A stretch of 64,000 nucleotides of DNA, taken from Roseivirga sp. UBA6061. GTDB lineage: Bacteria > Bacteroidota > Bacteroidia > Cytophagales > Cyclobacteriaceae. A model generated the notes under the pieces. That model was not told where the DNA came from. It saw nothing but the letters and a program-made list of their open reading frames with translations, and ran no database searches. The stretch is from assembly GCA_002427745.1 (NCBI GenBank), contig DIYF01000187.1, positions 61,092 to 125,091 on the forward strand, given 5' to 3'. Positions 1-64,000 of the stretch are shown piece after piece (within the stretch, counting starts at the first letter, position 1; every line of letters starts with the position of its first letter). The position numbers and the translations under genes were made by a program.

Positions 1-1095
1 CCCTCGGTCTGTGGGAAACGAAACATGGGAAGGGTAGGGCCTTGAGTCAAGTATCATTTCTCCCGTTTTTGCCATGCCATTATCGAAAATGGACATAAAC
101 AGTGTTTTATCACTAAATATGTAGTCACTCGGGTTACTCGTGGCGGGTAGTTCTTTTCTATGAAACCGGTAGTACAGTTTCCGATAAGGATCGCGTATGA
201 TTCTTTCAAAATTCACACTGCGCATATGGTGATTCAACTTTTCCCCTACGTCTTCACATCGGTCCCAGCTTATGGGTTGTACTTTGTTCTTCGTGTACTG
301 CGATCTTCCGTCAAAAATTGAAGTCTCCCCACGAGTAAGGTCATATAGATAGATATTGGGGTCATTTTTGAAATTGTATAGCAAACTATCATGGTCCCAG
401 GTGGTAAATAAAGTGCTCATAAATCCGTAGCAGTTTTCCTGCATTTCAGGAGGGTATGATACAGGCAGGTAAGACATGCTACCGGCTTTCACATCTATGG
501 CTGATATGAGTTTATTGCCTTTATATCTTCTTGGGTCACAGGCACCATACTGCATGGAATGGTATAGACCGAAAAGCTTTCTGTGCTTTTTACTGAAATG
601 GATGGGATGGTTTTTTTCCATCCAGAAGTAAGCTTCATCACTGTCATGACCTTTTATAGGAGAGGCTGTGGTGTTGATGGCAATTTTGTCTTTTACTTCT
701 CCTTTTCTGTTTATGAGTACAATCTGATGAGCGCTCATGATGTAAATAGAGTCAAGGGTGACTGGTGCAAACGAGATTACCTCAGGAATACCGTTAGGGC
801 CTTGTTCTTCCAGGGCTATTTTACCCTCGTAAGATTCACATGAGAGGTCAAATATGTCAATGCTGTAGGTGAAACGATTATAGCCCAGAAGGTAGAGCGC
901 ATCATTTTCAGCAACCGTTCCGAAAAGCGGGTAGATAAAAGTCTGTTGCTCCGTGATAGGTATACTGACCGTATCAACATGCATGTAGAAGCTTCCGAAA
1001 GGACTTTTTGGGGAAATAACCTCGTGAGCCTGCTTTTTTTCACAGGCATAGAATGCTACTCCCATCATCAAAAATGATAGTATAAGGTTTTTCAA
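1..1095 (-). CDS. DUF4221-type beta-propeller lipoprotein (3' end cut by window edge)
   Basis: An open frame of 365 codons runs off the left edge, so the C-terminus is missing. The chosen start is TTG at 1095, because it gives a lipoprotein signal peptide: a short basic N-terminus, a hydrophobic run, and the lipobox-like VAFYAC around residue 18. An in-frame ATG at 1068 would remove most of that signal. The body is rich in beta-strand-like segments with scattered aromatic residues and resembles the complete lipoprotein at 47887-49020 in size and character. Both look like the Bacteroidota DUF4221/6-bladed-propeller lipoproteins, whose function is not established. It is probably anchored in the envelope. 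The family assignment is by resemblance only. Confidence 0.6.
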   Translation of the reverse strand, partial: MKNLILSFLMMGVAFYACEKKQAHEVISPKSPFGSFYMHVDTVSIPITEQQTFIYPLFGTVAENDALYLLGYNRFTYSIDIFDLSCESYEGKIALEEQGPNGIPEVISFAPVTLDSIYIMSAHQIVLINRKGEVKDKIAINTTASPIKGHDSDEAYFWMEKNHPIHFSKKHRKLFGLYHSMQYGACDPRRYKGNKLISAIDVKAGSMSYLPVSYPPEMQENCYGFMSTLFTTWDHDSLLYNFKNDPNIYLYDLTRGETSIFDGRSQYTKNKVQPISWDRCEDVGEKLNHHMRSVNFERIIRDPYRKLYYRFHRKELPATSNPSDYIFSDKTLFMSIFDNGMAKTGEMILDSRPYPSHVSFPTDRG

Positions 1096-1190
1096 TATAA
1101 AATTCGGTTGTTACGGGTATTTATAGTAGCACGGAATAAATATATGAAAGATGGGTTTTGTTCAAAATCTGAAAAACTGACTTTGGTCTT

Positions 1191-2057
1191 TTAAAAGACA
1201 GGACTTGCCTCGAATACCTTGCGATAGTCTGTAGGTTTATGCCCTGTGATCTGTTTGAACTGACGATTGAAATAGGAAAGACTGTTATAGCCACAGGAAA
1301 AGGCTACTTCGGAAATAGGTTGTACTTCCGTACTGAGTAGTTGTACGGACTTGGAGATGCGATACTCGTTCAGAAATTGTGTAAAGGTTTTGGTGGTATG
1401 CCGTTTGAATAAGCGGCAAAAAGCGGGAACTGTCATGCTGGCCAGCTCGGCTGCTTCATTGAGGCTTACATCCTCCATGTACTTCTCAGCAATCAGGGCA
1501 TATACTTTATTGATTCTGTTGAAGTCTCCGGGTGCTACGGCCAGAGAGGCTCTTCCCGGACTGATAAGTCGATAATCTTTTTGCAGTGCCAAATCGTTCA
1601 AAAAATCGAGTAGCAGAATCAGTCTCTTAAAAGGGTCAGCCAGAATGATCTCATTCAGACGGGCTTCAGCTCCCTGCTTAATCCCGGAACCAAAGATGAT
1701 TCCTTCGTGAGATCGCTTAAACAGGTTTCTGATCTGATTCATTTCAGGGCGCTCCATAAAATTTTCTCCCATGAAGTCCTCCTTTAGCTGAAGTACTATT
1801 TCGTAGTTGTTCTCTCGCTGATAGTTGAGGAATGGAAGGTGTGGAATATCCGGCCCGATAAAAATGAGCATCCCGTCTTCATAGTAGGAGAGGTGGTTAC
1901 CTACTCTCTGTTCTCCCACACCATTTTTTACAAACACCATCTCGTACTCAGGGTGGTGGTGCCAGTAGTTGATGTTGCAGGTGAAGTGGTGGGCGTGCCG
2001 CTCTATGAAGAATGAGCTGCCAACATTGGGGGATATTCTCTCTACTAAAGGACGCAT
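1191..2057 (-). CDS. AraC-family transcriptional regulator
   Basis: This 288-residue protein has the usual AraC layout. Its N-terminal cupin-like sensor (about residues 15-90) carries a histidine-rich stretch, HAHHF and YWHHHPEYE. Its C-terminal double helix-turn-helix (about 185-285) ends in the family signature, with AFSCGYNSLSYFNRQFKQ followed by TGHKPTDYR. It is transcribed divergently from the VOC/MFS pair starting at 2190, and the 132-bp gap holds CAATATTGT repeats suited to AraC binding. It probably regulates that pair, itself, or both. The effector is unknown. The cupin suggests a small metabolite. Confidence 0.9.
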   Translation of the reverse strand: MRPLVERISPNVGSSFFIERHAHHFTCNINYWHHHPEYEMVFVKNGVGEQRVGNHLSYYEDGMLIFIGPDIPHLPFLNYQRENNYEIVLQLKEDFMGENFMERPEMNQIRNLFKRSHEGIIFGSGIKQGAEARLNEIILADPFKRLILLLDFLNDLALQKDYRLISPGRASLAVAPGDFNRINKVYALIAEKYMEDVSLNEAAELASMTVPAFCRLFKRHTTKTFTQFLNEYRISKSVQLLSTEVQPISEVAFSCGYNSLSYFNRQFKQITGHKPTDYRKVFEASPVF

Positions 2058-2071
2058 GATCTTAATTTACA

Positions 2072-2140
2072 AATATTGATCTGAAAAGAAATTTGAGATT
2101 GACTATAGATCAATATTGTTCAAAAACTGGCCAATATTGT
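2072..2140. promoter_or_regulatory. Candidate AraC operator repeats
   Basis: The 9-mer CAATATTGT occurs at 2111-2119 and 2132-2140, exactly 21 bp apart, so both copies face the same side of the helix. An inverted partner, AATATTGATC (2072-2081) against GATCAATATT (2108-2117), lies nearer the regulator gene. Two direct half-sites about 21 bp apart is the usual AraC-family arrangement. Binding is inferred. Confidence 0.45.
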
Positions 2141-2189
2141 GGATTTGAAGCTTTGTGTTCATTTGTTCCTTTGAAAAAATGCTTTTGCC

Positions 2190-2591
2190 ATGATACTGGA
2201 ACACGTTGCTATATGGACCTATCAGCTTGATAAGCTGAAGCGATTCTATGAGACTTATTTTGAGGGAAAAGCCGGAGAGAAATACGTGAACAGACGAAAC
2301 GGATTCTCTTCTTACTTCCTCAGTTTTGCAGGCGGTTCCAGGCTGGAGTTGATGCAAATGCCCGATATCCCGGAGCATCAGAATGATGTATACAGGCAGT
2401 TTACCGGACTGATTCATATGGCCTTTGCCACCGCGGGTGAAAAAGAAGTGGATGTATTGACAGAGCGGCTCCGGGCTGATGGTTATGAGGTCATAGGAGA
2501 GCCCAGAACAACCGGAGACGGTTACTATGAAAGCGTGGTACTTGATCCCGACCAAAACAGGGTGGAAATCACATGTCTGCCGACAATATGA
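2190..2591 (+). CDS. VOC-family (glyoxalase/bleomycin-resistance fold) protein
   Basis: This 133-residue protein starts MILEHVAIWTYQLDKLKRFY, the typical first beta-alpha unit of a VOC domain. It contains a second half with GLIHMAFATAG and ends with LDPDQNRVEITC. The likely metal ligands are His5, the His in GLIHMAF and the Glu in NRVEI, which matches the family's H/H/E pattern. VOC proteins include lyases, dioxygenases and resistance proteins, and the substrate cannot be read from the sequence. Its stop codon overlaps the start of the downstream MFS gene by 19 bp, so the two are almost certainly cotranscribed. Confidence 0.85.
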   Translation: MILEHVAIWTYQLDKLKRFYETYFEGKAGEKYVNRRNGFSSYFLSFAGGSRLELMQMPDIPEHQNDVYRQFTGLIHMAFATAGEKEVDVLTERLRADGYEVIGEPRTTGDGYYESVVLDPDQNRVEITCLPTI

Positions 2592-3733
2592 TAGGAACGA
2601 TTAAAAGCTTTTTTGTACTGGCTGAACGCAGGGCTGTAGGGCTCGTCTTTTTTGTGCTGAGCCTGATTTTCGGTGCCTGGGTAACCCGATTGCCGGAGAT
2701 CAAAGAGACACTGGAACTATCGGAAAGAGAGTTGGGAATAGCCCTTTTCTTCATGCCGCTGGGAGCTATTACCCTCTTGCCCTTCTACAGTACCCTTATT
2801 TCTAAATGGGGTGAACGGAAGGCTTCCATTATAGGTGTGATGAGCCTGCTTTTAGCCATTTTGCTACCTGTCTGGGCCCCTTCCTATGGCTGGCTGATGG
2901 CAGGACTTTACGTGCTGGGGCTGTCCATGGGGCTTACCGATGTAGCCATTAATGCGGCTGCGGCAGAAGTAGAAAAGCAAAAGTCATGTCAGATCATGTC
3001 GGCCAGCCATGGCTTTTTCAGTTTGGGAGGCATGGTAGGTGCGGCTACTTCCGGGATCTTTATCTGGCTGGAGGTGAGTCCTTTACAGCATTTACTCTTT
3101 TGGTCTGTCTTTTTTGCCCTGATCATACCCTTTGTCGCAAAACATCTGCTGAATGCAAAGGAAGTCCAGACTAAATCAAAAGCTTTTCAATTACCGTCCA
3201 GGGCGGTGCTGGGCCTGGCCCTGATTGCCTTTTGCATTATGATGAGCGAAGGAGGGATTACCGACTGGAGCACTATTTACATAAGAGAAGAATTACTGGC
3301 CAGCCCTGAGCGCGCTGGTCTGGGCTTTGCCGGCTTTTCCGCGTTGATGGCCATCGGGCGGTTTTTGGGTGACAGGCTGATTATGAAATACGGAGCTAAG
3401 CGGCTCATGATCGTTTGCTGCTCTATATCCGTACTGGGGCTGGGGCTTACTGTGCTGCATTCAGAAACCCTGGCCATTGCGGGGTTCAGTCTGGCTGGAC
3501 TGGGGTATTCAGTAGTCGTGCCGATTCTCTTCAGCCGATCAGCCAAGGTAAAAGGAGTAACTCCTTCCAAGGGCATTGCCTCAGTCGCTTCAGCAGGCTA
3601 CATCGGTCTGCTGGTAGGCCCAGTGGTCATCGGCTTCATCGCCAACGACATTAGCCTGAGCGGAGGTTTTGTGTTTCTGATGAGCCTGACAGGACTCGCC
3701 TTGCTGATGTCGCTCAGAACTTCCTGGAGCTAG
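2573..3733 (+). CDS. MFS transporter
   Basis: The protein has 386 residues and about 12 hydrophobic segments. Loop motifs such as SKWGERKAS after the second helix and GDRLIMKYGAKR between helices 8 and 9 are typical of the major facilitator superfamily. The GGITDWSTIYIRE segment resembles the YbjJ/FucP-like branch. The start at 2573 lies inside the end of the VOC gene, so translation is probably coupled. It is an inner-membrane transporter of unknown substrate, plausibly controlled by the divergent AraC regulator. Export of a toxic compound handled by the VOC protein is one possibility, not shown by sequence. Confidence 0.85.
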   Translation: MSADNMIGTIKSFFVLAERRAVGLVFFVLSLIFGAWVTRLPEIKETLELSERELGIALFFMPLGAITLLPFYSTLISKWGERKASIIGVMSLLLAILLPVWAPSYGWLMAGLYVLGLSMGLTDVAINAAAAEVEKQKSCQIMSASHGFFSLGGMVGAATSGIFIWLEVSPLQHLLFWSVFFALIIPFVAKHLLNAKEVQTKSKAFQLPSRAVLGLALIAFCIMMSEGGITDWSTIYIREELLASPERAGLGFAGFSALMAIGRFLGDRLIMKYGAKRLMIVCCSISVLGLGLTVLHSETLAIAGFSLAGLGYSVVVPILFSRSAKVKGVTPSKGIASVASAGYIGLLVGPVVIGFIANDISLSGGFVFLMSLTGLALLMSLRTSWS

Positions 3734-3742
3734 ACCGGTATA

Positions 3743-4201
3743 CTAGTTATCCTTTAGTTCTACCAGGTTGACATAGTCTTTTGTACCCATTCGTTTTACG
3801 CTGATCTCTCCATCTTTGAACTCAAGAACGGCAATCGCAGATACTTTGACAGACTGTCTTGGCCATTTTAAGTGATCGTTTACGTTGCCTTCGATGTTCA
3901 TCTTTTTGGCCTTTTGGTTTGTATCATTACGGTAGCTGATCAGGCAGGAATTGCCCCGGTTATCCACCAGGATCTGGAGTCCTAAAACACCTTCTATCTT
4001 ACTTTTCATCTTTGTGTCCCAGCCCTGGGTTACGGCTTCAATAATTTTTGACCGGTCAATTTTTGCAATGATAGAATCTGATTCCAGCACGAACTGATCG
4101 AGGTAACAGTTGTTGGTTACTTCAGGGTAAGCATGCTGAGCAAATGACTGTACGCTGGCTATCATCATCAGCGCAAAAAGCAGGTGTTTCAGTTTTTTCA
4201 T
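3743..4201 (-). CDS. Secreted protein of unknown function (TonB-C-like?)
   Basis: This 152-residue protein has a clear Sec signal peptide (MKKLKHLLFALMMIASVQSF, cleaved near AQ). The mature part includes LGLQILVDNRGNSCLISYRN and ends with a strand-rich region. The pattern faintly recalls the small TonB C-terminal fold found in Bacteroidota periplasmic proteins, but no signature is decisive. It converges with the MFS gene ending at 3733, leaving only 9 bp between stops. It follows the HExxH protein on the same strand after 85 bp, so the two may be cotranscribed. Confidence 0.6.
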   Translation of the reverse strand: MKKLKHLLFALMMIASVQSFAQHAYPEVTNNCYLDQFVLESDSIIAKIDRSKIIEAVTQGWDTKMKSKIEGVLGLQILVDNRGNSCLISYRNDTNQKAKKMNIEGNVNDHLKWPRQSVKVSAIAVLEFKDGEISVKRMGTKDYVNLVELKDN

Positions 4202-4286
4202 AACGGCAGCTAAGATAATAAATAAGTGATTTCAATATATCAGCAAAACTCTGAGGATTGGGGAAAACCCGGGGAGTCAGGAATAA

Positions 4287-5297
4287 CTACCTGATGCGAA
4301 GTTCTTTATCAAGTGCTACCATGGTAGCCAGGTTGAGCTCCTTTTTCAGCATTTCTGCTTCTTCTGAGAAGAGACCCACCCCATTGCTACCAATGAAATA
4401 GTAGCCGTCTTCACGGTGAACGGAAGTATAATTGTCAGAAGTGACAATGTTCTCAATGGTATCGAGGCGCTCTTCAAACTGACCCAGCAGCGCATTGAAG
4501 CGGGTATCTATGGCCGTGTAAACTTTGCGTAGATTATCATTGGCCATAATGTCGCTGTAGATAGCGGGATGATCGGTTTTAGCCAGCTCGAGGTACTTCA
4601 GAATATAGTATTTGAATTCGTAATAGGCGAAGTAAGTGCCAGCCAGGTTACTTACATGCTCGAGGTAGATCTTATTATCATCATTGGCTTTTTGCTGATA
4701 GTATTCAAAGAGATCATAGGCTGTTTTCGTACCATGGTAATAGGCGTTCCATTCATCCATAAGTCCATAAATGCCCTGAACCTGGCTACCCAGGTTGTTG
4801 TCTTTGGGGATGATGTAGGGATTAAAACGGAAAGTGCGCAGTGCCTTGGGGATTCCGGACTTGAGCTTATTGCTGGTAAAGACCTCTGAATGCTTTACCA
4901 GATAGATTTCATCCTTAGTCAGAAAGAAGGCAGAGTAGCTGTCGCCAAATTCATAATCATCAACGGGGTTCTGCTCCAGCATTACATAGGCATAGCGGGA
5001 CGTAAAACCGTGCATGGTTTCGTGAACTACGGTATTGAGTGATTCGATAATGCCTTTTTCAGTACGTTCGCTCAACCAGGCGGTGGGCGATTGCTCGCGC
5101 GACAAGGTGATTTGTGAGTTGCCGATATTGAATTTATTGGGAGTAGCCGCAAGCAGAGCCATCATGGTATGACTTTCCGGGCTGTACTGCTCCAGGTATT
5201 CCATGATTTTGGCTTCAGCCTCTTTACCGGAGAGTCTCTGCGCTGAAACTGACAATGAGGCAAGCAGAAAAATCAGAAAAAAAATATTGAGCCTCAT
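4287..5297 (-). CDS. Secreted protein with HExxH motif (putative metallopeptidase)
   Basis: The protein has 336 residues, with a signal peptide ending at SVSAQ (about residue 20). Residues 92-96 read HETMH, flanked by TVV before and GFTS after. This is a zinc-metallopeptidase HExxH core in a helix-like context. A third ligand is not obvious; an acidic cluster near residue 120 (DEIYLVKHSE) and MDEWNAYYHG near 190 are candidates. I do not recognise the family. It lies downstream of the LytS/LytTR pair on the same strand, separated by 216 bp, and upstream of the small secreted protein ending at 3743. Confidence 0.55.
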   Translation of the reverse strand: MRLNIFFLIFLLASLSVSAQRLSGKEAEAKIMEYLEQYSPESHTMMALLAATPNKFNIGNSQITLSREQSPTAWLSERTEKGIIESLNTVVHETMHGFTSRYAYVMLEQNPVDDYEFGDSYSAFFLTKDEIYLVKHSEVFTSNKLKSGIPKALRTFRFNPYIIPKDNNLGSQVQGIYGLMDEWNAYYHGTKTAYDLFEYYQQKANDDNKIYLEHVSNLAGTYFAYYEFKYYILKYLELAKTDHPAIYSDIMANDNLRKVYTAIDTRFNALLGQFEERLDTIENIVTSDNYTSVHREDGYYFIGSNGVGLFSEEAEMLKKELNLATMVALDKELRIR

Positions 5298-5513
5298 AAG
5301 TAACGTTTTGACCTTTAAAACCGGAAACAGACCTCTTTACTATCAACCCGATTGACCTTGAATTGTTACTCACTGAGGAGTAAGACTGATGAAAGCAAAC
5401 CCGAATCTTTGAACCGATCAGAATATAGGAAATAACGGAATCATTTCCGATAAGTTATTGACCTTCATGAAATTAATTGGAACCGCATAGCAGGCTGGCC
5501 CTACCGGGGAACC

Positions 5514-6257
5514 CTAGAAATCTGAAAAGAGCCTGATCACATGTTCCTTCTGTGTTCTGCTTACCGGAACCTGGTCACCATTATTCAACACCAGGTAGCC
5601 GCCATCTTTTTTTACGTACTTTTCCAGACAGGCCTTATTGATAAGGTGAGACTGATGTACTCTGGCGAAGCCCTGGTTTTTCAGCATGTCGTAAAAGTGG
5701 CCGAGGTGTCTTGAGACCATCACGCTTTCGCCACTTTTCAAAATAAAGTGACAATAGTTATTGTCGGCTTGTATGCGGATGATATTACCCAGTTCTACCA
5801 GACGGATTTCATCACTCAGGTTGAGAGCGATTTTCCGGGTTTCTCCTTTCAGGTATTTGTTGAGGTTGGAAAGCTGAGGTTCCTGGGTGTTTTTAATGTT
5901 TTTGAGCTTGGAAACGGCTCCCATCAGTTCATCCTTGTCAATGGGCTTGAGCAGGTAGTCCAGGGCACTGAACTTAATGGCGTTGAGGGCATAAGAGTCA
6001 AAAGCTGTCACGAAAATAACCTGAAAATCCACGGGCTGAAGCTTCTCCAGCAGGCTGAACCCGTCTCCACCAGGCATTTCTATATCCAGAAAAATCACCT
6101 CGGGCCTGACCCGCTTTATCAGATGAGTGGCCTCTGCCACAGAGGCTGCGTGCCCGACTACTTCTATACCCGGACAATGCCTTATCAACATATTCTGCAG
6201 GTTCTCCCGGTTATGGGGTTCATCATCCACTATGATGGCCGTGTATTGCTCGGTCAT
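5514..6257 (-). CDS. LytTR-family response regulator
   Basis: The protein has 247 residues. The receiver domain (about 5-120) has the acidic pair DDEP at the start, the phospho-acceptor Asp in VIFLDIEMPGG, and the conserved Lys in YLLKPIDKDE. A LytTR DNA-binding domain (about 145-245) follows, with FARVHQSHLINK and VPVSRTQKEHV. It recognises direct-repeat promoter elements in other members. The start overlaps the stop of the upstream kinase gene by 4 bp (ATGA), so the two form a translationally coupled two-component pair. Targets are unknown; the downstream secreted-protein genes at 3743-5297 are candidates. Confidence 0.92.
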   Translation of the reverse strand: MTEQYTAIIVDDEPHNRENLQNMLIRHCPGIEVVGHAASVAEATHLIKRVRPEVIFLDIEMPGGDGFSLLEKLQPVDFQVIFVTAFDSYALNAIKFSALDYLLKPIDKDELMGAVSKLKNIKNTQEPQLSNLNKYLKGETRKIALNLSDEIRLVELGNIIRIQADNNYCHFILKSGESVMVSRHLGHFYDMLKNQGFARVHQSHLINKACLEKYVKKDGGYLVLNNGDQVPVSRTQKEHVIRLFSDF

Positions 6258-7867
6258 AAGTCTTTTGGTATTTCAATGATCACGCGGAAGCCTCCTTCCG
6301 GTAACTCCGTAGTCGTAACATCCAGTTTTACATCCTGCTCCAACTGTCTGGCCAGTATATCAAGTCTCTCCTTGCCCAGGCTCATCCCTTTACCGTTTCC
6401 GTTATGCTTCTCACTTCCTTTGCCATTGTCTGTAATCTCCAGGAGGCAGGAAGGGCCATTGTCATAGATGCGAACCAGAATACGGTCTCCTTTGCCATTG
6501 ACTATGCCGTGAATCACAGCATTTTCAAGATAAGGCTGCAGGATCATGGAAGGTACCAGCATATTCTGATCAATCTCTTTGGCAATGACAAGATCGAAAC
6601 TGAAGGGACTTCTCATCTGCTCCAGCTCAATATACAATCTGCTGATTTCAAGTTCCTGGTGGAGCGAGTGCAGCGTGTCATCCGACTGGGCCAGAACGGT
6701 TCTTAAGAGTCTGGATAGCTTCACGATATAATCGTTGGCTACCTCGGTGTCCTGTTTGTTGACCAGGTTCTGAATAGCATTCAGGGAGTTAAAGAGAAAA
6801 TGTGGATTGAGTTGAGCCCTAATGGCCTTTAATTCTGCATCTGATATTTTTTGCAGGAGCGCCAGGTTTTTGATCTTGCGTCTGGTGACAGAACGATAAA
6901 CCAAAAAGACCAGTATCAGAAAAGGAATAATGCTCACCACCCAGTAGCCATAGCGCTCCCAGCCCGGCTTTCTAATGACAAATTCGTAATCAGTGAATTT
7001 CTTGCCGTATACTTTATCAGGCTCTTCAATGATCAGGCGGTAATCGCCCGGTTCCAGGCTGCCAATGATGAATGTATCATCGGTCAGATGCTCTTCCTGA
7101 CTAATCTTAGTATACTTGCCGCCTCCTGTCAGGTAAATCTCGGCAGAAGGTGAGAGCCTGGAAGTGTTGATAAAGAAATCATCTCTGTCATGTGGGAAGA
7201 CCGGATTTGGAGGTGGCCCTTCCTGGCTAAGACTATCGATATAGCCTTCTTCTATCCATTTGTCATAGTTCGAGCGGGGGACACGTTCAAAATCCTCTGT
7301 ATAGACACTCTCCGAGTATTCCATCATTTCGGAGAACAGGTAGATATCCACTATGCGGGGTGGGGCGAGGTCTACCTTATATTTCAGGTTGACAAAGACC
7401 CGGCCTTCTTCTACTGTAGCCACTGTTCTGAGCACATGCAGATTATCTGATGTACCTGGAGAATACATCTTGGCTCCCAGGAAAGCCACTTTTTTACCTT
7501 TGTAGTTATAGTCGAAATCCCTGATCAGGGTGTTGGTATAGTCACCGGCCCAGTTATACCAGTAATTCTTTTCGGTGTCTTTGGTTATGGTAGGCAGGAA
7601 GAGAATGATCTGAGAACCATGGGGGAGCACGAGGTTTTCCGGCACTCCAAACTCGTCAAAGCCGCTGCAGAGCATAGAGATATCATGGAATTCATCAGAT
7701 CGGTTCTCATCATACTCGAAAATCTTCATGACATCACCCTTCAGGGCATACTCTGCCTTCAGAACTCTTATACCCAGTGGAATTTTACCATAGGTAATGA
7801 CGGTATGCTGCGCCATGACCGTGGCGCAGCAAAAGAACAAACATAGAATGAAGACTACTCTCATCAT
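6254..7867 (-). CDS. LytS-type sensor histidine kinase
   Basis: The chosen start is ATG at 7867, giving a good signal peptide (MMRVVFILCLFFCCATVMAQ); the longer frame to 7945 adds an odd second hydrophobic segment. A periplasmic region of about 290 residues resembles the T9SS-plug-like (DUF5103-type) sensory part seen in Bacteroidota kinases. One membrane helix follows (YWVVSIIPFLILVFLVYRS). The cytoplasmic His_kinase domain has the phospho-acceptor in LNPHFLFNSLNAIQNLV, and a HATPase region ends with NGKGMSLGKERL. It phosphorylates the coupled LytTR regulator. The ligand is unknown. Confidence 0.9.
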   Translation of the reverse strand: MMRVVFILCLFFCCATVMAQHTVITYGKIPLGIRVLKAEYALKGDVMKIFEYDENRSDEFHDISMLCSGFDEFGVPENLVLPHGSQIILFLPTITKDTEKNYWYNWAGDYTNTLIRDFDYNYKGKKVAFLGAKMYSPGTSDNLHVLRTVATVEEGRVFVNLKYKVDLAPPRIVDIYLFSEMMEYSESVYTEDFERVPRSNYDKWIEEGYIDSLSQEGPPPNPVFPHDRDDFFINTSRLSPSAEIYLTGGGKYTKISQEEHLTDDTFIIGSLEPGDYRLIIEEPDKVYGKKFTDYEFVIRKPGWERYGYWVVSIIPFLILVFLVYRSVTRRKIKNLALLQKISDAELKAIRAQLNPHFLFNSLNAIQNLVNKQDTEVANDYIVKLSRLLRTVLAQSDDTLHSLHQELEISRLYIELEQMRSPFSFDLVIAKEIDQNMLVPSMILQPYLENAVIHGIVNGKGDRILVRIYDNGPSCLLEITDNGKGSEKHNGNGKGMSLGKERLDILARQLEQDVKLDVTTTELPEGGFRVIIEIPKDL

Positions 7868-7990
7868 TTTGAGTTTTTGATTCAATGTGAAGAACCAAAG
7901 AAAACAAGTTAGAAAAATGACGGCTGAGAATACGGCAGGCCACAATGAGAATTCGGAGATGGCTATAACTAAGCCCTCAATCTCCCCCTC

Positions 7991-8037
7991 AAGGTCTCTC
8001 TACCCCCCTCTCAGGGTCTCTCGCAGAGGACCCTGAG
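7991..8037. repeat. REP-like hairpin element, copy 1
   Basis: A pyrimidine-rich lead (GGTCTCTCTACCCC) is followed by a hairpin at 8010-8037. The stem CTCAGGGTC pairs with GACCCTGAG, and CTC/GAG extends it inside around a GCA loop with one bulged T. The same unit recurs at 8379-8425. The 7868-8430 gap holds no convincing gene. A further hairpin (CTGCCAC 8124-8130 with GTGGCAG 8146-8152) lies between the two copies. Confidence 0.6.
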
Positions 8038-8378
8038 GATGGGCAGCGTTTCCTGAAGCAACCAAACCATCCTGATCTTCGCTGTATTCTGAAAATCGCT
8101 CTCTTAGTTCAGCGCTAAAAAAACTGCCACGTCCTGAGGGGAGAGGTGGCAGATAAGATAGGAAGAAGATGGTGCTCAACATTTTGGTTGATCACTGTGT
8201 GAATTAGACGATAAGGATTGGTTTAAGAAATATGGAATGAGAATCTGGTACGACTCAATTAGAATTTGGTCAGGTCAGTAAACCTCTTTCCCGGAAACAA
8301 TTTCCCTCCCTCAGGGGCTGGTTCTTACTCACTTAGAGTCTCACTCTCCCTCCTCCAAAGTCTCTTCTTATCCTCCCC

Positions 8379-8425
8379 AGGGTCTCTCTACCCCTCCCTC
8401 AGGGTCTCTCGCAGAGGACCCTGAG
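8379..8425. repeat. REP-like hairpin element, copy 2
   Basis: This is a near-identical copy of the element at 7991-8037. The hairpin occupies 8398-8425 with the same 9-bp stem and the same inner loop. It sits 5 bp beyond the stop codon of the VOC gene ending at 8431, so it may also end that transcript. No T-tract follows, so a repeat element is the better label. Confidence 0.6.
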
Positions 8426-8430
8426 TACAC

Positions 8431-8790
8431 TTACAGCTTCTGCTTAAACACCATGGAGTTATGGTCCGGGTCGTAGAGCCCTGCGGAGCGGAAACCTCCT
8501 TCTTCTGTCACATGACTCATCATTTGTCCGCCATGTGCTTTGGCAGCCTGAAGTACCTGATCAAGGTCATCAACTACAATATCAAACTGATGCCGGTTTT
8601 GCTCTGCGGTATTTTGTGCCAGAGAGGCAGGACAAAACAGCAGTTTCAGATCTCCCCATTGTGCGGCATAGAGTTTTGCCCCGTACATCTCCTGTTCTGT
8701 AAAGTTGATGTCAAAGACAGCCTTGTAGAAGCCCAGCATTTTGGGCATGTCGGTAATGGCTATGGTAAGGCCTTCTATTTGGTAGTTCAT
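8431..8790 (-). CDS. VOC-family (glyoxalase-like) protein
   Basis: The protein has 119 residues and begins with MNYQIEGLTIAITDMPKMLG, followed by FYKAVFDINF and the second-half motif NRHQFDIVVDDLDQVLQAA. It ends in GLYDPDHNSMVFKQ. The usual first metal ligand position near residue 10 is not His, although later His and acidic residues are present, so metal binding may be altered. It is a single-gene unit next to the REP-like elements, and its substrate is unknown. It differs from the VOC protein at 2190, so it is not a recent duplicate. Confidence 0.8.
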   Translation of the reverse strand: MNYQIEGLTIAITDMPKMLGFYKAVFDINFTEQEMYGAKLYAAQWGDLKLLFCPASLAQNTAEQNRHQFDIVVDDLDQVLQAAKAHGGQMMSHVTEEGGFRSAGLYDPDHNSMVFKQKL

Positions 8791-9029
8791 TCTATAAAGT
8801 AGTCAATCTGAGGGTTTTAGGGAAGGTGTCGGGGGAATAAAGGTGTGAGTCAGGATAATTGATGAGTCAATTTGGTATCGCTTCTGGCTTTTATCTGAAT
8901 TAAAGCAGTGAAATACAGAGGGAGAGAAGCTGGAAAGCTATGCAGTAAATTAATCGTGTGTTCGATGATGACTTCAACAGTCAGACATGCACTAATTGTT
9001 TGTTATCCACGACTGAATACGAACCATCC

Positions 9030-10577
9030 ATGAAAAATAACCTGAATTTCCTTTGGTGCAGCATCATCCTGCTTTGCACATCCTTATCACTCAAAGCTCA
9101 AAATACTTATGAGGTAACCTGGACGGATGTGTCCGGTGTCGATATTGACACAACCACCATTATCAAACAGTCAGCACTGGGTACGGCCTGGGCAGGGGCT
9201 GCATCTGTTAATGAGTTGCAACCCGCTGTCGATGGCTGGTTTGAGTTTACGGTAGTGCGTTCTATCGGGTACAGTGATTTTTACATTGGCTTTTCCACGG
9301 AGAATATTGACGTGGCGCCCGGCACGATCCGCCATGGGCTCAGATTCAAGGTCAATTCCCAAATCGACTTTTTTGAAGGGGGGACGTCCAGAGGAACCAT
9401 CACCAACTTCAATGTAGGAGATACGTTCAGAATGGCCCGTGAAGGCGCTAATATCAAGATTTACAAAAATGGATTATTGGTTAACACCTATGGAAGAGAA
9501 GATAATCTTCCACTTATCGTAGATGCCACCTTAACCGGTCAATATGCTGCAATTGGCAATGTTATAGCTTCTTTTGATGCAGGCCCCGGAGGTACGGTTA
9601 TGACTCCACTGCCGGTGACTCCTCCGGCACCACCGTCAACCGAGGTCGGTGACTTCTTTGCAGTGGACTGGACCGATCTGGTAGGTATAACGGTGGATTC
9701 GCTTACTTTAAAAAGTGATGCCCCTACGGCATGGGGTAATTCAGGGGCTGCCTCAACCAACCGACTGGGAGCTGGTGAAGATGGCTGGTTTGAGTTCGAT
9801 ATTGTTACTGGAGTAGCCTACAGCAACTTTGCTATTGGTTTTTCAACCACCAACTATGGCGCAGATTTATCCACCATCAGACATGCCCTCAGATTCAAGG
9901 GTAATACACAGGTTGATTTTGTAAACGGAGGCACCATCCCTGCTTTTATCACTAGCTATCATACCGGAGATAAATTTCGCATGGGGCGTGAAGGCGAGGA
10001 TATCGTGGTTTACAAAAACGGAGTGGAGGTTTTCAGGAGATCTGGTGGTAATGATGTTTCTCTCATCGTAGATGCTGCTTTGTACAGCTCAGCGGCACAT
10101 GTGGGTAATGTAGTGGCCTCCTTTGGTAATACTGCATTGCCTACAGAGATTACTCCCGGTGGTGTCAGTGGACCCTGGGGCATTTTGCCGGGAAGCACCA
10201 CTGATACCTATACTACCGGAGCCGTGGCCATACAGGGCGCTACGCTGCCTGCCGGCTATAGCCTGGCCGTAGGCGGAGAGATCATAGCGGAAGGTGTAAA
10301 GGTTACCCTGATTGAAAACTGGCCGGATTATGTTTTTAAACCCGGGTACAAGCTTCTGAGCCTGGAGGAGATTAAAAAATATATTGATGAGCATGGGCAT
10401 CTGCCGGGAGTGCCAGATGCCCGGGTGGCTGAGAAAGAAGGGGTAGAGCTTATGGAGATGAACAAAAAGCTTTTAGAGAAGGTCGAAGAGCTTACACTAC
10501 ACCTGATTAGGCAGAATGAACTCTTAAAACAGCAGCAAGAAGAGATTGACCAACTGAAGAAGAAGGTTAAGGACTAG
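9030..10577 (+). CDS. Secreted protein with two tandem repeats and S74-like tail stub
   Basis: The start is ATG 9030, because it gives a signal peptide (MKNNLNFLWCSIILLCTSLS, cleaved after KAQ); the frame opens earlier at 8958 without one. Two homologous domains of about 165 residues follow, both with WTDxxG, TAWG, DGWFEF, IGFST, TIRHxLRFK, FRMxREG and VYKNG motifs. The last 100 residues (WPDYVFKPGYKLLSLEEIKK, then GHLPGVPDA and a coiled coil) form the Bacteroidota tail domain related to phage-tail S74 chaperones. Such proteins are usually cell-surface and of unknown role. The repeat domains look like carbohydrate-binding beta-sandwiches, which is an inference. Confidence 0.75.
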   Translation: MKNNLNFLWCSIILLCTSLSLKAQNTYEVTWTDVSGVDIDTTTIIKQSALGTAWAGAASVNELQPAVDGWFEFTVVRSIGYSDFYIGFSTENIDVAPGTIRHGLRFKVNSQIDFFEGGTSRGTITNFNVGDTFRMAREGANIKIYKNGLLVNTYGREDNLPLIVDATLTGQYAAIGNVIASFDAGPGGTVMTPLPVTPPAPPSTEVGDFFAVDWTDLVGITVDSLTLKSDAPTAWGNSGAASTNRLGAGEDGWFEFDIVTGVAYSNFAIGFSTTNYGADLSTIRHALRFKGNTQVDFVNGGTIPAFITSYHTGDKFRMGREGEDIVVYKNGVEVFRRSGGNDVSLIVDAALYSSAAHVGNVVASFGNTALPTEITPGGVSGPWGILPGSTTDTYTTGAVAIQGATLPAGYSLAVGGEIIAEGVKVTLIENWPDYVFKPGYKLLSLEEIKKYIDEHGHLPGVPDARVAEKEGVELMEMNKKLLEKVEELTLHLIRQNELLKQQQEEIDQLKKKVKD

Positions 10578-10625
10578 GCAAATGTAATCCCGAAATAATG
10601 GCTAAATAAATGAACAGGGGGGAGA

Positions 10626-11429
10626 TCACCTCAGCACCTTCGCCACCCCCTCAATCAAGCGGCTATGGCCGCTCTCGATTTCTTTGAGCTCATAGTCATC
10701 CAGCAGGTCTATCAGGTGCTGCATCTCTTTTTTATTGATCACCTTATCGTACTTACCGAGGTAGAAGGTGAGGGTGGTAGGGCTGTGGTTGATGATGTCG
10801 GCAATCTTTTTCAGGTCGGGCATAAAGTGGCGGAAGATCACCCAGCTATAGTAGACCTGTGCTCTTTTAAACTCAGTATTCATCTGAGTCTCTGCAAAGC
10901 GTAAAGTGTAATTGTTCATCAGCTTCAGCCTGCGTGTCAGGTTCACAATACCTTTGAAAACGGAAGGGTTCCTGATCTGCGTCTTGAAGATTTTGCGGAA
11001 GAGCAGGGGGTAGGTAGAAAAGCGATACGAGAAATGCGTTTTGATGCCATCAGGAGAGAGCAGATGTAAGTGATCTGTCTGTTTCGGAAAGAGCTGAGCT
11101 GTGATCAGGGCGAACTTGCCTCCCATACTAAAGCCCATCACCTCAAAGCAGCCGATCTCCTCCTCAGCAAAAAAAGCCTCCATAAAATCGAACCAATCCT
11201 GGGGGTAAAAAGACTTTTCTCCACGATCCCACTGACTCTCTCCATGAAAAAAGAGGTCAAAACTATATAGCGAATGTGTCTCTTTCAGCACTTCATAAAC
11301 GCTCCTGAATACAGAATGCTCCTGACCAAACCCATGAAAGCATAGCATGACCTTATCTCCGCCCGGCCATTTAGTATATTTTAAAGAGGCTTTATCGATT
11401 GTGATAAAATTATGTCGGCTGTCAGACAT
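10626..11429 (-). CDS. Alpha/beta hydrolase
   Basis: The protein has 267 residues. It shows the oxyanion-hole region LCFHGFGQEHSVF, the nucleophile elbow GFSMGG (Ser near residue 100), a late Asp in LGKYDKVINK and a catalytic His in ESGHSRLIEG near the C-terminus. Together these complete the Ser-Asp-His triad. There is no signal peptide, so it is probably cytoplasmic. The substrate is not evident; lipase/esterase-like or small-molecule hydrolases share this pattern. It is divergent from the TetR efflux operon, with the shared upstream region at 11430-11640. Confidence 0.85.
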   Translation of the reverse strand: MSDSRHNFITIDKASLKYTKWPGGDKVMLCFHGFGQEHSVFRSVYEVLKETHSLYSFDLFFHGESQWDRGEKSFYPQDWFDFMEAFFAEEEIGCFEVMGFSMGGKFALITAQLFPKQTDHLHLLSPDGIKTHFSYRFSTYPLLFRKIFKTQIRNPSVFKGIVNLTRRLKLMNNYTLRFAETQMNTEFKRAQVYYSWVIFRHFMPDLKKIADIINHSPTTLTFYLGKYDKVINKKEMQHLIDLLDDYELKEIESGHSRLIEGVAKVLR

Positions 11430-11509
11430 TCAGGTTTTGCTTTCTCAGGATGCGAAAATGACGATTCATTCCCGTTTTGCAAGATGGTTTTACGAAATAA
11501 AATTTGGGT

Positions 11510-11534
11510 CGTGCAAGCGATTGCATTTAGCACG
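11510..11534. promoter_or_regulatory. Inverted repeat upstream of TetR operon
   Basis: CGTGC (11510-11514) pairs with GCACG (11530-11534), and inside it TGCAA (11512-11516) pairs with TTGCA (11521-11525). It sits in the divergent region between the hydrolase and the TetR gene, where an autoregulatory TetR operator is expected. The symmetry is short, so this is only a candidate. Confidence 0.3.
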
Positions 11535-11640
11535 AATAAAAGATTTTTCAATTTTTCGGAACATAACTTACTCATTCTACGTCAATTATGCGGTAGGAAA
11601 CTTTGGAGAACTTCAGAGTTTCCATAGTTTTGCCTCTGAA

Positions 11641-12270
11641 ATGGAAGTTAGAGAGAAGATAGTAGAGAAAGCCGCAGAGCTGTATATGCAGTTCGGCATC
11701 CGGTCTGTGACCATGGACGACATCGCCCGTGATCTCAGCATTTCCAAAAAAACCATCTATCAATACTTCAAAGACAAACGTGAGCTGGTAAACACCATTT
11801 GCAGCACACATCTGGAGATTGAAGACAAACGTTTTGCGAGCGCTACTGATGAGAGCGAAAACAGCGTGCATGAATTGATACTGGTTTCTAAGTGCCTGAG
11901 AGAAAGCATGCAGGAAATGAAGGTAAACATCATGAATGAGCTCAGGAAGTTTTACCCTGAGGCCTGGAAGATGTACAGCACATTTAAGACGGGTGTGATG
12001 AAAGAAGCGATTATCAAGGTAATCACGCGTGGCAAGAGAGAGGGGTATTTCAGACAGGAGCTGGATCCGGAATTGATCGCCATTATGCGCATGGAGCAGG
12101 TTGAGTCCTTTATTATGAGCAACCTCTACCCAAAAGATAAATATTCACTGACAGAGGTGCAGATGCACCTTTTCGATCATTTTATACATGGACTCTTCAC
12201 CATTGAAGGTCACCAACTTTTTAATAAGTATAACACAACAAATGTCAAGCAACATGAAGCGCTTAACTAA
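11641..12270 (+). CDS. TetR-family transcriptional regulator
   Basis: The start at 11641 (MEVREKIVEKAAELYMQFG) is preferred over the longer open frame from 11347, because it places the helix-turn-helix at residues 25-45 (VTMDDIARDLSISKKTIYQYF) as in other TetR proteins. That gives 209 residues, a usual length. The C-terminal ligand-binding half is all-helical with no recognised ligand. The stop overlaps the start of the TolC gene by 17 bp, making it the first gene of the RND efflux operon and its likely repressor. Confidence 0.9.
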   Translation: MEVREKIVEKAAELYMQFGIRSVTMDDIARDLSISKKTIYQYFKDKRELVNTICSTHLEIEDKRFASATDESENSVHELILVSKCLRESMQEMKVNIMNELRKFYPEAWKMYSTFKTGVMKEAIIKVITRGKREGYFRQELDPELIAIMRMEQVESFIMSNLYPKDKYSLTEVQMHLFDHFIHGLFTIEGHQLFNKYNTTNVKQHEALN

Positions 12271-13603
12271 GGGGTCTCTGGCGGGACTCATGCTTTTGCT
12301 GATTAGTTTTTCGGCAACAGCCCAAACGGAATATTCATTGCAGCAGGCTATTGAATACGCACTGCTGAACAATGAAAACCTCCTGAATGCGGAATTGACA
12401 AGGCAGGATGCTGAAGCTCAGGTTTTTGAAACCCGGGCAGATGGTCTTCCACAGGTCAATGCCAACTTTAATTTTACCGATAACCTGGTAATCCAAAGAT
12501 CACCTATTCCACGTGCTTTCATCTCAGGAAATCCTGATGATGAGGGAGTTGTGCAGGTAGCTTTTGGTTCGCAGTACTTCGGTAACTTCGGTATTACAGC
12601 CACGCAAATGATCTGGGATGGCTCTTTCTTTATCGGTCTCAAGGCTGCCAAGATGCTTCGTGAAAAAGTGGAAGTGGATAAGGTAAAAGCTGAAGTAGAT
12701 GTGATTGAGCAGGTGACCAAGGCTTACTACCTGGTATTGGTAAATGAAACCAGAGTAGGTCTGATCAACGCCAATATCGCTAACCTGGATTCTACCTTAA
12801 GAGAGGCCAGGGTACTGTATGAAAATGGTTTTGCTGAGAAAATTGACGTGAGCCGTCTTCAGGTGCAAATGAATAACCTGGAGGCAGAGCGTAAGGGAGT
12901 AGATCAGGGAGTCAATGTCAGTAAGAATCTGTTGAAGATGTCGATGGGGATGCCGGTTAGCGAGCAGATTGTACTCACCGATCCGCTGGAAGGCATTGAT
13001 TTCGACTATAACCTGAACGATGTTAATAACTTTTCTCTACAGGAAAGAGTGGAAATGCAGCAGCTCAATTACCTGCGCAAACTGGCTGAACTGGATATCA
13101 AGAATACCTATTCACAGTACATTCCGAAAGTAGAGTTCAGCGCGGGTTGGGGTAGAAATACCGGTACCAACAGCTTTAGCGATGTATGGAAGGGAGACCA
13201 GTGGTTTTCCAACAGTGCTATTGGTGTGAATGTAAGCATTCCGATTTTTGATGGCCTTCGCAAAAAGTACACCGTACAGAGAAAAAAGGTACAGCTGCAA
13301 ACACTTGATAATCAGTACAAGCAATTGACCAATAGCCTTTCTCAGGAACTGATCAATGCCAGAGAAGCACTGGATGTAAGTCTTGAAAGACTGGAGGTGC
13401 AGCAGGCTAATCTGGACCTGGCCAAAGAGGTGAGTGATATCACACGCGAAAAATATCGCGAGGGAGTAGGCTCAAATCTGGAGGTGCTAAATGCAGAAGA
13501 GGACTACAAACAATCTGAGACCAACTATTTGTCAGCACTTTACGATGCCATCATCGCCAGAGTGGATCTGAACAAGGCTCTCGGAAAATTAAAAGACCAG
13601 TAA
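12254..13603 (+). CDS. TolC-family outer-membrane efflux protein
   Basis: The start ATG 12254 (MKRLTKGSLAGLMLLLISFS) gives a signal peptide cleaved after ATAQ; ATG 12242 is an alternative. The mature protein begins with YSLQQAIEYALLNNENLL, the standard TolC opening. It has the two long coiled-coil halves of the family (ALxxN and later TREKYREGVGSNLEVLNAEE). It forms the outer-membrane channel of a tripartite pump with the next two genes. The downstream adaptor start overlaps its stop by one base (TAATG), so translation is coupled. Confidence 0.92.
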   Translation: MKRLTKGSLAGLMLLLISFSATAQTEYSLQQAIEYALLNNENLLNAELTRQDAEAQVFETRADGLPQVNANFNFTDNLVIQRSPIPRAFISGNPDDEGVVQVAFGSQYFGNFGITATQMIWDGSFFIGLKAAKMLREKVEVDKVKAEVDVIEQVTKAYYLVLVNETRVGLINANIANLDSTLREARVLYENGFAEKIDVSRLQVQMNNLEAERKGVDQGVNVSKNLLKMSMGMPVSEQIVLTDPLEGIDFDYNLNDVNNFSLQERVEMQQLNYLRKLAELDIKNTYSQYIPKVEFSAGWGRNTGTNSFSDVWKGDQWFSNSAIGVNVSIPIFDGLRKKYTVQRKKVQLQTLDNQYKQLTNSLSQELINAREALDVSLERLEVQQANLDLAKEVSDITREKYREGVGSNLEVLNAEEDYKQSETNYLSALYDAIIARVDLNKALGKLKDQ

Positions 13604-14766
13604 TGAAAACTCAGCAATACAATACAACTAGACATATGAAAGCGCAATCTATAACCGCAATTTTTCTGGCTGCCGTGTTTCTGGTAGCTTGTGGGCCACA
13701 GGGAGATGACCTTGACGCCAAGAAAGCCGAACTCGATGCAGCAAGGGTCACGCTCGCAGAACTGCGTGAGACAATCAAACGCCTTGAAGGAGAGATCAGT
13801 GCAGAAGATCCTGATTACTTCAAAGCGGCCAGCTCTACGATCATCGTAACTTCTATGCCGGCTAACAAGACTCACTTTGAGCACAAAATTGAAGTGAGAG
13901 GAGCTGTGATGTCCAGAACCAACGTACAGGTAGGTGCCGAAATGGGCGGAAAACTCAACAGAGTTGCCGTGAAGGAAGGCGATGCTGTAAGAAAGGGACA
14001 AACACTGGCTGTATTTGATACGGAAGATATCCAGAGAAACATTGAAACTCTGAAGACACAGCTGACTTTTGCCAATACCGTTTTCGAAAAGAGAGAGCGA
14101 CTCTGGAAAAAGAATATTGGTACGGAGATCCAGTACCTGGAAGCTAAAACCAATAAGGAGTCTTTAGAGAAGCAAATTGCTTCGCTGAATACGCAAATGA
14201 AGAAGACAGTGGTGAAGGCACCGTTTGCCGGTACTATTGAAGTATTGCCCGTGAAGGTAGGTCAGGTATTACAGCCAGGTGCTCCGGTAGCATTTCTGGT
14301 AGGTAATTCCGATATGTACATCACCACAGAGGTGTCAGAAAGCTTCGTGGGAGCCTTCAAAAAAGGAGACAAGGTACAGGCGACTATTCCTTCTTTGGAT
14401 GATACTTTTGAGTCAGAAATCATCAGCATCGGCCAGGTAATCAACGAGGCCAGCAGAACCTTTACGCTGGAAGTGAAACTACCTAAGGGACCTAACTATA
14501 AGACCAATCAGGTAGTTATTTTACAGCTCACTGACTACGTGAACGAAGATGCGGTAGTAATTCCTTCAAGAATTATTCAGGAAGACATCAAAGGAAACTT
14601 TGTATACCTGATAGATAACAATAAGGCCAAAAAAGTGCATGTGGAACTGGGCTTGTCTTATGACAATCATACGCAGGTGCTGGCCGGCCTCAACGGTGGC
14701 GAAACCATCGTAGACAAAGGCAACAGAGAAGTAGGAGACGGCAGCATTGTTGACGTCAAAAACTAA
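13603..14766 (+). CDS. RND efflux periplasmic adaptor (HlyD/MFP family) lipoprotein
   Basis: The protein has up to 387 residues. ATG 13636 (MKAQSITAIFLAAVFLVACG) gives the best lipoprotein signal with lipobox LVAC, while ATG 13603 overlaps the TolC stop. The order is a coiled coil, a lipoyl half (GKLNRVAVKEGDAVRKGQTL), an alpha-hairpin, the second lipoyl half (VKAPFAGTIEVLPVKVGQVL), a beta-barrel (ATIPSLDDTF) and a membrane-proximal domain. It bridges the inner-membrane RND pump and the TolC channel. All conserved parts are present. Confidence 0.92.
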   Translation: MKTQQYNTTRHMKAQSITAIFLAAVFLVACGPQGDDLDAKKAELDAARVTLAELRETIKRLEGEISAEDPDYFKAASSTIIVTSMPANKTHFEHKIEVRGAVMSRTNVQVGAEMGGKLNRVAVKEGDAVRKGQTLAVFDTEDIQRNIETLKTQLTFANTVFEKRERLWKKNIGTEIQYLEAKTNKESLEKQIASLNTQMKKTVVKAPFAGTIEVLPVKVGQVLQPGAPVAFLVGNSDMYITTEVSESFVGAFKKGDKVQATIPSLDDTFESEIISIGQVINEASRTFTLEVKLPKGPNYKTNQVVILQLTDYVNEDAVVIPSRIIQEDIKGNFVYLIDNNKAKKVHVELGLSYDNHTQVLAGLNGGETIVDKGNREVGDGSIVDVKN

Positions 14767-14792
14767 TTCAACCTCAACAAAACCAAGACTTT

Positions 14793-17700
14793 ATGTCACA
14801 GCAGAATAACGATAAATATGTAGTGGATAAGGAGTTTAAGTTAACCTCCTTTTCTCTCAGGAATAAGATAACGGTGTACGTAATCACCCTGCTGATCGTG
14901 GCAACCGGAATCTATTCCTATATCACCCTGCCCAAGGAGGCATTTCCGGAGGTGGAAATGCCCACTGTATACGTGAGTACCTTTCACCCGGGTAACTCAC
15001 CGGCAGATATTGAAAACCTCATTACCCGGGAGATTGAGAAAGAAATCAATACCATTGAGTCAGTAGACAATATCCAGTCTACTTCAGTACAGGATTTCTC
15101 TTCTATCGTGGTAGAGTTTAATGTGGGCACGGAAGTAAGCGAGGCCGTACTGGATGTAAAAGATGCAGTAGATAAGGCCAAATCTGAACTGCCCAGCGAT
15201 CTGAGACAAGACCCGAACGTAATCAAGTTCAGCTTCTCTGAAAACTTCCCTATTCTCAATATCAACCTGACAGACCCGACTAAGACGCTTGATGAGCTCA
15301 ACGACTATGCGGAGTACCTGGAAGATGAAATTGAGAAGTTTCAGGAAGTATCGAAAGTAGAGATCCGTGGTGTCGATGAAAAGGAAGTGAAGATCAAAGT
15401 AGATCCTTTCAAAATTGAGGCACGTAAGGTAACCTTCAACGATATAGAAAACGCAATTGCCACAGAGAACATCACCCTTTCCGGTGGTAACGTAGTGGCA
15501 GACGGGCTGAGAAGAAACGTGCGCGTACTGGGTGAATTCACAGACCCTGCTCAGCTGGAAGAAATTGTGATCAGCAATGAAGAAGGTAACATTGTTTACC
15601 TGAAAGATGTAGCCACAGTTGAGTTTGACTATAAAGACAAGCAGAATTATGCACGTCTTGACCTGAATCCTGTGGTGAAGGTAGATGTGATGAAGCGTAG
15701 TGGTCAGAACCTGTTGACGGTAACTGATAAGATCATGGCCTTACTCGGAGAGAGCAAAGCCAGTGGCGTGTTCCCTGAAACAATGAACATTGCCATTACC
15801 AATGATCAGTCTAAAGATACCAGAGAGCAGGTAAGCAGTCTGGGTAACAATATCATCTTCGGGGTGATCCTGGTAGTGACCGTACTGTTGTTCTTCCTGG
15901 GTACCAGAAACTCGCTCTTTGTGGGTATGGCGATTCCATTGTCTATGTTCATGGCCCTGATGATTCTGGGTATGCTGGGTATTACCATTAATACCATGAC
16001 CCTTTTCGCCCTGATTATGGCACTGGGTATGCTGGTAGATAATGGTATTGTAGTAGTGGAAAACGTGTATCGTCTGATGGAGCAGGGCCTGAGCCCTATG
16101 GCAGCCACCAGACGTGGTGTGGGTGAAGTAGCCTTCCCGATTATTTCTTCTACGGCTACTACTTTGGCAGCCTTTATTCCTCTGGCTTTCTGGCCGGGTA
16201 TCATGGGTGAGTTTATGCTCTATCTGCCGGTAACGCTGATTATTACCCTGGGGTCTTCACTCTTTGTAGCCCTGGTGATCAACCCGGTGTTTATTTCTAC
16301 TTATATGAGAGTAGACGGTAAGAAGGTGATTAATCATAGGAAAGTACTGATCAGGTCCATTATTGCAATTTTGGCTGGAGCGGGTATTGCTTTTGGTGCC
16401 CAAGTCATCATGCTGGGTAACCTGCTAATGCTGATAGGGGTGATCACACTGCTGAACATCTATGTGTTGGGACCAGCTTCAAGAAGGTTCCAGGCTACCT
16501 TCCTGCCATGGCTGGAAGGTATTTATGAGACAGTATTGAAAAGTGCGGTAAGAAGACCTGTGTTGTACGTATTCGGAGCTTTCGGTTTGCTGATCGTATC
16601 GCTGGGTATCTTTGCTGCCAAGCAACCTGAGGTGATTTTCTTCCCTGAAAACGAACCGAAATATGTAAACGTATTCGTGGAGTTTCCGGTAGGAACTGAC
16701 ATTGAGACCACCAACGATTTCTCTAAGAAGATTGAGGCGCAGGTGATCGAAATTGTAGAGCCTTATACGAGCATTGTAGAGTCTGTGACTACCAATGTGA
16801 GCCAGGGAGCGGCTGACCCGAATGACCCTTCTGCGGTAGGGCAGTCAGAGGAGCCACACAAGGCACGTATTACGGTGAACTTCCTGGAGAATAAGCTCAG
16901 AGGAGATTTGAAAACCAGTGAAATCATGGAGGTAATCCGTGAGAATGTAGAGCTGGAGCCGGGTCTTACCCTTACGGTAGATAAAGATGCCAACGGACCT
17001 CCTGCAGGTAAACCTGTTAACCTGGAAATCACCGGTGATGATCTGATTGTATTGCAACGTATCACGGAAGAGATTCAGCAGAGGATAGCGGTATCGGGTA
17101 TTCAGGGTATTGAAAAGCTCAAGAGTACTTTAGAGCTGGGTAAACCAGAACTGATTGTGGATATCGACAGAGAGAAGGCCAGAAGATTCGGACTTTCTAC
17201 CAACTCTATTGCCAATGAGATCAGAACAGCCCTCTTCGGTAAAGAGGTATCTAAGTACAAAGAAGGTGAGGATGATTATGAGATCAACGTAAGATTGAAT
17301 CAGGACTACCGATACAATGTTGATGCCCTGCTCAATAAGCAGATCACTTTCAGAGACAACAACTCCGGCCAGTTGGTACAGGTGCCTATTTCATCGGTGG
17401 CTGATATCAGATACAGCTCCACCTACGGTTCTATTAAAAGAAAGGACCTGGAAAGGGTAGTAGTACTCAGCTCCAATGTACTGGCCGGGTATAACCCCAC
17501 CAAGATCAACGACCAGTTGAAGCTGTTGATGGCTGATTATGATATGCCTGCGGGTTATGGCTATGCCTTTACCGGTGAGCAGGAAGAGATGGCTGAAAAT
17601 ATGGCTTTCCTGTCTAAGGCGCTGGCTATTGCGGTATTTATGATCTTCCTGATCATCGTATCGCAGTTCAATAAAGTCACTGCCCCTTTCATCATCATGA

Positions 17701-18272
17701 TGTCAGTATTGCTGAGTACCATCGGGGTATTCCTGGGGCTGGTGATCTTCAATATGAAGTTTATCGTGATCATGACCATGATCGGTATCATTGCGCTGGC
17801 AGGTATTGTGGTGAATAACGCCATTGTACTGATTGACTTTATCGAGCTGACAAGGAAAAGACGCAGAAGAGACCTGGGACTGGAAGAAGATGCGCGTCTG
17901 CCTATGGAAGAGATACTGAACTCTATCATTGTAGCGGGTAAAACCAGGCTGCGTCCTGTATTGCTTACAGCTATCACGACTATCCTGGGGCTGGTACCAC
18001 TGGCAGTAGGTTTGAATATTGACTTTATCGGAGCTTTTGCTTCCTATAATGCCGACTACTATGTGGGAGGGGATAATGTGATCTTCTGGGGACCTATGTC
18101 GTGGACGATCATCTTCGGACTGACCTTCGCAACATTCCTGACCCTGATCATTGTACCAACACTCTACCTGATTGCAGATAAGGTGATGTACAGAATTGCC
18201 AAATGGCGTGGAGATAAGAGTTTAATTGATATGTCTGAACATTCTGGTGAAACTAAAGAAGTTTTGGCCTGA
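14793..18272 (+). CDS. RND-family efflux permease
   Basis: The protein has 1159 residues with 12 predicted helices and two large periplasmic loops. The proton-relay region is visible in MALGMLVDNGIVVVENVYR, followed by GEVAFPIISSTATTLAAFIP. The C-terminal half has the counterpart IALAGIVVNNAIVLIDFIE. The length is somewhat above AcrB (about 1050), with an extra segment near residues 500-560 and an extended C-terminus. It is the last gene of the TetR-TolC-HlyD-RND operon and is followed by a strong terminator. The substrate is unknown; drug, bile-salt, metal and signalling-molecule exporters share this architecture. Confidence 0.93.
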   Translation: MSQQNNDKYVVDKEFKLTSFSLRNKITVYVITLLIVATGIYSYITLPKEAFPEVEMPTVYVSTFHPGNSPADIENLITREIEKEINTIESVDNIQSTSVQDFSSIVVEFNVGTEVSEAVLDVKDAVDKAKSELPSDLRQDPNVIKFSFSENFPILNINLTDPTKTLDELNDYAEYLEDEIEKFQEVSKVEIRGVDEKEVKIKVDPFKIEARKVTFNDIENAIATENITLSGGNVVADGLRRNVRVLGEFTDPAQLEEIVISNEEGNIVYLKDVATVEFDYKDKQNYARLDLNPVVKVDVMKRSGQNLLTVTDKIMALLGESKASGVFPETMNIAITNDQSKDTREQVSSLGNNIIFGVILVVTVLLFFLGTRNSLFVGMAIPLSMFMALMILGMLGITINTMTLFALIMALGMLVDNGIVVVENVYRLMEQGLSPMAATRRGVGEVAFPIISSTATTLAAFIPLAFWPGIMGEFMLYLPVTLIITLGSSLFVALVINPVFISTYMRVDGKKVINHRKVLIRSIIAILAGAGIAFGAQVIMLGNLLMLIGVITLLNIYVLGPASRRFQATFLPWLEGIYETVLKSAVRRPVLYVFGAFGLLIVSLGIFAAKQPEVIFFPENEPKYVNVFVEFPVGTDIETTNDFSKKIEAQVIEIVEPYTSIVESVTTNVSQGAADPNDPSAVGQSEEPHKARITVNFLENKLRGDLKTSEIMEVIRENVELEPGLTLTVDKDANGPPAGKPVNLEITGDDLIVLQRITEEIQQRIAVSGIQGIEKLKSTLELGKPELIVDIDREKARRFGLSTNSIANEIRTALFGKEVSKYKEGEDDYEINVRLNQDYRYNVDALLNKQITFRDNNSGQLVQVPISSVADIRYSSTYGSIKRKDLERVVVLSSNVLAGYNPTKINDQLKLLMADYDMPAGYGYAFTGEQEEMAENMAFLSKALAIAVFMIFLIIVSQFNKVTAPFIIMMSVLLSTIGVFLGLVIFNMKFIVIMTMIGIIALAGIVVNNAIVLIDFIELTRKRRRRDLGLEEDARLPMEEILNSIIVAGKTRLRPVLLTAITTILGLVPLAVGLNIDFIGAFASYNADYYVGGDNVIFWGPMSWTIIFGLTFATFLTLIIVPTLYLIADKVMYRIAKWRGDKSLIDMSEHSGETKEVLA

Positions 18273-18344
18273 TGTTTGTTTATAGTATTAACGTGGTGAT
18301 ACGTCCCTCGTCTGAGGGATATTCATAGTTAAGGTTGATTTGGT

Positions 18345-18375
18345 AGGCTCCCTGTGGTGGGGAGCCTCTTTTTTT
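18345..18375 (+). terminator. Rho-independent terminator of the RND operon
   Basis: AGGCTCCC (18345-18352) pairs with GGGAGCCT (18360-18367) around a seven-base loop, followed by a T-tract. It lies 73 bp after the permease stop. The rest of the 18273-18647 gap shows nothing else I can support. Confidence 0.85.
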
Positions 18376-18647
18376 GCCCTGGCCTGTTTGGTCATTCCCG
18401 GCTTTAGCCTGGTAGGGGGCAGCAAAAGCTACTCCTGTTAATAGTAGGGAGATGCTTTTACAGAGTACTCAAAAAGCTTGAGTTGAGGTCACAGGAATGA
18501 AATTGTTACTTTCTGCCCATATCACATGGCCGGGAACGTCTGATAATCGTTTTAATAGCGAAGGGTATTTGGGGGGTGAATAAAAAGACAAGAACACGGT
18601 TCCCTCATGAACTGAATTAGCGGGTAATATGTTGAATAAGTAGAGAG

Positions 18648-19895
18648 ATGCCACCCAACAATTTTACATTTTTTCTGATACTGTTTTTTTTAGTCTGGGT
18701 AGAGATATATGCTTACCAGGCTACCAAAACCGTTATTTCCAAGAAAAAGGTCTCCACCCAAAAGTGGATCAAGGGGCTGTACCTGGGCCAGGCCATAGCT
18801 GTGTTTGGTCTGATGCTTTATCTGAGATTCAGCCAGTACGGAACGGTGACTTTCAGTTTTCTGGTGTCATTTGTCTTTATGACCTATACAGCCAAACTGA
18901 TCGGACTCGTTTTTGTGTTTATTGACGATTTCCGCAGGGTAATCAGATGGTTCTTTGATCGCAAGAGAGCCCGGAGGGAAAGAGAAAAAATGGCGGGCAA
19001 GAGAATTCCCAGGTCACAGTTTTTGGCCAGGACGGCTGTAGTGGCAGCCACTCTCCCCATAGCCACTATGAGTTTTGGTATTGTATCAGGGGCTTATGAT
19101 TACCGTATCAGGCGCAGAAAGGTCTTCCTGCCCAATTTGCCTAAGGCTTTTGAGGGAATAAAGATCGGACAGCTCTCAGATATTCACAGCGGAAGTTTCT
19201 TTGATAAAACAGCCGTTGAAGGCGGAGTGAATCTGCTGCTGAAAGAAAAGCCGGATGTCGTGTTTTTTACCGGTGACCTGGTGAACAATGAGACCAAAGA
19301 AGTTAACGAGTACTTTGATATTTTCTCGAAGGTAAAGGCCGATATGGGGGTATATTCTACCCTGGGTAATCATGACTATGGTGACTACAAACGCTGGCCC
19401 TCGGTAGCGGCCAAACGCCAGAATCTACGTGATATGGTAGAGGTTCATGAGCGACTGGGCTGGAATCTCATGCTCAATGAAAATACCAGCCTGCAGCAGG
19501 GAGGAGATAAAATTGCCATACTCGGTGTTGAAAACTGGGGTGCCGGCAGATTTGCCAAATACGGCAAGCTGGATGAGGCTTACCTGCATGCCGAGGGAGA
19601 TGTGAAACTGTTGCTCTCACACGATCCCAGCCATTGGGATGAGCAGGTACGGACGACCTACAGTGATATTGACCTGATGTTTGCCGGTCATACTCATGGT
19701 ATGCAACTGGGAGTGGAAATTGGCGATTTTCGCTGGAGCCCCTCAAAGTATATCTACAAGCAGTGGGCTGATCTTTATCAGGAAGACCATCAGTATCTGT
19801 ATGTCAACCGTGGTTTTGGTTTTCTGGGCTTTCCCGGAAGGATCGGTATCTATCCCGAGATAACTATCCTCGAGCTGACCAGTAGTCCTGTTTAA
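18648..19895 (+). CDS. Membrane-anchored metallophosphoesterase
   Basis: The protein has 415 residues. The N-terminal 150 residues hold about three or four hydrophobic segments, with a basic stretch (RKRARREREKMAGKRIPRSQ) before the last. The catalytic domain from about 170 carries all calcineurin-type metal motifs: DIHSGSF (DxH), TGDLVNN (GDx), LGNHDYGD (GNHD), LLSHDPSHW and FAGHTHGMQ (GHxH). This matches YkuE/YaeI-type phosphoesterases, some of which act on lipid A or lipid intermediates; the substrate here is unproven. Transcribed alone and convergent with the MFS gene ending at 19930. Confidence 0.9.
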   Translation: MPPNNFTFFLILFFLVWVEIYAYQATKTVISKKKVSTQKWIKGLYLGQAIAVFGLMLYLRFSQYGTVTFSFLVSFVFMTYTAKLIGLVFVFIDDFRRVIRWFFDRKRARREREKMAGKRIPRSQFLARTAVVAATLPIATMSFGIVSGAYDYRIRRRKVFLPNLPKAFEGIKIGQLSDIHSGSFFDKTAVEGGVNLLLKEKPDVVFFTGDLVNNETKEVNEYFDIFSKVKADMGVYSTLGNHDYGDYKRWPSVAAKRQNLRDMVEVHERLGWNLMLNENTSLQQGGDKIAILGVENWGAGRFAKYGKLDEAYLHAEGDVKLLLSHDPSHWDEQVRTTYSDIDLMFAGHTHGMQLGVEIGDFRWSPSKYIYKQWADLYQEDHQYLYVNRGFGFLGFPGRIGIYPEITILELTSSPV

Positions 19896-19929
19896 ACCCT
19901 TACCATTTTCCTGAGACCAACAAGCCGGT

Positions 19930-21102
19930 TTATGCACCGGGCTGAATAAGTCTTCTGTTCCTGATCAAAGAGATAACGGACACCACTATCAGGGCGATTG
20001 CCAGGTAGAAAAATCCCTGACTGATAGAGCTCATATTTACCACAGGCTGGAACATAATAGGAGAGAGAAACTGTCCTATAAAGATAAAGGTGGTCAATAA
20101 ACCCAGCACCCGGCCGCGTACATTGGGTGGGGCCAGACTTACCAGGCAGAGATTGGAGTTGGGCATAATCAACCCGGCACCAAGCCCGGCTATGATGAGC
20201 CCCGGAAACATGGTGATATAGTCTGACGCATAAGAAATAAGCCCATAGCCCAGACCGATAAAGAGAAAGGTAATGCCGTAGATCTGATAATGAGTAAATC
20301 GTGCTTTGATCCGTTTGAAGTTAAAAGAGATAGTCCCCCCGACAAGCATAACGGTGCCCAGGGCATAGCCGGCTTCAGCGTTACCTGTTATACCTAGTTG
20401 CTTGATTAGAAAAGGAATCTGTACGGGCATCATATAGAAGACAGCCATTCCTATAAAAGACAGCACATAAATGGTCCAGGCCAGTTTGGGGATCTTTGCT
20501 TTGGGCTCTGACTTTTTCTCCTCAGGCAGTGCTTGCTTTGGTGGTTCTTTCAGATAGAGCAGAACTAAAGGAATGGCAATGACGGGCAGTCCATAAATAA
20601 GAAAGGGGTAGCGCCAGCCGATATCGGCCAGGGTACCTCCAATGGTAATAAAGAAGGTGCCGGATAAAGCCATCACCCCAGCCTGGATGCCCAGAAAACT
20701 CTGCCTTTCCTGACCATCAAAATAATCTCCGATCAGGGCGACTGCCGTGGTCATAATGCCCCCTACGGCTATCCCGAGAAAGGCACGCCCGACAATGATC
20801 TCTTCCAGTGTGTTCAGATATAAACCTGAAGTACCTGCCAGGGCATACACTATAAGGGTGATCACCAACAGCCGTATTCTGCCAAACCGGTCAATGATCC
20901 AGCCCGAAAAAGGGGCGGTCATGGCAATAAATAAGCCGGGAATTGTCAGAATCAGTTTTACCAGTGTTTCCGCTGAAGGATGATCGGGAAAGGCTGCCTT
21001 CATTTCGGGCAGAGAGGGGGCTATGGTGGCGCCCGCCATTACCGTCATCATGCTGCAAAGAAGGATGGTGAACTTTACGAGGTTGGGGTGCTTAAGCTTC
21101 AA
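19930..21102 (-). CDS. MFS transporter (drug-efflux type)
   Basis: The protein has 390 residues and about 12 hydrophobic segments. The first-half loop motif is seen in SGWIIDRFGRIRLLVI, and VGRAFLGIAVGGIMTTAVAL matches helix 4 with the following GDYFDGQERQS. This is the DHA1-like arrangement common in multidrug exporters, but no substrate is shown. The coding end is 34 bp from the end of the convergent phosphoesterase gene. It stands alone with no adjacent regulator, unlike the MFS gene at 2573. Confidence 0.87.
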   Translation of the reverse strand: MKLKHPNLVKFTILLCSMMTVMAGATIAPSLPEMKAAFPDHPSAETLVKLILTIPGLFIAMTAPFSGWIIDRFGRIRLLVITLIVYALAGTSGLYLNTLEEIIVGRAFLGIAVGGIMTTAVALIGDYFDGQERQSFLGIQAGVMALSGTFFITIGGTLADIGWRYPFLIYGLPVIAIPLVLLYLKEPPKQALPEEKKSEPKAKIPKLAWTIYVLSFIGMAVFYMMPVQIPFLIKQLGITGNAEAGYALGTVMLVGGTISFNFKRIKARFTHYQIYGITFLFIGLGYGLISYASDYITMFPGLIIAGLGAGLIMPNSNLCLVSLAPPNVRGRVLGLLTTFIFIGQFLSPIMFQPVVNMSSISQGFFYLAIALIVVSVISLIRNRRLIQPGA

Positions 21103-21239
21103 AGTATGCTTTTAAGATGGGTTGACTGAGATCAGACACAATCACTAAAAGCTCATAACATGCTGGCCGTACTAACCGTTCACCTTTCGCTCCGATAATT
21201 TGAATTTTCCCGGCCTAACCGAATGGGTATGGGGGAATG

Positions 21240-21905
21240 TCAGAGTGATTTCAAGACATCGATCACCTCAGCCGGTTCAGCTCTTCTCCGGTAGTCGGCA
21301 TCCAGAAAGGCATACCTGATTTTACCTGAAGTATCGATTACATAGGTTGCTGCCAGAGGCAGTTCATCAGTATCGTTGCCATTGTATACCTCCAGATCAA
21401 AAGCGGCCTTATAATATTTAGCCGTTTCAGGGCTCAGCTTAAATACGAGGCCATACTGCCTGGCTACCTGACTGTCAGTATCCGTGAGTACCTCAAAAGA
21501 GAGTTCGTTTTTCTCCTGTGTATTGAGTGAGTTGTCAGGAAGTTCCGGGGTAAGGGCCACCAGACTGGCGCCCAGCGATTTAATTTCAGGAAGCACTTGC
21601 TGTAAAGCTCTTAAAGTGATATTGCAGTAGGGACACCATCCACCTCTGTACCAGGTGAGTACTACAGGACCTTGTTTGAGTAAGGCCGAAAGTTCTACCG
21701 GCTCGCCCTTCGCATTGTTCAGTGTGAAGTCCAGAGAGTCGGCACCTTTTTGAAGGGCAGCGTTTTCTATGCCTGATTTAAATACATCTTCAATCCCTTC
21801 TTCGTAGACATCGATTTTGCGTTGATCTGCTACTTTCAGGAAATGTTGTTTATGGCCCTCCAGCTTCTGGCTGAGGGTATGATTTGTTTCTGCTGTTTGC
21901 GACAT
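21240..21905 (-). CDS. AhpC/TSA-family peroxiredoxin-like protein
   Basis: The protein has 221 residues with a thioredoxin fold. A helical N-terminal extension of about 60 residues precedes the redox domain (PVVLTWYRGGWCPYCNITLR, Cys-x2-Cys near residue 94). The later segments ATYVIDTSGKIRYAF and DADYRRRAEPAEVI match the peroxiredoxin-like proteins that carry WCPYC. It probably reduces peroxides or protein thiols in the cytoplasm. Two bases separate it from the MarR gene upstream, so it is the second gene of a regulator-redox operon, suggesting induction by oxidants. Confidence 0.85.
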   Translation of the reverse strand: MSQTAETNHTLSQKLEGHKQHFLKVADQRKIDVYEEGIEDVFKSGIENAALQKGADSLDFTLNNAKGEPVELSALLKQGPVVLTWYRGGWCPYCNITLRALQQVLPEIKSLGASLVALTPELPDNSLNTQEKNELSFEVLTDTDSQVARQYGLVFKLSPETAKYYKAAFDLEVYNGNDTDELPLAATYVIDTSGKIRYAFLDADYRRRAEPAEVIDVLKSL

Positions 21906-21907
21906 GA

Positions 21908-22366
21908 TTATTTCGGTCTGTACCGCATTTTATTGAGCAGCTGATTAAGCACAAGCGTCTCTTTTTCGGAGAGGTTGTCCATCACAGCGTCAAGCTCATA
22001 AATCTGATTATCAATATGTGAAAGCAGCTTTTCCCCGCCTTCGCTGATGAAGGCCTGAATCAGGCGACCATCGTGCGGACAGGGGCGTTTCCAGGCAAAG
22101 CCCTTCTCAATCAGGCGATCGAGTAGTCTTGATGTGTCAGAGCCACTGACAATCATACGTTCCCTTAGTTCTTTGGTACTGATAGGGTCCGGAGATTGCC
22201 CTCTGAGTATCCTCAGAATGTTAAACTGCTGCTGTGTAATACCATAAGGTTTCAGAAACTCTCCGATACGGTCGGCAAGCCAATAGGAACTATAGAGAAG
22301 GTTCACCCTGAGCCGGTGCTTCTCATTCTCATAAGTAGCGGTATTGAGTTGCTCGTCTACATTCAT
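21908..22366 (-). CDS. MarR-family transcriptional regulator
   Basis: The protein has 152 residues with a winged-helix core. GITQQQFNILRILRGQSPDP leads into TKELRERMIVSGSDTSRLLD as the recognition helix, and CPHDGRLIQAFISEGGEKLL forms the wing, which includes a DGR like the DxR of the family. Its Cys in KRPCPHDG lies at the wing and could sense oxidants as in OhrR-type members, but OhrR's N-terminal Cys is not evident. It is first in an operon with the peroxiredoxin-like gene. Confidence 0.88.
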   Translation of the reverse strand: MNVDEQLNTATYENEKHRLRVNLLYSSYWLADRIGEFLKPYGITQQQFNILRILRGQSPDPISTKELRERMIVSGSDTSRLLDRLIEKGFAWKRPCPHDGRLIQAFISEGGEKLLSHIDNQIYELDAVMDNLSEKETLVLNQLLNKMRYRPK

Positions 22367-22430
22367 AACAGTTGTCGCATGTTGTACAGATGTAATTTAT
22401 TGTTCCAACATCGATTTGACAAGCTATGGA

Positions 22431-22465
22431 GAAAAAAATACCCCGATACGTCTTATCGGGGTATT
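22431..22465 (-). terminator. Rho-independent terminator of the cupredoxin gene
   Basis: AATACCCCGATA (22437-22448) pairs perfectly with TATCGGGGTATT (22454-22465). On the minus strand it is followed by a run of T. It lies about 40 bp downstream of the cupredoxin stop. Confidence 0.85.
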
Positions 22466-22506
22466 CGTTACCTAAACACTTATAGTCAAAGTTTCGCTTA
22501 TCTCAA

Positions 22507-22872
22507 TTACTTCACTACAATGGTGTAGTGGGGTGTCGGGTTAAGCGGGCAGAAGTAGCTGTATGTACCTGGCTTCAGGTCAACCACTTTAGATTGTGAT
22601 GTCTCACCGTCTTTGATGGTTTTTGACAGGTAGGCAGTTTTGATGTGCTCACCTTCTTTACCGTTTTTCACCGGCACAAGTACGAACCCAACTTCACGAT
22701 CAACGCCTTTATTGGATACTTCGAAAATGAATTTTCCAGCTTCCACGGTCATTGACTCAACTACGAATTTTCCGTCAGTCTGATCCAGCTTGATTACGTT
22801 CGCTTTTTCCTGTGCAAATGAGCTAGCCGCAAATCCTAACATTAAGGCTACTCCTAATAAGATCTTTTTCAT
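22507..22872 (-). CDS. Periplasmic cupredoxin-domain protein
   Basis: The protein has 121 residues, with a signal peptide MKKILLGVALMLGFAASSFA. The rest is a single cupredoxin-like beta-sandwich with FIFEVSNKG, then LVPVKNGKEG and the C-terminal PGTYSYFCPLNPTPHYTIVV. The Cys and His of a type 1 copper site are present as C-x6-H, but the usual first His (in an xHEF/xHNF position) is replaced by REVGF. No Met follows the last His. It may bind copper in a modified way or not at all. It is a single-gene transcript with its own terminator. Confidence 0.75.
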   Translation of the reverse strand: MKKILLGVALMLGFAASSFAQEKANVIKLDQTDGKFVVESMTVEAGKFIFEVSNKGVDREVGFVLVPVKNGKEGEHIKTAYLSKTIKDGETSQSKVVDLKPGTYSYFCPLNPTPHYTIVVK

Positions 22873-22960
22873 GGTTTTTTAATTGTTCTTACCTCCGATT
22901 CGATTGTTTGTAAGAGGCAAAAGGGTGTTTTATTAAATTCTGATTTGTATGATGTATAGT

Positions 22961-23515
22961 TTACACTGCTACAGACTCGTCTATAGGTCTGGCAGCGGGA
23001 AAGTCTACGGGTACCTGCGTGATGTTGTGAACATAGTTGGCCAGCGTTTTATCGGCTACCAATGCGATCAGATCGATGAGAGCAGCATTGTCAAAGCCCT
23101 GCAGAAAGAAGTTCTCTACATTGGCCTCAGCGGGCTTACCATGGCTGGCTGTAATATCAGCAGCTAAGGTAATGATGGCATTGAGTCGGGCGTCCTGGCT
23201 TTTTCCCTGTCTCAACTCAATGGTTTCTTCTTCAGAAAAGCCATTCATTTTGCCCAGTGTAGTATGAGCGGCCTGGCAATAAGCACATCCGTTTACCTGT
23301 GATACTACGAGAAAAACAGCTTCTCTTTCTTTGGCATTGAAACTGCCCTTAGCCTGAGCTCCCTGGAAGCCAAGGTAAGACTCCAGTGCATTGGCAGAAT
23401 AGCCAATGGTAGCATACAGGTTAGGTACCATGCCTATCTGCTTTTGCAGATTGTCGAAAATTCCCTGGGCTGCCGGGGCTACCTGATCTCTGGTGGGTAC
23501 GTCAAATGTTCTCAT
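22961..23515 (-). CDS. Carboxymuconolactone decarboxylase/AhpD-like protein
   Basis: Start at ATG 23515 (MRTFDVPTRDQVAPAAQGIF); the open frame extends to 23584 but the shorter start matches family N-termini. The protein has about 184 residues. The AhpD active-site motif is GCAYCQAAHT (Cys-x2-Cys-x3-His), preceded by KEREAVFLVVSQVN. Such proteins act as alkylhydroperoxidases or decarboxylases. AhpD-type redox function is favoured by the CxxC motif. It is near the peroxiredoxin/MarR pair and the cupredoxin, so the region looks enriched in redox functions, though each has its own transcript signals. Confidence 0.85.
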   Translation of the reverse strand: MRTFDVPTRDQVAPAAQGIFDNLQKQIGMVPNLYATIGYSANALESYLGFQGAQAKGSFNAKEREAVFLVVSQVNGCAYCQAAHTTLGKMNGFSEEETIELRQGKSQDARLNAIITLAADITASHGKPAEANVENFFLQGFDNAALIDLIALVADKTLANYVHNITQVPVDFPAARPIDESVAV

Positions 23516-23602
23516 GATTGATAAGGTTTTGTCTTTGTTTTCAAGTTTCATGAGGTAAACCAAAGTTGTAACATTGAAGTTCAAACATTGATTAAATTTT
23601 CC

Positions 23603-23640
23603 GAAAAAAAATCAACCTCATATTTCAAGAGGCTGATTTT
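23603..23640 (-). terminator. Terminator downstream of the phosphoesterase gene
   Basis: AAAATCAACCTC (23608-23619) pairs with GAGGCTGATTTT (23629-23640) with one mismatch. On the minus strand a run of eight T follows. It is 115 bp beyond the phosphoesterase stop at 23755 and precedes the AhpD-like gene. Confidence 0.7.
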
Positions 23641-23754
23641 GAGATTCTTAATGCTATAAGAACATTACGTGGTCAGTTTGGGTTTCTGATGCTTTGGTGG
23701 TTTAGAGAACTGTCTCACTCCGGATATGCTATCTCCGTCCAGGCACCTAAACAC

Positions 23755-25731
23755 CTAATAACCTCCCCGTACCATGTCCAGGTAGCCTTCGTCATTATCA
23801 TAAATGAGTATTACTTCTCCGTTTACAGTAGCCATGGCAGAGACTTTCGAGACGTAGGCACCATGTACCGGAGTCTGCTCAGACCAACCTGCTTCTGCCA
23901 GCGTACCATATCCTGTGTTGGTAGTGGTATTGTCTTTAGGATCATAGGAGATTGGTTTTTCAGGTGTCATCACCCCGTGGATCGAAAACTCTTCGGTCAG
24001 TATAAGGTCATTGTTCACTCCGGGATGGGTAAGTCTTAGTACACCATCCAGTGTTGCGGCTGCCAGTGGCCCGGAACCCAGATAGGGTATGGTCAGCGGT
24101 TCCTTTTCATGCGCTGCTGACTTGGGTGTATTGGGCAGAAAGGCAGATGAAAAATGCTGTACGGGATATACACTGGGAGACCATTTGTTCTGCGTGGTAT
24201 TACTCCATGGCCCGTTGTACTTACTCTTCTCCAGTGTCACCACATTGTAGTCAGCTGTATTATAAGAGCAAACCATCATTTGGTTCGTGGCCACATCCTG
24301 GTAGATCAGAAAAATCGAAGGCCCCAGCACGGCTACTTCAATATCTCCCTTAGAGGAGAAGCCCACGGCTACCGAACTTTGCCAGGCTCCTGTATTATCG
24401 GTGGCAATGGAATGCAGGTTGTCCTGGCTATCAGAGTAAGCCAGCATCAGCTGAGAGTTATCATTGAAGGCTGCCACACTCACCCTGACGGCATCTTTGG
24501 CCAGTACCTCAGGCTTTTCAGACCAGCCCGATTCTATGGTGTACCGCACAGCAGCCAGCTGATTCTGATCATCCACATAGCAAAGTACCAACTGGTTGTT
24601 AAGAGTTGCCATCGACATAGCGCCTTTGGTGCTGATGCCTACAGGACGTGGCTTACTCCAGTCGTCTTCGTCAAGTGTCGTATAGTGAATTTCTCCTCCA
24701 CCTGCATTATAAGCCAGGTAGAGGGTTTCATCCAGTCCGGAACCGGCTATGTTACCAGCTGTTTGAATGGGAGTTTCTTCCGGAGCCTCCCAGATAAAGG
24801 TCTCATCCCAGAGGAATTTGAACCAGTTGGCATCTTTATCATTCTTGCCCAGGTTGCCAAGTCCGAAGTTATGCTCTATCGTTTTGATAAGGCTGTAATG
24901 GTTATACCCCTCATAGGCCACACCGCCCGGCTGGATCATATCGCCCAGTAGAACGGTATAAATCTGGTTAGGCCCGTCATAATAGTACTTTCTGGAAGTT
25001 GAGGGATCATAAGAGGCTTCGAAGTCTGCTTCATCGTAGGTCACGACCACCAGGGTGTTGGGAGGAAAATGTGAATCCGGTCCCGGAAATTTCAGTCTTT
25101 CAAAGAAGCCTTCGAGCCATACGGCCGCCTGATCTACCAGAGTAGGGGCGCGCTCAGTAGGTTGTGGTCCACCTATAGGCGGTGTCACCAGCGGGTTGCT
25201 GCCATTTATATAGTGCCCGTCATTCCACATATTCGGAGTAAACCAGCTGTAGGCCGGCAGTGTACCATTCAACAGGTCTGAAAAGAGAGCGGCCTCATTC
25301 TGGATTTTATTCCAGCGTGCTTCATTGCGCACAATATTGGCAAAGGAAGAAAAGGCATTGTGCTTGATCACATAGGGAAATTCATCAATGGGTTGCAGGG
25401 TAGGAGACCAGGCCTGATTTTGGGGAATGTAACTGTCCATATAGGCCCGCCAGTCCAGGTTGTAGGGAGATTTCTCGATGAGGTCTACCAGTGTATCCTG
25501 AGGTAAGAGTGTTGCCGGGGGCTCATCATCTGTCATGTTGCAGAGTTCTGCAGCCAGAGAAGAGATATAATTTGTTTGCGAAGGGTGCATAACGCCAAAG
25601 TAGTTAGCCATATCAATCCCCTGCTTTGACAGCCCGTGGAAGTACTCATTTTCCATAACATAGCTGCGGTATTGGTTCTCGAACATGATGATAAAAACAT
25701 GATCGAAAACACGATTGAAGTTCTTGTTCAT
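23755..25731 (-). CDS. Phosphoesterase-family (PF04185-like) protein with C-terminal propeller-like half
   Basis: The protein has 658 residues. Residues 1-330 resemble the phospholipase C/acid phosphatase (AcpA-like) family: HVFIIMFENQYRSYVMENEY near the start, HPSQTNYIS, YSWFTPNMWNDGH, LVVVTYDEADFE and YNHYSLIKTIEHNFGL. The Asn/Glu/Asp/His metal-binding positions of the alkaline phosphatase superfamily appear conserved. From about 340 on, repeats such as LVLCYVDDQNQLAAVRY and LMLAYSDSQDNLHSIA suggest a beta-propeller or fucose-lectin-like domain. I see no signal peptide, which is odd for this family. Confidence 0.75.
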   Translation of the reverse strand: MNKNFNRVFDHVFIIMFENQYRSYVMENEYFHGLSKQGIDMANYFGVMHPSQTNYISSLAAELCNMTDDEPPATLLPQDTLVDLIEKSPYNLDWRAYMDSYIPQNQAWSPTLQPIDEFPYVIKHNAFSSFANIVRNEARWNKIQNEAALFSDLLNGTLPAYSWFTPNMWNDGHYINGSNPLVTPPIGGPQPTERAPTLVDQAAVWLEGFFERLKFPGPDSHFPPNTLVVVTYDEADFEASYDPSTSRKYYYDGPNQIYTVLLGDMIQPGGVAYEGYNHYSLIKTIEHNFGLGNLGKNDKDANWFKFLWDETFIWEAPEETPIQTAGNIAGSGLDETLYLAYNAGGGEIHYTTLDEDDWSKPRPVGISTKGAMSMATLNNQLVLCYVDDQNQLAAVRYTIESGWSEKPEVLAKDAVRVSVAAFNDNSQLMLAYSDSQDNLHSIATDNTGAWQSSVAVGFSSKGDIEVAVLGPSIFLIYQDVATNQMMVCSYNTADYNVVTLEKSKYNGPWSNTTQNKWSPSVYPVQHFSSAFLPNTPKSAAHEKEPLTIPYLGSGPLAAATLDGVLRLTHPGVNNDLILTEEFSIHGVMTPEKPISYDPKDNTTTNTGYGTLAEAGWSEQTPVHGAYVSKVSAMATVNGEVILIYDNDEGYLDMVRGGY

Positions 25732-25814
25732 TAATGAAATGTGTGTTTGGTGTGTGTTAAAAAGTCGCTGATAAAAAGTTAGTGGAATTCAGCTTTAAAT
25801 CCGAATAGTCACAT

Positions 25815-25862
25815 TGTTTTCGTGGGGGAGTTAGAGGGGGGAGACCGAAGTTGAGGGCTTCG
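25815..25862. repeat. Purine-rich intergenic element related to the 8-kb repeats
   Basis: The reverse complement (AAGCCCTCAAC, then TCTCCCCCCTC) resembles AAGCCCTCAATCTCCCCCTC just before the REP-like copy at 7991. It lacks the CAGGGTC hairpin. The likeness is partial, and it may only be low-complexity sequence. Confidence 0.3.
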
Positions 25863-25895
25863 TAAATGGATAGTCAGAGAGTGCTGACTACCAGT

Positions 25896-26246
25896 CTACA
25901 CGAAAATCCAGGCCCAATAGATAAGCCAGAACTGAACGGGGAGTCTGAGCCAAAGACCAACCTTCCACCAAAGCTTCTTGCCCTTGTAGCGCACCAGCAT
26001 ATCAATATTGGCGGGAAAGACACCAACGAGTACAGCAATCAACCCCCAGGCTCCTATGGTTTGGGTGGCCGGAAGCATCACCAATACACCAAAAAGAACT
26101 TCCAGTACTCCACTTAGATAAACCATGGCCAGCGGATACGGGATATAGGGAGGCATGATCTTCAGATATGCTTTGGGCTTCCAGAAGTGCGCCAGCCCGG
26201 CCAGTATATACATACTACCCATAAAGTAGAGAGAAGGGTTGTTCAT
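25896..26246 (-). CDS. DoxX-family membrane protein
   Basis: The protein has 116 residues and four hydrophobic segments. MGSMYILAGLAHFWKPKAYL opens the protein, and MPPYIPYPLAMVYLSGVLEV, FGVLVMLPATQTIGAWGL and the final LPVQFWLIYWAWIFV follow the DoxX/DoxD pattern. Family members are small inner-membrane proteins often linked to quinone-dependent oxidation or redox balance, but most are uncharacterised. It is transcribed alone. The 525-bp region at 26247-26771, upstream of it and downstream of the molybdenum oxidoreductase, contains only hairpin-forming sequence. Confidence 0.8.
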   Translation of the reverse strand: MNNPSLYFMGSMYILAGLAHFWKPKAYLKIMPPYIPYPLAMVYLSGVLEVLFGVLVMLPATQTIGAWGLIAVLVGVFPANIDMLVRYKGKKLWWKVGLWLRLPVQFWLIYWAWIFV

Positions 26247-26602
26247 ATGTGTCTGTTCATTGTCTTCCGAGCTGATCGTTAGTCTTTAAATTGATTCCCT
26301 GAGCACCGGCAGAAAAGTAATATCTTTTTATCAACAGATACGATGTAGGTATAATAAGTGGATTTACTCTACTTACAACAGTCAGATTGCGCAGATGTTT
26401 ATCGCATTCTCTGCACAATTCAAGATAATCACCGGTCTGATAAACGGTTCGTTCGTCCCGGTTTTTCTAAGGATGTGTAGTTTGCATATTTTTTTATGTC
26501 GCTACCAGGCGCTTTTTTGTCGGGTTATAGTCAGCAGGGTCGGCTTGCTTTGAATTGACAGTACTGCTTGGACAAAAGTATCGGATCATAGCCCATAGTG
26601 GT

Positions 26603-26654
26603 TTGCCCTGAGTATTATCAGGGTAACATCACCGATGGTGATCCATAAGGGCAA
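26603..26654. other. Possible three-way-junction structured segment
   Basis: TTGCCCT (26603-26609) can pair with AGGGCAA (26648-26654). Between them are CTGA-TCAG (26608-26621) and ATCACC-GGTGAT (26628-26642) hairpins. The CCCT block could instead pair with the nearer AGGG at 26620-26623. There is no T-tract and no known RNA family I recognise. Confidence 0.25.
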
Positions 26655-26694
26655 TAGTTACATTTTGATCAAGCCTGATCAAGTGTTTAGGTGT

Positions 26695-26723
26695 AGGTCG
26701 TGGAGCATAAGGTTCCACGACCT
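26695..26723. terminator. Hairpin downstream of iorB-like gene
   Basis: AGGTCGTGGA (26695-26704) pairs perfectly with TCCACGACCT (26714-26723). It lies 49 bp after the oxidoreductase stop on the minus strand. There is no clear T-tract on that side, so it may be an RNA-end stabiliser or a weak terminator. Confidence 0.5.
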
Positions 26724-26771
26724 TTAATCAATGCTTGTAGCTAAAAGAAATTGAAAGGTTAGAGTAGAGTG

Positions 26772-28949
26772 TCAGACCTTCTGTAAGTCAAATGGCAGTG
26801 TTCTTATCCGCTTGCCGGTTAAATCAAACACAGCATTTGCCAGTGCCGGAGCAATAGGGGGCAGGCCTGGTTCACCCATACCTCCCGGAGCTTCGTCATT
26901 TTCCATGATGTGCACTTCAATAGCTCTGGGAGCCTCGTTCATACGCAGCATGCGATAGGTATCGAAGTTGGCTTGTTCGGCTGCTCCGTTTTTAAAGGTG
27001 ATCGGGTCTTTCAGTGCTGCGGTCAGGCCATAAATAATATTTCCTTCCGTTTGTGCCGCTACCTGATCCGGGTTAATGTACACACCGCAGTCTATTACTG
27101 ATACTACTTTCGGAATGCTCACTTTGCCATTCTGCTTCTTCAGAAAAACCGCATGGGCCACTATGGTACCGAAGCTTTCTACAATGGCCAGTCCTTTGCC
27201 TTCATTCTTCGGTAATTTCTTGTTCCAGTTAGCTTCCTTTTCAAGCCGTTCCAGCACCTTGACATACCGTGGCTCAGACTGCAGTCGGTCTTTCCTGAAC
27301 TGCAGGGGATCTTCACCGGCCACAATGGCCACTTCATCTATAAAACCTTCGTGGGCAAAACCGTTGGTTGAACCAAATACAGAACGCCACCAGTGGATCG
27401 GAATCTGGTTTTTGTACTCCACAAAGCGCGTAGAGATGTTCGGAATGTCATAGTGGGTGTTGATGCCCTCCATTACTTCAAAAGGCAGGCGTCCCCGGCT
27501 GGGTCTGCCCTGGGTAGTAATGGCCTGGCTGATCATCTTATGCTGCAGGCCGATCGGCTTTTTATCAGCATCAAAGGTAGCTACCATGGCATGTGCAGTG
27601 CGCTGCCGGAATGGCCCCTGGCTGGTATCATCCTCACGGCTCCAGATGAGCTTGACCGGTTTGGTCATGGCCTGGGAGATTTGCAGACATTCAAACAGCG
27701 AATCGTTCATAGACCTGCGGCCAAAGCCACCTCCGAGATAAGGTAAATGCACCTTGATTTTCTCTTCTGCCTGATCGTCCGGTATGCCCAGGATTCGTGC
27801 AAACTGTCGTTGTACCTGTGGGCTCTGGCTGGGAGCCCAGACCTCGCAGGTGCCATCTTCTTTTACATGAACTGTGGCGTTCATAGGCTCCATACAGGTA
27901 TGCGAAAGATAGGGGAGGTCGTAACGTACCCCCAATACATGGTCTGCTTGTGCTAAAGTGGCTTTGAAATCACCTTTCTCAACATGCTCATAGCCTTCTT
28001 CTTTGGTCAGAGCCCCGAGCTCTTTATCAATGTCTTCTGAAGAAATTTTCGCAAACTCAGCATTATTCCATTGGATGTTCAGGGCTTTTCTTCCCTGTAA
28101 TGCGGCATGGTAACTGGTAGCCACTACTGCAATCCCCACATTGTCTTTGCCATAAACCTTGCGGGTAACTTCCATTACCTTTTCCACTCCTGATACGGCC
28201 ATGGCAGCATTCTTATCGAAGCCGGCAACAGAGCCCTGCAGTGTAGGGCAGCGCTCGATCGTGGCATAGAGCAGTCCTTCGGTTTTGGCATCCATGCCAT
28301 AGTCGGCCTGACCACTTACTTTCATCTCCAGGTCAGGTCTGGGCAGTGGTTTACCGATAAGTTTGAAGTCTTTTTTGTTTTTAAGAGTCGGGTTCTTGGG
28401 TACTTCTATGGCGGCTGCCTCTTTTACCAGTGCGGCATAGGTGAGACTGGTGCTGCTTCCCTTTTTAAAGACCTGGCCATCTTTGGCATAGCAGTCATTT
28501 GTACTTATACCCCAGCGTTTGGCAGCAGCCCGTATAAACATTTCTTTGGTAGAAGCTCCCAGTTTACGCATAGGGCCATAGAGACTGCGGGTATTGCGGC
28601 TGCCACCAATGGACTGTCTGCCATATTTTCGGGTAGCACTGGATTTCACAATATTCACTTTGCCCAGGTCTACTTCCAGTTCTTCGGCTATGATGGCCGG
28701 AATGCCCTGGTTAATGCCCTGACCCAGCTCGGGGATGGTGGCCATGATGGTGATCTGACCATCCTCACTGATAATCACGAAGGGATTGATAGCAGTACCA
28801 TCGATAAAGTCTTCGGCCATAATGGCCTTTACTATGGCGTCTTCTCCCAATTCCATAGCCAGTGATTCGAAACCTATGGCCAGCATGGCACCGGAAATAC
28901 CGGTGAGCTTCAGGAATTTTCTTCTGTCGATTGAATTAGTTGCTTCCAT
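26772..28949 (-). CDS. Molybdopterin-binding subunit of an aldehyde/isoquinoline-type oxidoreductase
   Basis: The start at 28949 ([20 protein letters not shown]) places a Tat-like signal RRKFLKLTG at the front, and overlaps the iron-sulfur gene by 14 bp; ATG 28970 is an alternative. The protein has about 725 residues, typical for IorB. The motifs [36 protein letters not shown] and the MoCo-binding region near residue 350-400 fit xanthine dehydrogenase-family large subunits. It forms a heterodimer with the adjacent 2Fe-2S subunit, probably periplasmic. It oxidises an aldehyde or N-heterocycle; the substrate is unknown. Confidence 0.88.
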
Positions 28950-29409
28950 TGCTGATTTCGTTTGAGGCATTGTGAATTGCTTTTCTGATACGCGTATAAG
29001 TACCGCACCGGCAGATATTGCCGGACATGGCTGTGTCGATGTCGTCATCAGTAGGCTTCGGGTTTTTATCGAGCAGTGCTATGGCAGACATGATCTGACC
29101 CGACTGACAATAACCACATTGGGGTACCTGTGCTTCAATCCAGGCTTTCTGCACCGGATGACTCTGATCTTCTGAAACACCTTCTATTGTGGTAACCTGC
29201 TGACCACTGATAGCCGAAACCGGCAGTGAGCAGGAACGTACTGGGGTTCCGTTGAGATGTACGGTACAGGCACCGCATTGTGCAATGCCACAGCCATATT
29301 TGGTTCCGGTAAGACCGACCTCATCGCGAATCACCCAGAGGAGGGGAGTCTGCGGATCGGCATCAACCGTGAACTCCTGCTGGTTGATTTTCAGGGTATA
29401 CTTAGCCAT
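28936..29409 (-). CDS. 2Fe-2S subunit of the IorAB-type oxidoreductase
   Basis: The protein has 157 residues. The first cluster motif is the plant-ferredoxin type [16 protein letters not shown] with a later Cys in VRSC. The second is the helical type, QCGYCQSGQ and later GNICRCGTY. Both [2Fe-2S] centres expected for IorA/CoxS subunits are therefore complete. No signal peptide is seen; it would be carried across with the Tat-signal subunit. It is the first gene of the pair, overlapping the large-subunit gene by 14 bp. No cytochrome or maturation gene follows. Confidence 0.92.
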
Positions 29410-29609
29410 AGTTGAGTGAATTTGTGAGTATTCAATATACGCTTTTAGAAAGCTTCTGTTTTTATAAATCTGAGTTTAGGTAAAATGTTTCGGACCAGCT
29501 GTGCGATTAACTAATTGGTTATTGATCCCTATAAAAGAAGGGAGCCGGTTTGGTTTACTTTGATGCAAAAGCCTTGGCGTTGGTTACTGGTCACCTGGTA
29601 AAACAGAGC

Positions 29610-29675
29610 GACTGAAGGGTCCCGGGACGGAGTCCGGTTTTATCAGGACGACAAGTCCGGAAGACCTGCGACCTG
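29610..29675. repeat. GC-rich imperfect palindromic segment
   Basis: The segment has GGGTCCCGGGACGGAGTCCGG-like pieces with a second GGAC/GTCC arm nearby. It resembles an extragenic palindromic element but no second copy is visible in this window. It falls between IorA-like and PD40-protein genes. The call is tentative. Confidence 0.25.
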
Positions 29676-29689
29676 GGCAGGGTAGATTG

Positions 29690-30604
29690 TCAGTCCCGAA
29701 TGGGTAGGGTACAGACTTCGTAGCTGCCATTGCGGTAGCCGGCATACGCTATGCTTTTACCATCAGGAGACCATACTGCCTGGGTTTCTCCCAGTTGTAA
29801 GGTAAAAGTTACCTGTCTGGCGCCCGTTCCGTCAATGTTGGATACAAAGAGCTCCGGTCGGGCATCCGGGATGGATCTTGAGAAAATCAGCTTTTTGCCG
29901 TCTGGTGACCAGTGAGGACAAAAGTCATGCTGAGGATAATCTGTTATTCGTTTTGCCAGGCTGTCGGGTTCATTAATATTGAGCGTATATAGCTCATCCT
30001 GTTGTCCTTCTGTATCACGCCTGGAAAAGAAAACCAGCTGTTGACTGTCGGGCGACCAGGCCCCGTAAAATGACCGGTATGCCGCCCGGGTGAGCTGCGT
30101 CACGGCTCCGCCAGAAATACTTGTTTTATAGAGGTTGAGCGCTGCATTTTCCGGGTCAGAGTCGGCTGAGAAAGCAATACTCTTTCCATCTGGTGAAATG
30201 CGGGCGGTGGTGGGCTCCAGGTTAAAGTTGTCAAGCAAAAGGGGCTCTGCCGAGCGGTCGTTGAGGTTAAGCAGGTAAAGGCCGAACCTGCCCTGACGAT
30301 TGGATTCGAAGATGATCTGAGCTCCGTTTGGGTGCCAGCCGGGGTTGCGGTCTTCGAAGCTATTGGTAGTAAGCTGTTCTTCGTGGTTCCCGTCTTTGTC
30401 AATGATAAAAAGCTCCCAGTCACCATCACGGTTGGACTCAAAAACAAGTCGCTCACCATCTGGCGACCACCAGGGGTGCCGGTCATCTCCTTTGCTTTGT
30501 GTGAGCACTTTCTCTTCTGACTGAGCCAGGCCGGATAGCTGTATTAAAAAAAGAAAGAGCCCCGAAATCAGGGCTCTTCTGTATTTATACTTTTGACTTT
30601 GCAT
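29690..30604 (-). CDS. TolB-like PD40-repeat beta-propeller protein
   Basis: Start ATG 30604 (MQSQKYKYRRALISGLFLFL) gives a signal peptide ending after LAQ; the track-style longer frame from 30631 is not needed. The protein has about 304 residues and six PD40/WD40-like repeats, with WWSPDGERLVFESNRDGDWE first and then WHPNGAQIIFESNRQG, ISPDGKSIAFSADS, WSPDSQQLVFFSRR, WSPDGKKLIFSRS and WSPDGKSIAYAGYR. It is a periplasmic propeller, generally a protein-interaction scaffold. It lies 33 bp downstream of the M1 peptidase gene, but a terminator-like hairpin falls inside its signal-peptide codons. Confidence 0.85.
   Translation of the reverse strand: MQSQKYKYRRALISGLFLFLIQLSGLAQSEEKVLTQSKGDDRHPWWSPDGERLVFESNRDGDWELFIIDKDGNHEEQLTTNSFEDRNPGWHPNGAQIIFESNRQGRFGLYLLNLNDRSAEPLLLDNFNLEPTTARISPDGKSIAFSADSDPENAALNLYKTSISGGAVTQLTRAAYRSFYGAWSPDSQQLVFFSRRDTEGQQDELYTLNINEPDSLAKRITDYPQHDFCPHWSPDGKKLIFSRSIPDARPELFVSNIDGTGARQVTFTLQLGETQAVWSPDGKSIAYAGYRNGSYEVCTLPIRD
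30546..30578 (-). terminator. Terminator-like hairpin within the PD40 gene's signal-peptide codons
   Basis: AAGAGCCC (30555-30562) pairs with GGGCTCTT (30571-30578). On the minus strand a TCTTTTTTT run follows. It sits just after the M1 peptidase stop (30638), so it could end that transcript or attenuate the next gene. The PD40 coding frame runs through it. Confidence 0.5.
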
Positions 30605-30637
30605 GACTATCGCATAAACGAAGGCCAGCAAACCGGG

Positions 30638-32524
30638 TTACTTGTTTGTTTCAATGGTAGCAGCTTCCCATTTATTGTTTTCACTGTTCACGTCAGCCAT
30701 TCTTCTCGAAGGATCGATCTCTATAGAGGCAATGTCTTCAATAGGGCGGTTGATGACAATCTCGTAGTTCGGATTGGTCCATGGCCAGTCAGGGTGTACT
30801 ATGCGCTTGTCATTAGTCTCAGCCTTTTTCTCGCCACGCATCATTCTCAGTGCGGCATAGTGTACTTCCTTGGTGCCATCCTTATAGGTTACCACCATGT
30901 CCATCGGCATAGGCATTTTACCTACCTTTTCCAGGGTCACTCTGGTTTTGTTATCCTCTTTGAGTACTGATTGAATACCGTAGTCGATTTGCTTGGTGCC
31001 GAACACGAAGTACTCATTGTACCAGTCCAGTTCCAGTCCTGATACTTTCTCGAAGACTCTTACCAGATCATTGGGGTTCGGGTGTCTGAATTTCCAGGTA
31101 TCGAAATACTCGATCAGTGCGTTGTCTCTGGCTTCCTCGCCAATGACATAGCCCATTTGTGACATCCATACAGAACCTTTTCCATAAGCCGATGCACTGT
31201 AAGCGCGGTTCAGGTCGAAATGATCTGAGTGTGTGCTCATCGCTTCTTCTACTCCGCTTTTAGCCAGCGCGACATAACCTCTTCCTGCAGGAAGTCCCAG
31301 TGTCTCCAGGTCGTCATTACTGCGCTCGCTACCTCTGAGGTGACGGGTGATTCTGGCCGAGGCGTATGAGGTGAAGCCCTCATCCATCCAGGGGTGCAGG
31401 CTCTCATTGCTACCGAGAACACCATGATACCAGTCGTGCATCATCTCGTGTACGGTTACCCCCACGAGGCTGCCTCTGTTTCCGGTGATCAGCGTAGACA
31501 TGGGGTATTCCATACCCCCGTCACCTCCCTGGATCACGGTAAACTGTTTGTAGGGATACTGCCCGAAATGCTTGTTGGCATATTCCATGGCACGTTCCGT
31601 AATGGCAGGCAGGTTTTTCCAGTTCTCTACATTTTGCCCTTCCTGATGGAAGAAATGCAAGGTAGTGCCATTGGCCATTTTCAGCTTATCGTGGATATAA
31701 TCCGGATCAGCGGCCCACATAAAGTCATGCACATTCGGAGCTTTGAAGTGCCAGGTAAGCTTGCCTTTTCTTACTTTCTGTTTTACAGTCTGTCCCTCTT
31801 CTTCATAGCCATGGCCAATTTCGAGCGGGTTTTGCAGGTAACCGGTGCCACCAATCAGGTAGTCCTTGTCAATGGAGATTTTTACATCAAAGCTACCCCA
31901 GACACCGTAGAACTCTCTTCCGATATATGGGTTGGCATGCCAGCCCTGGTAATCATATTCGCTCAGTTTCGGATACCACTGAGACATAGAGTAGCGAACT
32001 CCTTCTGCATTGTCGCGGCCTGTTCTGCGAATTTGTACCGGTACCTGTGCTTCATATTCCATTTCCAGTGTAACGGTCTCACCGGAGGCAATAGGCTTGT
32101 TCAGCTGCACTTCCAGAATGGTGCCCTCTACCACAAAGTCTACCTTTTTGCCATTTTGCTTCAGAGACTTGATTTTCTGGTAGCCGATTTCATCCTCACT
32201 CAGTTTGGAAATACGATCAGTTACACGTCTGTCCGGATCTTTGATCGTGCGAGAGCGCACATCCATCATACTACCGGGCTGAAAGGCATTAAAGTAGAGG
32301 TGGTAGAAGACCTGATTAAGCTCATCAGGAGAGTTATTGGTATACACTATTTTTTGCTTACCCTGGTAGCGATTGGTTTCTACATCCATATCGATTTCCA
32401 TGGTATAGTGAGCTTCCTGCTGCCAGCGCTCATGGGCCTGTCGGGTGGCTTGTTGCTGCGCATTGATGGTAACCGTGGAGGTTAGCATGATCAATGCCAG
32501 TAGCTGTCCTGTCAATTTTTTCAT
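30638..32524 (-). CDS. M1-family (gluzincin) aminopeptidase, secreted
   Basis: The protein has 628 residues, with a signal peptide MKKLTGQLLALIMLTSTVTI cleaved near NAQ. The zinc motif HEMMHDWYHG followed by SLHPWMDEGF (HExxH-x18-E, about residues 359-382) is complete. The exopeptidase motif is GGMEYPMS, a variant of GxMEN. The N-terminal beta-domain and the following catalytic domain are present, and the C-terminal armadillo-like part is short. It is a periplasmic or exported peptidase. It is upstream of the propeller gene on the same strand. Confidence 0.88.
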   Translation of the reverse strand: MKKLTGQLLALIMLTSTVTINAQQQATRQAHERWQQEAHYTMEIDMDVETNRYQGKQKIVYTNNSPDELNQVFYHLYFNAFQPGSMMDVRSRTIKDPDRRVTDRISKLSEDEIGYQKIKSLKQNGKKVDFVVEGTILEVQLNKPIASGETVTLEMEYEAQVPVQIRRTGRDNAEGVRYSMSQWYPKLSEYDYQGWHANPYIGREFYGVWGSFDVKISIDKDYLIGGTGYLQNPLEIGHGYEEEGQTVKQKVRKGKLTWHFKAPNVHDFMWAADPDYIHDKLKMANGTTLHFFHQEGQNVENWKNLPAITERAMEYANKHFGQYPYKQFTVIQGGDGGMEYPMSTLITGNRGSLVGVTVHEMMHDWYHGVLGSNESLHPWMDEGFTSYASARITRHLRGSERSNDDLETLGLPAGRGYVALAKSGVEEAMSTHSDHFDLNRAYSASAYGKGSVWMSQMGYVIGEEARDNALIEYFDTWKFRHPNPNDLVRVFEKVSGLELDWYNEYFVFGTKQIDYGIQSVLKEDNKTRVTLEKVGKMPMPMDMVVTYKDGTKEVHYAALRMMRGEKKAETNDKRIVHPDWPWTNPNYEIVINRPIEDIASIEIDPSRRMADVNSENNKWEAATIETNK

Positions 32525-32613
32525 AGTTTACTGGGTAGTTTCAAAAACGAATGCTGAAAATATTAAAGTTAGCCATTGGCTGCAACCGTATATTTTTAAA
32601 TGGAGTCAACCGG

Positions 32614-34692
32614 CTATTTCAGCTTGTAACGCAACTGTAACTTTACTTCAGTGCGTTTGTCGCCTTCAATGGTTTCAAGTCCCGTGCCAATCTCATTGCG
32701 GTCGTAAAAAGTGGTGCGCGCAATCCGGCCCCAGATATCAATTTTGCGGCTCAGCCGGTATTGAAAGAGCAGATAGTTGCGAATGCCTCTGCCGCTGTAG
32801 GCCGGAATAGAAAAGGCATAGAGTACATCACGCTCATAGGCGTATTGCCTGTTTTCATTGCCTTCAGTATCAAACAGGGCCATACGACCCGAGAAGGTCC
32901 AGTTGCCGATGGAATAGACCGCGTCCTGCATAAAGGCATAACCATCTGTGCGGGTACCGTTCAGTTCAAAATCACTGTATTGTATCCGCGATTTGAATTT
33001 TAAATCTGAATTGACCGAGAATTCGAGGTTGGTAACGAATTGTGTTTTGGTACCGGCTACTACAATGGTCTGACCGGTTTCGGCATCTGAAGTATTGATG
33101 TCTTTGGTCTCTTTTCTGAATTGACCGTAAAGCCTTACCCTTCTTCCCGGATTGTAGTGCAGGCGAATGAGATAGTCATTCCCCTCAGACGGGGCATTCA
33201 CTCGGAATCTGAGCCAGGGGAAGCGATAAGTATCGTAATAGGCAGTGAGATAGAACTTGCGGTTAAGCGTGTATTTAATACCCCAATACACCCCGCTTTC
33301 ATTGATGTTCCGGCTCCCTTCGGCAAAGGCCGTTCCCCGAAAACTGTGGAAATCGCGGTCGTAGCTGCGGAAGACCATGGCAAAGTCGACTCTGGGGCTC
33401 AGGTTGGTAATAAAACCCGCTATGCCACCAAATCCGCCACTTTTGGCAATGGCTGCTTCTCCAAACAGAGAGAAGTTGCGCCAGTTATAGCTGGCATAAG
33501 TACCTACATTGTAGTGGCTGGTACCGCTAAACTCAAAGCGATTGTAAGGGGCATCGGTTCGTTGAATGGGCAGACCAAATTCATTGCTGGTAAGCGTGAT
33601 GCCGGCTGTGGCCCCATTGTTAAAATTATAGTGAGCATTGGCTCCCAGAACTGTTTCCGAGACCACTCGCTTGTTGGCAATCTCATTTTGTGTTCGGTGA
33701 AGGCCTGAGAGCTGGAAAGAGGAGAAAAACTCTGGGAAGCCATCAGGATCATCATTTTCCCGGATATTGGCATCCTGGTTCAATCGGGAGTAAAAGCCGG
33801 TAACCATCAGCCGATCTGTGGCTTCATAGGTAGCGGCTACACCACGCAGAAAGCCACCTTCCAGTACAGATGTATAAGGCTTAATACCCAGAGTGACACG
33901 CTGAACTGCGTTGACCGTTTCTGAGCCTTTCCCCACACCCAGGCCGGCACCAAACAACAGGCCCTGTCCGAACTGCAGCTGATAGTCGCCAATGATGGCC
34001 TTTCTGATCTTACCCTGCTTTTCGAGCATAAAATGAGCCGACCAAAAGTCCATGCCTCTTCTCTTGGTGGTACCGTCCCAGGTAAGTGCCTCTCCAGGGT
34101 CTTTTTCTGTAGTAAAACCCAGGCTGAAATCTTGCGATTTTGATACGCGGTAGCGGAAGTAGAGTTTATCCGGTGAGCCGGCATAGCGGCTGTCTTCCGG
34201 GCTTTCAGCAGCTGTATAGCCTCTGCGCTCTTCCAGCACTCTTTCATACCGTGTGATAAAGTAGTTGTTCCGCTCTTCCAGTATGCGTTGAAGGAGGGGC
34301 CTCTCATCAGCGGTCGCATCATTGGGGTTTACCGTTACAAAGGGTATCAGTTTTTGAATGGTGGCATTGTCAAAGCCTTCTATGAGTTGGAGCTCGTACA
34401 GTGTGAGCAGCTTGCCTTTTTCCTGGATATAGGTCTGCAGGTTGTTGATCTGCGGAATGGAAAGCACATAGAGGCTCTTGAGCTCCTGAATGGTAGCAGA
34501 ATTGAGGTCCAGTGGGTTTTGATACAGGAGTAACAATGACTCGTAGAGGTCTTCGTAGTTTACGTCATCTTCCTGCAGGCTGAAAAGCTCTTCTACAAAC
34601 TGCTCGAGATCAAATGAAGTGCGTTCCTGTGCTTTGAGGTGTATGCCCCCGAGCAATAAAAAGCTCAACCATATAAGCGTGAGCCTTTTCAT
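32614..34692 (-). CDS. Helix-hairpin-helix protein with outer-membrane barrel
   Basis: The protein has 692 residues with a signal peptide (MKRLTLIWLSFLLLGGIHLK). Residues about 50-140 carry two ComEA-like HHH units (DLNSATIQELKSLYVLSI and LTLYELQLIEGFDNATIQ). From about 180 on there are alternating strands typical of a beta-barrel, such as YQLQFGQGLLFGAGLGVGKG and later TSNEFGLPIQRTDAPYNRFE. This combination is known in Bacteroidota next to PorV/PorQ-like proteins; its function is not firmly established. Its start overlaps the upstream PorQ-like stop by 4 bp, so the two are coupled. Confidence 0.75.
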   Translation of the reverse strand: MKRLTLIWLSFLLLGGIHLKAQERTSFDLEQFVEELFSLQEDDVNYEDLYESLLLLYQNPLDLNSATIQELKSLYVLSIPQINNLQTYIQEKGKLLTLYELQLIEGFDNATIQKLIPFVTVNPNDATADERPLLQRILEERNNYFITRYERVLEERRGYTAAESPEDSRYAGSPDKLYFRYRVSKSQDFSLGFTTEKDPGEALTWDGTTKRRGMDFWSAHFMLEKQGKIRKAIIGDYQLQFGQGLLFGAGLGVGKGSETVNAVQRVTLGIKPYTSVLEGGFLRGVAATYEATDRLMVTGFYSRLNQDANIRENDDPDGFPEFFSSFQLSGLHRTQNEIANKRVVSETVLGANAHYNFNNGATAGITLTSNEFGLPIQRTDAPYNRFEFSGTSHYNVGTYASYNWRNFSLFGEAAIAKSGGFGGIAGFITNLSPRVDFAMVFRSYDRDFHSFRGTAFAEGSRNINESGVYWGIKYTLNRKFYLTAYYDTYRFPWLRFRVNAPSEGNDYLIRLHYNPGRRVRLYGQFRKETKDINTSDAETGQTIVVAGTKTQFVTNLEFSVNSDLKFKSRIQYSDFELNGTRTDGYAFMQDAVYSIGNWTFSGRMALFDTEGNENRQYAYERDVLYAFSIPAYSGRGIRNYLLFQYRLSRKIDIWGRIARTTFYDRNEIGTGLETIEGDKRTEVKLQLRYKLK

Positions 34693-35504
34693 TTGGAAGG
34701 ATGAAAAGAGATACCAAAATTATGGGTACTTCCCAGGTCGCGGTCTACACTTACGCCATAATCCAGGACGAATTTCCTGAGCTCAAGTCCCCCGCCAAAG
34801 GAATGTGTATTGTTCAGGCCTGAAAAGCCGGTGCGCAGGTGTAATTTTTCAATAAGCTGGTATTGGATTCCGAGTTTCAGGTCCGGGTCGAGGTTGACAT
34901 CTTTTTCTCCCTCAATCACAAAAGTAAACTCATTCGTGGGCTGATAGGAGAGCCCCAGTCTGATCACAGTGGGGACCCGCTCGTTGGTTTCAGCTGATAG
35001 GGTAGCCTGTGTGAAGTTGTAGATATGTGCTCCGAAAGTAAGCTCGGGAGTCAGGTCGGCCACCCCGCCAATATCAGCGACAAATACGCCTTTACTGCCA
35101 AAGCTGTCGATGTTCAGTTGCAGATAGCTGGCCTTAATGCCTAGAGCCATGATGCCGATTTTCCGGGATGCGGAGAAGCTGAGCATTTGTGTATTGAACA
35201 GGTCATCGCCAAAACGAAAGACACCTACTCCCAGATTGCCAAAACCTGAAGGAATCACCGCTCCTGCCGAAACGGTATTGAAAGGCGCAAAATCAAAGAT
35301 GGTTCTATAGCTCACAAAGCCGGAAATGTCGGTGGCGGTGGCAAACCCTGCCGGGTTATTGAGTACAGACCAGTGATCTACATTCATCACGCTCACACCT
35401 CCCATACCCAGTGCTTTGGGGCCAACCGGAGGAATTGTGGAGATCTGCGCCTTAAGCTGAAAAATGGAGAAAAGGGCTACTAAAAGCAGGCTGGTGATGC
35501 GCAT
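34689..35504 (-). CDS. PorV/PorQ-family outer-membrane protein
   Basis: The protein has 271 residues, signal peptide MRITSLLLVALFSIFQLKAQ. The opening KALGMGGVSVMNVDHWSVLN is followed by NPAGFATATDISGFVSY, the hallmark of PorV/PorQ/UPF0164 barrels. The rest alternates short strands as in a 14-strand barrel. PorV and PorQ in Porphyromonas belong to the type IX secretion attachment complex; whether this one does is unknown. Its small size fits a PorQ-like protein. It is cotranscribed with the HHH-barrel gene. Confidence 0.75.
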   Translation of the reverse strand: MRITSLLLVALFSIFQLKAQISTIPPVGPKALGMGGVSVMNVDHWSVLNNPAGFATATDISGFVSYRTIFDFAPFNTVSAGAVIPSGFGNLGVGVFRFGDDLFNTQMLSFSASRKIGIMALGIKASYLQLNIDSFGSKGVFVADIGGVADLTPELTFGAHIYNFTQATLSAETNERVPTVIRLGLSYQPTNEFTFVIEGEKDVNLDPDLKLGIQYQLIEKLHLRTGFSGLNNTHSFGGGLELRKFVLDYGVSVDRDLGSTHNFGISFHPSK

Positions 35505-35716
35505 CGACTAAAGATATTAAATTAGCCTAAACTTTGTTCTGCCCGGATGCGAATCTTAATAATCTCTTATTCTTTGGTGAGATTTTTGATGGCAAATGGT
35601 TAAAATTAGTCTGGTGTCGTTTAGTTTCCGATCCATCGTGGTACTGCCTGTGAGAACGGGCAATTAAAAGGCATTGTTTTATGAGAGATGGTCGTTAGGA
35701 CCTGAGATACCCGCTT

Positions 35717-37276
35717 ATGAGAATTACCCTGATACTTACTTTCCTGATTTCTGTTCTGTGTGCTGCTGCCCAGAATCACAGAGAAGACCTTGATATTGCT
35801 TTCGGACCTATGTTTAGCGTGTCCAAAAGGTCGGTGCCTACACAGTTTGTGGGCAGCGATGCTGATGCCTTCTATGTGGTTTATTCCCGGGGTAAAGCCG
35901 GTACCGGCAGGCGTTATCTGCACAAGTTTGGTTACGACCTGAAACCACTACAGGAAGTGAAGCTCGGTACGCGCATCGGCTCGGTTGATACACAGTCTGA
36001 GGCAGTATTGATGCTGGATGGAAAGCTGTATCAGTTTATGCACAGCAGCTATGGTACCAAACGAACTTTCTATGTGCAGTCCATTGATAAGACCAACCTG
36101 AGCCTGGGCAAGGAGGAACTGGTAGGATCATTTACTTCAAAAGGCAGAGGTCTGGGGCAATCAAAGACTTTCGTGAATGCCACCAGAGACTCATCTTACA
36201 TCTCTCTGATTTACACCATCCCGGGTAAGCGTAAGGACAATGAGCAGTTTGTGGTCAATATCTTCAACAGGCAAATGGAAAAAGTCTGGTCGCAGCAATA
36301 CGAATTTCCTTATGAAAACAGATTGCTGGACCTGCAGGAATTCAGGGTGGACAGTAATGGCGACTTATACGCTCTGGCTAAACGAAACTTCGAAAACAAA
36401 CGCGATAAGGTGGCCGGCCTGGTCAATTACGATTACCTGCTCTTCAATCTAAAAAGGGAGGGAGGCATCGATTCTCTGAAGATAGAAACGGAAGGTAAGT
36501 TCCTGCGTGATATGAAGGTGGAGTTTACCCCGGAGGGAGATATTGTAAGTGCGGGCTTTTACTCTAACCTGAACGCTTCAGATGCGGGGGGCGCTTTTTA
36601 CATGCGACTGGACGGTAAAACCAAACAGGTGGTGTCCTCTTCATTCAAAGAGTTTGAGCTGGACTTTGTGCTCCAAAACCTCACAGAGAAAAAAGCGAAG
36701 CGCGTAGAGAAGCGCATTAAGCAGGGGCGCAATAAAGAACTGCCCTATTACCATATAGATGAACTGGTGCCCATGCCGGATGGCAGTGTTCGGATGATAG
36801 GGGAGCAGCGGCTGATCTATACCGTCACCACAGGCTATGGCGCTACCATGATCACGCAGACCAATTACCTCTACAACGATATGGTGATTGTAAGCATCAA
36901 CAAGGATGGAGAAGTGGAGTGGGCAGAGCGGATTGCCAAAAGACAGCATACGGTAGATGACGGAGCAGCCTATTCCTCCTATGCTCTGATGAAGCGTGAC
37001 AATGAGCTGGCCTTTATGTTCAACGACAATGCCCGAAACCTCGACTACAACGGGGTTGGCCGCGTAGCCGCTATGGCCAAAAACAGCTCTACGGTGGTGA
37101 TGGCAGCACGGGTAGGGCAGTTTGGTGATGTAAGACGAGCCGGGCTGTTTCGCAGGGGAGAGGCAGAGATTAAAATCCGACCTGTATTTGCCCATCAGCT
37201 TGACGAAGATGAGCTTTTACTCTTTGGCCACCGACAGCTAAGAGAGCAGCGTTTTGTGATTGTTAAGTTTAAGTAA
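35717..37276 (+). CDS. Secreted protein of unknown function, paralog A
   Basis: The protein has 519 residues with a signal peptide (MRITLILTFLISVLCAAAQ). The mature part repeats beta-rich segments: FGPMFSVSKRSVPTQFVG, YVVYSRGKAGTGRRYLHKFG, KVWSQQYEFPYENRLLDLQE and VDDGAAYSSYALMK. This looks like a beta-propeller, though no named family is recognised. It is the first of two tandem paralogs; the second begins 32 bp after its stop and matches over the whole length. Probably exported to the envelope and cotranscribed with it. Confidence 0.65.
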   Translation: MRITLILTFLISVLCAAAQNHREDLDIAFGPMFSVSKRSVPTQFVGSDADAFYVVYSRGKAGTGRRYLHKFGYDLKPLQEVKLGTRIGSVDTQSEAVLMLDGKLYQFMHSSYGTKRTFYVQSIDKTNLSLGKEELVGSFTSKGRGLGQSKTFVNATRDSSYISLIYTIPGKRKDNEQFVVNIFNRQMEKVWSQQYEFPYENRLLDLQEFRVDSNGDLYALAKRNFENKRDKVAGLVNYDYLLFNLKREGGIDSLKIETEGKFLRDMKVEFTPEGDIVSAGFYSNLNASDAGGAFYMRLDGKTKQVVSSSFKEFELDFVLQNLTEKKAKRVEKRIKQGRNKELPYYHIDELVPMPDGSVRMIGEQRLIYTVTTGYGATMITQTNYLYNDMVIVSINKDGEVEWAERIAKRQHTVDDGAAYSSYALMKRDNELAFMFNDNARNLDYNGVGRVAAMAKNSSTVVMAARVGQFGDVRRAGLFRRGEAEIKIRPVFAHQLDEDELLLFGHRQLREQRFVIVKFK

Positions 37277-37308
37277 CTGATAGTGATTATTGATAACAAT
37301 TCTTCAGA

Positions 37309-38862
37309 GTGAGACTACCCTTTCTACTGTTTTTCATTTTTACCCTGCACTCTACCCTGGCTCAAAATACTGAAGGTGATATCGAAGTGGTTTACGGTCC
37401 GATGTTCAGTGTTGATAAGAGGTCAATACCTACTCAGATGGTAGGCGCAGATGAGAGGGGTATTTATATGGTTTACTCCAGAGGCAAAGATGGTAGAGGA
37501 GCCAACTATCTGCAGAAATTTAGTTTTGATCTGACGCCTCTGCAAGAGGTGAAACTAAGCACCAAATCGTTAAGAACAGAAACGGAAAAAGTTCTGATGC
37601 TGGATGGTGATCTCTTTCAGATCATGTTCAGGGATACTGGCAGAAAACGCACCTTCTATACACAACCGATAAGCAAAGAAAATTTCACCCTGGGTAAGGT
37701 GTCAGAATTAGGTTCCTATACCACCCCTAAAGGACTTGTGAACCTGCCTTATAAGCACGTAAATATCGCACCAGACTCCTCTTATGTATCCCTGGTATGG
37801 TCTATTCCGAGCAAGTATAAAGAGCACACCCGTTTTGAAGCCATTGTCCTGGACAGAAAGATGGAGAAGGTATGGTCACAGCGATACGAGCTCCCTTACC
37901 TCAATAAGTTACTCGACCTGCAGGAATTCAGGGTGGACAAAGAGGGGGTGATATATGCACTGGCCAAACGCAATTTTGACAGCAGGCGTAACAGGGTAGC
38001 CGGAAAGGTGAATTACGATTATGTGTTATTCAGACTGCCTCCCGGAGGAGATATTGAAACTCTGGAAATTGAAACAGAAGGAAATTATCTGCGCGATATG
38101 AAACTGGAGTTTGCTCCTGACGGTGATATTATTTGTGCAGGGTTTTACATTAATGACAGAGATGAAGGTGCCATCGGTGCTTTTTATTTGAAGTACGATG
38201 TGAAAAAAGAGGAGGTAGTGGCATCCGAATACCGGGAATTTGGAAGAGAGGTCTTTTTGCAGAACAAGACTCGAGAGGAGGCTGACCGTACCGAGAGAAG
38301 AATGAACAGAGGGGGGGCGAAAGAACTACCAGGGCATGTGATTGACAGGTTGATACCTATGTCTGACGGAAGTATACGCATGGTCGGAGAGCAACGCAGG
38401 GTTTACCAGGCCTCTTCAGGGGGAGCAGGTTCCGGAAGTGGTGCCATCAATTACGTGAATCATGACATTGTGGTAGTAAACATCAGAAAGGATGGAGAGA
38501 TCGAGTGGGCTAAACTGATAGGAAAACGTCAACATACTGTTAATGATGGAGCCGTCTATTCTTCCTATGCTCTGATGAAGTACCATGATCAACTGACTTT
38601 TGTTTTCAACGACAACGCGGCTAACCTGGACTATAAGGGCATGGGCAAAATTGCCAGGATGGCTAAAAACAGTGCTACTGTTATCACATCAGCCAGAGTG
38701 ACACCAGCTGGAGATATTGAGAGAACTGCTCTCTTTCGAAGAGGAGAGGCTGAAATCAAGATCAGACCATCCTTCTCCTATCAGCTCAACGAAAAAGAGC
38801 TTTTGCTCTTTGGACATCGTAAGCTCAAAGAGCAGCGTTTTGTAATTTTAAAATTTAAGTAA
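37309..38862 (+). CDS. Secreted protein of unknown function, paralog B
   Basis: The protein has 517 residues and starts with GTG at 37309, the only start that gives a good signal peptide (MRLPFLLFFIFTLHSTLAQ). It aligns end to end with the protein at 35717, sharing YGPMFSVDKRSIPTQMVG, YMVYSRGKDGRGANYLQKF and ALAKRNFD blocks. The clear divergence outside these blocks indicates an older duplication. The downstream region to 38962 is AT-rich and ends at the IS3 element. No family name is supported. Confidence 0.65.
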   Translation: MRLPFLLFFIFTLHSTLAQNTEGDIEVVYGPMFSVDKRSIPTQMVGADERGIYMVYSRGKDGRGANYLQKFSFDLTPLQEVKLSTKSLRTETEKVLMLDGDLFQIMFRDTGRKRTFYTQPISKENFTLGKVSELGSYTTPKGLVNLPYKHVNIAPDSSYVSLVWSIPSKYKEHTRFEAIVLDRKMEKVWSQRYELPYLNKLLDLQEFRVDKEGVIYALAKRNFDSRRNRVAGKVNYDYVLFRLPPGGDIETLEIETEGNYLRDMKLEFAPDGDIICAGFYINDRDEGAIGAFYLKYDVKKEEVVASEYREFGREVFLQNKTREEADRTERRMNRGGAKELPGHVIDRLIPMSDGSIRMVGEQRRVYQASSGGAGSGSGAINYVNHDIVVVNIRKDGEIEWAKLIGKRQHTVNDGAVYSSYALMKYHDQLTFVFNDNAANLDYKGMGKIARMAKNSATVITSARVTPAGDIERTALFRRGEAEIKIRPSFSYQLNEKELLLFGHRKLKEQRFVILKFK

Positions 38863-39032
38863 AAGTTTATATGTAGGGTATTTAAGTTCTGATTAACAAT
38901 TGATTATAAATTTAATTCGATAAATCTCGCATTTGCGATATATATTGAATTTAATCCCGAATGACTCGTCCTAAAAAAAGTTTACAGTTTAAAGATTATT
39001 TACTGTGTTATTTATGTGTTTCAAATTTAGTT

Positions 39033-39959
39033 CTAAGCGGTGTTTTCTACTGTTTTTCGGTAGTAATAATTCTTCCAAAGCTTAGTTGTAGTTCTGTTTT
39101 TTTCATGCAAGTCATTAGGCTTTAGATTTCCAATACTCAGGTGAGGTCTTTCCTCATTATATAGATTTATTACTTGATGGAGGAGCTGCTTGGCTGAGTG
39201 ATAGCTTTTAACAGAGTAACATTCCAGGTATTCGCCTTTTAAGATACCATTTACACGTTCAGCGATAGCGTTTTCTAATGGATCTCCATTCTCAGTCATG
39301 CTTATGCTTATGTGGTTATCCCTTAAAAGGCTTACATAATTGCCACTACAATATTGCACCCCTCTGTCGGAGTGGTGGATGAGTCCTTTTTGTATCTCTT
39401 TTTCCGATGATAAGGCCATCTTCAGTGCTTTAATAGATTCTATTGCTTCCAGGTTTTTGGCCAGATGATATCCTACTATTTTGTGTGAATAGGCATCTGT
39501 GATCAGGTTGAGATAAAGATACTTTTGGCCCACTTTCCAATAAGTAATATCACTCACCCAAAGCTGATTCGACCTGACTGGGGTTAAACCTCTGATCAGG
39601 TTGGGGTATTTCCTCAGCCAATGTGATGAGTTGGTTGTGCTTACTTTCCTTTTTCTGCGCCTGACCAGTAGCCGATGGGCGGCTAAAAGGTCAAACAAGG
39701 CATCTCTGCCCATTTTTATTTGATGCTCCAACATAAAAGGTTCAAGCAATTCATAGAGCTTACGAGTCCCCATACGTGGATGTGATTTCCGGATGCGAAG
39801 TACTTCGTTCAATACCAGGTCTTGCTCGAAGTCCAAATCGGAAAGGTACCAGTTACGCTGGTAGTAGGCTTGTCTGGTAATACCAAATAATTGACATAAA
39901 CGACCCAGAGATATACGTTTATGCCGCTCTTTTAAGATTGTAATTACTTGGTGTCGGAC
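39033..39959 (-). CDS. IS3-family transposase OrfB (DDE integrase domain)
   Basis: The frame is open from the frameshift site at 39959 to the stop at 39033 (308 residues). Internal TTG 39836 could act as a separate start. The DDE residues are complete: VSDITYWKVG (first Asp), HHSDRGVQYC (second Asp), and NAIAERVNGILKGEYLE (Glu about 35 residues later). An HTH_21 region (RKSHPRMGTRKLYELL) precedes the core. Expressed mainly as OrfAB fusion after -1 slippage at 39959-39965, as in IS3/IS911-type elements. Confidence 0.9.
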   Translation of the reverse strand, partial: VRHQVITILKERHKRISLGRLCQLFGITRQAYYQRNWYLSDLDFEQDLVLNEVLRIRKSHPRMGTRKLYELLEPFMLEHQIKMGRDALFDLLAAHRLLVRRRKRKVSTTNSSHWLRKYPNLIRGLTPVRSNQLWVSDITYWKVGQKYLYLNLITDAYSHKIVGYHLAKNLEAIESIKALKMALSSEKEIQKGLIHHSDRGVQYCSGNYVSLLRDNHISISMTENGDPLENAIAERVNGILKGEYLECYSVKSYHSAKQLLHQVINLYNEERPHLSIGNLKPNDLHEKNRTTTKLWKNYYYRKTVENTA

Positions 39960-40357
39960 TTTTTTCTGATGGGGGTTTTAAATTCTTGTTCTGCCAAGTG
40001 AATCATTAACTCATAACCTTCAGCCTTCAGCTTGGCTGTTTCCAATTCCGATTCAAGTAAACGGATACGTTCAGCCATTGCCCGAACATCGTGATCTGTC
40101 TTTAGTTTTTCTTCTGAAGGTGGCTGGTTACCCATATCGTGAGATAATTGCTCTCTAAAATACTGCCTTTCTTTGTAATTAAGGGCTGGGTAGCCTAGTT
40201 GTTTGCGCCAGCGATTCAAGGTGTCTTCCTCTTTTCTGCTTCCAGTGTATTTTTCCCAAAGTGAGGAGTTACTCAAAGGGCTTGTTTCTTGCTCCTTGAT
40301 GATGGCATGACGCTCTGCTATACTAAAAGAGCCTGCCTTACGATAAAATTTACTCAT
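39944..40357 (-). CDS. IS3-family OrfA (helix-turn-helix and leucine-zipper protein)
   Basis: The protein has 137 residues. A helical N-terminal region (FSIAERHAIIKEQETS) fits the OrfA DNA-binding part. The C-terminal leucine-rich helix (MAERIRLLESELETAKLKAE) is the expected oligomerisation zipper. It ends at TAA 39944-39946 after the slippery codons AGA AAA AAG. OrfA alone usually acts as a regulator in IS3 elements, and OrfAB is the transposase. Confidence 0.85.
   Translation of the reverse strand: MSKFYRKAGSFSIAERHAIIKEQETSPLSNSSLWEKYTGSRKEEDTLNRWRKQLGYPALNYKERQYFREQLSHDMGNQPPSEEKLKTDHDVRAMAERIRLLESELETAKLKAEGYELMIHLAEQEFKTPIRKKSDTK
39959..39965 (-). promoter_or_regulatory. -1 ribosomal frameshift heptamer A AAA AAG
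   Basis: Read on the minus strand in the OrfA frame, codons AGA AAA AAG give the canonical slippery heptamer A-AAA-AAG. A shift of -1 continues as GTC CGA CAC CAA in the OrfB frame, which stays open to 39033. The OrfA stop follows only 13 bp later. No clear downstream pseudoknot was worked out. Confidence 0.85.
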
Positions 40358-40400
40358 TATTAATAGGTCTGTGTAAACCTATTTCAGGACAAGACATTGC

Positions 40401-40437
40401 GTAGTCGCCTGACCACTCTAAGTGGTCAGACGACTAC
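40401..40437. terminator. Long hairpin downstream of the BNR-protein gene
   Basis: GTAGTCG plus CTGACCACT pairs with AGTGGTCAG plus CGACTAC around CTA, 16 pairs with one C/A mismatch. It lies 7 bp after the stop of the gene at 40445, so it probably ends or stabilises that transcript. The IS3 tip is 8 bp beyond it. No T-tract is present on either side. Confidence 0.6.
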
Positions 40438-40444
40438 TATCCTT

Positions 40445-43400
40445 TTAATCAGGCCTGTTATCGCCTGTTTTCTCAATCGTCAGGCTACGGTTTTTCTTCT
40501 GTAGGGCCTTGTTAAAGCGTTCTATGTCGTTCTCTATGAACTCGTTAAACTGTTTGGTTACACGTTCAAGTCGGCCATTCAGCACCTCCTGTACTTCGCC
40601 CTGCTGATCGGTTGGTCTGAAGTCAATGCCACTGCCATTGATGTCACTTGCCAGGGCGCTGAGTCGACCATATAACTTCATGGGAGAACGGAAAGCATCT
40701 TCACGTGCACCTGTCAGGTGGATGTCATAAAGCTTACCGGCAATATCTTCCGCAATGGCTTTCAGGCGAACGGCCTCTTTTTGCGTCCGTCTGTCTTTTT
40801 CTTCAGCCAGAATATCTTCAAGCTCACTTCTTAATACCTCTATGGCATTAATGCTGTTGACGGCTATGTTCATGGCATCACGCAGCTCCAAAGAGAAGTC
40901 TACTTGTGCCTGAATGTCTTCGATAGAATTTTCCGTTTTAGGGTCCTGCAATACCTTAAAGCTGCGGGCCATCACTCTTTTTAAGTTGCCCTCATCATCT
41001 CTCAGGGTAAGTACAGCCCGATAGGTACCCGGTACCACGCGGGGGCCGAGCTGACCTGCATTCAGGTCAAGATCCCAGGTAACCAGCGGTCGCCAGCCTT
41101 CACCGTTAAGCTGTACCCACGGACGGCCGGGAGGCTGCACGCGAAGCCTTGGACGATAGGTAGACTCATAACGGAGGTTCCAGTTAACTCGCTTAACTCC
41201 CTTGTCATTGGGAGCTCTTAAGGTCCTGATTACTTCGCCTTCTGTGGTCTGAATCTCTATAGTCAGCTTGCCGTCCAGTTTTTCAGGCAAATAGTAGTTG
41301 AGAGAAGCCCCATAAGCCGGGTTTCTTCCTGAGTTAAAGCTTGGCCCGTCAGTCTTGATGCTTTCCTTGTTATTGAATCTCCAGGCATCGCGTGGTTGAA
41401 ACAGCTGCCAGTCATCACCTAGCTGGTCGCCTTTTCTGATGGCAGAAAGATCGTCCAGTATGTAGTAACCACGTCCATAAGTACCTACTACCAAATCGTC
41501 AAAGCGCTCCTGAATTTCCAGCCAGTAAACGGGGGCAGGAGGCAGGTTATTTCTCAGTCTGTTCCAGGTATCACCATCATCGTAGCTGATGTAAATACCC
41601 TTATCCATACCCGCATAGAGCATTCCCTGACGTTTAGGGTCCTCTTTGATTACATGTATAAAGCTTGACTCATTTTTAGGGAAGCTCTCAGAAATTTTCT
41701 TCCAGGTCTTACCATAGTCTGAGGTTTTGTAGATGTAGGGATCGAAATTACCCATCTGATGCAGGTCCACTGAGATATAAGCCGTAGCCTTATCATAACG
41801 TGAAGGCTCAATGCTGCTGAGGGTTCCCCAGGCCGGTAAATCCGGGATATTGGCTGTCAGATTTGTCCAGTTGGTTCCTCCATCTCGTGTAATCTGCACC
41901 TGGCCGTCATTGGTGCCTACCCAGATGACTCCTGCTTCAAAAGGTGACTCTTCAATAGCAAACAGCGTTGAGCCGTCAAAGGTCATAAGGTTGTCAATAG
42001 CCACACCCCCTGAGCTCTGCTGGTGAGATTTGTCGTTCAATGTCAGGTCCGGGCTGATGATTTGCCAGCTTTGTCCGTCATCATCTGATTTATGCACAAA
42101 CTGACTGCCCACATACACTCTGTGTTTGGTATGAGGAGAAAAACTCAGCGGGAAGTTCCAGTGCCAGCGATACTTCATGTCGGCAGGAGCCCAGCCATAG
42201 CCGGCCTCAGGCCATACCCGCACTTCACGGGAATAGCCCGTTCTCAGGTCGTGTCTTTCCAGGCCGCCATCATAGCAGCCTGACCAGATAATATTGTTAT
42301 CGTTGGGGTCTGGCTGTGCAAAGCCGCTCTCGCAGCCTCCCACACCTTTCCAGAGCCCGAGTGGAATATAGCCCTGCAGGCTGTTGCTGGGGCCCATGTA
42401 AGACCAGCCGTCCTGTCTGTTGCCAAATACATTGTAGGGTATCTGGTCGTCTACAGCCGCATGATACATCTGAGCGATGGGCAATACCACCCGCTGAAAT
42501 GACTTGCCATGGTTGAGGCTGATGCTGGCACCACCGTCATGGGCTACCATCATACGATCAGGGTTGGTAGGGTCAATCCACATGTCATGGTTGTCACCAC
42601 CACCACGGGGTGGCCTGCGGTTTCTGGTTTTTCCACCATCCAGCGACTGTACAAAGCGCACACTCAGAGAATAGATTTCATCAGGGTCATCGGTACTTAC
42701 GGCAATTCGTGTATAGTAGGGGGCTCTTTCATTCCAGTCATGATCCTGGCTTTGCAGGGTCCAGGTTTCTCCTTTGTCTTCCGATCTCCATAGCTCAGGG
42801 CTGTTGATCTCAAAAAGGGCATAGACAATATTTGGGTTGCTGTGAGAAACCGCTACCGCTGTTTTGCCAACTATACGCTTTTCTCCACCCGGTAAACCTT
42901 TGGTATTCAACGGCTCCCAGGTGTCACCGCCATCGGTCGAGCGATAAACTCCGCCACCGAGGCCACCACTGTTGAGCCCCCAGGTATTGATATGTACCGA
43001 CCACATACCCGCATAAAGTATGTTCGGGTTTTCAGGGTCCATGGCCAGGTCAGCGGCCCCGGTGCCTTCATCTACAAAGAGTATTCTTTCCCAGTTTTTG
43101 CCACCGTCTTTGGTGCGGTAGACGCCACGATCCTGCTGAGGACCATATGTGTGGCCCAGCGCTGCTGCGTATACAACATCAGGGTTAGTGGGGTGCACAA
43201 TCACGCGACCGATACGCCCGGTTTTTTCGAGGCCCTTGTGCTGCCAGGTTTTACCGGCATCAGGGGAATAATAGATACCATTGCCCATGGCATGAGCCGG
43301 CCGCATTACAAAAGTCTCTCCGGTACCTACCCAAACCTTATTGGGATCAGAAGGAGCCAAGTGAATAGAGCCGATAGAGGAGATGTCCTGGTTGTCGAAA

Positions 43401-43639
43401 ATTGGCCTCCAGTTGATGCCGCCATCTTCGGTTTTCCAGAGGCCGCCAGAGGCCGCACCAATATAGTTGACCATAGGGTTGCCTGGTTCACCAATAATGG
43501 CAATGGCCCGGTTGCCCTCAGGGCCTATAAAGCGAAAATTATGTGATCTGAAGTTCTCATTGATCAGCTCTTGTGCCTGGCTTGTGAAGCCGGTAAAGAG
43601 CATAAAAAGTAAGGAAAGGAGGATTTGCTTTCGCATCAT
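40445..43639 (-). CDS. Secreted BNR/sortilin-type repeat protein
   Basis: Start ATG 43639 (MMRKQILLSLLFMLFTGFTS) gives a signal peptide; the longer frame begins 43663. The protein has about 1064 residues. It carries many BNR/Asp-box repeats such as SPDAGKTWQHKG, TKDGGKNWERILF, STDGGDTWEPLN and RSEDKGETWTLQ, giving the VPS10/sortilin-like propeller seen in Bacteroidota proteins labelled glycosyl hydrolase. The final 350 residues hold an Ig-like part (VPGTYRAVLTLRDDEGNL) and a helical C-terminus. Its activity is uncertain; sialidase residues are not assured. Probably exported. Confidence 0.8.
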   Translation of the reverse strand: MMRKQILLSLLFMLFTGFTSQAQELINENFRSHNFRFIGPEGNRAIAIIGEPGNPMVNYIGAASGGLWKTEDGGINWRPIFDNQDISSIGSIHLAPSDPNKVWVGTGETFVMRPAHAMGNGIYYSPDAGKTWQHKGLEKTGRIGRVIVHPTNPDVVYAAALGHTYGPQQDRGVYRTKDGGKNWERILFVDEGTGAADLAMDPENPNILYAGMWSVHINTWGLNSGGLGGGVYRSTDGGDTWEPLNTKGLPGGEKRIVGKTAVAVSHSNPNIVYALFEINSPELWRSEDKGETWTLQSQDHDWNERAPYYTRIAVSTDDPDEIYSLSVRFVQSLDGGKTRNRRPPRGGGDNHDMWIDPTNPDRMMVAHDGGASISLNHGKSFQRVVLPIAQMYHAAVDDQIPYNVFGNRQDGWSYMGPSNSLQGYIPLGLWKGVGGCESGFAQPDPNDNNIIWSGCYDGGLERHDLRTGYSREVRVWPEAGYGWAPADMKYRWHWNFPLSFSPHTKHRVYVGSQFVHKSDDDGQSWQIISPDLTLNDKSHQQSSGGVAIDNLMTFDGSTLFAIEESPFEAGVIWVGTNDGQVQITRDGGTNWTNLTANIPDLPAWGTLSSIEPSRYDKATAYISVDLHQMGNFDPYIYKTSDYGKTWKKISESFPKNESSFIHVIKEDPKRQGMLYAGMDKGIYISYDDGDTWNRLRNNLPPAPVYWLEIQERFDDLVVGTYGRGYYILDDLSAIRKGDQLGDDWQLFQPRDAWRFNNKESIKTDGPSFNSGRNPAYGASLNYYLPEKLDGKLTIEIQTTEGEVIRTLRAPNDKGVKRVNWNLRYESTYRPRLRVQPPGRPWVQLNGEGWRPLVTWDLDLNAGQLGPRVVPGTYRAVLTLRDDEGNLKRVMARSFKVLQDPKTENSIEDIQAQVDFSLELRDAMNIAVNSINAIEVLRSELEDILAEEKDRRTQKEAVRLKAIAEDIAGKLYDIHLTGAREDAFRSPMKLYGRLSALASDINGSGIDFRPTDQQGEVQEVLNGRLERVTKQFNEFIENDIERFNKALQKKNRSLTIEKTGDNRPD

Positions 43640-43769
43640 AGTCTGTGATTTCAGGTTGTGCACAAAAGATAAGAAATATAGCTACGGCTATGATCAGGAA
43701 TTATGTGAGGGGTGAGGGAGGTTCATTGATGTACAAAGGCCTGCCTGTTGCAGCTTTTGTGAAAGCGGG

Positions 43770-44963
43770 TTATTTGGTGCCGAAAAGCAGAAAATCCTGG
43801 CTGCCACGATTACTCAGAAAGAGGTCTTTGATATTATCTCCGTTCAGATCCACAAAGTCAATATCAAAGCCACGGCCTGTGATATTTTCCGGAATGATGT
43901 CACCGGTAGCATCTGAGAAGTTGCCCTTGCCATCATTGAGGTAGACGCTGAAGGGGGTGGACCCTCCAAACCGGGCTCCGTTGGTGTTCCCTGTCACAAT
44001 ATCGGCATCGCCATCATTGTCTATATCCAGAAAGGCTACTCCAAAACAGCGGTTATCATCTTTGGGTAGATGCGTGCTGGTGATATCCTTAAAATATCCT
44101 TTGCCATCGTTGAGCAAGAGTCGGTTTTGCCTTACTGCGCCTTGTACAAAGGCCTGCACATTGCCATAGAGAATGTCCAGGTCTCCATCGCCATCAATGT
44201 CTGCCAGGTCTACTTCCCTGGTTTCTTCCGGTGTGTTTCGGTAGACGAGCCTGTCAGATGACTGATCTTTAAAAAAGCCCTTTCCGTCATTGATGAGTAT
44301 GCGGTTGGCGTCTTCATTGGCAATCATTAAATCCTGGTCGCCATCATTGTCTATATCCCCCAGGGTAAGGTCCTGGGTTACATCTGTAAATTCCCCCAGG
44401 CGTTTAAGGGTTTCGTCCTTAAAGTGGCCTGTACCGTCATTGATAAGTATGTTGTTCTGACCATTATTTCCTATCAGAATGTCAGGCGCGCCATCCTGAT
44501 TTACATCATAAACCACTACTGAATTTGATGTACCGGTAACGGGAATGCGATCGCCTCCGTCAGAAAAGGTACCGTCTCCGTTGTTGAGGTACAATTCGTT
44601 GATCTTATCATCTTCACTCACTACGATGATATCCAGGTCGCCATCCAGGTCAAAGTCTCCGAAGCCGATATCTTCACTGTCATGGTTTATCTGAGGTATT
44701 CTTGAAGCACTTTCATTTGTGAATTTTCCCTTGCCATCATTGATCAGCAGAATGTTAGGCCTGTGCTCATTGGCGATTAAAATGTCCAGGTCACCGTCCT
44801 GATCAATATCTGCAATGCCTGCATCCATGGATAATCGCTGCAGGTCTGCGTAGGGCAGGTGTGTGGTGGTGACATCCTTATACAGAACAGTTTTACCTGG
44901 CTGCTGGCCATAAGCGATACATAAAGTGCCCAACATAAGCGAGTACAGGAATAAGCTTCTCAT
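43770..44963 (-). CDS. Secreted FG-GAP/VCBS repeat protein
   Basis: Start ATG 44963 (MRSLFLYSLMLGTLCIAYGQ) gives a signal peptide; ATG 44969 is two codons upstream. About 397 residues, with six or seven FG-GAP repeats, each having a calcium-loop motif such as DIDQDGDLDILIANE, DFDLDGDLDIIVVSE, DVNQDGAPDILIGNN, DIDNDGDQDLMIANE, DIDGDGDLDILYGN and DIDNDGDADIVTGN. It is an integrin-like calcium-binding propeller. No C-terminal sorting domain follows. Its partner or ligand is unknown. Alone on its strand, 106 bp downstream of it lies the BNR-protein gene. Confidence 0.85.
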   Translation of the reverse strand: MRSLFLYSLMLGTLCIAYGQQPGKTVLYKDVTTTHLPYADLQRLSMDAGIADIDQDGDLDILIANEHRPNILLINDGKGKFTNESASRIPQINHDSEDIGFGDFDLDGDLDIIVVSEDDKINELYLNNGDGTFSDGGDRIPVTGTSNSVVVYDVNQDGAPDILIGNNGQNNILINDGTGHFKDETLKRLGEFTDVTQDLTLGDIDNDGDQDLMIANEDANRILINDGKGFFKDQSSDRLVYRNTPEETREVDLADIDGDGDLDILYGNVQAFVQGAVRQNRLLLNDGKGYFKDITSTHLPKDDNRCFGVAFLDIDNDGDADIVTGNTNGARFGGSTPFSVYLNDGKGNFSDATGDIIPENITGRGFDIDFVDLNGDNIKDLFLSNRGSQDFLLFGTK

Positions 44964-45110
44964 TGCCATTTTTTTGATTTAATGGTCAAGTAAATCAGTT
45001 TTATTCCAATGGATAAAGTGTTTTATATGTGTGGCGTTAAGGAAAGGTAATCCTGGTGACTAATGTTGAGGAAGATTGAGGTTAGTACAGGGTATTAGAG
45101 TTTTAGGTAG

Positions 45111-45180
45111 TGAGTGGTGAGTGGTGAGTAGTGAGTGGTGAGTAGAAAGTATTGAGTGTTGAGTAGAGAGTAGTGAGCGC
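45111..45180. repeat. Heptameric tandem repeat (TGAGTRG)n
   Basis: Ten consecutive 7-bp units fit the consensus TGAGTGG/TGAGTAG, with drift in units 6, 7, 9 and 10 (AAAGTAT, TGAGTGT, AGAGTAG, TGAGCGC). It lies in the gap between the FG-GAP and the secreted Ig-tail genes. It does not encode a protein and 7 bp is not a codon multiple. Confidence 0.7.
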
Positions 45181-45213
45181 TGTAATGACCTCTGTATTAT
45201 GATTAGTTATCCA

Positions 45214-46899
45214 TCACAGCCTCAGGTACTTATCGCTCACTTTAACACCTCCGTACTCCAGTACAATTCTGTAAACTCCGGGAGAACTTGCAGAGAGTTT
45301 TTGTTCTAATACTGACTTTATATCGTCAGGGTCAACAAGTAGCTTATCATGAGTACCATGGCGCATATCAATGAAATGAAAAGTGACCTGATCCATTTTT
45401 GTCAATTCTACCGGTAAATTCACACTTAAGCCTGACCCCGTACCCTGGTTGCCATAGAGCAGCCGTTGCCGATTGTCTGAGCCCGGAATAAAAGCACGTA
45501 CTACTTCGCTGAACTCAAAATTTCCGTTGAAATCGACCTGTTTGAGACGATAGTAAAGATTTTGGTTTTGAAATGCGGAGATCAGCGTGTCCTGGAACTG
45601 GTAATAGAGGCTTATATCTGAATCACCCTTGCCCATAACAAAACCAAGTGGCTCAAAAGGGTCATGACCCGTGACAGAGCGCTGTACCTGAAAGTGGCTG
45701 TTACTTTCTTCCCAGCCGGTTTCCCATTGAAGTTCTACCTTCTTCTTGAAATACCTGGCTCCGAAGCTCAGCAGTTTCACAGGCAAGGGAGCCTCGGTAT
45801 AGGTGTTGATAATAGCCTGACCCAGAATAAAGAAGTTGGCTTCTTCGCGAAGAAAGTAATCTCCATCCTTACTGGCCTGTTCTATATGTACAAACTGGCC
45901 TGTATTATCAGGAGCTACAACGTTACACGGGCTGACACTGTTGTTGATAAATCGTCCCTGCGTATTGGTAGTACCCAGGAATTTGTTAAAGCTTCCGTTA
46001 TCGTCATGGGCTACTTCTATGTCAAGCGAAATCCCGCTGCCGGAGCTGTTGTCCCACTCGTTGCTGATCTGAGTCCTGAGCACAATCAGCAGATCATTTT
46101 GAGGAGGAGGTGTGTTTTCGTCTTTTCCATTGCTCAGAATTACATGGGGGTCCATGTCTTGTGCACCAAATCCATGTAGTTGAATGAAGGTATAGTAGGT
46201 AGGGTTATCGTGGTGTACCCATTCGGTAACGTGCTGAAACATGGAGGCTTCATTGTGTGCCACATCACTTTCTCTGAATACACTTCCCTCATCAATAAAC
46301 TCCTGGGGTGCAGGGTCTCCACTAATACTTTTGCTGCATACACTGCTTACACCGGCACACCCTGAAGGTGTGGGACTGTTGCAACGATGTGTACCTGATA
46401 CAAACAGAAATCCCGCACCTACCTGCCTGAATATATAGGCCGATTGTTTGCCTGTTCTGAAGTCAAATCGAGGATGAGGCGCCTGTATTACTAATTGCCC
46501 GCGGTCAGGAGAGGGGTTCAATACATAGGTGCCCCAAAAGTTGTTGGCATTGGACAAAGGGTCTCTCTCCAGAATATAATAGACATTGCTGTCGGTGTTA
46601 TCAGTGAATTCCACCAGCTGATAATCCATTGCCTGGGCATTGGTGGCTGCAGTGGTATAATCCAGACTATATAGGGGAGAAAAAACGTTATTCAGAAAAT
46701 CAGTCACTTCCTGATTGGTAGGGTCACTGTATGTTGTGCCTTCACCAATATTGCGAAAGTGCTGGGGCATGTCATCTACATGCGTCTGAATACGTGTGGC
46801 CAGGTTACCACCTTCTACGATAGGGTTTGTCATGGCTTTTGAGATTGTACAGTGCAGTGTGACCAACAAGGCAATGCACAGGCGCTGGGTCCAATTCAT
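45214..46899 (-). CDS. Secreted protein of unknown function with Ig-like/sorting-type C-terminus
   Basis: The protein has 561 residues with a signal peptide (MNWTQRLCIALLVTLHCTIS). Residues about 130-340 are His-rich with recurring motifs VIQAPHPRFDFRTG, FVSGTHRCNS and FIQLHGFGAQ; these could be metal ligands of a hydrolase, a guess based on the pattern only. From about 390, LPVKLLSFGARYFKKKVELQ followed by WETGWEESNSHF is the linker/Ig domain often placed before type IX sorting tails. The C-terminus (DKYLRL) is shorter than a standard T9SS signal. Confidence 0.6.
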   Translation of the reverse strand: MNWTQRLCIALLVTLHCTISKAMTNPIVEGGNLATRIQTHVDDMPQHFRNIGEGTTYSDPTNQEVTDFLNNVFSPLYSLDYTTAATNAQAMDYQLVEFTDNTDSNVYYILERDPLSNANNFWGTYVLNPSPDRGQLVIQAPHPRFDFRTGKQSAYIFRQVGAGFLFVSGTHRCNSPTPSGCAGVSSVCSKSISGDPAPQEFIDEGSVFRESDVAHNEASMFQHVTEWVHHDNPTYYTFIQLHGFGAQDMDPHVILSNGKDENTPPPQNDLLIVLRTQISNEWDNSSGSGISLDIEVAHDDNGSFNKFLGTTNTQGRFINNSVSPCNVVAPDNTGQFVHIEQASKDGDYFLREEANFFILGQAIINTYTEAPLPVKLLSFGARYFKKKVELQWETGWEESNSHFQVQRSVTGHDPFEPLGFVMGKGDSDISLYYQFQDTLISAFQNQNLYYRLKQVDFNGNFEFSEVVRAFIPGSDNRQRLLYGNQGTGSGLSVNLPVELTKMDQVTFHFIDMRHGTHDKLLVDPDDIKSVLEQKLSASSPGVYRIVLEYGGVKVSDKYLRL

Positions 46900-47132
46900 T
46901 TGTTGATTGAGATGTTTGACTGGTTATCGGGTCAAATGTCTCAAATCAGCTGATACCTAATATAGGTCAATGGATAGATCGGGGATGAGAATGGATGGAT
47001 TCAGGGTTTGGGTTGATTTGTGAGTACTTAAACAAAAAAGTGCCTCAACCTGCGATGGAGTGTATGTGTGAGTAGGGGGTGGGACTGCTAATTTTTGTGC
47101 GCGACATACAGGCCCCCTGAAAATGGAAGAAT

Positions 47133-47171
47133 GTCCATTTGTTAGTCTTTATAGAACCTAACAAGATGGAC
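47133..47171. terminator. Hairpin downstream of the six-Cys peptide operon
   Basis: GTCCATTTGTTAG (47133-47145) pairs with CTAACAAGATGGAC (47158-47171) with one bulged base. It lies 22 bp beyond the stop of the last peptide gene. The minus-strand tail (ATTCTTCCATTTTC) is T-rich but broken. A likely terminator. Confidence 0.55.
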
Positions 47172-47192
47172 TAAGAATACTGTTCCAAAATA

Positions 47193-47426
47193 TTAGTTAA
47201 TTATCGGGCACTCTTCCTTCACACTATAAAACCATTGGCAATCGTCCTCTTCAAATCCAATTGTCCTGATACATCTCTTGCTTCCTATACTTGGGCGATT
47301 GCATTTACCATCATCAGGATAACCATCGCAACTTGCACATCCGGCATTAGTCACATGCGTTATGAACATTCCTATGGTAAGAAAGAGGACTCCCATTAAG
47401 GAGCTTACTGAAAATTTCTTTTTCAT
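47193..47426 (-). CDS. Small secreted six-cysteine peptide, copy 2
   Basis: The protein has 77 residues. A signal peptide (about 1-28) leaves a mature peptide of roughly 49 residues with six Cys at 30, 33, 42, 52, 63 and 73, spaced C-x2-C-x8-C-x9-C-x10-C-x9-C. The framework matches the peptide at 49025. It recalls the Bacteroidota NVEALA-type small secreted peptides, which also occur beside propeller lipoproteins, but the NVEAL motif is absent. Its start overlaps the CGIC lipoprotein gene by 4 bp. The role is unknown; a disulfide-rich toxin or signal peptide is possible. Confidence 0.7.
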   Translation of the reverse strand: MKKKFSVSSLMGVLFLTIGMFITHVTNAGCASCDGYPDDGKCNRPSIGSKRCIRTIGFEEDDCQWFYSVKEECPIIN

Positions 47427-47890
47427 TGACTTCGATTTATATGGTTCAAAACGGTTTCAAAAGTTTGTTCCATGATACTGGGTTTGATACTGATTATATC
47501 TTTGATACTACCCTTGTCTATGAATATCACTGTTGGAGAGGTTATTTCTAAACCTGCTTTTGATATATTCTCATCTTTATCTAAGATAATCCGGGGGCCC
47601 TCAAAGAGGCTTTTACCAAACTTCAACTTCAAATCCTTGGAGTTTGAATAGGAGTTAACAACAGCATAGAGCCCTTTATGAACGTCTATTTGTTTCTTCA
47701 AAAAGCTTATTGATCCTTCCACGCAAATACCACAACTATTCTCTGGAATAATGATTATACATTCAGCAGTTGCCAAAAAATTCTCATCCATTTTTTTGAA
47801 GGCCTCTATCATCTGACGCTCTTCCTGTTTGTAGTTTGGTTGGCAGGAGAAGATGCAAATTGACAATATCAGAATTGTTATAGGTTTCAT
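47423..47890 (-). CDS. Thioredoxin-like lipoprotein with CGIC motif
   Basis: The protein has 155 residues. The lipobox lies in LSICIFSC, so it is a lipoprotein. ECIIIIPENSCGICVEGSI carries a Cys-x2-Cys pair in the position expected for a thioredoxin fold, and ITSPTVIFID contains the likely cis-Pro. It differs from TlpA/ResA in sequence. It sits between the two six-Cys peptide genes and overlaps both neighbours by 4 bp, so it may form or check disulfides of the secreted peptides. That role is inferred from gene order. Confidence 0.65.
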   Translation of the reverse strand: MKPITILILSICIFSCQPNYKQEERQMIEAFKKMDENFLATAECIIIIPENSCGICVEGSISFLKKQIDVHKGLYAVVNSYSNSKDLKLKFGKSLFEGPRIILDKDENISKAGLEITSPTVIFIDKGSIKDIISIKPSIMEQTFETVLNHINRSQ

Positions 47891-49020
47891 TGAGATTTAG
47901 GGCTAACATCAAATAGTCGAAACCACAGTTTGTCCTCTGACTCGCGGTCTAATTTCTTGATATGAAGCCCATTTTCACCGACAAAAAATATTCTGGAGTC
48001 ATATTGCTCTCGTTTAAAAATATCTGACTCGCCAATCTTTTTGAAGTCAGTGTCAAGAATAATAATCGAGAAATCTCTGATTCCTGGTAAGTAAGGGTCG
48101 CCTATTAACCCGGCTTCAGTCTCAGTCAGAGGAAGCTCAGCAATTCTGTAGTATAGCCTCTTGTACTTATCATAGATCACTTCCTGAAAAATGGGCCTTA
48201 TTAGAGTTAAATCCATCACCTCCTTATACGATTTCAGTTGTTTGGATGAAACAGGAGATATTTCTCCAAAGTACTTGCTACCAGCATAATAGTCTTCATC
48301 TAAACTCTTATGATCTGTGACAAAAAGATTGGTTGATTGAGGGAAGCTGTAGACGAACAGGCCATATTCTTTGTTGTAGCAATGAAAGTGCATGTCATAC
48401 TCTCCAGGTCCCCAGAAACCTTTCCTATAAATTTCAGGAATCTGATAAACCGTGTAGGAACTATCCTTCTCGAGAGATGAAACCATGGTCATCTTATGGT
48501 CTCTGCTACCTAAGTAGAAACCAGATTGATATAGTTTCTTTTTATGAAGAACAGGGGGATTGCCGCTGGTTGTGAGTGGAGTCAGCTTTATATTGTAGTC
48601 TACTTTTTCAATTTTATTTAGAAGCTTTCCTTCCCAGGTATAAAAACCAGCATGAATAGCAGCGGAAACCATGAAAATTGAGTCTTCATTTACAATCTCA
48701 AAGGATTCCAGTTCACCTAAAGATTCCGGACCCGTTGTTGGAAAAGATAGTTTATTTATGACCAACCTGGTGGCGTAGTCGTAAAAAACAAGAGTGTTGT
48801 CCAGATAATTTAGAAATACTAATTGCTCACCCTCAGTTGTTTCATGTATTGCCAGAAAGTTGCTTTCTGTGGGAGTAACGCTATCCAATTCGATAGAATA
48901 GAGACGGCCCTCCTTAATTTGTAACCTCTCCTCGAATTCATAGTCCGGCTCGGACCCATATGGAGAGGAACCGCATGCAACAATGAAAAATGTACACAGG
49001 ACAATAAGAAACTCCTTCAT
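47887..49020 (-). CDS. DUF4221-type beta-propeller lipoprotein
   Basis: The protein has 377 residues, with a lipobox in CTFFIVACG (about residue 16). It has strand-rich repeats (EGEQLVFLNYLDNTLVFYDY, KLYQSGFYLGSRDHKMTMVS), acidic residues and the helical segment KSYKEVMDLTLIRPIFQEVI. It resembles the partial protein at 1-1095 and the Bacteroidota DUF4221/6-bladed-propeller lipoproteins. It is the second gene of the six-Cys peptide operon, 4 bp after the first peptide and overlapping the CGIC lipoprotein by 4 bp. Perhaps a surface receptor or immunity-like partner for the peptides. Confidence 0.65.
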   Translation of the reverse strand: MKEFLIVLCTFFIVACGSSPYGSEPDYEFEERLQIKEGRLYSIELDSVTPTESNFLAIHETTEGEQLVFLNYLDNTLVFYDYATRLVINKLSFPTTGPESLGELESFEIVNEDSIFMVSAAIHAGFYTWEGKLLNKIEKVDYNIKLTPLTTSGNPPVLHKKKLYQSGFYLGSRDHKMTMVSSLEKDSSYTVYQIPEIYRKGFWGPGEYDMHFHCYNKEYGLFVYSFPQSTNLFVTDHKSLDEDYYAGSKYFGEISPVSSKQLKSYKEVMDLTLIRPIFQEVIYDKYKRLYYRIAELPLTETEAGLIGDPYLPGIRDFSIIILDTDFKKIGESDIFKREQYDSRIFFVGENGLHIKKLDRESEDKLWFRLFDVSPKSQ

Positions 49021-49024
49021 ATTG

Positions 49025-49255
49025 TCAACCGCCTATTGATGGAGGACATTTACTTAAATCAGAGTATAGTTTGCTACAGTCGTTTGTATCTTCCGGATAT
49101 ACTGCATCGAGGCACTTCTTACCAATTCCTCCTCTGTAACAATGTCCTGTATCGTTAATATTATCACATGTCAGACAACTGGCCTCACATAAGTTGTACG
49201 AAACGAAGAGCAATAAAAACAGGTTTGTCACAATCAGTAACTTTGGTTTTTTCAT
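49025..49255 (-). CDS. Small secreted six-cysteine peptide, copy 1
   Basis: The protein has 76 residues. A hydrophobic signal (MKKPKLLIVTNLFLLLFVSY) precedes a mature part with Cys at 27, 30, 39, 48, 60 and 70, spaced C-x2-C-x8-C-x8-C-x11-C-x9-C. This is the same framework as the peptide at 47193, with 1-residue shifts in the third and fourth gaps. Cys23 lies in the signal region. It is the first gene of the operon; the AT-rich region 49256-49545 upstream should contain its promoter. I know no named family with certainty. Confidence 0.7.
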   Translation of the reverse strand: MKKPKLLIVTNLFLLLFVSYNLCEASCLTCDNINDTGHCYRGGIGKKCLDAVYPEDTNDCSKLYSDLSKCPPSIGG

Positions 49256-49316
49256 GAGCTATAATTCTATTGATGACAGTTGTAAAGAGGTAATGCGAAA
49301 CAATAAGGATTGCTTT

Positions 49317-49332
49317 AGTTTTAATTAAAACT
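49317..49332. promoter_or_regulatory. Perfect 16-bp palindrome upstream of six-Cys peptide operon
   Basis: AGTTTTAATTAAAACT is its own reverse complement. It lies 62 bp upstream of the first peptide start within a very AT-rich stretch that also contains a TATATATA run. An operator or just low-complexity DNA. I saw no 22-bp-spaced direct repeat of the LytTR type here. Confidence 0.35.
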
Positions 49333-49545
49333 ATATATATTAATGAATAAAGTAAATAATTAATATTTTTACTGTTTTTTTAATAAAAATATATTGATTT
49401 AAATAATTGCAAAAAAATAGAGTCAGATTACTGACATCGGTGTGTTGTATCCAATTGAACTGATCAATAAGGTGTTCCGTTAAAAAAATCACCCTGGACC
49501 GGAGTCTGGTACATCAAGATACTTGTATCAATGAATCACATTGAA

Positions 49546-50307
49546 CTATCTCAACCCGGCCATCTTCGTAAGGAAGTCTTCTCTGCGCTTTTGTGATATG
49601 CTGATGGTGGCATCGTTGTTCATGAGAATATAGCCTCCGTCAGACTTGACAAAACGTTTTACCTCTTTCAGGTTGATCAAAAAGCTGTTGTGAACCCGCA
49701 TAAAGTCATGGTCGGCCAGCAGGGTTTCATATTCTTTCAGGTGCTTGCTGACAATGAGCTTTTGATTGCCTTTGAGCATGAAATTGGTGTAAGAGCCATT
49801 GGCCTCACAATAGAGGATATTGTTGGTCTGGATAAACTCAATGCCATCGGCTGTTGAAAGACAGATATTGCGGTTTTCCTGCTTGTTGTCCAGGCTGGCC
49901 AGCAGTATTTCCAGCTGCTGTCTGCGCTGGCTCTCGTTTTTCTTTATGCCGGCCTTGTGCAGTGCAGCACGTAGTTCTTCCGTGTTGATGGGTTTTAGCA
50001 GGTAATCCAGAGAGCTGAATTTGATGGCTTTCAGAGCATAGTGTTCAAAGGCTGTTGTAAAAATCACCTCAAAGCTGTGATGGGAGAGTTGGTTGATGAC
50101 ATCAAAACCATTGCCTTCATGAAGCTCTATATCCATCAATACCACATCGGGCCGCGTATTGGCAATAAGCTCAACCGCGTCACTCACTGAATCTGCTTCT
50201 CCCAATACCTTGAGAGTAGGGTCAATCTCCAGAAGCTGGTCTTTCAGATCCTCCCGGTTATGTTGTTCGTCCTCTACTATTACTACACTCAGCATATGCT
50301 TATTCAT
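49546..50307 (-). CDS. LytTR-family response regulator
   Basis: Start ATG 50307 (MNKHMLSVVIVEDEQHNRED) is chosen over the longer open frame to 50406, because the receiver domain starts within a few residues and it overlaps the kinase gene end by 8 bp. 253 residues. Receiver: VVIVEDEQHN, phospho-acceptor in DVVLMDIELHEG, Lys in LLKPINTEELR. LytTR domain: DFMRVHNSFLINLKEVK and ISISQKRREDF. Paired with the 7TMR-DISM kinase upstream. Lies 290 bp upstream of the six-Cys peptide operon on the same strand. Confidence 0.92.
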   Translation of the reverse strand: MNKHMLSVVIVEDEQHNREDLKDQLLEIDPTLKVLGEADSVSDAVELIANTRPDVVLMDIELHEGNGFDVINQLSHHSFEVIFTTAFEHYALKAIKFSSLDYLLKPINTEELRAALHKAGIKKNESQRRQQLEILLASLDNKQENRNICLSTADGIEFIQTNNILYCEANGSYTNFMLKGNQKLIVSKHLKEYETLLADHDFMRVHNSFLINLKEVKRFVKSDGGYILMNNDATISISQKRREDFLTKMAGLR

Positions 50308-52189
50308 CTTTAGGGATAAGAATAGACACGCGTGTGCCCGCTGCTTCATTCTGCTCGTCCACAATATCGGTAATTTGTATGATCTGAGAGTCACTTTCCT
50401 TACCATGCAGGTGGCTTACCCGCTGAGCGACAATGGAGAGCCCGCGGGATTGATGCGAAACGCCTCTGGCAGATTTCAATTCAGTCGATTTTTGCCGGCC
50501 AATACCATTATCTTCCACCGTACACAGTATCTGGTCATTGTGATCAGCAAAGCTTACAGATAGCCTGGCAGGTCCCTTTTTGGGCAGCAGGCCGTGGAGA
50601 ATGGCATTCTCTACATGTGGTTGCACCAGCAGAATGGGGATTTCCAGATTATAAACATCCAGATTTTCATCAACTTCCAACTGATAGCTGAATCGCCCGT
50701 CAAAACGAAGAGATTCCAGCTGAATATAGTTTTCCAGTAAGTCAATCTCTTCCTTCAGGCTAACGGTACTGTGATTAGAGCTATCCAGGATTTGTCTCAG
50801 CAGTTGAGCAAACCTGGAGAGGTACTGCAGGGCCTCACTTTTCTGGTCACGCCTGATCAGGTGCTGTATGGAGCCCAGGGAATTGAAGATAAAGTGGGGG
50901 TTCATCTGGGCTCTTAAAGCACTCATTTCAAGCTGTAACACCTCCTGCTGTATTCTGGCATTTTCCATCAGAATACCACGGCTCTTATAGCCAAGCCCCA
51001 GGGTGAAAACGAAGATTTCAACAGAGCTCCCCAGCAGCATGTAGTTATTATCTACAAGAAACAGTGTGGCCAGGGCACCGGCTGTGTATGAAAATGAACC
51101 GATCACAATGAAGAAAACCAGATTGGATTTTCGTTTTACAAGCAGATAAACCGCCCCTAAGATGCCAAAGGTGGCCATAAAGTATCGCTGGGCGTCCATC
51201 ATAACCAGGTGAGTCGCAAATTCATCGACATAGATCAGCCAACTGTCAATCACTATGAAAAGCCCCAGCACCACGGCAACGACATTGATCACCTTATCAA
51301 GGGCCGGATAATCTTTTTGTGTGCTCAGGAAGTACTTGGCGAAGAGGGTATAGCAAAGGTTGATCAATACCTGAAACTCCTGATGAATCATATATTCCAA
51401 CAGGGGCACCTGACCAAAAAGACTGTCATCTAGCCCGAAAGGCCTGCGGCCAAAGTATACCAGCAAGGAGAAGAGATAGAAACTGTAATAGAGGTACTCT
51501 TTTCTTTTTTGAAGGATAAAGGCTGATAGTGAAAAGAGCAGTACAATGATGACCAGCCCGGAAAAGACCAGGGCCGGAATGCGCCCCTCCAAGAGCCTGA
51601 GAAAGATGCCGTCATTGGCAGCATCTGCCACTGACCTGCGGGTCAGGGTTATGCGCTGAGTACTGATGTCTCTTGTGGCCATAAGCTTTCGCAGGCGCAA
51701 ATACATATATCTTCCATCTATGAGCTCGGCTACGTTGAAAGGAACATTGGAGTCTATCAGGGTGCGCTTTTGACCGGTCATTGGAGCCAGATAGCCAAAC
51801 TTCAATGGTATGATACCATCAGGAATCTCCCTGAAAAGGGTAGCATCCTCGAAGCTGCCGGCAGCCAGCACCCACTCGGGTTCAGTAGCCAGGAGGTCCA
51901 GATGGTCTGAAAGATCAATTCTCATCCAGTAGATATCTGATGGATGAGATTTACCAAATGAATCAGGAGACCGGAAAGAGACCTTTGAGTCCGGGTGCAG
52001 TATATCCTGAACAGACAGCGTATCTCTAGTGGTACGGAAAATCTCCGGAACTGCCCTGATGCGATCCGTATCGACACTGGTCTGAGCACGCGAGGACATT
52101 GGTTTTATAAGGAAAACCAGAAGCAAGCCTGTCCATAGAATAAAATGTAACCAATTGGTTTCTTTGCGATGCTGTGGCTCTTGAATCAT
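50300..52189 (-). CDS. 7TMR-DISM sensor histidine kinase
   Basis: The protein has 629 residues. After an N-terminal signal/anchor, an extracytoplasmic DISMED2-like domain (about 50-185; HPSDIYWMRIDL) is followed by seven helices (IPALVFSGLVIIVLLFSLSA onward), the 7TMR-DISM arrangement. Then the LytS-type His_kinase domain has its His in MNPHFIFNSLGSIQHLIRRD, and the HATPase region includes ENAILHGLLP and VEDNGIGRQKS. It signals to the LytTR regulator at 49546, with which it overlaps by 8 bp. The ligand of DISMED2 domains is often carbohydrate, unproven here. Confidence 0.92.
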   Translation of the reverse strand: MIQEPQHRKETNWLHFILWTGLLLVFLIKPMSSRAQTSVDTDRIRAVPEIFRTTRDTLSVQDILHPDSKVSFRSPDSFGKSHPSDIYWMRIDLSDHLDLLATEPEWVLAAGSFEDATLFREIPDGIIPLKFGYLAPMTGQKRTLIDSNVPFNVAELIDGRYMYLRLRKLMATRDISTQRITLTRRSVADAANDGIFLRLLEGRIPALVFSGLVIIVLLFSLSAFILQKRKEYLYYSFYLFSLLVYFGRRPFGLDDSLFGQVPLLEYMIHQEFQVLINLCYTLFAKYFLSTQKDYPALDKVINVVAVVLGLFIVIDSWLIYVDEFATHLVMMDAQRYFMATFGILGAVYLLVKRKSNLVFFIVIGSFSYTAGALATLFLVDNNYMLLGSSVEIFVFTLGLGYKSRGILMENARIQQEVLQLEMSALRAQMNPHFIFNSLGSIQHLIRRDQKSEALQYLSRFAQLLRQILDSSNHSTVSLKEEIDLLENYIQLESLRFDGRFSYQLEVDENLDVYNLEIPILLVQPHVENAILHGLLPKKGPARLSVSFADHNDQILCTVEDNGIGRQKSTELKSARGVSHQSRGLSIVAQRVSHLHGKESDSQIIQITDIVDEQNEAAGTRVSILIPKDE

Positions 52190-52418
52190 TAACAGGCAAG
52201 TGGAACGGTCAAATTAATGAAATTGATTCAAAGACTCAGCACTGAATGAGCCGACCGCTATCGAGGGTTATTCCCAATTTCATTTTTTAAGCATACACCC
52301 AGGATAAGTAGCGTTTCGCGTCAGGTAATGGCCTATACGTTCAAAAAATCTTTAACTTTTTAGTTCCTGACTTATTATGGAGCATCTGTAAGGGTTGTGA
52401 ATTTTAATATCTCTGTCT

Positions 52419-52949
52419 ATGAAAAAGCTTAGTTTTTCCTTTCTCGTTTTATGTCTTACCGCAAGCTTCAGCTATGCGCAATCCAGTGCCGATCAATTGA
52501 TTGAGGATGCCCTGAGTACCTGGGACAAGCATGTGGCTTTGAACGCACTCATGTTGAACGGTATAAAAGAGGAGTATCTGTCGGATAAATCCGCATCAGG
52601 TGGACGTAATGTAGGAGAGCAGTTTGCCCACCTTCACGAAGTTCGGGTGATGTGGCTGTCTCAGCTGGCCGCTGATAAAGTAAAAGGGCTGGATAATAAG
52701 ATAGATGCTCAGGAGAGCCTCAGAAAGGAATACCTGACCGAGGCGATGACTGCTTCTGATAAAGTGGTAAGGGAGGTGCTGAAAGAGGCTTTAAAAAATG
52801 GTACCCGTTTTGGCGAGATGAGTGCCACACGTTTTCTTGGCTATCTGATTTCACACGAATCCCATACACGAGGTCAGGTCATTCTGGCAATGAAACAATC
52901 TGATCATCCACTTCCACCACAGGTGACATACGGGATTTGGGAGTGGTAG
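52419..52949 (+). CDS. Secreted DinB-like protein
   Basis: The protein has 176 residues. A signal peptide (MKKLSFSFLVLCLTASFSYA) precedes a four-helix DinB-type domain with GEQFAHLHEVRVMWL and LISHESHTRGQVILAMKQ, the usual His positions for a metal site. DinB-family proteins (including bacillithiol transferases) are usually cytoplasmic, so a signal peptide is unusual. It heads a three-gene plus-strand row with the hypothetical protein at 52963 and the gene at 53342. Function unknown. Confidence 0.75.
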   Translation: MKKLSFSFLVLCLTASFSYAQSSADQLIEDALSTWDKHVALNALMLNGIKEEYLSDKSASGGRNVGEQFAHLHEVRVMWLSQLAADKVKGLDNKIDAQESLRKEYLTEAMTASDKVVREVLKEALKNGTRFGEMSATRFLGYLISHESHTRGQVILAMKQSDHPLPPQVTYGIWEW

Positions 52950-52962
52950 TTGTTTCAGAAGC

Positions 52963-53268
52963 ATGGATTTGCTTTGTGAAAAATATCCTGAAGGCTCGTT
53001 TGTACATTGGCTTGCTATGTTTGATATCCATCAGAAAGATTGGTCGGACGAGAGCATAAAGGACCACGCAGGCATGTACAATCACATTGAAGGTAAGGAG
53101 GAATATGACGAACTGTGCCGGGAAGTTGAGCAGATTCTCTCCAATGATGATTTGGCGCTGTTTGTCGACTACCAGAAAGAGCATGAGTTTTCGATATCTC
53201 AGGGGAGTTTGGCCGATTTGGAGCGTATGACGAGGCTTATGCTCAGTTTTGATGCCGGGGTGGAATAA
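52963..53268 (+). CDS. Hypothetical protein, 101 aa
   Basis: A small acidic, mostly helical protein with MDLLCEKYPEGSFVHWLAMF and later GKEEYDELCREVEQIL and DLERMTRLMLSF. No signal peptide or known domain is seen. It begins 13 bp after the DinB-like stop and is followed after 73 bp by the next gene, so it may share a transcript. The gene is supported by its frame and position; I cannot assign a function. Confidence 0.5.
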   Translation: MDLLCEKYPEGSFVHWLAMFDIHQKDWSDESIKDHAGMYNHIEGKEEYDELCREVEQILSNDDLALFVDYQKEHEFSISQGSLADLERMTRLMLSFDAGVE

Positions 53269-53341
53269 AGGACTAAGTTGCCCCGAAATTCACCCAAACT
53301 CTTCTTTTAAATTGCCTGTTATCGTCTAACTTTATCTGGCT

Positions 53342-54553
53342 ATGATGAAAGTTGGATTGATAGGTGAGGGGACACATAAAAGCCTGCTCAGGCAATACCC
53401 CCTGAACCTTGAGAGAGTGTTGTTGGTGAAGGAGAATGGTATACAAGAGACACTTCAGGGAAACACGCTAAACGACTGGATTCAAAGAGGTGAATCTGAT
53501 AATGAAATCGACACGCAGGCAAGCGGGGCAGTTCTCAGCCAGCTGCTTCAGGCCGTAAAATCATGTGATGATATTGTAGTCAGTATAGCTCAGGTACCGG
53601 TGTATCCTCCGGAAACTGCCATGAAAGCGCTTGGTACCGCACTTGAATGGATGGCTGAGCATATAGAGCCTGATTTTTTGCATATCGGTTTTTCCAGCCC
53701 TGATGGCCGATACCAAAAGCTTCAGAATAGTTGGTTAGCAAAACTTCATGAGAACGGTTGTCAGGTTATTTGTCCCGCAGGGATTCCTCCGGCTTTTCCG
53801 GCTTCTCTTCATCATACCATCTCGGTGGCCGATCGTGGCTTTATCGATGCCGGCTTTGAGTTCAGCAATCCGACCGTTGTAGTGGAAGAGAGGGAAACGG
53901 CTGTTTGCCTTGGCAGTACCTGGGTGAAGCAGGCGGTATCCAATGAGGTGGCCAGTGCTATGGTGTTGGGACAAATGCTGGGAGATGAACTGGCAGAGCT
54001 ACCCGACAAAAACACGAATCTCGTTCAGCTTCCCTCGCTGGATGATATCGAATGGCCGGCTTTTTTAACAGATACTGTAGAAGAAGAGCCGCCTTACAGC
54101 CCGGGCTCATTTCAAAGGGGAAAGTCATTTTTGAAATCGATTTTATCGCGGATCATTACGCCTAAAGGCAAGGTGCCGGCCTTTGTGAAAGAAACCAGAA
54201 AAGTGAGCTGTAATGGAGATGGAGCCATGATTAGGGCATGTGATTTTAGAAAAGCCAGCAGAACGAAAGGTGCTTTTGTCTGTGGGGCTTGTGGTTGTGG
54301 TGACCGGGAGAGTGTTTTCGTAGACGGTCCTGTGCCCGGCTTTGAAAAACTCGATTACCCTTATGTGAGCTGCCCGGCCAGTATGCCGGGCTTTTCAAAT
54401 TATCTGTCCTCCGTTGAGGAGTCGCAGCCCTCTGAAAGAAAGCTTAGCATTGAAGCAAAGTTTGGTGAACAGACACTGAAGAAAGGGCAGGAGGTACAGG
54501 AGAAGATCAGCCAACGCCTCGATAAGCGTTTAGGTTGGCTGGATAGATTCTGA
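53342..54553 (+). CDS. Degenerate subtilase-like protein with Cys-rich segment
   Basis: The protein has 403 residues. Its first 220 residues resemble a subtilisin core without the catalytic triad: MKVGLIGEG in place of the Asp strand, ALEWMAEH and FLHIGFSS, then QVICPAGIPPAFPASLHHTI like the AAGN-to-YPA stretch, and QAVSNEVASAMVLGQML like the Ser helix. Residues about 285-355 carry Cys in VSCNGDG, RACDF, VCGACGCGD and VSCPASMPG, possibly metal binding. No signal peptide. It converges with the peptide operon (stop codons 13 bp apart). Pseudo-subtilases occur near peptide clusters, but a link here is only positional. Confidence 0.4.
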   Translation: MMKVGLIGEGTHKSLLRQYPLNLERVLLVKENGIQETLQGNTLNDWIQRGESDNEIDTQASGAVLSQLLQAVKSCDDIVVSIAQVPVYPPETAMKALGTALEWMAEHIEPDFLHIGFSSPDGRYQKLQNSWLAKLHENGCQVICPAGIPPAFPASLHHTISVADRGFIDAGFEFSNPTVVVEERETAVCLGSTWVKQAVSNEVASAMVLGQMLGDELAELPDKNTNLVQLPSLDDIEWPAFLTDTVEEEPPYSPGSFQRGKSFLKSILSRIITPKGKVPAFVKETRKVSCNGDGAMIRACDFRKASRTKGAFVCGACGCGDRESVFVDGPVPGFEKLDYPYVSCPASMPGFSNYLSSVEESQPSERKLSIEAKFGEQTLKKGQEVQEKISQRLDKRLGWLDRF

Positions 54554-54566
54554 GATGCTCATGGCT

Positions 54567-55052
54567 TTAATATTCCACTTTATCTCTGAAAAAGGCCCAA
54601 AGCGAGTGTCGCGTAAAGACTGTAGCAGTTACGGAAGCTCCACTATTGTCCTGCAGATACCTGGTAATCGGAGCCAGAGGCTCATCACTGGGCCGCAGTG
54701 AAATGGCTAGGCTTTCCTGGTTTTGAGATACTTCTTCCTGAAGAGAAGTCACTGTAGCCTTGATCTTAGTGCCATTTCCCAGCCTGATTTCTGCCGGTGT
54801 ACCGGTTTCTATCAGTGCAGCACGCGACTTTTCTGTGTGAAAGATGAACTCTTTTTCGGACGTAATGGTACCGTTAAGTGATAGTGCTATATCCAGTGAA
54901 ACAGTGGAGGCGAGGTACACTCCGGTGGCGATCAGTACACCAAACAGCATAACTGAAAAGAGTCCGATTCTGGATATCAGAAACATACCCGGATGCTTTG
55001 GGTCACTGAGTGGGGGTAAAGCCCTGACTGACTGGTTTAAATTGGGTTTCAT
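54567..55052 (-). CDS. Minimal HlyD-like membrane-fusion protein
   Basis: The protein has 161 residues. One membrane helix (FSVMLFGVLIATGVYLAST) is followed by a single strand-rich domain with IETGTPAEIRLGNGTKI and TVTSLQEEVSQNQESLAI. This matches the beta-barrel part of HlyD-type adaptors, without the coiled coil and lipoyl halves. It is the last gene of the peptide operon, overlapping the ABC exporter by 4 bp, so it probably assists export, perhaps only at the inner membrane. Much shorter than ordinary adaptors (300-450 residues). Confidence 0.55.
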   Translation of the reverse strand: MKPNLNQSVRALPPLSDPKHPGMFLISRIGLFSVMLFGVLIATGVYLASTVSLDIALSLNGTITSEKEFIFHTEKSRAALIETGTPAEIRLGNGTKIKATVTSLQEEVSQNQESLAISLRPSDEPLAPITRYLQDNSGASVTATVFTRHSLWAFFRDKVEY

Positions 55053-56881
55053 AGCTTTTCTTCCTGTAGGTCAATGATTTGAGACTCTTCTACCCGAGGG
55101 GTGTCTACTGCAGCGGGGGAAACCATCTTCTTGAACTGAGGACTGTTTTGGACCAGGTGTTGGTAGTTTCCCCTGGACACAATCGCACCTTGATCCAGTA
55201 TAAATATCTCATCAGCCCTGACCAGATTTTTTACCCGATGCGTCACAAAAACGGTAGTGATGCTGTGCTGCTTCGCAAAAGCAGAAAGGCGCGCGAGTAG
55301 GGCTGATTCTGTCTGAACATCGAGGTGGGAGGTAGCCTCATCAAGTATCAGGATCTTCGGTTTTCTGATCAGCGCCCTGGCGATGGCAAAGCGCTGTCGC
55401 TGGCCGCCTGAAAGGCTGCTTCCCCATTCTGAAACGGGCGTTTCATAGCCCTCTGGAAGCGACTCAATGAGTTCCTCTAGTTGTGCGATTTTTACCACTT
55501 CGGAAACCAGGGCTGAATCCACCGATTCCATGCCAATCGTCAGGTTTTCCATGACCGTACCCCTGACCAGTTGTACTTCCTGCCAGACGATGGCTATTTG
55601 CCTGCGAAAATCAATCAATGGAATCTCCTCAGTAGCTATGCCATCGAAGAGGATGCTGCCGGAGCCTTGTTGCTCGAACCTGCTTAAGAGTCGCAGGAGT
55701 GTAGTTTTTCCTGAACCGCTCAGTCCTACAAGCCCATGTAAACGACCAGCTTTGAGATCCATATTGATCTGGTCCAGTACCGGTTGGCCTTGCCGATAGG
55801 AGAAAGATACCTCTCTCAGTGTAATGGCGCCCTGCAGTTTTACCCTGATGGCAGGTGGTGATTCATAGGCCAGAGAGGGATCCTGTTCCGGAGCCTTATC
55901 CAGATATTCATACACGCGATCCAGATTGACGGCAGCCTGCTGGAAGCTGCTGAAAAGATTGATCAGTGTAGAAAATGGTCCATACATATAGGCGATGTAG
56001 GCAGTAAAGGCCACATAATCTCCCAGGCTCATCTCTCCCTGAATGATATAGCGCCATCCGAGCCAGGTAAAGAGTGCCATGTTCAGGGCATTGAGCAGGC
56101 GGTCTGACATGCCTACCAGGGAGCTGATGGAATGAGCCCGTAAATGAGCTTTCAGTGATTTCTGCTGAATAGCGGCACCGCGCTTATAGTTATAATGTTC
56201 CAGACCCAGTCCTTTGAAGGTTTGCGCCTGACTCAAAACCTCTACCTGCAGAGAGTCAAAGTCAGCCTGGGTTTCTGCCAGGTTCTGCCAGGTGTTGCGC
56301 ATATACTTACCTGAATAAAAGGTAATCAGCACAGTAACAGGAATGGCTAGCATAGCCACCAGGGCCAGCTTCCAGTGCAGAAAGAACAGAAAAGGGGGAA
56401 CCAGCAGGAGGTAAATACCCTGACCGAATAAGACCTGAATGGTATTGACAATGGCTGCCAGGGCACTTTCTCCATCGGCAAAGCGACTTTTGATCTCACC
56501 AACCTGGTGCTGTACAAAAAAGGAGAGAGGCAGGTGCTGCAGGTGGTTGAGAAAGTGCAGGTTAAATACACCATCCAGCTTGGCATTGATATAGGAAGTG
56601 TAATACTGCAGTGCTGTATCCGCAATAGCTGAGGCGATGGTCACCACCAAAATACCAAAGACGATAACTTCCATCAGAGTAATGCTACCTGTGGGATATA
56701 CCGAGTCGAAAAGCAGTTTGGTAAGGAAAGGAGTAACCACTGCCAGCAGACCGATGACAGGTCCCAGGATAATGCCCTTTCCCAGCTTTCTCCAGTAGGG
56801 TCTTACCAGCTTCATCAACCGCAGAAAGTAGCCAAGGGCCTGTTTCAGCCCAATACTATGGTTTGTGTCGAATGAACTCAC
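55049..56881 (-). CDS. ABC exporter (fused membrane and ATPase domains), without C39 peptidase
   Basis: The protein has 610 residues. Six membrane helices span about 30-320, beginning PYWRKLGKGIILGPVIGLLA and TPFLTKLLFDSVYPTG, the pattern of peptide/toxin exporters. The ATPase has Walker A GLSGSGKTTLL, Q-loop, signature SLSGGQRQRFA, Walker B ILILDEATSHLD and H-loop VTHR. There is no N-terminal C39 peptidase, so it would not remove a double-glycine leader. Gaps: 7 bp after the DUF1611-like gene and a 4-bp overlap with the HlyD-like gene. The likely cargo is the 57-residue peptides. Confidence 0.88.
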   Translation of the reverse strand: MSSFDTNHSIGLKQALGYFLRLMKLVRPYWRKLGKGIILGPVIGLLAVVTPFLTKLLFDSVYPTGSITLMEVIVFGILVVTIASAIADTALQYYTSYINAKLDGVFNLHFLNHLQHLPLSFFVQHQVGEIKSRFADGESALAAIVNTIQVLFGQGIYLLLVPPFLFFLHWKLALVAMLAIPVTVLITFYSGKYMRNTWQNLAETQADFDSLQVEVLSQAQTFKGLGLEHYNYKRGAAIQQKSLKAHLRAHSISSLVGMSDRLLNALNMALFTWLGWRYIIQGEMSLGDYVAFTAYIAYMYGPFSTLINLFSSFQQAAVNLDRVYEYLDKAPEQDPSLAYESPPAIRVKLQGAITLREVSFSYRQGQPVLDQINMDLKAGRLHGLVGLSGSGKTTLLRLLSRFEQQGSGSILFDGIATEEIPLIDFRRQIAIVWQEVQLVRGTVMENLTIGMESVDSALVSEVVKIAQLEELIESLPEGYETPVSEWGSSLSGGQRQRFAIARALIRKPKILILDEATSHLDVQTESALLARLSAFAKQHSITTVFVTHRVKNLVRADEIFILDQGAIVSRGNYQHLVQNSPQFKKMVSPAAVDTPRVEESQIIDLQEEKL

Positions 56882-56888
56882 TCGGTTA

Positions 56889-58712
56889 TCAGTATTGAGA
56901 GGTTAGCTCAGACTTCACCAGCGCTGCCAGTTCATCAATCTCTTCAGGCACTGAAAATATGGGAATGCCTGTAGTGGTTTCGATTTGACTTTTTGTATCC
57001 TCGATTTTATTTCCCCGAACGTCCATAAAGTAGGTTTCCGTCCAGCGAGACCCCTGAAGTTTACGACCTCCCATAATGGCAAAGGCAATCACTCTGGTGG
57101 TAATACCTTTCTCTGTGGCCAGTTCCTGAATGTAGTCCAGCGATTTGGTGATGGTCTCCATAGGTGTATCAACCGCAGCTGTCAGAATCACATAGTTGGG
57201 TAAAAACTCGGAGAAGATAAGGGTAGAGGCATTGCCCCGATAAGTGCCTCCCGGAGGATCGAAGACCATAGAGTTCTGACCTCCGGTTATCATCAGGTCA
57301 CTTTTCTGCTCAAGCTCATCCTGCAGCTTTCTGTGGACAGTAAAGCGCCTGTCCATATCTTCTTCTTTCAGTCTGGAAAAGCCAATATCCGCATTGAGCA
57401 GCGAACCTGTGGGTTCTGTCGCAAAGTGACTCACCGTCTCCAGTTTCTCTTTCAGGGCCTCTCTGAGATAGATCTGTGTTGTGAATTTGCCCTGTACCGA
57501 ATCTGTACCAAAGATGCACAGGGTCTTCCGGGGTTTAAAAGTCCGGTAATGGTCAGTATCGGCCTGACTGATATCATAGTTTTCAACACTCACACGGTAG
57601 AAGTGACTTTTGTCTTCGGTGCGATCAAATATGTCGGCATACTTCAGTACATCGTCATAGAGCGATAGCACGGGCAGTTTTTCCTTTACTGCCCGCTGCA
57701 TGATACGTTTCAAAAACCTTACCTCTGATTCATAATTGATGGCACAGGTAAGAATTACTGCATCAAAGTCCAGCGTATCAACTGACTCAATATCATTCAC
57801 TACAGGAATGGAGGTCTTTTCTGATTGAATATAGGTGGATGCGTCTTCCAGCTCCACAGAGTCATCGAATACCACGGTTGTTTCATAACAGGTCAGCTCG
57901 TGGAAGCGCAAAAGACTGTAGGCCTCTTTGTTATACTTAAAAACAGCCACCTTTTTGCCTTTAAGCACGTTTTCTACCTCTTGTCGCCTGAATAGCCCCC
58001 GGCTTTGTTCCTGATCTTCATTGTGTACCGCAATGCGCTCCTTGATATCCCAGATTTCTTCCAGTTGCTGATTTAGTTTCTGAAAGTCATACTTCGGGTT
58101 CACACTCATATTATTGGAGGTGAGCATGGGCATACCAAAGTCGGGAGTGGTAAAATAATAAGGCTCATCCAGGGCTGAGACTTTCAGCATATGCTGAGAT
58201 TCCGGGTGAAGTATAAAGTGCTGGCCGTAGATGTAAAGCCCTCCTTTTTCATATAAGGCAGGCTCCAGGTTGACTGATTTCAGCTCGCCCAGTGATTTCC
58301 CCATATCGTCTTCGATCAGCTTGTAGATGTCAAATACAGGTGGTTCAGCAGGTTTTTCGGTAGTGATGTAGGTGAAGTAGTTCAGGAAAGGGTCTACCGG
58401 AAATACACTGGCCACCTGCTTTTTGCGCAGTGGAATCTTTTCCATCGCGGCTGCAAACTGTTCCAGGAAGGCTTCCTGGGCTGCAGGCCACTGCGATGGG
58501 TCGGTATGCATAAAGATGTAATCACTGCCTGTAAGGGTTTCGAAAAATGGGATGGCATCCAGGTCCTTTTCAAGGTCAATATTGGCTTCGGCAAACTTGA
58601 GCATGGAATACATCCAGCAATTCGTTTGAGCCATCCAGTGCTCACTGTAAAAATCATAGCCCCAGGTGGAGTAATAGAGTTTTGGTAGTTCGGGTGCTTC
58701 AATAACTGACAT
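56889..58712 (-). CDS. Two-part protein with DUF1611-like P-loop domain
   Basis: The protein has 607 residues and no signal peptide. The N-terminal 230 residues (LPKLYYSTWGYDFYSEHW, then SGYDY-like repeats and YIYGQHFILHPESQ) match nothing I recognise. The C-terminal half resembles DUF1611: a Rossmann-like part (LKGKKVAVFKYNKEAYSLLR), a P-loop IFGTDSVQGKFTTQIYLREA near residue 400, ATEPTGSLLNADIGFSRL, and MITGGQNSMVFDPPGGTY. Members of that family include DgcN, a D-glutamate N-acetyltransferase. The gene lies 23 bp after the GH57 gene and 7 bp before the exporter. It may activate or modify the peptides. Confidence 0.55.
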   Translation of the reverse strand: MSVIEAPELPKLYYSTWGYDFYSEHWMAQTNCWMYSMLKFAEANIDLEKDLDAIPFFETLTGSDYIFMHTDPSQWPAAQEAFLEQFAAAMEKIPLRKKQVASVFPVDPFLNYFTYITTEKPAEPPVFDIYKLIEDDMGKSLGELKSVNLEPALYEKGGLYIYGQHFILHPESQHMLKVSALDEPYYFTTPDFGMPMLTSNNMSVNPKYDFQKLNQQLEEIWDIKERIAVHNEDQEQSRGLFRRQEVENVLKGKKVAVFKYNKEAYSLLRFHELTCYETTVVFDDSVELEDASTYIQSEKTSIPVVNDIESVDTLDFDAVILTCAINYESEVRFLKRIMQRAVKEKLPVLSLYDDVLKYADIFDRTEDKSHFYRVSVENYDISQADTDHYRTFKPRKTLCIFGTDSVQGKFTTQIYLREALKEKLETVSHFATEPTGSLLNADIGFSRLKEEDMDRRFTVHRKLQDELEQKSDLMITGGQNSMVFDPPGGTYRGNASTLIFSEFLPNYVILTAAVDTPMETITKSLDYIQELATEKGITTRVIAFAIMGGRKLQGSRWTETYFMDVRGNKIEDTKSQIETTTGIPIFSVPEEIDELAALVKSELTSQY

Positions 58713-58735
58713 GATGTGTGTTTTTGTTACGGTGA

Positions 58736-59944
58736 TCAGGCAAATACTTCTTCTTCGGTTAGCTGATATTGCAGGACTTCTGAGAGCCAGTCCACGCCCT
58801 CATGCCACCAGTGACCAAATAACTCGGTATCGAAGGCCATGATAAAAGTGTGCTCATCGTGGCTCAGACCACGGTTTTTCTCCAGAATCCGGTCAAACTC
58901 TGCCACCTGTTCCTGTACTTTGGCCTTTGCCTGATGCAGGTCGTAAAGCTGCTTGTATCCCAGGTCTACATTCTCACCGGTAATGCCAAAGTACTTGTAG
59001 CCGGTCCAGGCAAGTCCGGATTTGCCGCGATGTACTTCCACATCAATGTAATCGAAGTAGTCAGGAGATACATCCAGTCCAATATCCCGGTAGAACTCTC
59101 TATAGGCGCCATCCGAAGGAAAGGTAGTGTCTGGTGCTTTCCACAAGTACATGGCCAGGCGGTAATCGTGTGCATAAATGCTCAGGTTGTCCTGTTGGTA
59201 ACGGCCGCTTTTATCAGTGCCTGTATAGGCTCCTATACCCGGTACGGTCATGGCTGTAGCGCCAATCCCATACTTTTTTATATACTTTTCAGTGCCCGGG
59301 AAATAGGCACTCTCAGGCATCCAGAAGCCATCAGGGGTGCGATTAAATACACGTTCAAACTCTTCCTTACCGCGTTTGATAAAGTGATCTACCGTGTGCC
59401 CTTCAAAAAAGGGAAGGAAGTTGTGAAAGGGGCTGGAGGTCCAGGCGTCAATACCTGTTTTTTTGTCTTCAAACAGATTGGAGAGGTAGGAGGCAATGTC
59501 GAGGTCTTCCCAGAATTCCCGACTGTCTCTCACCCTGTCCAGGTAATAGTGAGCGGTATTATGTGCCAGGCTCAGCTGATGTTCGGATACATCATTCTTG
59601 TGGTTTAAAAAACGGTTGTATTCATGTGCGCTGGCCGTTCGTTCAATTTCATATTCACCTATCTTTTCCATTTTATCCAGATAGGCCAGGTATCGTTCTT
59701 TGCCTTCAATGAGCTGATTGAACAGGCAGGGGGTCATAGAAAAAATGATTTTTTTGCCGGGCTGATTCACCGGATCCCATTGTTCCAACGCTTTGAACAG
59801 GGGGATGTAGGTTTCTGTAATAGCCTCAAAGAGCCAGTTCTCTTTCTCCTGAAATATGGGCCCGTCTGTAAGTACATAGGGCATATGTGTATTGAGAATG
59901 AAAACAATTTCCTTGTTGGCAGGTGGTTTCGTATGGGTTTGCAT
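58736..59944 (-). CDS. GH57-like protein
   Basis: The protein has 402 residues. Motifs typical of glycoside hydrolase family 57 are visible: VFILNTHMPYV near the start, GFWMPESAYFPGTEKYI with the catalytic Glu near residue 210, and IMAFDTELFGHWWHEGVDWL with the catalytic Asp near residue 370. This last motif is characteristic of GH57 branching enzymes. It is shorter than those (about 500-550 residues) and lacks a secretion signal. Placed between the peptide genes and the DUF1611-like gene, it may act on a glycan or glycosylated peptide. Its substrate is unknown. Confidence 0.7.
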   Translation of the reverse strand: MQTHTKPPANKEIVFILNTHMPYVLTDGPIFQEKENWLFEAITETYIPLFKALEQWDPVNQPGKKIIFSMTPCLFNQLIEGKERYLAYLDKMEKIGEYEIERTASAHEYNRFLNHKNDVSEHQLSLAHNTAHYYLDRVRDSREFWEDLDIASYLSNLFEDKKTGIDAWTSSPFHNFLPFFEGHTVDHFIKRGKEEFERVFNRTPDGFWMPESAYFPGTEKYIKKYGIGATAMTVPGIGAYTGTDKSGRYQQDNLSIYAHDYRLAMYLWKAPDTTFPSDGAYREFYRDIGLDVSPDYFDYIDVEVHRGKSGLAWTGYKYFGITGENVDLGYKQLYDLHQAKAKVQEQVAEFDRILEKNRGLSHDEHTFIMAFDTELFGHWWHEGVDWLSEVLQYQLTEEEVFA

Positions 59945-60147
59945 AGGTGGCTGAGGTTTTTAGTCAGGAGGGTGGGAGCACTTCTACAGACCTGAAGGTG
60001 CAGGAATGAAAAGGGCATAGCTTTCCTGGTCAGCTAGTAGGATAGCTGAATCTATTTTGAAATTCAGAATAGGAAAATGAATTATATGGATGGGATTGCG
60101 TGAATCAGCTGTGATGTCATTTTCGGTGAGCCCGGTATAACAGTTAA

Positions 60148-60184
60148 CCCAAACGACCGGAGATGTTACTGCCGGCCATTTGGG
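60148..60184 (-). other. Hairpin between peptide gene 2 and the GH57 gene
   Basis: CCCAAA-GGCCGG pairs with CCGGTC-TTTGGG (minus strand), 12 pairs with one mismatch and one G-U. It lies 32 bp beyond the second peptide stop and 204 bp before the GH57 start. No T-tract follows, so it may be an attenuator or an RNA-processing/stability site. Confidence 0.5.
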
Positions 60185-60215
60185 TACTACTTACTAATTC
60201 AATGCAATCTGAAAA

Positions 60216-60389
60216 TCAGCTTCTTGCGTCTTCACATCCGGCCAGAAAACGATCTTCACCTGTTTGCCTGTTACAGGCCGGGTTCATACCACTGGCTGAA
60301 AGAATAGAGTGACTAAAATGGCTGGTGCCTGCTTTGGCGGGCTTCAGCTTATCCATCATATTACCGATTTGATTTTTTGTGTATTTCAT
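60216..60389 (-). CDS. 57-residue precursor-like peptide, copy 2
   Basis: ATG 60387-60389 to TGA 60216-60218. It starts MKYTKNQIGNMMDKLKPAKA and ends GEDRFLAGCEDARS. The central part has HFSHSILSASGMNPACNRQT. Two Cys, at 39 and 52. No signal peptide, hydrophobic stretch or double-glycine site. It is 93% identical in protein to the peptide at 60516, with 29 silent codon differences and 4 changed residues (14, 20, 23 and 38). Exactly 300 bp separate the copies, so it arose by tandem duplication. Likely a precursor or signal peptide exported by the ABC system. Confidence 0.8.
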   Translation of the reverse strand: MKYTKNQIGNMMDKLKPAKAGTSHFSHSILSASGMNPACNRQTGEDRFLAGCEDARS

Positions 60390-60515
60390 GCTCTTGTTGT
60401 TTAAAAGTTAATGGTCAGGCGCAAGGCCGGAAATTAGGTGAGCCCCAAACAACATCTTGCCGGGCAAGCTGCTCTTCGGGAGACCTCACCAGTTCAACGA
60501 TTGTATGACCGTTGC

Positions 60516-60689
60516 TTAGCTTCTCGCATCTTCACAACCTGCCAGGAACCTGTCTTCGCCAGTTTGTCTGTTGCAGTAGGGGTTCATGCCGCTGGCAGAC
60601 AGAATCGAATGGCTGAAATGATTGGTACCTGACTTGGCTGGTTTCAGATTGTCCATCATGTTACCGATTTGGTTTTTAGTGTACTTCAT
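60516..60689 (-). CDS. 57-residue precursor-like peptide, copy 1
   Basis: ATG 60687-60689 to TAA 60516-60518. It starts MKYTKNQIGNMMDNLKPAKS and ends GEDRFLAGCEDARS, with Cys39 and Cys52 and MNPYC where copy 2 has MNPAC. The last 33 residues from Ser25 on differ at only one position between copies. It is the first gene after the 287-bp AT-rich region holding LytTR-type repeats, so it is the likely promoter-proximal gene. I do not recognise a named RiPP or pheromone family. Strong codon-level constraint shows it is a real gene. Confidence 0.85.
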   Translation of the reverse strand: MKYTKNQIGNMMDNLKPAKSGTNHFSHSILSASGMNPYCNRQTGEDRFLAGCEDARS

Positions 60690-60742
60690 GCTCTTGTTTT
60701 TAAAAGTTAAAATGAGGTTAAAACATTATGAATGTACTGGAT

Positions 60743-60777
60743 ACGATTGCATTAAGCAATGACAACGTTTGCATTAA
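60743..60777. promoter_or_regulatory. Candidate LytTR regulator binding site (direct repeats)
   Basis: ACGATTGCATTAA (60743-60755) and ACGTTTGCATTAA (60765-60777) form a direct repeat with one mismatch and 22-bp periodicity. LytTR regulators such as PlnC or ComE bind pairs of about 9-bp direct repeats spaced near 21-22 bp upstream of peptide promoters. The site is 54-88 bp upstream of the first peptide start, and the LytTR gene at 60977 is adjacent. Confidence 0.6.
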
Positions 60778-60976
60778 AAAATGATAAAAATAAAATGATT
60801 GGTTTTGAGTTAGTTGTATTGTTAGATAATATAAATTATTATGATTGCTGATCGGGAGGCTATTTCTCTCGCTCTTTTTCACTTCTCAGTTTTATATGTC
60901 TTGAAACCCCAGTGTTCCAAGAGCGATTGATGATGCAAAAATGAGTCGATTGAGTCACTCCGGGAGTAAGATGAAC

Positions 60977-61771
60977 TTACTTGTACTGATTCATAATAAA
61001 CTCAAGCCGGTCTTTATAACTCCGGCTTAGTTTCAGTGATGTGCCATTAGTGAGGTTGACCATATACTCACCATGGAAGTAAGGCTCTATACTCTCGATC
61101 GCATCGATATTGACCATATGAGACTTGTGAATCCTCAGGTGGCCGGAAGGGTCCAGTAGTTGCTCCAGGTTTTTCACAGAGAGGTTTGTAAGCTCAAAGC
61201 CATGGTTGAGGTGTAGTTTGCAGAAGGTACCTTCACTTTCAATCCAGAGGATATCTTCCACGGGTACAAACCTGATTTTACCTTTCTGCTTGCAACTGAT
61301 CTTTTTGAGGTATCGCTTACCAGAATCCTTTGAGAGCATTGTTTCAAAAGCAGACATAAGCTTATCGAGCTGATCCGGTCTATGTGGGGCTTCATTGCTT
61401 TTAAGCTGCGTTCTGATACGTGAAAGGCTCTTTCGGAACCTGGACTGATCGAAAGGTTTAAGAATATAGTCCAGTGCATTTTCTTCAAAAGCCCGGATGG
61501 CGTAGTCATGGTAGGCGGTGACAAAGACAATAAGCGGCAATGGGGTTTCTAAGCGACCAATCAGGTCGATTCCTGATAATTCAGGCATCTCAATATCCAG
61601 TAAAACCAGGTCAGGTTTCTTATCAATAATGGCCTTCAGAGCCGCCTGTCCGTCTCCGTATTCGCCCAGCAGGTTAAAATCGGTTTCTTCATTCAGAAAA
61701 TGAACCAGCAATTGTCTTGCAACAGGTTCATCATCAGCGATGATCACAGATATGGTGGGAGCGCTACTCAA
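60977..61771 (-). CDS. LytTR-family response regulator
   Basis: The protein has 264 residues. Receiver: VIIADDEPVARQLL, phospho-acceptor Asp in PDLVLLDIEMPELSGID, Lys in YILKPFDQSRF. LytTR domain (about 160-262): YLKKISCKQKGKIRFVPVED, HLRIHKSHMVNID, and SLKLSRSYKDRLE. Its start overlaps the kinase gene by 4 bp. It lies directly upstream of the 57-residue peptide genes on the same strand, with a 287-bp gap containing the direct repeats. It is the probable activator of the peptide operon. Confidence 0.92.
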   Translation of the reverse strand: MSSAPTISVIIADDEPVARQLLVHFLNEETDFNLLGEYGDGQAALKAIIDKKPDLVLLDIEMPELSGIDLIGRLETPLPLIVFVTAYHDYAIRAFEENALDYILKPFDQSRFRKSLSRIRTQLKSNEAPHRPDQLDKLMSAFETMLSKDSGKRYLKKISCKQKGKIRFVPVEDILWIESEGTFCKLHLNHGFELTNLSVKNLEQLLDPSGHLRIHKSHMVNIDAIESIEPYFHGEYMVNLTNGTSLKLSRSYKDRLEFIMNQYK

Positions 61772-62877
61772 TTTACGGGGATAGACAGATATGAATTTAC
61801 ACCTTTTCCGTTGTCATCATTGTACAGAGAAAAGTCAAAGGTATCGCCATAGAGCTTTTGTAACCTTTCGGTGGTATTGCTCACCCCAATACCTGTACTA
61901 ACCTGACCGGCCAGTACCGGTCCGTCATTATAGATATTGATCATAAGTCTGTTTTCACTTTGATGGATTTTCAGGCAGATCATACCAGGGCCTTTGTTTT
62001 TGGCAATGCCGTGTTTTACTGCATTTTCCACCAGGGGCTGCAGAATAAGGTTGGGCACTTTTGCAGTGAGCAAATCATGGTCAATTTGCTTTTTGATCGT
62101 CAGTCTGTCTTTAAAGCGAATGGATTCTATGTCGAGATATAAGTCAAAGAATTCCAGCTCTTTAGCCAGGGGTACCAGCTGTTGTTCTTCATAGTCGAGT
62201 GTTCTGCGTAAAAAGTCACCCAAACGGGTGGTTACCCTGGCCGAAGCCTTGCCGTCACCGATCAGTGTGAGTGATGAAATGGTGTGCAGGGTATTGAAGA
62301 GAAAGTGAGGGTTGAGCTGAAGTTTCAGCGCCTGCAGCTGAGCCTGTGTCAGCTGGTTGCTGAGTCGGTCATTTTTTAACTGCATCAGGGTCATATCCAG
62401 TTCCTGCTGCTTGCGGAGTCCGTAGGATTGTACTGTAATGATTACCCCCAGTGTGAACACATAAATCAGAGCATCATTGGCCACTCTCGAATAAAAGTAG
62501 GGACTATACTCGGCATAACTTGTCTGGCTGAGATCGATATACCCATGGGTCATGAACATATAGACCAGGGTCAGGTTGGTGGTTACCAGCAAGAAAGCGA
62601 GCCCGAAGAGAAGATAGGCCAGCAGAGGCCTCCAAAGTGCTTCAAGCCTTAAAGGAAAGCGATTGACCAGATACAGAAGAAAAGGTGTGGAGAGCGCCCA
62701 GAAGTACCATATAGGGAGCTGATCGCGGAATACGATGAGCCAGCTGGAATCGACTCCGTTTTTAATACCATTGAAATGAAGCTGGGTGCTGATAAAGGCC
62801 GCTATAAATGTCCAGAAAGAGAAAAGGGCCAGCCATTGCTTTTTCCGAATCCTTCTGTATGTGTCAGCTGGTGTCAA
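61768..62877 (-). CDS. LytS-type sensor histidine kinase
   Basis: The protein has 369 residues. Four hydrophobic segments lie in the N-terminal 155 residues (WLALFSFWTFIAAFISTQ, WYFWALSTPFLLYLVN, LLAYLLFGLAFLLVTTN, VANDALIYVFTLGVIITV). The His_kinase domain has its His in LNPHFLFNTLHTISSLTL, and HATPase includes ENAVKHGIAKNKGPG. No extracellular domain is seen, so it probably senses a membrane or small-peptide signal. It is coupled to the LytTR regulator by a 4-bp overlap and lies at the head of the peptide locus. Confidence 0.9.
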   Translation of the reverse strand: MTPADTYRRIRKKQWLALFSFWTFIAAFISTQLHFNGIKNGVDSSWLIVFRDQLPIWYFWALSTPFLLYLVNRFPLRLEALWRPLLAYLLFGLAFLLVTTNLTLVYMFMTHGYIDLSQTSYAEYSPYFYSRVANDALIYVFTLGVIITVQSYGLRKQQELDMTLMQLKNDRLSNQLTQAQLQALKLQLNPHFLFNTLHTISSLTLIGDGKASARVTTRLGDFLRRTLDYEEQQLVPLAKELEFFDLYLDIESIRFKDRLTIKKQIDHDLLTAKVPNLILQPLVENAVKHGIAKNKGPGMICLKIHQSENRLMINIYNDGPVLAGQVSTGIGVSNTTERLQKLYGDTFDFSLYNDDNGKGVNSYLSIPVN

Positions 62878-63166
62878 GATGCTTCCTGTAAAATGACAAG
62901 TTAAGTTAATTGATGCCCATAGCGAAAGAAGGAATCATAACCCGCTCTTTATACATTACGAAACGGCCTTTTCTTTTATGAATTCTGCTTTCCGGACCTG
63001 TTAAGGTCTTTTTCGCCAATACCGGCCGGTGAAGTATGATCTCAGTCCGTTTCGTTTTACCGATAGTCCCTTTTTCCACTTCTGTCCAACGTCAGGGCAG
63101 TGTTTGCGCTTGATTAGTCAGTCAGTTGATGACTATGAACAAGCCGAAAACAATAATTCACTTAGT

Positions 63167-63895
63167 ATGAAAAAACAACTTAACATACCATGCATGCTCA
63201 TGATGGCGCTGTTGCTGTCATGCGGGGCCAAAGCACAAAAGCCCGACCCCATTTACCAAAAAGTGTTGCCAGGAGATATTAACCTGAGCCCGGACCGTAT
63301 CAAGTCACATAAAGTGTCCTACAAAAAGGGCAGGGGGCGGATGATCTATGATATGCATAAGGTGCGTAAATGGGACCGGGAAGTATATGAACTGGCCATT
63401 TACTTCGGAGATGAAAGTGCTACTCCTGACCGGATTTATATAGATCCTGGTTCATTGGGCTTTGCCGGCCGAAGACTGCAAATGGACAAGGCTGGTTATA
63501 CGCTGGATTTACAGTTTGATGACAATACCATGAAAGGAGCGCTGACTCCGCTTGAGGGGTCTGATTATGAGTACAGGGAATACAACAAGGTACATCCTCA
63601 TGAAGCTTTCGAACCGGCCGTGATCAATTATGCGATCACAGCGCTGCCTTTGAAAGAAGGCTATACGGCCTCAATTCCCACTATGGACCTCAATAATGGA
63701 TCTGAAATTATTTGGGCCAATATTAAAGTAGAGAAACGGGAAGAGGTGACCATCGGCAGCAAGACTTTCGACACCTGGAAGGTAACTTCCAACGGTATAC
63801 GGAACAAGACTGTCTGGGTGACTACTACCGAGCCCTATGTGATCAAAATGAAAACCAAAGGCAATCCCGGAGTCTGGGAGCTGGTGACGGAATAG
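63167..63895 (+). CDS. Secreted protein of unknown function (DUF3108-like)
   Basis: Start ATG 63167 (MKKQLNIPCMLMMALLLSCG) gives a lipoprotein-type signal with LLSCG; the earlier start at 63029 does not. About 242 residues. Beta-rich body with DRIYIDPGSLGFAGRRLQMD, then VINYAITALPLKEGYTASIP and VTIGSKTFDTWKVTSNG, which recall DUF3108-type envelope proteins. Divergent from the LytS gene at 62877. Function unknown. Confidence 0.55.
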   Translation: MKKQLNIPCMLMMALLLSCGAKAQKPDPIYQKVLPGDINLSPDRIKSHKVSYKKGRGRMIYDMHKVRKWDREVYELAIYFGDESATPDRIYIDPGSLGFAGRRLQMDKAGYTLDLQFDDNTMKGALTPLEGSDYEYREYNKVHPHEAFEPAVINYAITALPLKEGYTASIPTMDLNNGSEIIWANIKVEKREEVTIGSKTFDTWKVTSNGIRNKTVWVTTTEPYVIKMKTKGNPGVWELVTE

Positions 63896-63943
63896 TCTCA
63901 ATGAGTATATCAGTTTTTCATGGTTTGTAAACTGATAAACAAA

Positions 63944-63973
63944 GAAGCCCCGGCCTGATAAGGCCGGGGCTTC
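63944..63973. terminator. Strong GC-rich hairpin after the secreted-protein gene
   Basis: GAAGCCCCGGCC (63944-63955) pairs perfectly with GGCCGGGGCTTC (63962-63973). It lies 48 bp after the stop. A weak T-rich tail follows only after several bases; it most likely ends transcription from either side. Confidence 0.65.
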
Positions 63974-64000
63974 CGGTATTTCATATTTCCTGAGGTATCA

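Follow-up and report, generated by a model that had tools for sequence, protein, structure and literature searches.

A probable RiPP-like peptide cluster with a putative GH57–DUF1611 maturase in Bacteroidota and Myxococcota

The closest described systems bring short precursors together with subtilases, DUF1611-like proteins or exporters. The CLI_3235-type system (TIGR04065/04066/04068/04069), for example that of SacP23 in Paenibacillus polymyxa, comprises a short precursor, a DUF1611-like protein (TIGR04066), a subtilase, an ABC transporter, a radical SAM enzyme and an acyl-carrier-related protein; the gene table in the available part of its description holds no GH57 protein (PMC10731318). The FlmA/OhkA 'DD(I/V)LF' orphan RiPPs have tandem short precursors, according to the available part of PMC12703449. 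In the qhp operon (QhpC/QhpD/QhpE/QhpF), a polypeptide that is an enzyme subunit is modified at Cys and Asp/Glu in the company of the subtilase QhpE, an ABC exporter and the flavoprotein QhpG, and Cys-to-Asp/Glu thioethers are formed using the radical SAM enzyme QhpD (PMC7876137, available sections). The window, that is, the whole 64-kb stretch of Roseivirga DNA analysed here, likewise contains tandem short precursors, a DUF1611-type protein, a subtilase-like protein and an ABC exporter, and in addition a GH57 protein; among ten window proteins scanned with Pfam, no radical SAM, lanthipeptide or ATP-grasp family was matched above cut-off, in agreement with an earlier sequence-only reading of the locus.

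The layout of the cluster is given in Table 1. That reading had described a same-strand block of eight genes, and all eight were recovered on the minus strand by an ORF check of the window, with gaps of 23 bp between the GH57 and P-loop genes and 7 bp between the P-loop and ABC genes, and 4-bp overlaps at ABC/HlyD and LytS/LytTR. A single eight-gene operon was set aside as an established fact, since peptide A is separated from the LytTR gene by 287 bp (holding the direct repeat) and peptide B from the GH57 gene by 271 bp, and these gaps argue against one transcript. Pfam scores reached 54.5 bits for GH57 (cut-off 21.2) and 32.7 bits for DUF1611 (cut-off 25), and ABC, LytTR and His_kinase were also matched; libraries for anti-phage defence, including PADLOC, matched none of six proteins (0/6). 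As a separate observation, the region 54300-63300 gave 17 promoter-like and 10 terminator-like sites, where shuffles gave 11.4 (sd 2.7) and 8.3 (sd 2.5), respectively.

Table 1. Features of the cluster and its surroundings, in window coordinates.
Feature	Coordinates	Strand	Basis
Precursor peptide A, 57 aa	60516..60689	-	ORF; family comparison; purifying selection
Precursor peptide B, 57 aa, 93% identical to A	60216..60389	-	ORF; sequence comparison
GH57 catalytic (A) domain, 402 aa; E211 and D372 retained, N18 in place of the polarizer His	58736..59944	-	Pfam; alignment
607-aa P-loop protein (GH57 C-domain, beta-rich stretch, DUF1611)	56889..58712	-	Pfam; alignment; model
ABC exporter, membrane and ATPase domain, no C39 peptidase match	55049..56881	-	Pfam
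Short HlyD-like adaptor, 161 aa	54567..55052	-	weak sub-cut-off adaptor match; homologs in same place
Subtilase-like protein, 403 aa, convergent with operon	53342..54553	+	locus comparison; alignment
Direct repeat TTAATGCAANCGTW, period 22 bp, candidate LytTR site	60742..60777	-	sequence pattern
LytTR response regulator, local, not core	60977..61771	-	Pfam; locus comparison
LytS-type histidine kinase, local, not core	61768..62877	-	Pfam; locus comparison

The cluster is probably a RiPP-like system for peptide maturation and export with a GH57–DUF1611 maturase. Each 57-aa product would be a precursor: its N-terminal leader would serve recognition, and its C-terminal core would carry the Cys and Glu-Asp motifs. 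The GH57 protein and the GH57-C/DUF1611 protein, which are one protein in myxobacteria, would modify the core, and the peptide is very probably the substrate of this pair. Leader removal and export would follow: the subtilase, which keeps its triad in myxobacteria and one Bacteroidota MAG, would remove the leader, or may only bind the peptide where it is degenerate, as in the window's clade, and the ABC/HlyD pair would export the product. LytS/LytTR may turn on the peptide genes via the direct repeat that precedes peptide A. As for the chemistry, we tentatively suggest, as the likeliest single scheme, that GH57 might use a glycogen-type donor to place an alpha-glucosyl group on a side chain of the core, and that the DUF1611 P-loop part might act on the same core in a further step that depends on a nucleotide or acyl-CoA.

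Between the two tandem peptide genes, correctly recognized earlier as near-identical, 30 codons differ synonymously and 4 non-synonymously, with 31 of the 37 base differences at third positions, and the peptide pairs between the window and Roseivirga FE80 show synonymous to non-synonymous ratios of 23 to 3 and 20 to 2, a pattern indicating that both are real genes under purifying selection. Their homologs have a common leader and a tail with Cys and Glu-Asp motifs, so that an encoded precursor with a conserved leader and a distinct tail stands next to conserved enzymes, as in a RiPP. For motif counts, 49 precursors, which took in only three of 12 second-locus precursors and only two of ten lone ones, were reduced to 33 by grouping at 80% similarity. 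Cys is present in the tail of all 33, and the last 32 residues hold at least one Glu-Asp in 33/33 and at least two in 31, against a mean of 5.1 and a maximum of 12 shuffled peptides with at least one, although these counts do not indicate the modified residue. The RiPP-like reading is favored by this Glu-Asp conservation. Window peptide A shares just 15-27% identity with the aligned myxobacterial precursors, and the majority of counted precursors came from a profile built on sequences of that low identity to it; both points, together with the rarity of the system in the window's phylum, count against the same reading.

It had been asked whether the peptide, GH57, DUF1611 and exporter genes recur together and whether peptide homologs stand beside the exporter in other genomes, and both were found in two phyla. 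Peptide homologs lie upstream of GH57–DUF1611 in 21 of the 23 loci (Bacteroidota and Myxococcota). The layout covers homologs for which a contig was obtained; unfused database homologs lacking one, such as P0014-P0027, P0043 and P0047-P0055, fall outside it. Both loci without peptides are truncated contigs: L064 starts at GH57, and the same genome has three precursors on a separate contig (L097), at its end, while L076 is a fragment without GH57. In Myxococcia, the 18 genomes with precursors (145 genomes searched, at most 40 first-look candidates scored in each) are exactly those 18 that carry full-length GH57–DUF1611; the enzyme search matched 39 of 147 genomes, from which 20 with canonical GH57 only and G804, with a fragment in the DUF1611 part, were dropped. 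Within the window's family, precursors occur in 3 of 295 genomes (at most 20 first-look candidates scored per genome) and GH57–DUF1611 in the same three. Among 395 genomes of its phylum, the window's own is the sole match at an E-value of 1e-30 or better; the system is rare there. The RiPP-like reading is supported because precursors stand upstream of the enzyme in nearly all loci and co-occur with it at the genome level. A chance neighbourhood of unrelated genes, which would fit the tight packing of only the downstream four genes in the window, is contradicted by this cross-phylum recurrence and co-occurrence, as well as by the fusion clade described below, and its probability is negligible.

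LytS/LytTR, previously taken as part of the system, adjoins the cluster in only 2 of 23 loci; it was set aside as a core component and is a local addition. The direct repeat, which ends 52 bp before the start codon of peptide A, has a LytTR-like period and is a candidate LytTR site. A pattern search found one copy in the 8.18-Mb genome, but the pattern was written from the site itself, which biases the comparison with shuffles; in L013 the downstream repeat copy is degraded. The adjoining regulators and this repeat would suit peptides acting as unmodified LytS/LytTR pheromone signals beside unrelated GH57–DUF1611 sugar metabolism, yet the regulators' two loci stand against the 21 in which GH57–DUF1611 accompanies the peptides, and against the genome co-occurrence, making such signals very unlikely.

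The P-loop protein had been called DUF1611-like, and this holds for residues 246-602 (P-loop GTDTVQGKFTT), which score over the PF07755 gathering threshold with a fitting fold; its first ~95 residues, however, are a GH57 C-domain, followed by a beta-rich stretch at ~96-245. The gene break in the window cuts through the GH57 enzyme, leaving the GH57 C-domain at the start of the P-loop protein. Myxobacteria carry GH57 and DUF1611 on a single polypeptide, whereas the window has two genes, which are predicted to form one enzyme together. The fusion was found in 12 of 58 homologs, in a search that scored only the 7996 candidates with most words in common, and forms a single clade with 100/99 support (tree of 55), which again argues for the RiPP-like reading. 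The 995-aa fusion was modelled with moderate confidence (mean pLDDT 69.1), and only the first ~494 residues of that model were used, for which sequence and model agree over 4-488.

In the GH57 part, the nucleophile E211 and acid/base D372 are kept in 14/14 aligned sequences, with the motifs present in 18/18 myxobacterial copies. W17 and W26 of the C-domain fall on the gatekeeper positions Trp402/Trp411 (AmyC numbering) and are invariant in 35 sequences; residues 1-19 of the 607-aa model, including one gatekeeper, have low confidence. These four conserved elements, and the glycogen-synthase-type domain PF08323 carried by the host genome, speak for the RiPP-like reading. The polarizer position, the role of which in branching enzymes (H10 of AmyC) is treated in the available part of PMC6616209, is Asn in 14/14 aligned and 18/18 myxobacterial cluster copies (overlapping sets), versus His in 11/11 canonical copies. 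With Asn for His in every cluster GH57 examined, the reaction may not be glucosyl transfer. A conceivable alternative, held at low confidence, is a repurposed GH57 that makes a crosslink or ester with the Cys and Glu/Asp residues of the tail, without glycosylation, DUF1611 activating the carboxylate by ATP. The His-to-Asn change and the invariant Cys and Glu-Asp tails are in its favor, as is QhpE being the nearest NCBIfam model of the myxobacterial subtilase, though below cut-off, since qhp makes Cys-to-Asp/Glu thioethers, albeit by radical SAM (PMC7876137, in part). The retained nucleophile, acid/base and sugar-groove Trp residues point the other way, and the P-loop fold matches give no preference for carboxylate ligases and do not discriminate among P-loop ATPases, as ParA and MinD score about the same.

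The subtilase-like gene is a ninth member of the cluster, its myxobacterial homologs being cluster members with an intact triad. By alignment, Asp/His/Ser are present in 16/16 readable myxobacterial clusters and in L024, and are not conserved in the window, L013 and L014; the matches in L077 and L078 stop short of the Ser column. The window protein has no His at the aligned site, its Asp and Ser lie off the aligned columns, and it has a Cys-rich C-terminal extension. An active protease was therefore set aside for the window, where leader removal under the RiPP-like reading is unexplained. At second loci, a divergent precursor has a subtilase directly downstream in 12/12 cases, and DUF1611-type proteins accompany subtilases in other peptide clusters (CLI_3235/TIGR04066; FlmA-like), both of which favor the RiPP-like reading. 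The exporter lacks C39, as first noted: only membrane and ATPase domains were matched, and it aligns to C39-bearing exporters only after their peptidase part. The small HlyD-like protein matched nothing above Pfam cut-off and gave a weak adaptor match below it.

The QhpE-like subtilase, and the ABC export step in qhp (available part of PMC7876137), would also be compatible with a peptide that, like QhpC, matures in the cytoplasm to serve as a structural or cofactor-bearing subunit and is not a secreted bioactive product. Precursor sequences are near-identical in the window's close relatives, with no sign of diversifying cores there, which agrees with such a subunit. Against it, no partner enzyme subunit is a recurrent neighbour in the loci compared, and genomes hold up to five precursor matches, some of them lone genes, so that we regard a subunit as improbable.

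If GH57–DUF1611 does modify the peptide, RiPP chemistry would gain an additional type of maturase, in which a storage-sugar enzyme family has turned peptide-modifying, and DUF1611 would acquire a testable role in maturing peptides across clusters of different kinds. Genome searches built around radical SAM, YcaO, ATP-grasp or lanthionine enzymes could then be expected to overlook such a maturase. With the 49 precursors and the fused Corallococcus form, a single enzyme and a single substrate of ~73 aa are enough to test the proposal directly. In the open-licence literature, nothing was found joining DUF1611 with RiPP, and GH57 is absent among the matches listed on RiPP or precursor peptides. 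Among the matches listed for GH57 with bacteriocin or peptide maturation, both words occur only in the available text of PMC8399906 (Bifidobacterium longum genomics), and none of those listed on Corallococcus or myxobacterial RiPPs describes a GH57–DUF1611 system in the portions available.

The cluster had been said to fit no standard peptide class; this holds in that no radical SAM, lanthipeptide or ATP-grasp family was matched among the ten proteins scanned, but relatives exist in the CLI_3235/TIGR04066 system and the FlmA-like cluster. Against TIGR04066 the 607-aa protein scores 25.5 bits, below the cut-off of 200. The FlmA-like cluster L077 has a subtilase fused to a DUF1611 module, an element in common with the window, but like FlmA/OhkA it has an FlmE/OhkG-type radical SAM maturase (637.8 bits in L077) and an ACP-like protein, and unlike the window no GH57 among the proteins scanned; the C-terminal DD(I/V)LF motif was found in 0/41 database precursors and in none of 8 others, including both window peptides. 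From the GH57 glycogen branching enzymes (AmyC 2b5d, TK1436 3n8t), the cluster GH57 differs in its Asn polarizer, its tie to DUF1611 and the adjacent precursor genes. Compared with DUF1611 proteins, including 7xrj (titled N-acetyltransferase DgcN), the window protein adds the GH57 C-domain, the beta-rich stretch and the peptide context. Should glycosylation prove right, a glycosylated ribosomal peptide would be a feature in common with glycocins, which use nucleotide-sugar glycosyltransferases and are not known to use a GH57 enzyme. On balance, we lean towards a new RiPP class of Bacteroidota and Myxococcota, in which the maturase would be a unit of GH57 (with Asn polarizer) and DUF1611 performing glucosyl transfer or a new reaction, and in which the DUF1611 and subtilase module would be common to several otherwise unlike RiPP pathways.

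The cluster in the window is a real, cross-phylum, RiPP-like system, and its genes, their linkage and their conserved residues are established. All eight genes described in the sequence-only reading were found at the locus, with Pfam matches to GH57, DUF1611, ABC, LytTR and His_kinase domains; the adaptor match of the small HlyD-like gene is sub-threshold only, and homologs of this gene occupy the same position in most related loci. Peptides A and B, the two 57-aa candidate precursors, are genuine genes, since 30 synonymous and 4 non-synonymous codon differences separate them and four database proteins are 80–95% identical to them. Within the window's own genome, the sole other peptide match beyond the peptides themselves had an E value of 0.85.

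The 607-aa protein carrying the DUF1611 module has 58 database homologs (E 0.001), 12 of which exceed 800 aa and also contain GH57; those of the 12 with an organism name are myxobacterial. One reference-genome scan yielded 15 loci (Roseivirga FE80, Fulvivirga M361, a Bacteroidetes MAG and 12 myxobacterial), in which short ORFs upstream of GH57 have a leader in common with the window peptides, namely M[KRE]Y[TS] followed by [IV]-x2-[LM/I]-[LM], with Cys and Glu-Asp in the tail. Of 23 compared loci (the window, L013 and L014 from its clade, L024 from a Bacteroidota MAG, and the myxobacterial L016, L021 and L060–L076), 21 carry precursors upstream of GH57 and 22 have an ABC gene downstream; peptide, GH57, DUF1611 and exporter genes recur together. 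Locus L064 starts 48 bases before GH57, and a separate contig of the same genome (L097) carries three precursors at its end; L076 is fragmentary and lacks GH57. Counted per genome, a precursor precedes GH57 in all four Bacteroidota loci, and precursor and GH57 share a contig in 17 of 18 myxobacterial genomes, the remaining one being a contig break. Gene order differs in L024, where ABC, a full-length HlyD (385 aa) and subtilase genes are all upstream.

Co-occurrence also holds for whole genomes: full-length GH57–DUF1611 is present in 18/147 genomes of Myxococcia, the class of Corallococcus, and precursors in 18/145, these being the same 18, while in the window's family both occur in an identical three of 295. 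The six genomes of that family whose DUF1611 matches are only weak have no precursor of this type.

Upstream of peptide A, a 14-bp sequence is directly repeated at a period of 22 bp; this repeat, single-copy in the 8.18-Mb genome, ends 52 bp before the start of peptide A. Most repeats in LytTR regulatory systems are separated by 12 bp (PMC6193735), and the 22-bp period would fit a LytTR-type site. L013 keeps the upstream copy and its surroundings, not the downstream copy.

The subtilase-like gene beside the operon has a ~220-aa region of homology to myxobacterial subtilases of 230 aa, which follow HlyD in 16/18 myxobacterial clusters (in L060 and L074 the contig ends first). The Asp/His/Ser triad is kept in all 16 and in L024; in the window, L013 and L014, His is lost and Asp and Ser are off the aligned columns. 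A second, divergent precursor occurs in 12/18 myxobacterial genomes, in each case with a triad-intact subtilase directly downstream; ten further precursor loci gave no subtilase match within the stretch examined.

The peptide would be the substrate of GH57–DUF1611, a subtilase with an intact triad may cut the leader, and ABC/HlyD would export the product. Glucosyl transfer would be the simplest use of the GH57 active site; the window genome has a glycogen-synthase-type domain and one further GH57 protein. The His-to-Asn change in GH57 and the Cys/Glu-Asp tail leave room for other chemistry. The literature searched held no link between a GH57–DUF1611 pair and RiPPs.

Locations of related clusters and neighbouring features
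Feature	Location	Strand	Remarks
FlmA-like cluster	L077:5288-10080		genome of the window's family; tandem precursors, radical SAM, subtilase–DUF1611 fusion, ACP-like protein
Second subtilase–DUF1611 fusion	L078:616-3945		adjoins ABC transporter; 4.2-kb contig
Further LytTR/LytS-type pair	window 49546-52189	-	~1.2 kb from subtilase-like gene; kinase carries 7TMR-DISM region
DinB-family gene and 101-aa ORF	window 52419-53268	+	lead into subtilase-like gene; L013 has ORFs of similar size and order in their place
Degenerate subtilase	window 53342-54553	+	Cys-rich C-terminal extension, missing from myxobacterial subtilases aligned
Degenerate subtilase	L013:14275-15501		Cys-rich C-terminal extension
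Degenerate subtilase	L014:14265-15491		Cys-rich C-terminal extension
DUF3108 gene	window 63176-63895	+	divergent; kept near LytS in L013 (80% identity)
Additional partial precursor match	L073:3821-3922		tail half of profile only

Among known systems, the nearest named family to the subtilase is QhpE, below cut-off (69.6 vs 165 bits). The cluster on L077 has three FlmA-like precursors, two of which were scanned and gave 28.0 and 24.0 bits (cut-off 30), followed by a FlmE/OhkG-type radical SAM enzyme (637.8 bits; cut-off 500), and the SacP23 cluster comprises a TIGR04066 protein, a subtilase, an exporter and a radical SAM enzyme. The gene content of L077, L078 and SacP23 suggests that DUF1611 and subtilase are found together in peptide clusters of at least two kinds, and GH57 here appears to occupy the place of the radical SAM enzyme in the others.
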